A stretch of 20,559 bases of DNA from the NCBI GenBank assembly GCA_027064425.1, contig JAMOPO010000005.1, forward strand, positions 1 through 20,559. The letters run 5' to 3'. The stretch is from Methanobacteriota archaeon (GTDB lineage Archaea; JAADCQ01; Methanopyri; Methanopyrales; Methanopyraceae). Numbering within the stretch: the first letter of the stretch is position 1; each line of letters begins with the position of its first letter. This document shows positions 1 through 20,559 of the stretch, piece by piece. The notes beneath the pieces were generated by a model, which worked only from the letters and a program-made list of their open reading frames with translations, had not been told where the DNA came from and made no database searches. The position numbers and the translations under genes were made by a program.

Positions 1-1000
1 GACCCAGCGCGACGGCGTCCATGCGCTCCTCCAGGTCCCGCGTCGTCTCCTCCGAGACGAACTCCTCGTACCGCGAGCTCAGGTACTCGTACACGGCCTC
101 GCCGCGCGAGGTTGGGAAGATCCACCGGCGGCGCGGGGTCTCGTACACGTAGCCCCGGCGGAACAGCTTCTCCACGATCTGCGCGTAGGTGCTGGGCCGG
201 CCCAGGCCGCGCTCCCGCATGTCCTCCACGAGCTCCGACTGGTCGTACGGGTACGCCTCGTGCCGCTCGATGACCTCCACCTCGCCGATCTCCAGCTCGT
301 CGCCCTCCTCCAGCTTGGGCGCCTCGCGGATGCCGTACGAGGGCAGGTCGTACTCCGTGAGCACCTTTGTGAACCCGGGCTCGAGGATCTCCACCACGCC
401 CTCCAGCTCGATCTCGGCCACGGGCGTCCCGTCCACCTTCACGTGGAGGACGGCCTCCTGGTACAGGACCTTCGCCGGCCTCATCTGACTCGCCATGAAC
501 CGGCGGAAGATGAGCTCGTACAGGCGCAGGTGATCGCGGGTCAGCGTGATGGTGGTCTGGAGCGCGCCCTCCCGGATCATGGTGCGGAGCTCCTCCGGGT
601 CCGCCGGGCGCGTCGGCCGGATGCACTCGTGCGCGCCCTCCACGTGCTCCGACTCCGGCTCCCAGGTCCGCGGGTGGAAGTCCTCCGGGTCCAAGTTCGC
701 CTCGATGTACTCCCGGGCGACCCGCTTGCCCTCGTCCGAGACCCGGGTGGAGTCGGTTCGGTGGTAGGTGATGATCCCGCCCTCGAAGAGGTCCTGGGCC
801 AGCTGCATCACGCGCTCGGAGGAGAGCCGCAGGCGGCGCGTCGCGACCTGGAGCATGGTTCCAGTCTCGAAGGGAGGCTGCGGGTTGATCTCGCGCTCCT
901 CGCGCTTGACGCTGACGACCTCGGCCGGGCGCCCCTCCAGCTCCTTGAACGTGCTGCGGGCGAGCGACTCGTCCCGTATCTTAACCTTCACCTCCGCCAA
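1..1000 (-). CDS. rgyA: Reverse gyrase subunit A (topoisomerase IA active-site part), 3' end outside the window
   Basis: Read on the minus strand, a frame opens at TTG (1000) and runs without a stop to base 1, giving 333 codons. Residues 72-83 contain GGIITYHRTDST, the type IA topoisomerase active-site block; Y79 is the expected nucleophile that attaches to DNA. Further on, the SxSxxxG-like GRPSTYAQIVEKL block is also typical of topoisomerase IA. There is no helicase domain, which is what the known heterodimeric Methanopyrus reverse gyrase predicts: RgyA carries the active tyrosine, while RgyB carries the helicase and the rest. The known RgyA is about 358 residues, so roughly 25 codons should lie outside. 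A GGGGA ribosome-binding site about 9 bases upstream supports the TTG; a GTG at 991 is an alternative. Function: ATP-dependent positive supercoiling of DNA at very high temperature. Confidence 0.93.
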   Translation of the reverse strand, partial: MAEVKVKIRDESLARSTFKELEGRPAEVVSVKREEREINPQPPFETGTMLQVATRRLRLSSERVMQLAQDLFEGGIITYHRTDSTRVSDEGKRVAREYIEANLDPEDFHPRTWEPESEHVEGAHECIRPTRPADPEELRTMIREGALQTTITLTRDHLRLYELIFRRFMASQMRPAKVLYQEAVLHVKVDGTPVAEIELEGVVEILEPGFTKVLTEYDLPSYGIREAPKLEEGDELEIGEVEVIERHEAYPYDQSELVEDMRERGLGRPSTYAQIVEKLFRRGYVYETPRRRWIFPTSRGEAVYEYLSSRYEEFVSEETTRDLEERMDAVALG

Positions 1001-1463
1001 GGTCCGCGGTCCCCTCTTCCAGGAGGCTGAGGGTGAGGGCCAGGGCGAAGATCGCCTTCCGCGAGACCCGGTCGTTCGGGGGCGGGTAGGGCATGGATAC
1101 GTTGAATCTTCGGTGCTTGACCACCCCACCCCGCGGCACGTGAACGGTCCTGGGCGGCGCCAGGTCCTCGGGCCACGGGATGGTCACCGGGACCCGCACC
1201 CGGTCCTCTCCCTCCCGAGGCTCCTCATCCCACGGCACGGACAGCAGGGTCGTGCAGCGCAGCCGGCATCGGAGGCAGGGATGCTCGGCGTCCGGGCGCG
1301 CCAGGCTCGCCCGTACGGACCTCAGGACCACCCGGTCCGGGTGCACGGGGTCGAGGAGTCGGCGGCCGAAGGCCCATTGGTCGGTGTTTCGGCAGCGTCC
1401 CCAGGGCGCGGGCTCGTAGACTCGCTGGAGGAACGCGGGGTACGAGAACTGGCGGAAGGCCAA
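981..1463 (-). CDS. Conserved-looking hypothetical protein overlapping the rgyA start
   Basis: This 160-residue frame starts at TTG 1463 and ends 20 bases inside rgyA, so the two are probably translated from one message. I do not recognise a family. The protein is rich in Arg and Pro, has a CLRCRLRC cluster in the middle (CxxC-type, possibly metal binding) and a short hydrophobic helix (KAIFALALTLSLLEE) near the C-terminus; no signal peptide is evident. A TTATAA box at 1494-1499 sits about 30 bases before the start, so the transcript would have a very short leader, and no Shine-Dalgarno sequence is seen. The overlap with rgyA suggests a link to reverse gyrase, but that is inference only. High GC leaves long frames open by chance, so existence itself is not certain. 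Confidence 0.6.
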   Translation of the reverse strand: MAFRQFSYPAFLQRVYEPAPWGRCRNTDQWAFGRRLLDPVHPDRVVLRSVRASLARPDAEHPCLRCRLRCTTLLSVPWDEEPREGEDRVRVPVTIPWPEDLAPPRTVHVPRGGVVKHRRFNVSMPYPPPNDRVSRKAIFALALTLSLLEEGTADLGGGEG

Positions 1464-1491
1464 GTGAGCCCGGGGTGGCGCGGGCGCGGGG

Positions 1492-1501
1492 GGTTATAAG
1501 C
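1492..1501 (-). promoter_or_regulatory. TATA box for the unknown gene-rgyA operon
   Basis: The minus strand reads CGCTTATAAC here, an AT-rich block in otherwise GC-only sequence, about 30 bases upstream of TTG 1463. That spacing fits an archaeal box A with a transcription start at or close to the start codon. It lies between the dcd stop and the operon. Confidence 0.6.
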
Positions 1502-1510
1502 GGACCGATT

Positions 1511-2119
1511 TCAGCTCTCCCGGCCCTTCCCTTCCTCGTTCTCGTCTCGGAAGTCCAGGTGCAGCCGGGAGGGGGCGGGCCGTTTGTCGCCGTAGTACTT
1601 GCCGCTGAACTCGGGGTACACCCGCTCCGCCGCGCTCGACAGGCGGTGGAACACGATCTGGACGATCCTCATGCCGGGGCGCAGCTTCACGGGCATCGGG
1701 TTGAAGTTGACGAGCTCCAGCGTGAGCCGACCGCGCCAGCCCGGGTCCACGTACCCGGCCTCGACGTGCGCCTGGATGCCGAGCCGGCCGAGCGAGGAGC
1801 GGCCGTGGAGGACGCCGGTGATCTCGGGCGAGTTGATCTCGATCCACTCGTAGGTGACGCCCAGGACGAGCTCGCCGGGGTTGATCACGAACTCCTCGTC
1901 CTCGTCGATCACGATGCGCTCCGTGTTCTCGCCCGCGTCCTTGGTCGGGTCGATGCACGGCTTGTGCAGCGTCTTGAAGACGACGAACTCGTTCCCCAGG
2001 CGCAGGTCCAGGCTCGCGGGGCCGAGGGCCTCCTCCAGGTAGTCCTCGTCCAGCGGGTCGATCACGATCTCGCCCGTCTCCAGCGCCCGCTTGATGTCCC
2101 GGTCGGAGAGCACCGTCAA
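1511..2119 (-). CDS. dcd: dCTP deaminase (possibly dUMP-forming bifunctional form)
   Basis: The 202-residue product has the dCTP deaminase/dUTPase fold signature: N-terminal VLSDRDIKRAL, then HGRSSLGRLGIQAHVEAGY, then DPGWRGRLTLELVN, which contains the nucleotide-binding Arg/Ser residues and the family's catalytic Glu in TLEL. It deaminates dCTP on the way to dUMP for thymidylate synthesis. Methanogen members such as the M. jannaschii enzyme both deaminate and hydrolyse the triphosphate; which type this is cannot be decided by eye. TTG at 2119 is chosen because a GGGGGA ribosome-binding site sits 7 bases before it; GTG at 2113 would give the common family N-terminus M-L-S-D and is a real alternative. 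It is on the same strand as larC2 upstream (73-base gap) and the rgyA pair downstream. Confidence 0.93.
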   Translation of the reverse strand: MTVLSDRDIKRALETGEIVIDPLDEDYLEEALGPASLDLRLGNEFVVFKTLHKPCIDPTKDAGENTERIVIDEDEEFVINPGELVLGVTYEWIEINSPEITGVLHGRSSLGRLGIQAHVEAGYVDPGWRGRLTLELVNFNPMPVKLRPGMRIVQIVFHRLSSAAERVYPEFSGKYYGDKRPAPSRLHLDFRDENEEGKGRES

Positions 2120-2192
2120 GGCGTCGTCCCCCGCCGACTCACCTCGCGGAGTCCCGTGGCGTTTCGGGTTCCGCGTACAAAGTTTCGCCCGG

Positions 2193-2729
2193 TCAGTCCG
2201 CGCGGATCTCCCGGCGCTTCAGATCCACCCGACCGCCGACGCGGGCGGCCGCCTCGACGAGGGCCTTCACCTCCCGGGGCGGGACCCCCGTCTCCTCGCT
2301 AATGCGCCGGCACTCATCGAACTCCGCCTTGACCGTGACCGTCTCGCCGTCCGGCGTCTCGGCGATCTTGACGCTCACCTCCCACCGCCGGTCCCCGTAC
2401 TCCACCTCCACCGTCTCGAACCGGGAGGGGACGGAGTAGACCCCGTCCGCGTCGAACCGGTCGACGCCCGTCGAGCCCGTGAGGGTCATGATCTCGCGCG
2501 CCACGCGCTCGGCCGTCTCGTCGGGGTCATCCCCGCCGTCGACCAGGACCAGGAGCACGTGCCCGGGCCGGTTCTTCTTGGTCGTACAGGGGAGGGCGTG
2601 GCAGGCGAGGACCTCGTCCATCTCCACGAGCCGTTGGATCGCGTCGCCGATCACCTCCCCGTCCCGATCGTCCACCACGGTGACCAGGAACATGAGGTGG
2701 GAAGGGTTGTAATCCAGCTCCAGGGTCAC
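2193..2729 (-). CDS. larC2: Stand-alone C-terminal domain of LarC (nickel pincer cofactor biosynthesis)
   Basis: The 178-residue protein matches the C-terminal half of LarC (the DUF111 family) as I know it: an opening acidic D-x-N-P segment, then TTKKNRPGHVLLVL (the family's KKNRPG motif), then a TGVDRF...VPSRFETVEVEYGDRRWEVSVKI stretch, then AEFDECRRISEETGVPPREV near the end. LarC is a CTP-dependent cyclometallase that inserts nickel into the pincer cofactor of lactate racemase and relatives. In Lactobacillus the two halves are joined by ribosomal frameshifting. Here the N-terminal half is not next door: the gene upstream is divergent. The start is GTG 2729, directly behind a GGGGGGA tract and only 20 bases from the divergent start. 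The gene name is by similarity; whether it acts alone or pairs with a LarC1 elsewhere is unknown. Confidence 0.8.
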   Translation of the reverse strand: MTLELDYNPSHLMFLVTVVDDRDGEVIGDAIQRLVEMDEVLACHALPCTTKKNRPGHVLLVLVDGGDDPDETAERVAREIMTLTGSTGVDRFDADGVYSVPSRFETVEVEYGDRRWEVSVKIAETPDGETVTVKAEFDECRRISEETGVPPREVKALVEAAARVGGRVDLKRREIRAD

Positions 2730-2749
2730 TCCCCCCGGGGAGTGCGGGC

Positions 2750-4024
2750 TTGGGATGGGAGCTCACGGGCTACCTCGAGTTCCTCAAGGTCGTGGTCCTG
2801 TCCGCCGCCGTGGGCATGCTCATCGGCGTCGAGCGGGAGCACGCGCAGCCGGCCCGTCGGGTGGCCGGGTTCCGAACCTTCACGCTGGCGGGCCTCCTCG
2901 GCGGTCTCTCCACGTACCTCGCGAGGATCGGGGTCGGGCCGCTGGCGGGTGCGGTCCTCGCGGGCGCGGTGGGGCTGGTGGTCCTGCTTTACGCCATGCG
3001 CGTGTACCGGAGGCGCTCGCTCGGGGTCGTCACCCCGATGGCGCTCCTGGTCACCCTCGTGGCGGGCGGGCTCGTCGGGGTGGGCCGGTTCAAGGAGGGG
3101 GCCACGCTCGCGATCGTCACCTCGGTCGTCCTGCTCTCTCGGACCCGGGTCCACCCGGTCCTGCGGCGGCTCTCGGACCGGGACGTGCTGGACGCGATCA
3201 CGGTCTTCTCGCTGGCCGCGCTGGCCTACCCGCTCTGCCCGCCCGGGCCGGTGGACCCGTGGGGAGTGCTCAACCTCCGGAGCGTGATCGAGATCGTCCT
3301 GATCGTGCTGGCGGTGACCGCGATCGGGTACGTGGGCATGCGGGTCTCGGCGCGGGGCGGGGCCCTGGCCACGGCCCTGGTCGGTGGGTTCGTGAGCAGC
3401 TCGGCGACGACGGCGACGGTGGCGGCCCGGTTCCGGGAGGTCCCGGAGGTCGTGGCGGTGGTCGTCTCGGCCGCGGTGGCGGTGGCCGTGCTCCGGAACA
3501 TGGCGTACGTGGGGATGATCTCTCGGGAGCCGGTGCTGCTCGAGTGGGTCGCGTTCGTCGCCGTCCCGGCGGCGGTCGCCGGCCTGCTGGCCGCGGGGAT
3601 CGGGGTGAGTCGGCTGGACGTGGAGGAGGAAGAGCTGTGGCGGGTGGTCCGGAAACGGATCCGCTCCCCGCTGTCCCTGGGGCCGGCCGCGAAGCTGGGG
3701 CTGATGATCTCCGGGTTCGCGATGGTGCTGAAGGTGGCCCAGCTGCTCGCCGGGAAGTTCGGGGTCGTGGTGGGGGTCGTGGTGGGCGCGCTGGCGAGCA
3801 GTCACGCGATGAGCCTGACGCTCGCGTACATGGCCGCCTCGGGGGCGCTCGGGCCGGACGTGGCCGGCCGGCTGATCGCCGTGGCCTCGCTGGAGGCGGT
3901 GCTCGTCAAGCTGCCGTGGGTGTGCGCGTTCGGCGGCCCGGCGCTGGCGCGGAGGGTGTGGTGGTACCTGGCCCTGCCGGCCGCGGCGGGTGCGGCGGGG
4001 CTGCTCGCGGCGCTGCTCGTCTAG
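2750..4024 (+). CDS. MgtC/SapB-DUF4010 family multi-pass membrane protein
   Basis: The 424-residue product is almost entirely hydrophobic, with about eleven or twelve membrane helices. The N-terminus carries the MgtC-type GMLIGVEREH motif, followed by a GFRTFTLAGLLGGL segment. The C-terminal half has the conserved small-residue helices GGFVSSSATTATVAARF and ALASSHAMSLTLAYMA that characterise the DUF4010 (COG3174) family. The transported substrate of this family is not established, so none is assigned. The start is TTG 2750, inside the short space shared with the divergent larC2. Its TAG stop overlaps the stop of the convergent methyltransferase gene in a palindromic CTAG (4021-4024), so the two genes share their ends with no spacer. 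Confidence 0.88.
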   Translation: MGWELTGYLEFLKVVVLSAAVGMLIGVEREHAQPARRVAGFRTFTLAGLLGGLSTYLARIGVGPLAGAVLAGAVGLVVLLYAMRVYRRRSLGVVTPMALLVTLVAGGLVGVGRFKEGATLAIVTSVVLLSRTRVHPVLRRLSDRDVLDAITVFSLAALAYPLCPPGPVDPWGVLNLRSVIEIVLIVLAVTAIGYVGMRVSARGGALATALVGGFVSSSATTATVAARFREVPEVVAVVVSAAVAVAVLRNMAYVGMISREPVLLEWVAFVAVPAAVAGLLAAGIGVSRLDVEEEELWRVVRKRIRSPLSLGPAAKLGLMISGFAMVLKVAQLLAGKFGVVVGVVVGALASSHAMSLTLAYMAASGALGPDVAGRLIAVASLEAVLVKLPWVCAFGGPALARRVWWYLALPAAAGAAGLLAALLV

Positions 4025-5400
4025 CGCTGCTTCCGGAACTTGACCACGAAGAAGCCGGACGTGTCGTGCACGTGGGGCCACATTCGGCCGGCCTCGAGGG
4101 AGGGGGAGACGCCGTCCACCTCGAGGTGCGGGCAGAGGAAGTCGAACTCGGAGCGCACGTCCTCCGCCCGCAGCCGCTCGGTCTTGAGCGCCTCGGAGGC
4201 GACGAGCTCGTTCTCCTCGGGCGTGATCGTGCAGGTGGAGTACACGAGCACGCCTCCCGGCTTGACCAGCCGCGCGGCCGCCCGGATCATCTGCTTCTGC
4301 TTCGCGGAGAGCTCTCGGACCTCCTTCGGCCCGATCTTCCACTTCACGTCCGGGTCGGTGCGCAGGGTGCCGAGGCTCGTGCACGGTGGGTCGAGCAGGA
4401 CGCGGTCGAACTTGCCGACGAAGCGCGGGTTCCGCCCGAGCCGGCGGACGTCCGCTCGCATGATCTCGATGCAGTCATCGAAGCCCATCCGCTCGGCGAA
4501 CTTCTGCAGCCGGCGGAGCCGGGTCCGACTCACGTCCACGGCGAGGATCTCCACGTCGCCCTCCGTCAGCTGGGCGATGTGCGTGGTCTTACCGCCCGGG
4601 GCTGCGCACAGGTCCGCGATCCGCTCCCCCGGCTGCGGGTCGAGCACCTCGGTGACGAGGGCGGCCGCCTCGTCCTGCGGGATGATCCAGCCCTTGTTCC
4701 AGCACTCGAGCTCCTCGAGCCGGAGCGGCTTGCCCTTCTCGATCCGGATGCAGTAATCCACGTACCGTCCGCGCTCGACCTCGAACCCGTGCTCCTCGAA
4801 CTCCTCGATGACCTCGTCCACGTCCGCCTCCGCCGTGTTGACCCGGAACGTGTAGTGCTCCGGGGGCTGGTTGTGCACCTCCATCAGCTTCTTCAGCTCG
4901 TCCCGCCCCAGCAGCGGCTCGAACTTCTCCACGAACCAGCGCGGGTGGTGGTACTCCAGGCACAGCTCGTCCAGCTCGTCCTCCGGCTCCGGCCCCTCGT
5001 AGTTCTCCAGGTCCGCGACCACCCCGTGCACCCGGCGGTGGTTCAGGCCCAGCTCCTTCGCCGCCTTGGCGGCACAGTCCGTGACCGGGGCCGGGTGCTT
5101 GCCCTCGTACAGGACCTCGTTCGCCGCGATCATCACCAACGCCCGCTCCAGCGGGGGCAGCCGGCTCCTCGCGATGTCGTCCACCACGCGCTCGAGCGTG
5201 CCGTACCGCCGCAGCGTGTCGTACACGAGGCTTCGGGTCACGGACTGGATCCGGTCGTTGTAGTCCGAGAGCTCCTGCCGCAGGACGTACTGGATCGGGT
5301 ACGACTTCGTCCTCATCACCTCCAGCAGCGACCTCGCCGCCAGCGCGTAGCACGTGATCCAGAACTTGTCCGGGCTGACCTCCTCCGCCAACCGCCTCAC
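4021..5400 (-). CDS. Sun/NOP2-family RNA (cytosine-5) methyltransferase
   Basis: The 459-residue protein has a NusB-like helical N-terminus (about 1-130), then the S-adenosylmethionine-binding block DLCAAPGGKTTHIA (about 263-276), DPPCTS with Cys340, and YSTCT with Cys390. In this family the Cys of the TC motif attacks C6 of the target cytosine and the Cys of the PC motif releases the product, so both catalytic residues are present. The N-terminal domain makes it resemble bacterial RsmB (Sun), which methylates 16S rRNA; archaeal relatives act on rRNA or tRNA, so the target is left open. The GTG start at 5400 overlaps the stop of the preceding small cyclase gene in GTGA, which points to translational coupling as the last gene of the serA operon. 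Confidence 0.92.
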   Translation of the reverse strand: MRRLAEEVSPDKFWITCYALAARSLLEVMRTKSYPIQYVLRQELSDYNDRIQSVTRSLVYDTLRRYGTLERVVDDIARSRLPPLERALVMIAANEVLYEGKHPAPVTDCAAKAAKELGLNHRRVHGVVADLENYEGPEPEDELDELCLEYHHPRWFVEKFEPLLGRDELKKLMEVHNQPPEHYTFRVNTAEADVDEVIEEFEEHGFEVERGRYVDYCIRIEKGKPLRLEELECWNKGWIIPQDEAAALVTEVLDPQPGERIADLCAAPGGKTTHIAQLTEGDVEILAVDVSRTRLRRLQKFAERMGFDDCIEIMRADVRRLGRNPRFVGKFDRVLLDPPCTSLGTLRTDPDVKWKIGPKEVRELSAKQKQMIRAAARLVKPGGVLVYSTCTITPEENELVASEALKTERLRAEDVRSEFDFLCPHLEVDGVSPSLEAGRMWPHVHDTSGFFVVKFRKQR

Positions 5401-5831
5401 CCCCTCACCACCACGGTGTTCCCACCGCGCCGCTTCGCCTCCCGCAGGGCCTCCAGCGCCCGCCGGACCGCCGGCGACTCGCGCTCCGGAACGAGCCGGT
5501 GACGCGGGGCCGGGGCCACGCCCACGCCGATGCTGATCGTCACCTCACCCTCGAACCGGCGCTCGAACTCGCGCCGAATGCGCTCGCACTCCTCCACCAC
5601 CTCCTCCAGGAGCTCCTCTCCCCCCGGTATCTCGACAATGAACTCTTCGGTACCTCGCTCCCGATCCGGCCCCTTGACCGCCACCGCGCCCGGGAACCGG
5701 GACAGGAACCGCTCGACCAGCTCCGTGAGCAGGCCGGTGGCGGGGTTGGGGGAGTACTCCGACCACCCCTTCTCCCGCACCACCTCGCCGAAGTTGTCCA
5801 GGTCGCCCGCCACCGCCACGCTCTTCAGCAC
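5397..5831 (-). CDS. Small stand-alone nucleotidyl-cyclase-fold protein (GGDEF / GTP cyclohydrolase III-like)
   Basis: The 144-residue product starts at GTG 5831, overlapping the serA stop by seven bases. It shows the order of motifs of the GGDEF/palm cyclase fold: a first beta strand ending in GDLDNF (D10, D12, the metal-binding acids), a central GTEEFIVEIPG (60-70) in the place of GGDEF, SIGVGVA (100-106), and a final ALEALREAKRRGGNTVVV, which parallels the usual ADxALYxAKxxGRN ending. The stretch DNFG...SPNP also resembles the N-terminal half of M. jannaschii GTP cyclohydrolase III, which is two such domains in tandem; here there is only one. Substrate and product are unknown. No sensor, receiver or membrane domain is attached. 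Confidence 0.75.
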   Translation of the reverse strand: MLKSVAVAGDLDNFGEVVREKGWSEYSPNPATGLLTELVERFLSRFPGAVAVKGPDRERGTEEFIVEIPGGEELLEEVVEECERIRREFERRFEGEVTISIGVGVAPAPRHRLVPERESPAVRRALEALREAKRRGGNTVVVRG

Positions 5832-7393
5832 AGGACCAGGTCCACCCGCCGCACCTGCTCCACCTCGTCGATCGCCCGCAGGCACTCCTCCGGCGGCTCC
5901 TCGTCCGTCCTGATCACCATGATCGCCTCCCCACCCTTCTCCCGGCGACCCACCTCCATCGCCGCGATGTTCACCCCGTGCTCACCCAGGATCAGCCCGA
6001 CCTCACCGACCACCCCGGGCCGGTCCACGTGCCAGACGAACAGCGTCGGCCCGCTCAGCTTGAACCGCAGCTCGTACCCGTTCACCGACGTCAGGTAGAC
6101 CTGCCCGTCCACCCACGTGCCCCGCAGCGACGTCTCGTCCTCCTCCGACCGCAGCGAGACGGCCAGCTCGTCCTCGTCCAGCTCGTCCGAGACCGCGAAC
6201 TCGACCTCGATACCCCGGTCCTCCGCCACCCTCACCGCGTTCACCATCGTCACCGGCTCCTGCAGGATCCGGTCCAGACACCCCTTCAGCACCGCCCGCT
6301 TCAGCGCCTCCCGCTCCCGCTCGCCCGGCTCCTCACCCACCTTGATCGTGACCGACTTCAGCCGACCCTTGAGCAGCTGCGCGCCCACGTCCGCCAGCCG
6401 CTCACCCACCTCCATCAGCCGCTTCGTCGCCTTCGGCACCCCGGCCAGCGGGAGGTTGACCACGTTCTCCGGGATCTCACCCTTCAGCACCCGCTCGATC
6501 TCCCGCGCCACGATCAGCCCCGCCGCCCGCTGCGCCTCGCTCGTCGACCCGCCGATGTGCGGCGTGAGCACCACGTTGTCCAGCTCGTACAGCGGGTGAT
6601 CCTCACCCGGCGGCTCCTCCGCGAACACGTCCAGCGCCGCGCCCGCGATCCACCCCTCCTTCAGCGCCTTGACCAGCGCCTCCTCGTCCACCACCTCACC
6701 CCGCGCGCAGTTGATCAGGAACGCCGACTCCTTCATCAGCTTCAGCTCCCGCTCCCCGATCATCCCCCGCGTCTCGTCCGTCAACGGCACGTGAATCGTG
6801 ACGATGTCCGCCCGCCGCAGCAGCTCGTCCAGCTCGTCCACCAGCTCCACGCCCAGCTCCTCCGCCACCTCCTCCGGGATGTACGGGTCGTACGCGATCA
6901 CCTCCATCTCGAACGCCTTCGCCCGCTTCGCCACCTGCCGCCCGATCCGACCCAGTCCAATGATCCCCAGCACCTTCCCCGCCAGCTCCACACCCATGAA
7001 CCTCTGCCGCTCCCACTCGCCCCGACGCACCGACCGATCCGCCTGCGGGATCTTCCGCGCCAGCGCCAGGATCAGCCCCATCGTGTGCTCCGCCACCGAG
7101 ATCGAGCTCGACTCCGGCGCGTTCACCACGATGATACCGCGCTCCGTCGCCGCCTCCACGTCGATGTTGTCCACGCCCACGCCCGCCCGCGCGATCACCT
7201 TCAGGTTCTCCGCCTCCTCGATCAGCTCCCGCGTCACCTGCGTCCCGCTCCTCACCACCCACGCGTCCGCGTCCCTCACGTGCTTCCGAATCTCCTCCTC
7301 GTCCGCGTCCTCCAGGACCACCACCTCACCCAGCTCCTCCAGCTTCTCCAACGCCTCCTCGTGGATCGGATCCGTCACCAGAATCTTCGCCAC
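5825..7393 (-). CDS. serA: D-3-phosphoglycerate dehydrogenase
   Basis: The first step of serine biosynthesis: NAD-dependent oxidation of 3-phosphoglycerate. The 522-residue length is that of the long (type I) enzymes. The N-terminal part has the catalytic-domain start [18 protein letters not shown], the dinucleotide-binding [11 protein letters not shown] (146-156), the substrate Arg in NCARGEVVD (R231), the Glu in FAEEPP (E260) and the catalytic His in LTPHIGGST (H279). A middle regulatory domain (about 315-450) and a C-terminal ACT domain ([20 protein letters not shown] onward) follow, so serine feedback control is likely. GTG 7393 is chosen because the family N-terminus begins exactly there behind a GGGGGG tract; the frame stays open upstream, but that part has no family similarity. 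First gene of a three-gene overlapping operon. Confidence 0.95.
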
Positions 7394-7427
7394 GAGCGCA
7401 CCCCCCGCCCCGCCCCGGACAGCCCGG

Positions 7428-7436
7428 AAAAATATG
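7428..7436 (-). promoter_or_regulatory. TATA box of the serA operon
   Basis: The minus strand reads CATATTTTT, ending 35 bases before GTG 7393. It is the only AT-rich block in the leader and has archaeal box A spacing, predicting a transcript with a leader of roughly ten bases. Confidence 0.6.
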
Positions 7437-7754
7437 TTGATGGACCCACCGAGCCACGCCGTCGATCCCCCGCGGCTCGGACCGCGGACGCGCCGAACGG
7501 CGAGCGCGTCGGCCCGTCCCGCCCTAATTAGCGGGCCAGCCGGGACCGGCCCGCGCGACCGGACATCACAGCCCCGAGCGGCAGACGCGGCCAGGCGAGC
7601 GGGGCAGGGGCTGGGGGAGCTGATCCCGGATCGGGTGGGACCACAGTCGGGAACGGCACGCTGCGAGGTCTTCACGCACATCGCGCGGTGCCAGCTTCTA
7701 AGCCTCTGCCGGGTGTACGGCACCGCCCCCGCGAACCGCGCCAGCGATGATCGG
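7437..7754. other. Intergenic region upstream of serA, no gene recognised
   Basis: About 320 bases lie between the serA promoter and the secreted-protein gene. I see no convincing coding frame. A GC-rich inverted repeat has arms GCGGGCC (7531-7537) and GGCCCGC (7548-7554) with a ten-base loop, preceded by the AT-rich block CCTAATTAGC (7523-7532). A second looser repeat has GGCAC near 7655 and GTGCC near 7690. Either could be part of a small RNA or a terminator for the gene ending at 7755; neither can be assigned. Confidence 0.4.
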
Positions 7755-8816
7755 CTACAACGACCCGCCGCGTCCCCGGGCTCCTCGCAGCGTCACGAGG
7801 GTGAAGAGAGAGTGTAAGACCGGGAGCAGTCCTAGTGGAGTTCCACGGGACCCTTGCGGGTGTGGGTACGGCGGGGGCAGCCAGTGGCTGCGCACGTACC
7901 GCTCGGTAACGAACACGTGCTTCGTAACGAGGTCGGTGGGTGATCTGAGCGGAGCACCCGGCTTCGGCGCCCTGAACTCGAGAAGCAGCGGCCCGTTCGT
8001 CCGGACCTCAATCACCGTGCAGTACCCGTAAAACAGCCTGCGCTCGTACTGCCACCTGGGTTGGAAGGTCTTAGGGAGGTCGCCACCCGGTAGGAGCCGC
8101 GAGACCCTCCGCCGCCTCGCCTCGCTGTCACCACTTAAGTCCAGCGCGTACAGGTAGCACCAGAAGGCTAGGTGAACGCCGCCCGGCAGGTCGTACTCGA
8201 CCTCGTCGTACGGGTGCCGGCCCCGGAACAGGACCTTACCGTCGAGCGTCAGCACGTTGAAGTCCAGCGTCCAGCCGAGCGCTACGACCCAGCTCCCGGG
8301 TGGCAGTACGATCTCAATCCATCCATCGCGGGTCGGCAGGCTCGCCTCGACCACGAACGTCCTCCCGATGACCCGCGAGGGTTCCAGGTACAGCAGACCG
8401 CCGGACTCCCTCAGCGAGTACCGGACGGGACTCCACGGACCCGCCGGGATCGCCTGCCTACGACTCTCGACCCACTCCCACTTCACTCCGCTAGGAATCA
8501 GCGCACGGTACACCATCACTCCCCGCGGCAAGGCGAGCTCTCGGACGTTGTACGCGCCCAAGATCACCCGGTAGTGATCGTTCTCCCTCCAGAGCGGAGC
8601 CACGAGCAGGAAGTGATCGCCGGAGGGATACGGGAACCCCAGGCGACCCGAGCCGGGCAGAGCCCAGCGCGGCGGGAGTGGGAACTCCGGGACTACCCAT
8701 GGCGGACAGTCTTGGGAGATGTCGCTGACGGTCAGCGCCCCCGCGGATTGTGCCGAGGCAAGCAGCAGTGCAATCAGTAGCGGGACGGCCAAGACGTGCC
8801 GGTGCACCCGGGGCAC
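7755..8816 (-). CDS. Secreted or cell-surface protein of unknown function
   Basis: The 353-residue product begins at GTG 8816 with a clear signal peptide: basic start MPRVHRH, a hydrophobic core [12 protein letters not shown], and small residues (SAQSAGA) suggesting cleavage near residue 27. The mature part is rich in beta-strand-like, Trp/Tyr/Pro-containing segments with few cysteines (for example WGSP-type and [17 protein letters not shown] stretches), as in an extracellular beta protein. A short hydrophobic segment ([17 protein letters not shown], about 329-345) followed by a basic tail may anchor it. I do not recognise the family. Codon third positions include more A and T than in the neighbouring housekeeping genes, which may mean relaxed selection or acquisition. 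It is transcribed alone, divergent from the polyferredoxin gene. Confidence 0.75.
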
Positions 8817-8945
8817 CCCCTGTGACGGCTCCCGACTTGTTCAACCGGTGGAGGGAGGAATTAGGTCGTGCGGAGGCGGGGAGCGAACGAGGACCGGGTC
8901 AGGAGCATTACCAGCGCTCGCGCCTGCGTCCCGCGCAACTGACCC

Positions 8946-8952
8946 TTTATAA
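8946..8952 (+). promoter_or_regulatory. Upstream TATA box before the polyferredoxin gene
   Basis: TTTATAA, followed by GCG, lies 93 bases before the polyferredoxin start. It is the first of two nearly identical boxes 39 bases apart. The core TTATAA is symmetric, so it could also serve the divergent secreted-protein gene. Confidence 0.45.
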
Positions 8953-8983
8953 GCGTTGCCATGCCCGGGCTCCCGATACCCCG

Positions 8984-8992
8984 ATTTATAAG
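8984..8992 (+). promoter_or_regulatory. TATA box of the polyferredoxin gene
   Basis: ATTTATAAG stands out in a GC-rich context 53 bases before ATG 9045, predicting transcription from about 9012 and a leader of some 30 bases that contains the GGGGGA ribosome-binding site (near 9031). Confidence 0.65.
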
Positions 8993-9044
8993 GCGGCGGC
9001 CGTCCCGGGACCGGAGCACCGGGCCGCACTTGGGGGAAGCGCAA

Positions 9045-10118
9045 ATGGCGGACGGTCGGCTCAAGCCCGTGAAGGAGGTCTCCCCGCCCACCCTGAGGAT
9101 CGTGCGCGAGGGCGCGGAGACGCGGGAGCTCGTCGTGAACATGGAGCGGTGCGCCGCCTGCGGGCTCTGTCAGACCGCCTGTCCGGTGAACGCGATCACC
9201 GTGGAGCCGCCCTCCGCCGTCGTGCGGAGGGGCGAGGACCCGATCGACATCGACGAGGAGGAGTGCGTCCTCTGCGGCATCTGCGCCTTCGTCTGCCCGT
9301 ACGACGCGATCACGCTGCTCATCGACGGTGAGCCCGCCACCGAGCGCGGCTTCCCGAAGCTGCCCAAGGACGTGGAGGTGGACGAGGAGGAGTGCGTGTA
9401 CTGCGGGCTCTGCGCGGACACGTGCCCGCAGGAGGCGATCACCGTCGAGCGGGAGGTGCCCAGCCCCGGCGACCTGGCCATGGGTGAGATCGAGATCGAT
9501 GAGGAGAAGTGCATCTACTGCAAGGCGTGCGAGGAGGCGTGCCCGGCCGACGCGATCACGGTCGAGCGGCCCACGCCCAGCGCCAGCGACCCGGAGCCCG
9601 AGTTCAGCATCGAGGTGGACGAGGACAGGTGCGTGTACTGCGGCGTGTGCATGCGGACGTGCCCGGTGGACGCGATCAAGGTCGGCTGCATGATCTGCTA
9701 CGGCACGACGCGCGGTGAGCTGCCCGAGAAGGGCGAGATCGAGGGCGAGATCGCCGTCAACAGGTCCCGGTGCGTGTACTGCTCCTGGTGTGAGCAGGTC
9801 TGTCCGGTCGAGGCCATCGAGGTCACCAAGCCCTACCAGGGCAGCATCGAGATCGACGACGAGGAGTGCGTCGGGTGCGGGCTCTGCGTCGAGGTCTGCC
9901 CGTGCAACGCGCTCGAGTTCGAGAAGGGAGGGACGGCCGGGAAGACGCGGATCGTCGTCAACACGGACGCGTGCGCCTACTGCGGCGCCTGCGCCCGGGC
10001 GTGCCCGGTGGACGCGATCGAGGTCGTGCGCGAGGACGTGACCGCGATGCCGGAGCTGCCCACCAAGGCCTGGGAGCGCGCCCTGGACCGCGTGCTGTGG
10101 CCCACGGAGAAGGAGTAG
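9045..10118 (+). CDS. fwdF: Polyferredoxin with eight [4Fe-4S] clusters, FwdF-like
   Basis: The 357-residue protein contains eight CxxCxxCxxxCP cluster motifs in a row: CAACGLCQTACP (from C36), CVLCGICAFVCP, CVYCGLCADTCP, CIYCKACEEACP, CVYCGVCMRTCP, CVYCSWCEQVCP, CVGCGLCVEVCP and CAYCGACARACP. Each is preceded by an acidic beta strand of the IEIDEEE type, as in tandem 2[4Fe-4S] ferredoxin domains. An extra CMIC follows the fifth. Eight clusters is the number in FwdF, the electron-conducting subunit of formylmethanofuran dehydrogenase; MvhB has twelve. The next genes are fdhA and fdhB, so it may carry electrons between formate dehydrogenase and a partner such as the Fwd complex. ATG 9045 follows a GGGGGA site and begins where the conserved sequence begins. 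The polyferredoxin call is firm; the exact FwdF assignment is less so. Confidence 0.88.
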   Translation: MADGRLKPVKEVSPPTLRIVREGAETRELVVNMERCAACGLCQTACPVNAITVEPPSAVVRRGEDPIDIDEEECVLCGICAFVCPYDAITLLIDGEPATERGFPKLPKDVEVDEEECVYCGLCADTCPQEAITVEREVPSPGDLAMGEIEIDEEKCIYCKACEEACPADAITVERPTPSASDPEPEFSIEVDEDRCVYCGVCMRTCPVDAIKVGCMICYGTTRGELPEKGEIEGEIAVNRSRCVYCSWCEQVCPVEAIEVTKPYQGSIEIDDEECVGCGLCVEVCPCNALEFEKGGTAGKTRIVVNTDACAYCGACARACPVDAIEVVREDVTAMPELPTKAWERALDRVLWPTEKE

Positions 10119-10136
10119 ACCCCCTCACGCCCCGGG

Positions 10137-10165
10137 CCAATCGTTACGAACTTTGAAACCATTGG
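10137..10165. promoter_or_regulatory. Imperfect 29-base dyad (CCAAT...ATTGG) after the polyferredoxin gene
   Basis: Outer arms CCAAT and ATTGG enclose CGTTACGAAC and TTTGAAACC; 11 of 14 positions are symmetric. It begins 19 bases after the polyferredoxin stop, at the head of the long fdhA leader. The same ATCGTTA core recurs at other intergenic sites in this window (see findings). Confidence 0.45.
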
Positions 10166-10394
10166 CTGGGGAGAAAGGGTCGGGCATTACCGGGCGATCC
10201 TCCCGAGCGCGAAGGTTCCGGAGGTTGTGGTGGGCCGAGGGACTCCTCGCTGCGCGCTCCGGACTGCTGCGGTCCTTACGGAAACCGAGCGCGGATGGCC
10301 TGTGAGGTTTAAGCTGAGGCGTCCGGTGGCGTGGACGGGGCGCTCCCGTCGGGCCGGGGAGTAAGCCGCGGGCGCCTCGGGCCCGTCCCGATGT
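10166..10394. other. Upstream part of the fdhA leader, no gene recognised
   Basis: This stretch between polyferredoxin and the SECIS hairpin holds no credible coding frame. The AT-rich block GGTTTAAGC (10306-10314) is a possible fdhA box A, giving a transcript that starts near 10335 and includes the SECIS. A small GGAC/GTCC hairpin lies at 10261-10275. Confidence 0.4.
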
Positions 10395-10433
10395 GGGTCG
10401 GCGGGAACCCCGAACCGAGGGGACCGCCGGCCC
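10395..10433 (+). ncRNA. Archaeal SECIS element in the fdhA 5' leader
   Basis: The RNA folds as a ten-pair lower stem GGGUCGGCGG (10395-10404) with CCGCCGGCCC (10424-10433), all pairs formed with one G-U; an asymmetric internal loop with GAA (10405-10407) on the 5' side and a single A (10423) on the 3' side; a four-pair CCCC/GGGG stem; and a seven-base loop (10412-10418). GAA opposite A below a short GC stem is the archaeal SECIS consensus. It directs selenocysteine insertion at UGA. Most archaeal SECIS lie in the 3' UTR, but M. jannaschii fdhA is known to have it in the 5' UTR, as here. It lies about 500 bases upstream of the UGA at 10930. Confidence 0.9.
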
Positions 10434-10456
10434 GAAGGGCCCCCTGACGCGGGGGC
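10429..10456 (+). repeat. Hairpins that compete with or follow the SECIS
   Basis: GGCCC (10429-10433) can pair with GGGCC (10437-10441) around a GAA loop, using the same bases as the SECIS 3' arm. A second hairpin GCCCCC (10439-10444) / GGGGGC (10451-10456) has a six-base loop. The first is mutually exclusive with the full SECIS lower stem. Confidence 0.45.
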
Positions 10457-10536
10457 TCGGGCCCGGGGCGGCCGCGGCCGAAACCCGGTCCGACGGGAGC
10501 GCCCCCGCCGCGCGGGTCGAAGGGGGTGAGAATGCC

Positions 10537-12588
10537 TTGGCGAGGCTGCGGTTCGTGCCGCAGGTGTGCCCGTTCTGCGGGTGCGGATGCGGGGTCCTGG
10601 TTGGAACGGACGGGGAGCGGATCCGGGTGCTGGAGCCCTGGCGGCGGCACCCGGTCAACGAGGGGCGCCAGTGCATCAAGCTCTGGGAGGCTCCGGAGGC
10701 GTTCCGACGGGACCGGCTGGAGCGGCCGGCGCGGGTGACCGAGTCGGGTGAGCTGCGCGAGCTCTCGTGGAACCGGGCGCTTGAGGAGGTGGCGGAGGCC
10801 CTCGGGTCCTTCGAGCCGGAGGAGGTGTACTTCGTCACCTCGGCCAAGGCCACGAACGAGGACAACTACGTCGGGCAGAAGCTGGCCCGCGCGCTCGGGA
10901 CGAACAACGTGGACCACTGCGCGCGGCTGTGACACGCTCCGACCGTGGTCGCGCTGTCCGAGGTCTTCGGGTCGGGGGCGATGACCAACTCGATCCCGGA
11001 CCTCGCCGAGGCGGACTGTTACCTGGTCGCGGGCTCGAACACGGCGGAGCAGCACCCGATCGTGTACCGCAGGATCGTGGAGGGGGTAGAGGACGGCGCC
11101 GACCTGATCGTGCTGGACCCGCGGCGCACGCTGGTGGCGGAGCTGGCGGATCTGCACCTGCGGGTGCGGCCGCGGTCCGACCTGGTCGTGTTCCTGTACA
11201 TGGCCCGGGTGATCCTGGAGGAGGGGCTGCACGACGAGGAGTTCATCGAGGAGCGGACCACCGGGTTCGAGGCGTTCGCGGAGTACGTCCGCGGGGCGGT
11301 CTCGGAGGAGGACGTTCGGAGGATCGCCGGGGTGGACCCGGAGGACGTCCGGGAGGCGGCCGTGCGGTACGCGGAGGCGGACCGGGGCTGCATCATCTAC
11401 TGCATGGGGCTCACGCAGCACGACATCGCCTGCCGGACGCTGCGGGCCCTCTGCGCGCTCGCCCTGCTGACGGGTAACGTGGGCCGGCCCGGCACCGGCG
11501 TCAACCCGCTCCGCGGGCAGAACAACGTGCAGGGAGCCTGCGACGTGGGCGCGCTGGCCACGCACTTCCCCGGGTACCGGCGGGTCGGTCCGGAGGCGGC
11601 GGAGGAGCTGGCCCGGCTCTGGGGGTTCGAGGTGCCCGAGGAGCCCGGGCTGCGGCTCCCGGAGGCGTTCGACTCGGACGAGATCGCGGCGATGTACATC
11701 TTCGGCGAGAACCCGGCGGTCTCGGAGCCGAACTCGCGCCACGCGGTCAGGAAGCTCCGGAACCTGGAGTTCCTCGTCGTGCAGGACCTGTACCTGACGG
11801 AGACGGCGGAGCTGGCGGACCTGGTCCTGCCCGCCGCCGGCTGGGCGGAGCGCACGGGCACCTTCACGGCGACCGACCGGCGCGTCCAGCTCTCGGAGAA
11901 GGTCGTGGACCCGCCGGGCGAGGCCCGGCCCGACTGGTGGATCCTGGAGGCGGTGGCCCGGCGGCTGGGGCTCAAGGGGTTCGGCCACCGGTCGCCGCGC
12001 GAGGTCTTCGAGGAGATCCGGCGCGTCGTCCCGCAGTATCGAGGGATCACGTACGACCGGCTCCGGAGGCGGCCCGGCGGGATCCACTGGCCGTGCCCGG
12101 AGGAGGACCATCCGGGCACGCCGATCCTGCACACCGAGGAGTTCGCCACCGAGGACGGCAGGGCCCGGTTCCCGAGGCCGGAGGACGTGGAGTACCGGGA
12201 GCCGGAGCGGGGCGTGGATGAGGAGTACCCGCTGATCCTCACCACCGGTCGGGTGTACGCGCACTACCACACGAGGACGATCACGGGGCGTTCCCGGCTC
12301 CTGGACAACGAGGTGCCGGAGTCGTTCGTCGAGATCCACCCGAAGGACGCGGAGCGCTACGGAGTGTCGGACGGTGAGGAGGTGATCATCGAGACGCCGT
12401 ACGGCAGGTGGCGGTGCCGCGCGCGGGTCACCGATCGGGTGCGAGAGGGCGTGATCTTCACCCCGTTCCACTTCGGCGAGAACGCCCTGACGCCGCCGGA
12501 CATCATCGATCCGGAGGCGGGGATCCCGGAGTACAAGCACGTCCCCGCCCGCATCAAACCCTCCTCCCGGGGCGGGTCCGGCTCCTAG
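10537..12588 (+). CDS. fdhA: Formate dehydrogenase alpha subunit, selenoprotein (in-frame UGA = Sec132)
   Basis: One gene of 684 codons read through TGA at 10930-10932. The N-terminus has the [4Fe-4S] ligands C11-x2-C14-x3-C18 (CPFCGCGC) and C46. The context DHCARL-Sec-HAPTV matches the Sec/Cys active site of F420- and NAD-type formate dehydrogenases, where the residue ligates molybdenum or tungsten. The downstream frame continues the molybdopterin oxidoreductase fold without a break: GSGAMTNSIPDL, GSNTAEQHPI, LDPRRT, TGNVGRPGTGVNPLRGQNN, and the C-terminal TGR...HYHTRTITGRS and HFGENALT pterin-binding segments. TTG 10537 follows GGGGGTGA. Function: oxidation of formate to CO2, electrons passing to FdhB and F420. 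A caller that stops at TGA would report two fragments (a C-terminal piece from GTG 10945); the SECIS upstream argues against that. Confidence 0.95.
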
Positions 12589-12591
12589 GGG

Positions 12592-13746
12592 GTGAAACCC
12601 ACCGTGTCGGGGATCGAGGTGAACGGGTGCTACCTGGCCCGGTCGTCGGACCCCGACACCGTGGAGGAGGCCGCGTGCGGCGGGGTCGTGACGGAGCTGC
12701 TGCGGTACGCGCTGCGGGAGGATCTGGTGGACGTGGCCGTCTGCGTGGAGCGGGGTATCGACGCGCTGGACGGGCGGCCCGTCGTCGTGGACGACCCGGC
12801 CGAGGTGCCCTCCGGCTCCTACCACTGCGCCCCGACCCAGCTGGCCCGGCTCGTGGCGGAGCTTCACCGGGAGGACCCCGAGCTGCGGGTCGCGGTCACC
12901 TGCAGGCCCTGCGACGCTCGAGCCCTGGAGCGGCTGGCCGAGCGCGACCTCGTGAGCCTGGATCGGGTGTACCGGATCGGCCTCAACTGCGGCGGCACCT
13001 TCGAGCCGAGGGTCGTGCTGGAGATCCTGGAGGAGCACGACGTGGACCCGCTGGACGTGGAGCGGGAGGAGGTGGCCAAGGGCAACCTGATCATCGAGCT
13101 TCGAGACGGCGAGGAGATCAAGGTCTCGATCGACGATCTGGAGGAGAGGGGGTCCGGACGGCGCGAGAGCTGCCGCCGGTGCGACGAGAACGTCCCGGAG
13201 CGCGCGGACCTGGCGTGCGGTAACTGGGGCGTCCCGGACGAGATGATGGGGAAGTGGACGTTCGTGGAGGTCAAGACCGAGGACGGGCGCGACCTGCTGG
13301 CCGGCGCCGTGGAGGAGGGAGCGGTGGAGGTGCTGGAGGCGCCCGAGAGGTCGGTGCGGATCCGGGAGAAGATCGACGAGATCATGCGGAAGATGGCCCG
13401 CTCCTGGCGGGAGAAGACGCTGGACGAGGATCACCTGGCGGAGGCGCTGGAGGCGCTGAACCGCTGCATCAAGTGCCGGAGCTGCCGGCAGGTGTGCCCG
13501 GTCTGCGAGGCGTGCGAGGAGGAGGGGTGCTGGGCCTTCGCCGGCCGGGAGTCGGTGACGCCCACCCCCGCCTGGCACGCGCACGTCGCCCAGTGCGTCG
13601 CCCTGTACTGCGTCGAGTGCGGGGCCTGCGAGACCGCGTGCCCCGCGGAGATCCCGCTGACCAGGATCTACAGCGTCCTGCGTGAGCGGCTCCCGGACCT
13701 GCTGGACCGCATCATGGAGGGGCGGCGAGCCTCCGCCGGGGAGTGA
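12592..13746 (+). CDS. fdhB: Formate dehydrogenase beta subunit (F420-reducing, FrhB type)
   Basis: The 384-residue protein starts at GTG 12592, three bases after the fdhA stop. The N-terminal two thirds is the FrhB/FdhB flavin- and F420-binding domain: ACGGVVTELLRYAL near 28-41, AVTCRPCDARAL near 101, and RIGLNCGGTFEP near 128, with an ESCRRCDE cysteine pair near 193-200. The C-terminus has two cluster motifs, CIKCRSCRQVCP (C292-C302) and CVECGACETACP (C340-C350). It takes electrons from the molybdopterin subunit through its iron-sulphur clusters and FAD to reduce coenzyme F420. Its close coupling to fdhA and the upstream polyferredoxin marks a formate-use module. Confidence 0.94.
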   Translation: MKPTVSGIEVNGCYLARSSDPDTVEEAACGGVVTELLRYALREDLVDVAVCVERGIDALDGRPVVVDDPAEVPSGSYHCAPTQLARLVAELHREDPELRVAVTCRPCDARALERLAERDLVSLDRVYRIGLNCGGTFEPRVVLEILEEHDVDPLDVEREEVAKGNLIIELRDGEEIKVSIDDLEERGSGRRESCRRCDENVPERADLACGNWGVPDEMMGKWTFVEVKTEDGRDLLAGAVEEGAVEVLEAPERSVRIREKIDEIMRKMARSWREKTLDEDHLAEALEALNRCIKCRSCRQVCPVCEACEEEGCWAFAGRESVTPTPAWHAHVAQCVALYCVECGACETACPAEIPLTRIYSVLRERLPDLLDRIMEGRRASAGE

Positions 13747-13809
13747 GCGCCGGCGCCGCCCGACCCTCCTTACCTTCCCGCCTTACCCCCCGCGCGTCGT
13801 CGGGGCAAT

Positions 13810-13828
13810 CGTTATGACCTGCGTAACG
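13810..13828. promoter_or_regulatory. CGTTA...TAACG dyad upstream of the sRNA candidate
   Basis: CGTTA (13810-13814) and TAACG (13824-13828) form an inverted repeat with a nine-base centre, in the sequence CAATCGTTATG. It lies 14-32 bases before the C box of the C/D RNA candidate, a promoter-like place, and shares its core with the other GTTACG dyads of the window. Confidence 0.4.
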
Positions 13829-13835
13829 GTAGGGG

Positions 13836-13899
13836 ACGTGGATGATGACAGCGGTGGGCACGGAGCGGGTGAAGAGCCCCAGCCCCATGCTGACCGCTA
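13836..13899 (+). ncRNA. Candidate C/D-box guide RNA
   Basis: An exact C box ATGATGA (13842-13848) and a D box CTGA (13890-13893) are 41 bases apart. Between them are a plausible D' box CGGA (13861-13864) and C' box GTGAAGA (13869-13875), separated by four bases as in archaeal sRNAs. This leaves a 12-base guide (13849-13860) before D' and a 14-base guide (13876-13889) before D. GTGG and CCGC directly flanking the C and D boxes can form a terminal stem. Methanopyrus is known to make more than a hundred C/D sRNAs, which direct 2'-O-methylation of rRNA. Its 3' end meets the stop of the convergent ParA-partner gene. Targets were not identified. Confidence 0.55.
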
Positions 13900-14619
13900 C
13901 CGCTCGCCCGGGCGCACCCCGGTGCGCTCCTCCACCACCCGCTCGACCAGCTCCTCCCGCCTGAGCCGGGAGTAGAGGCCCTGCCAGCCGCCGTCCTCAC
14001 CCTCCCACCACTCTTCGAACCCGTCCAGCCGCTCCGACAGCCACGCGCAGAGGCACAGGCCCAGCAGCCGCGCCGACCGCTCGTCCCACGCCCGGCGGAA
14101 CCCCTCCGACAGCCGCTCAGCCGCCTCCCCGAGCTCGTCCAGCAGCACGTCGGCCGCGTCCTCCAGCACCGCCAGCGCGACCAGGCCCCGGACCGGGTGC
14201 ACGTCCAGCCGCCGGTACACCTCCCTCAGCGCGGCCGCCGGCCCCTCCCCGTCGACGCCCCAGCACGCCAGCGTCGCCTCCGGCGAGAGCACCGGCAGGC
14301 CGTACAGACCCCGGCCCTCCACCAGCGCGCGCAGCCGTTCCACGAGCGACGACTCGACCCCGCTCAGCCCCAGGACCCCGCGGAGCACCTCCCAGGGCGA
14401 GCCGTCAGCCTCCATCTGCAGCGCCGAGCGGCGGAAGATCGAGGCCACCCGCGCGACCGCCTTCGCCACCGGCCAGACCTCGTCCACCCGCCGGATCAGC
14501 GTCCGCTCCTCGGCCCGGCGGTCGTCCAGCACGTCCCGGGCCGCGTCGATCACCGCCTCGGCCCACTCCTCGTCCACGCCGAAAACCGACACGGCTCCCT
14601 CGACCTCCAGCTCGATCAC
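13897..14619 (-). CDS. Unknown protein coupled to the ParA-like ATPase (candidate partition partner)
   Basis: The 240-residue frame starts at GTG 14619, whose GTGA overlaps the stop of the ParA-like gene, so the pair is almost certainly co-translated. I do not recognise the family. The protein is alpha-helical and rich in Leu, Ala, Glu and Arg, with a Trp-rich acidic stretch (FEEWWEGEDGGW) near the C-terminus and no membrane segment or obvious zinc site. The position directly after a ParA/MinD-type ATPase is where DNA-binding partition partners (ParB-like) or cargo adaptors are found, but no ParB motif is visible, so the role is inferred from context only. Confidence 0.75.
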   Translation of the reverse strand: MIELEVEGAVSVFGVDEEWAEAVIDAARDVLDDRRAEERTLIRRVDEVWPVAKAVARVASIFRRSALQMEADGSPWEVLRGVLGLSGVESSLVERLRALVEGRGLYGLPVLSPEATLACWGVDGEGPAAALREVYRRLDVHPVRGLVALAVLEDAADVLLDELGEAAERLSEGFRRAWDERSARLLGLCLCAWLSERLDGFEEWWEGEDGGWQGLYSRLRREELVERVVEERTGVRPGER

Positions 14620-15518
14620 CCCTCGAGAACCCCCGTGACGTGGTCGCGCCGCTGCCAGTACTGCGCGATCAGGAAGGCCACCTCCCGGAACAGCCGCTCG
14701 TACTCCCGAGGCCGCGACCGCCGCATGCGGAGCGGGATGCCGAGGTCCGTCGCCGACTTGATGACCTGAGCGTCCGGGATGTGCACCCGGTCCACGGCAC
14801 CGACCACCTTGCTCAGCTCGCGCCGGACCCGCTCCAGGTTCGCCTCCCACTCCACCGTGCCGGGCTTGTAGTCCTTGTTCAGCACGAGCACGCGAACGTC
14901 GGGCCCGTGCTCCGACTCCAGGAACCGGGTGATCTGCTCGGGCGAGGACGGGTCCATCACGGGCACGATCGTGTCGCACGCCCGCAGCACCCGCTTGACC
15001 CACCGCTGCTCGGAGTTCATCGGCGGGGTGTCCACGAAGGCGATCGGGGGCCGCGCGCCCCCATCCTCCCCGCGCACCAGGTCGTGCACCCCGGCCACCA
15101 GCCGTCGAACGCGCTTCCGGCTCGCCACCCGCCTGTAGTCGCCGCTGGCGGGCACCGCGAGGAACGCCGCGCCCAGGCCCGCGGCCCGATCGTCGAGCAG
15201 CTCCTCCAGACCGTCCGGCTCGAACTCGAGGCGGTACACCTCGAAGCCCTCGATCTCGCCGACCCGCTCCGGCCTGAAGGGACCGCGACCGGCGAGCAGC
15301 TGCTTCAGGGTGAGCCCGCTCGACTCGCGGTTGCCCTGCGGGTCAAAGTCTATGAAGATCGTCGGGCACGCCGGAACGCCGCCGTAGCCCCGGGGCCGCG
15401 CGAACTCCATCCCGACGTTGAACGCCACGGTGGTCTTGCCCGTGCCACCCTTGTAGGCCGCCACGCCCACGACCAGCGGGGCGCGCGGCTCCAACCCTCC
15501 CGCCCCCGCCTCCGGCAT
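14616..15518 (-). CDS. ParA/MinD-type ATPase
   Basis: The 300-residue protein has the deviant Walker A motif KGGTGKTT (23-30) with the signature first lysine, then the FIDFDPQGN switch region and FVDTPPMNS for the Walker B part, the standard order in ParA partition ATPases. These dimerise on ATP and move DNA or protein cargo. ATG 15518 is chosen because the Walker domain starts soon after it and an AT-rich promoter-like block lies about 25 bases upstream; no ribosome-binding site precedes it, so the message may be leaderless. The frame is open further upstream to 15641 but that part overlaps palindromic non-coding sequence. The partner gene overlaps its stop; three inverted repeats lie upstream. 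Plasmid origin or chromosome partition are both possible. Confidence 0.88.
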   Translation of the reverse strand: MPEAGAGGLEPRAPLVVGVAAYKGGTGKTTVAFNVGMEFARPRGYGGVPACPTIFIDFDPQGNRESSGLTLKQLLAGRGPFRPERVGEIEGFEVYRLEFEPDGLEELLDDRAAGLGAAFLAVPASGDYRRVASRKRVRRLVAGVHDLVRGEDGGARPPIAFVDTPPMNSEQRWVKRVLRACDTIVPVMDPSSPEQITRFLESEHGPDVRVLVLNKDYKPGTVEWEANLERVRRELSKVVGAVDRVHIPDAQVIKSATDLGIPLRMRRSRPREYERLFREVAFLIAQYWQRRDHVTGVLEG

Positions 15519-15540
15519 TGGGAGAACTGGGCGGCCCGTT

Positions 15541-15560
15541 ATCGTTACAGCAAGCACGAT
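15541..15560. promoter_or_regulatory. ATCGT...ACGAT dyad in the ParA promoter
   Basis: ATCGT (15541-15545) and ACGAT (15556-15560) flank a ten-base centre. On the minus strand the site, with GTAACGATAAC next to it, covers 23-42 bases before ATG 15518, that is, the expected promoter. It could be the box A itself or an operator over it. Confidence 0.45.
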
Positions 15561-15594
15561 CCCGGGAACCCGTCGAGGCGGCGTTGACGCGGCC

Positions 15595-15617
15595 ATTGTT
15601 TCGATCATCGAAACAAT
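15595..15617. repeat. Perfect 23-base palindrome, parS-like half-sites
   Basis: Arms ATTGTTTCGAT and ATCGAAACAAT are perfect inverted repeats around one central C. The TGTTTC and GAAACA within them equal the outer half-sites of bacterial parS, though here seven bases lie between instead of four. It is 77-99 bases upstream of the ParA-like gene, where an operator or centromere site would be expected. Confidence 0.6.
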
Positions 15618-15682
15618 TGGGGCGACGCCGCGCCCGCCCACGGTCCGCGCGAGTCGATCGCGCGCCGATCCCGGGCAGGATT

Positions 15683-15699
15683 GTTACGGAGTCCGTAAC
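15683..15699. repeat. Perfect 17-base palindrome GTTACGGA-g-TCCGTAAC
   Basis: GTTACGGA (15683-15690) and TCCGTAAC (15692-15699) are exact inverted repeats around a central G. It lies 10 bases beyond the tRNA 3' end and about 165 bases upstream of the ParA-like gene. It may act as a regulator site or help end the tRNA transcript. Confidence 0.55.
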
Positions 15700-15708
15700 G
15701 GTCCGCGC

Positions 15709-15822
15709 TGGTGGGCCCGCCGGGATTTGAACCCGGGACCACCGGCTCACCGCGGCGGGGCGGGGCTCAATCCCCGCCCCGCCTCGTCAGGCCGGCGTTC
15801 TACCGGGCTGAACTGCGGGCCC
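15709..15822 (-). tRNA. tRNA-Val(GAC) with a 37-base intron and C at position 8
   Basis: On the minus strand: acceptor GGGCCCG pairs with CGGGCCC; D arm GTTC/GAAC; anticodon stem CCGGC/GCCGG around CTGACGA, giving anticodon GAC (valine); variable loop TGGTC; T arm CCGGG-TTCAAAT-CCCGG; discriminator A; CCA encoded. The intron (15748-15784) lies after position 37, the usual archaeal site, and itself folds into a perfect 12-pair GC stem with loop ATTGAG. Position 8, normally U, is C in the gene; Methanopyrus is known to edit C8 to U8 in most tRNAs with the deaminase CDAT8. The tRNA splicing endonuclease would remove the intron. Confidence 0.95.
15748..15784 (-). other. tRNA-Val intron
   Basis: These 37 bases split the anticodon loop between positions 37 and 38. 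GGCGGGGCGGGG pairs fully with CCCCGCCCCGCC, leaving the loop ATTGAG and short single-stranded ends that can form the bulge-helix-bulge cut site. The exact cut points can shift by a base or two from sequence alone. Confidence 0.85.
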
Positions 15823-15852
15823 GCCCCCGTGCGGGGCCCGACCCGAGGGAGA

Positions 15853-15860
15853 CCTAAAAA
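15853..15860 (-). promoter_or_regulatory. TATA box of the tRNA-Val gene
   Basis: The minus strand reads TTTTTAGG, 31-38 bases upstream of the tRNA 5' end, preceded by CCGTAACG. The T run could also end transcription of the LAGLIDADG gene, whose stop is at 15874. Confidence 0.6.
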
Positions 15861-15873
15861 CGTTACGGTCCCG

Positions 15874-17286
15874 CTAGGCGCCGGTGAGCCTACGGAGCGC
15901 CTTCCGAACACGTTGCGACTTCCTCTTAGAATACGCGAAGCCAACTGACTGAAGGAACCGCTCCACTTGGCACCTGTCGTGAATTCGTAATGACAGCTTG
16001 ATCCTGGCCCCACCACGCTCAGTATCATACGGGTCACGCCAGTACCTACACACCTTATCCTCGCTCACTCCCAGCTCTGAGAGTAACCCAACGACATCGT
16101 CCATGAACCCCTCTAGCGATTTCGACAGTTTCAGAGATTTGGCTAAGGTGAGCCCGACCGTGTACCTGCCACCCGATTCCGCGAGCCACCCGTCGGCGCC
16201 GAAGAGGCCGGCGAGGAACTCGGCCTTGATGCCGGTGGGTGCGCGGCGGATCCAGCCGGGGACCCGGTAGGCGCGCTCGACCTTGGGGCTGCGGGGCATC
16301 CCGAGGTGCTCGAGGTAGCGGGCGAAGGACTGGGCGTGGACGTGGACCTCGACCATGTCCTTGGTGTCCCAGCGTCGGAGGCCCGTCCTGACGCCGAGGT
16401 CGTGGAGGTCGTGGGCGAGGTCTCGGAGGCCCTCGGGCTCGCCGGCGAAGGTGAGCCGGGGGCGTCCATTGACCTCGTGGAGGCTGCCGTCGCCGAGGGC
16501 GTAGCCGAGGATGCGGGCGAGGAGCGGCGCCTTGTGGTCGTCGAGGTCGAGTGGGAGGAGGCCTCGGCGGCGGAGGTACGCCTCCTGTTGGTCGGGCAGG
16601 TCGGGGTCGTGCAGGACGGGGTCGGGTGGGGCCTGAACGGGTCGGGTGCGGGCTCGGAGGCGTTCGATGCGGCGCTCGAGTCGGGTCTTGAGCCGGTGGG
16701 CCTCGCGGCGCTTGCCCTCGTGGTACGGGAAGCCGACGCGGGTGAGGAGTCGGTGGACGTGGGTGTCGCCGTCGATGTGGAGGTGGGCGCGGAGGTGTTC
16801 GCGGCCGGAGGGTCGGGTGGGGGTGGCGTGTACGCGGAGGTCGTGGAGGAGTGTGCGGACGTCTCGGAGGAAGGCGGTGAGTCGGTCGCGGTGGCGGGCC
16901 GGGGTGGTCATGGTGAGGGTGACGCGCGGGGTGGTGGGGTCGTCGTCGGTGATGGTGGCGCGGGCGTCGTGGAGGCCGGCGAGGTAGGCGGCCTTGAGGG
17001 AGGGTGGAGCGTGGTGGACGGCGTCGGGAACCTTGGGGCCGGTCTCGCGTCGGGGGCCGGTCGGGGCGCCGAGTCGGAGGAGCTCGCGGGCGGGTCGGTG
17101 GAGGGTGAGCTCGGTGGTGCTCGGTGGGTGGAGGTCGAGGCGGTGAAGGTCCTGCTGGAGTCTCGGGAGGGCCTGTGGGTCGACGGTGAGTCGGGCGCGG
17201 TGGGTCCGGTCGCGGGGGCACTGGGTGATGGAGCCTCGGGCGGTGAGGTAGCCGAGGAGCCGGTACAGTGCCGGGCGTTGGCTCAG
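15874..17286 (-). CDS. Double-module LAGLIDADG homing-endonuclease-type protein; full frame lacks a normal start
   Basis: The frame is open from 17319 to the TAG at 15874. The C-terminal module has two good LAGLIDADG helices, LARILGYALGDGSL and FLAGLFGADGWL, each keeping the catalytic acid, with VPGWIRRAP between them as in homing endonucleases. Upstream in the same frame an equivalent module is present: LYRLLGYLTARGSIT and AAYLAGLHDARATI, with KVPDAVHHAP between; here both acids are Arg, so this half looks catalytically dead. The first ATG is at 16911, after both N-terminal motifs; no ATG, GTG or TTG exists between 17319 and 16911, and CTG 17286 is the only early candidate. Either the gene starts at CTG, or a frameshift joins it to an upstream frame, or the 5' half is decayed and only 15874-16911 is translated. 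Composition drops sharply in GC below about 16150. Confidence 0.75.
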   Translation of the reverse strand: MSQRPALYRLLGYLTARGSITQCPRDRTHRARLTVDPQALPRLQQDLHRLDLHPPSTTELTLHRPARELLRLGAPTGPRRETGPKVPDAVHHAPPSLKAAYLAGLHDARATITDDDPTTPRVTLTMTTPARHRDRLTAFLRDVRTLLHDLRVHATPTRPSGREHLRAHLHIDGDTHVHRLLTRVGFPYHEGKRREAHRLKTRLERRIERLRARTRPVQAPPDPVLHDPDLPDQQEAYLRRRGLLPLDLDDHKAPLLARILGYALGDGSLHEVNGRPRLTFAGEPEGLRDLAHDLHDLGVRTGLRRWDTKDMVEVHVHAQSFARYLEHLGMPRSPKVERAYRVPGWIRRAPTGIKAEFLAGLFGADGWLAESGGRYTVGLTLAKSLKLSKSLEGFMDDVVGLLSELGVSEDKVCRYWRDPYDTERGGARIKLSLRIHDRCQVERFLQSVGFAYSKRKSQRVRKALRRLTGA

Positions 17287-17381
17287 GGTTGTTCCCCGGG
17301 ACCCGGTGCCGGCCGCGGGTTAAGGTGGCGCGGTGTTCGCTTGCTGTGCGGGGCCCTCTCGAGGGGGGTGGGGGAGCCACC

Positions 17382-17402
17382 GTTAAGGTAACTCCTATAA
17401 AT
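17382..17402. promoter_or_regulatory. GTTAAGGTAAC dyad and TATAAAT box, possibly bidirectional
   Basis: GTTA-AGG-TAAC (17382-17392) is followed by CTATAAAT (17394-17401). On the plus strand this is about 45 bases before the start at 17447. On the minus strand it reads ATTTATAG, about 110 bases before CTG 17286 of the LAGLIDADG gene. Confidence 0.55.
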
Positions 17403-17446
17403 CGCCGGGGCGTCTTCGGGGCCCGCCGGGCGCGGGGGTCCTCCGC

Positions 17447-17680
17447 TTGCTGAAGACCCTGATGAGGGCGCTCAAGGAGGACCGGGAGGCGGCGGAGCGG
17501 GCCCTCAGTCGAGTTGAGCGGATCAAGCGTCAGGTGTCCGGGGAGCGGGTGGAGGTGGAGGAGGTCGCCGAAAAGGTGGGCGTGGAGCGCGATCTTCCGT
17601 ACGATCGGTGCGAGGACGTTGCCCGGGAGCTGCCGAGGCTGAGGAATCTCCGGCACCGGTCGCTGGCCGGGGAGCGTTAG
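17447..17680 (+). CDS. Small charged helical protein, unknown function
   Basis: The 77-residue product starts at TTG 17447 (an internal ATG at 17462 is an alternative). It is almost all helix-forming, with alternating acidic and basic residues (REAAERALSRVERIKRQ, VEVEEVAEKVGVERDL), suggesting a coiled coil or nucleic-acid-associated helix; no family is recognised. A TATAAAT box lies upstream at the right distance. It is convergent with the large unknown gene at 17746. The amino-acid composition is like that of real Methanopyrus proteins rather than a Pro/Arg-rich shadow frame, which is the main support. Confidence 0.6.
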   Translation: MLKTLMRALKEDREAAERALSRVERIKRQVSGERVEVEEVAEKVGVERDLPYDRCEDVARELPRLRNLRHRSLAGER

Positions 17681-17745
17681 CGCGCGGGTGGGTCGCCGTT
17701 TCCCGGCGTCACGCGCCGTATCGTCCGCCGCGCTCGCCGCTCGTG

Positions 17746-18978
17746 CTAGGATCCGGGGCCTACGGGGCTGAGCTCGCGGACGTCGTCGCGCCCGGGCAGT
17801 TTGCGGTGGAGCAGCCAGGATTTGATGCGGATGATGCCGGCCAGTGGTAGGACTCGGGCCAGGGCGGGGTCGGGGTGGGGTAGGGTCTCTCGGAGCTCGC
17901 AGAGCTCCTCCTGGGTGAGGGTGGTGAGGGGCTCGGCGGTGGCGACGGGGACGACGTGCTCGATCTCGTGGTGGACGAGGTGCCTCCAGGAGCGGCCGGC
18001 CTTGACCTCGTCGGGACGGAGGTCGGCGGTGAGGGCGCGGGCGACGGGCTCGGGGAAGTAGTCGGTGGGCTGCTCCTCGACCTCGTCGTAGGTGAGCCCG
18101 TAGCCGCGGGCGTCCATGACGGTGTCGAAGGTCTCGGGGTAGAGGGGGACGAGCCGGCGCAGGTCGGTGTAGGCGGTCTCGTGCTCCTCGTGGACCCAGG
18201 GCAGGTACCCGCGGCGGGCGAGCGGGCCGGGCAGGGCGGCGGCGTTGGCGCGGAGGACGCGGTGCTCCCAGCGGAGGACGGGTGGCAGGTCGTGCGGGTG
18301 GATGAGCCGGGCGAAGTTGTCGAGGACCTCCTCCTCGACCCCGTAGCGCTCGGCGAGCCACTCGAGGAGGGGCTGGTAGGGCTCGTCGGCGAGCACGTCG
18401 GAGTACTCGGCGAGGGTTCGGAGCAGCTCGGGGTAAGCGTCCGGGTCGCCACGCTCCCAGCGCCTTAGGAGCTCCCGGGTGCGGGGGCACTCGAGGTCGC
18501 GGGCGAGCTCGCGGGCGCGGTTGAGGAGAACGTCGGGGCGGTCGTGAAGGTAGGCGGGCTCGTCGCCGGGAAGCTCGGCCTCGGGGGTCAGCCGGTGGGG
18601 TCGGAGGACGCGGGCGACGTGCTCGCGCCACTCGGGGTCGTGGAGGATCGCGGCGAGGGCGGCCTCGGTGCTGCCCAGCCGGAACTCCCGGGCGAGGCGC
18701 ACGAGGAGGGCGACGCCGGCGAGCTGGGTGGGCGTGGTGTCGGCGCGGACGGTGGTGCTGGCTCGAGGGGACCAGCCGTCGCCCTCCACCAGCTCGCTCG
18801 CGTTCACGGTCTCCCCGGCGCGGAGGCGGGAGAGGAGCTCGTGGAGCGTGTCGCGGACCCAGTCATGCAGGACGTCGTTGGCCGTGGTGAGGGCGCCGAT
18901 GACGTCGAGGAGGGCGCGGCCGAGCTCGACGTCGCTCACCGGGAGCCGGACGGTAACCCCAACCCGCCTCACCCCCAC
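17746..18978 (-). CDS. Unknown 410-residue protein with an HHEIEH motif
   Basis: The frame starts at GTG 18978 (GTG 18972 is a close alternative) behind a G-rich tract. I do not recognise the family. The N-terminus (TVRLPVSDVELGRALLDVIGALTTANDVLHDWV) looks like a folded alpha/beta start, the centre is helical and acidic with repeated LLEWLAERYG-type segments, and near the C-terminus WRHLVHHEIEHVVPV contains HEIEH (337-341), which fits the HExxH form of zinc hydrolases, although the second variable position is charged, unlike classical zincins. Four cysteines or fewer, no membrane segment, no signal peptide. Third positions are overwhelmingly G or C. It is divergent from the Roadblock operon and convergent with the small gene at 17447. 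Confidence 0.72.
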   Translation of the reverse strand: MGVRRVGVTVRLPVSDVELGRALLDVIGALTTANDVLHDWVRDTLHELLSRLRAGETVNASELVEGDGWSPRASTTVRADTTPTQLAGVALLVRLAREFRLGSTEAALAAILHDPEWREHVARVLRPHRLTPEAELPGDEPAYLHDRPDVLLNRARELARDLECPRTRELLRRWERGDPDAYPELLRTLAEYSDVLADEPYQPLLEWLAERYGVEEEVLDNFARLIHPHDLPPVLRWEHRVLRANAAALPGPLARRGYLPWVHEEHETAYTDLRRLVPLYPETFDTVMDARGYGLTYDEVEEQPTDYFPEPVARALTADLRPDEVKAGRSWRHLVHHEIEHVVPVATAEPLTTLTQEELCELRETLPHPDPALARVLPLAGIIRIKSWLLHRKLPGRDDVRELSPVGPGS

Positions 18979-19002
18979 CGAAAGGCGTTGACGGCGGGGT
19001 TT

Positions 19003-19060
19003 CCCTCAAGATAGAAAACCGTTTCGGAGAGGGATTCTCCACGCCGATAATCTTATCTAA
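19003..19060. promoter_or_regulatory. Divergent promoter region with GATAA/TTATC dyad and a hairpin
   Basis: Between the divergent starts 18978 and 19099 lies the only AT-rich stretch nearby. GATAA (19046-19050) and TTATC (19053-19057) form a dyad; TCTTATCTAA (19051-19060) is a likely box A for the plus-strand Roadblock operon. For the minus gene the reverse strand reads TTTCTATCTTG at 19005-19015. A hairpin GGAGA (19026-19030)/TCTCC (19036-19040) lies between. Confidence 0.5.
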
Positions 19061-19098
19061 CCGCAACTTAACTTCGGGGCCGTGCCGGGGGGACCCGC

Positions 19099-19488
19099 TT
19101 GGCCGGCCCGCAGCAGATCGTCGAGGAGGACGGCGTGCTCTGCGCGTTCATCGCCACGAAGGATGGGTTCACGATCGACGCGGCGGTCTCGGAGGAGGTG
19201 AAGGAGGAGGTGGGCGAGGTGGATCCGGAGCACCCGGCCGCCGTCTCGTCGACGATCCTGCTGCGCGTAAAGAACCTCATGGAGCAGCTGGTGAGCCCGC
19301 GTGAGGAGGTCACGATCTCGGTCGTCGGCGGCCACTCGCTCGTGCTGAAGGAGGTGCAGGGGTACTTCATCGTGGGGCTCCTGTACGACAGCGAGCGGAT
19401 CACCGAGGGCCTGGCCAGGATGCTGCTTCAGCAGCTGGAGGAGGCCGCCCAGCGGTTTTACGAGGAGTCCGGGGTTCGGGGCGAGTAG
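19099..19488 (+). CDS. Roadblock/LC7-domain protein
   Basis: The 129-residue protein has the Roadblock/LC7 order: a first strand pair GVLCAFIATKDGFTIDAA, a central helix (SSTILLRVKNLMEQLV), strands VTISVVGGHSLVLKEV and GYFIVGLLYD, and a C-terminal helix. Such proteins form dimers that bind or regulate small GTPases such as MglA; no GTPase gene is in this window. TTG 19099 follows GGGGGA. It is the first gene of an operon: the next starts six bases after its stop. The match is by fold pattern and length, so the family call is fairly, not fully, sure. Confidence 0.78.
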   Translation: MAGPQQIVEEDGVLCAFIATKDGFTIDAAVSEEVKEEVGEVDPEHPAAVSSTILLRVKNLMEQLVSPREEVTISVVGGHSLVLKEVQGYFIVGLLYDSERITEGLARMLLQQLEEAAQRFYEESGVRGE

Positions 19489-19494
19489 CGCCGT

Positions 19495-19881
19495 ATGGAC
19501 GACTTCAACACCGCGATGCTGGCGGCCTTCCTGGCGACGCTCCGGGAGCTCGAGACGCCCGCCAACGTCGTCCGGGCGCTCGCCGACGTCCTCCCGGAGC
19601 GCCTCGAGAGCCGGGAGGCCGAGCGGGTCCTGGAGGTGCTCGAGGGGCTGCCCGAGCGGAGGGGGAGCGTGGAGGGCGCCTGCGGGGAGACCTACCGGGT
19701 GAGCGACGGCTAGATCGCCGTCGAGGACTGCCCCTGGAGACCCGTCTGCGACCTGGTCGAGTCGGCGGTGGGGAACGTCCTCTGCCCCGTCGCCCTGCTG
19801 ATCGCGGTCCTCAACGAGGTCTGGTTCGAGCGCGTGGAGCGGGGTGAGGACGGTTGTCGGCTGATCCTGCCGCGCGGGTGA
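19495..19881 (+). CDS. Four-cysteine protein, first paralogue, interrupted by in-frame TAG at codon 73
   Basis: ATG 19495 opens a frame that meets TAG at 19711-19713 after 72 codons, then continues for 54 more codons to TGA at 19879-19881. The part after the TAG is clearly real: IAVEDCPWRPVCDLVE, LCPVALLIAVLNE and GCRLILP line up with the same region of the next gene (VTVRECPYRGEC, PCTVLVQLALDE, CSLRLVE), with four cysteines (C79, C85, C97, C121) in the same order. The final TGA overlaps the GTG of the next gene as GTGA, typical of intact operons. The codon aligned with TAG is arginine in the paralogue. It may be a pseudogene, a read error, or an amber codon that is read through. Function unknown; the cysteines could hold a metal or cluster. 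Confidence 0.7.
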
Positions 19882-20300
19882 TCTCGCCCACGCACACGGT
19901 CGCGGTGGCGCTCGTGCTCAACCGGATCATCGAGCGGAACGACGGGCGGGTCACCTACGCCCACCTGAGGATCGTGGTCGACCACCTCCAGGACCTGCTC
20001 GAGGCCGATCTCGAGCCGCTGGTCCGGGCGCTGCGGGAGGGCGGGACCGTGAGGCTGGGCCTGGACGGGGGCGAGCTCGCGCTCGAGGTGGAGGACGACC
20101 GGGTGACGGTTCGGGAGTGCCCGTACCGGGGGGAGTGCCGCCGGCTCTCGGGGGTCGCCGACGGACCGCTCGTCCTGCCGTGCACGGTCCTGGTCCAGCT
20201 GGCCCTGGACGAGCTCGGAGAGGGTCGGCACGTCGTCGGGCTCGAGCGCGGGGACGCGGAGTGCTCGCTGAGGCTCGTCGAGGGGCCCGCCAATCGTTAA
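19878..20300 (+). CDS. Four-cysteine protein, second paralogue
   Basis: The 140-residue product starts at GTG 19878, overlapping the end of the previous gene. Its N-terminal half is helical and acidic; its C-terminal half carries CPYRGEC (C81, C87), a Pro-Cys (C102) and a last Cys (C129), spaced as in the preceding gene apart from three extra residues in each longer interval. The two genes are therefore tandem duplicates. The pattern of a short beta stretch, CPxRxxC, a Cys-Pro or Pro-Cys helix and a Cys-x-x-x-hydrophobic end strand recalls small-molecule-binding V4R-type domains, but I would not name the family on this. Its stop lies in the sequence CAATCGTTAA, part of the recurrent motif. 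With the Roadblock protein it forms a three-gene unit. Confidence 0.75.
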   Translation: MISPTHTVAVALVLNRIIERNDGRVTYAHLRIVVDHLQDLLEADLEPLVRALREGGTVRLGLDGGELALEVEDDRVTVRECPYRGECRRLSGVADGPLVLPCTVLVQLALDELGEGRHVVGLERGDAECSLRLVEGPANR

Positions 20301-20439
20301 AGTGAGGGGATCGGGCCCACCGACAGCGGCGGCCGGCCGGGGTCGTCCCGGCGGGTCGTGAGAGCGGGGCGGACCCCCGCCCGATGACGGCCCGTCGTTT
20401 CCGCCCCGGTACAAGCCCCCGGAGGGCTCCCTCCGGCGT
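20301..20439. other. Intergenic region with a strong hairpin
   Basis: No coding frame is credible here. CCGGAGGG (20419-20426) and CCCTCCGG (20429-20436) form a perfect inverted repeat just before the thrB promoter dyad. It is not followed by a T run, so it is not a classical terminator. Confidence 0.45.
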
Positions 20440-20462
20440 ATCGTTACGAGATCCAAAACGAT
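20440..20462. promoter_or_regulatory. ATCGTT...AACGAT dyad in front of homoserine kinase
   Basis: ATCGTT (20440-20445) and AACGAT (20457-20462) flank an eleven-base centre, 13-35 bases before GTG 20475. That is where a box A or operator belongs. Confidence 0.5.
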
Positions 20463-20474
20463 GGGGGGACCGCG

Positions 20475-20559
20475 GTGGCCGTCACCGCCCGGGCACCGGC
20501 GACCATCGCCAACGTCGGGCCCGGGTTCGACGTGTTCGGGCTGGCCGTCGACGGCTTCC
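20475..20559 (+). CDS. thrB: Homoserine kinase, 5' end only
   Basis: Only 28 codons are in the window. The product begins MAVTARAPATIANVGPGFD and continues VFGLAVDGF, the conserved N-terminus of homoserine kinase (GHMP family: P-A-T-x-A-N-x-G-P-G-F-D). It phosphorylates homoserine for threonine synthesis. GTG 20475 follows GGGGGGA at good distance. Other GHMP kinases share parts of this motif, but the spacing and the FDVFGLA ending fit ThrB best. Confidence 0.85.
   Translation, partial: MAVTARAPATIANVGPGFDVFGLAVDGF

Follow-up and report, generated by a model that had tools for sequence, protein, structure and literature searches.

A SECIS in the 5'-UTR of fdhA has been described for methanogens, with a distance constraint suggested as the reason for its position (PMC2933860). 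According to those parts of PMC11881835 that treat the subject, reporter work in M. maripaludis shows that a SECIS in the 5'-UTR directs selenocysteine (Sec) insertion, and the 5' SECIS elements of Methanococcales are flanked by complements of the coding sequence after the UGA. That paper (2025) also lists a 5' fdhA SECIS for M. kandleri AV19, without flanking complementary sequences (Table S3, as cited in its text). An earlier note on the DNA analyzed here proposed a SECIS element in the leader of fdhA and called this position, which it knew from M. jannaschii, rare. The position is real but not new, being on record for methanogen fdhA (PMC2933860) and, in the portions of PMC11881835 just cited, for AV19; because of the AV19 entry, the main claim of the note is already published for the genus Methanopyrus. 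What is new here is the architecture of the leader, its link to a cassette in the fruA and selD 3'-UTRs, and the case made against one old arrangement for fdhA.

The window, by which we mean the whole 20,559-nt stretch of DNA analyzed, contains a formate dehydrogenase gene pair whose features are collected in Table 1. The fdhA product scores 726 bits against TIGR01591 (cut-off, 666) and contains one in-frame TGA; we propose TTG 10537 as its start codon. The UGA lies in the context CARL-U-HAPT at a Sec/Cys site occupied by Cys in homologues, and the genome is Sec decoding, with a tRNA-Sec over the cut-off. Elsewhere in the window, on the minus strand, a tRNA gene (15712-15822; 46.8 bits to RF00005) that ARAGORN missed carries approximately 40 extra bases at the anticodon side (an intron) and has C at position 8; Methanopyrus edits C to U at this tRNA position. 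Directly adjoining this intron-containing gene is a protein with a LAGLIDADG domain, PF14528 (15877-16911), and a ParA/MinD-like ATPase (14619-15641) has weak Pfam matches, below the cut-off.

Table 1. Features of the fdhA leader and the genes behind it (positions in the window)
Feature	Position	Strand	Basis or remark
TATA-like TTTAAG	10308..10313	+	~26 nt before P1; sequence
P1 closing stem, 5' strand	10337..10358	+	22 bp with 10484-10505
Internal loop, 5' side, GAGUAA	10359..10364	+	Invariant in 4 genomes
P2a stem, 5' strand, GCCGCGG	10365..10371	+	Pairs with 10472-10478; invariant
P2b stem, 5' strand	10376..10384	+	Pairs with 10459-10467; closes three-way junction
GAUGU flank	10390..10394	+	Occupies AUGA place of fruA/selD SECIS; alignment
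SECIS hairpin	10395..10433	+	Fold, window scan, alignments
SECIS basal stem	10395-10404/10424-10433	+	10 bp, GGGUCGGCGG/CCGCCGGCCC
SECIS GAA opposite single A	10405-10407/10423	+	Fold
SECIS apical stem	10408-10411/10419-10422	+	4 G-C pairs
SECIS loop	10412-10418	+	7 nt
GAA after SECIS stem	10434..10436	+	Occupies GA place of AUGA_GA motif; alignment
Companion hairpin GGGCCCCC-UGACGC-GGGGGCUC	10437..10458	+	A[C/U]G[C/U] in loop; R1-R3 models
P2b stem, 3' strand	10459..10467	+	Four-genome alignment
P2a stem, 3' strand, CCGCGGC	10472..10478	+	Invariant
Internal loop, 3' side, CGAAA	10479..10483	+	Invariant in 4 genomes
P1 closing stem, 3' strand	10484..10505	+	Fold, four-genome alignment
Shine-Dalgarno-like GGGGGUGA	10522..10529	+	Sequence; similar G-rich pre-start site in relatives
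fdhA, Sec-containing formate dehydrogenase alpha subunit	10537..12588	+	TIGR01591 over cut-off; PF00384, PF01568, PF04879
In-frame UGA (Sec) codon	10930..10932	+	CARL-stop-HAPT in 4 Methanopyrus genomes; Cys at same site in G004
fdhB, F420-dependent beta subunit	12592..13746	+	PF04432, PF04422; 3 nt after fdhA

The hairpin folds as the earlier note had drawn it, with a ten-pair stem, GAA opposite A, four G-C pairs, and a 7-nt loop, at -29.3 kcal/mol (z = -4.0); 0 of 200 shuffles did as well. It has the attributes of an archaeal SECIS: the GAA/A bulge lies between two stems, the run of consecutive G-C pairs above it (CCCC/GGGG) exceeds the three expected as a minimum, and the clamp below is GG/CC. 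Because stems are cheap in a very GC-rich leader, we weighed a chance hairpin, using a purpose-built scanner for archaeal SECIS folds (a GAA, AAA, or CAA bulge opposite A, with G-C clamps). Over both strands of the 20.5-kb window, the scanner returned 10395-10433 as the single site, while dinucleotide shuffles gave 0.125 sites of the weakest kind accepted (basal stem of at least 5) and none with a basal stem of at least 9 and an apical stem of at least 4. Conservation also counts against chance. We compared the four Methanopyrus genomes with a Sec-fdhA (our own, G001, G002, and G003) and one with a Cys-FdhA (G004). All four of the former have the element, with GAA/A and the apical stem invariant and one basal pair changed on both sides. 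Among 11 fdhA, fruA, and selD elements, GAA/A is again invariant and 8 of the 10 basal-stem pairs show two-sided changes. A chance origin is therefore extremely improbable, and the identification of the hairpin as an archaeal SECIS, placed in the leader of an fdhA with an in-frame UGA, is borne out.

The distance from the SECIS to the UGA is 496 nt. The earlier note had asked whether a rival SECIS lies beyond 13746; the scanner found no second site after fdhA (12588) or fdhB (13746) in the window, and no second SECIS in the approximately 8 to 10 kb around fdhA of three relatives. Neither of the two outcomes that the note had named as refuting it was observed. An Rfam search at a permissive threshold gave no match at the SECIS or the leader. 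In G003 the basal stem contains a U-U mismatch, and the minimum-energy fold of its leader drops this stem. In our genome a reading frame opens at GTG 10393 and continues across the SECIS into fdhA; we rejected it as coding because leader lengths differ between genomes by non-multiples of three and the RNA covaries.

The SECIS is one arm, at the tip, of a structured leader RNA of approximately 170 nt that is common to the four genomes and had escaped the earlier note. Positions 10300-10560 fold at -187.8 kcal/mol (z = -6.5). From the outside inward, the order is a closing stem (P1), an internal loop (GAGUAA/CGAAA), P2a, P2b, and a three-way junction from which the SECIS and a second, companion hairpin emerge. 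The internal loop contains an AGUA/GAA arrangement that matches the loop-E (sarcin-ricin) pattern, and we take it to be loop-E-like. Across the four-way alignment, 97.7% of cells in the named pairs are paired, and when partners were slid by 1 to 3 columns, pairing was 32 to 61%, versus 98% in register. The inner 10 pairs of P1 are 100% paired in the four genomes and 4 of the 10 are changed on both sides, counts that lean toward the chosen boundaries because these were fixed by the analyst before alignment; P2b is paired in 97% of cells. Over the deeper genome pairs, the leader core is 82 to 87% conserved, versus 49 to 65% for the fourfold-degenerate sites of fdhA; between our genome and G003, it is 81% conserved, no better than the fourfold sites (86%). 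G004, which has a Cys-FdhA but has kept tRNA-Sec, has no such leader. Model R1, built from the fdhA leaders only, gave strong full-length matches solely at fdhA. A scan of genome contigs recovered one further copy, which is G003's own record, and a scan of viral contigs gave no leader match.

The surroundings of this RNA suggest a transcribed but untranslated position. The TATA-like TTTAAG, together with stretches richer in AT that the other three Methanopyrus leaders have at comparable spacing from P1, suggests that the fdhA mRNA starts at P1, and the Shine-Dalgarno-like site follows the structure. The composite leader would thus probably begin at the mRNA 5' end and stop before the Shine-Dalgarno site. 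Ribosomes would load at GGGGGUGA (10522), with UUG 10537 as their start codon, and since loading would occur downstream of the leader, the SECIS would not be traversed and could stay folded while the ribosome reaches the UGA. There, about 500 nt downstream, the SECIS would make the ribosome read UGA 10930 as Sec, with SelB and an archaeal SECIS-binding factor presumably bridging the two; we know of no archaeal SECIS-binding factor.

After the fdhA leaders themselves, R1 next matched SECIS elements in the 3'-UTRs of fruA (five genomes) and selD, by way of the companion hairpin. Alignment of the 11 elements gave a common order of G(A)UG(A/U), SECIS, GA, and companion. As an unbiased test, we built model R3 from fruA and selD only, with fdhA excluded, and calculated E values over 183 kb. 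R3 matched the four fdhA leaders at full length with 52 to 57 bits (E of 6e-9 to 4e-8), and it scored 32 to 39 bits on vhuU/vhuD and 19 to 26 on fwuB; at E of 5 or below, neither the Cys-fdhA of G004 nor the fdhA loci of Methanococcales (L081-L101) gave a match. Written as an exact sequence pattern, the companion (GCCCSC-N0-2-ACGYGSGGGC) has five occurrences in five genomes, every one of them at an fdhA or fruA SECIS, and a reversed control pattern gave zero occurrences in the same genomes. The fdhA element thus has the fruA/selD-type cassette (GAUGA-SECIS-GA with an adjoining companion bearing the A[C/U]G[C/U] loop) with one change, GAUGU for GAUGA. The AUGA opposite GA at the stem base that marks an eSECIS is not present in fdhA, which has GAUGU or GGUGU there. 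As far as the relevant parts of PMC11227280 go, the AUGA_GA motif is known in Methanopyrus frhA, with a corresponding motif in selD, and is reported to be absent from fdhA; the GAUGU/GA that is all we find at this place agrees with that account. Gene names of the SECIS loci come from reading C-terminal sequences and not from a family search.

A scaffold general to all SECIS elements was considered and dropped: in Methanopyrus, the vhuD and vhuU elements show an outer stem without a companion, and several Methanococcales fruA elements also lack one. An outer stem with a second hairpin around the SECIS does occur at fwuB in four Methanopyrus genomes and at fruA of G004, and related companions (loops UAUGC and AUGU) follow the SECIS of some Methanococcales selenoprotein genes. 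In Methanococcales, L122/L123 (vhuD type) and L125/L126 (fruA type) place the SECIS in a three-way junction with an outer stem and a second hairpin. The fwuB 3'-UTR SECIS of the four Methanopyrus genomes (L036-L039) sits in a three-way junction of its own: CCCGGGCC and GGCCCGGG pair as its outer stem, and its second hairpin, GCGGGGG-(C/U)AAG(U/C)-CCCCCGC, has no sequence relationship with the fdhA companion. In G001, fwuB is present twice (L039 and L040, at G001:C1:154400-158900 and 551000-555500); the copies are 99.8% identical over 1290 bp, and both have an in-frame UGA. Their identity ends approximately 12 nt short of the first copy's SECIS, and neither the scanner nor model R2 found a SECIS at the second copy. 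The arrangement may reflect a recent duplication or conversion without the signal or else an assembly error.

Taken together, we consider it likely that this is a functional SECIS in the fdhA 5'-UTR and an arm of a composite leader, its module most likely having been copied from a 3'-UTR cassette. Copying of SECIS and companion into the 5' leader would make sense because fdhB directly follows fdhA and the nearest 3'-UTR lies 2.8 kb past the UGA; it most likely happened independently of the Methanococcales 5' SECIS. The likeness of fdhA to fruA and selD could also be due to homogenization within the genome and not to copying.

What the scaffold adds is less certain: it may keep the SECIS in its fold close to 100°C, display it to the factor, or have a regulatory role. 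One alternative is that the outer part (P1, GAGUAA/CGAAA, and P2a) is mainly a regulatory leader, selenium or metal sensing or controlling translation, that carries the SECIS by chance. P1, loop, and P2a occur together only at fdhA, as the restriction of high full-length R1 scores shows, and P1 covaries around an unchanging internal loop, both of which fit such a leader. However, no Rfam family is similar, the scaffold accompanies Sec-fdhA and is absent with Cys-fdhA, and SECIS and companion are integral arms of the structure, so we regard this alternative as unlikely. A second is that scaffold and companion merely keep the SECIS folded and protect the mRNA 5' end near 100°C, with no specific contacts. 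Folding extrapolated to 85°C kept the stems in the three leaders other than that of G003, with the inner part uncertain at 98°C, and fwuB reaches a similar outline with unrelated sequence. In M. maripaludis, moreover, trimming 33 nt of 3' flank to leave a minimal fruA SECIS keeps full activity compared with the longer element (PMC9622424), so Sec insertion may not require a companion hairpin. Against pure stabilization stands the conservation of the companion A[C/U]G[C/U] loop and of the internal loop in sequence, beyond what pairing demands; we give this second account something short of an even chance. More speculatively, the SECIS of Methanopyrus, and in part that of thermophilic Methanococcales, may be composite, with the A[C/U]G[C/U] companion as a second contact for the SECIS-binding factor and the fdhA 5' element as a transplanted 3'-UTR cassette and an independent second invention of the 5' SECIS; we offer this tentatively.

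Counterparts in position exist in Methanococcales. A codon-pattern search for Sec-FdhA in 394 archaeal genomes returned Methanopyrus only, because Methanococcales read HSAT and not HAPT; we gathered the Methanococcales Sec-FdhAs by protein searches in its place. In ten of their fdhA leaders, the SECIS 3' flank is complementary over 11 to 17 nt (13 to 17 nt in most thermophiles) to coding sequence from approximately +27 to +31 past the UGA, and several leaders add a 5'-flank pairing of 7 to 11 nt that begins at approximately +43/+44, so that the complementary coding region spans approximately +27 to +52. This independently reproduces the complementarity described in the pertinent sections of PMC11881835. 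The four Methanopyrus leaders showed no conserved counterpart of such bridging flanks, their best leader-coding matches being specific to each genome. We attribute an invariant 9-mer pairing of P2a with +94 to chance, since the conservation of each partner has another cause. The SECIS-UGA distance is 447 to 502 nt in most Methanocaldococcus-type leaders, compared with 496 here. A second Sec-fdhA of Methanococcus-type genomes (L099-L104; HCARI-U-HAPTV) had no SECIS up- or downstream by our scanners.

The earlier note had read the shared position as an old arrangement specific to fdhA. The ancestral version of this idea, a 5'-UTR SECIS at fdhA before Methanopyrales and Methanococcales split, inherited vertically, with Sec later lost in the Methanobacteriales-type FdhA and G004 and the flanks remodeled, accounts for the same gene, the homologous Sec position, and the similar distance in both orders. 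In trees of FdhA built after masking of the Sec/Cys site, however, the Methanopyrus Sec-FdhA joined the G004 Cys-FdhA and then a Cys-FdhA clade of other archaea (98/95), and the Methanococcales Sec-FdhA was placed elsewhere, so that the Sec-FdhAs of the two orders do not form one clade. An AU test, chosen after the first tree was seen, rejected a single Sec-FdhA clade (p-AU 7e-6) and, more weakly, Methanopyrus plus Methanococcales (0.015 and 0.027 with and without the long G004 branch); given the post hoc choice and the unusual composition of the Methanopyrus protein, these values are moderate evidence. The tree alone does not separate two gains from one gain with losses. The flanks are also unalike: coding-sequence pairing occurs in Methanococcales only, and the closed scaffold with the fruA/selD cassette occurs in Methanopyrus only. 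A cassette shared with fruA and selD, unlike flanks, and split Sec-FdhAs leave an old fdhA-specific arrangement unsupported, and we find common ancestry doubtful. Considering tree and cassette together, we lean toward independent emplacement of the cassette at fdhA.

On that reading, the 5' position at fdhA may have arisen twice, perhaps since fdhB blocks the usual place, which argues that SECIS cassettes can move from a 3'-UTR to a 5'-UTR. The companion hairpin, which accompanies the SECIS in one 5' leader and in two families of Methanopyrus 3'-UTRs and in its exact form occurs nowhere else in the five genomes searched, is a candidate extra recognition site; a full-text literature search (SECIS with three-way junction or Methanopyrus), covering the main text of articles, identified no earlier description of it. 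Since Methanococcales pair and Methanopyrus does not, the two orders also amount to a natural experiment on whether a 5' SECIS depends on pairing to the UGA region.

Compared with known elements, the fdhA leader resembles the 3'-UTR SECIS of Methanopyrus fruA (frhA) and selD, as portrayed in the relevant parts of PMC11227280, in its GAUG(A/U)-SECIS-GA-companion order. Those elements differ in lying after the gene, keeping AUGA or GUGA intact where fdhA has GAUGU, and lacking P1, the internal loop, and P2a. Eukaryotic-type and Asgard SECIS elements have an AUGA_GA kink-turn core, and Methanopyrus fruA and selD likewise have AUGA_GA below the stem; fdhA, in contrast, shows only a degenerate form of this motif, GAUGU/GA, alongside the archaeal GAA/A bulge, which it retains. 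The 5' fdhA SECIS of M. kandleri AV19 is the same element, to which we add the scaffold, the companion, three further genomes, and the Cys-fdhA control. The 5' fdhA SECIS elements of Methanococcales (M. jannaschii and M. maripaludis fdhA1) share the GAA/A bulge, lie approximately 450 to 500 nt before the UGA, and likewise come with no 3' SECIS found, but they carry bridging flanks, whereas Methanopyrus has a self-closed three-way-junction scaffold with a companion hairpin.
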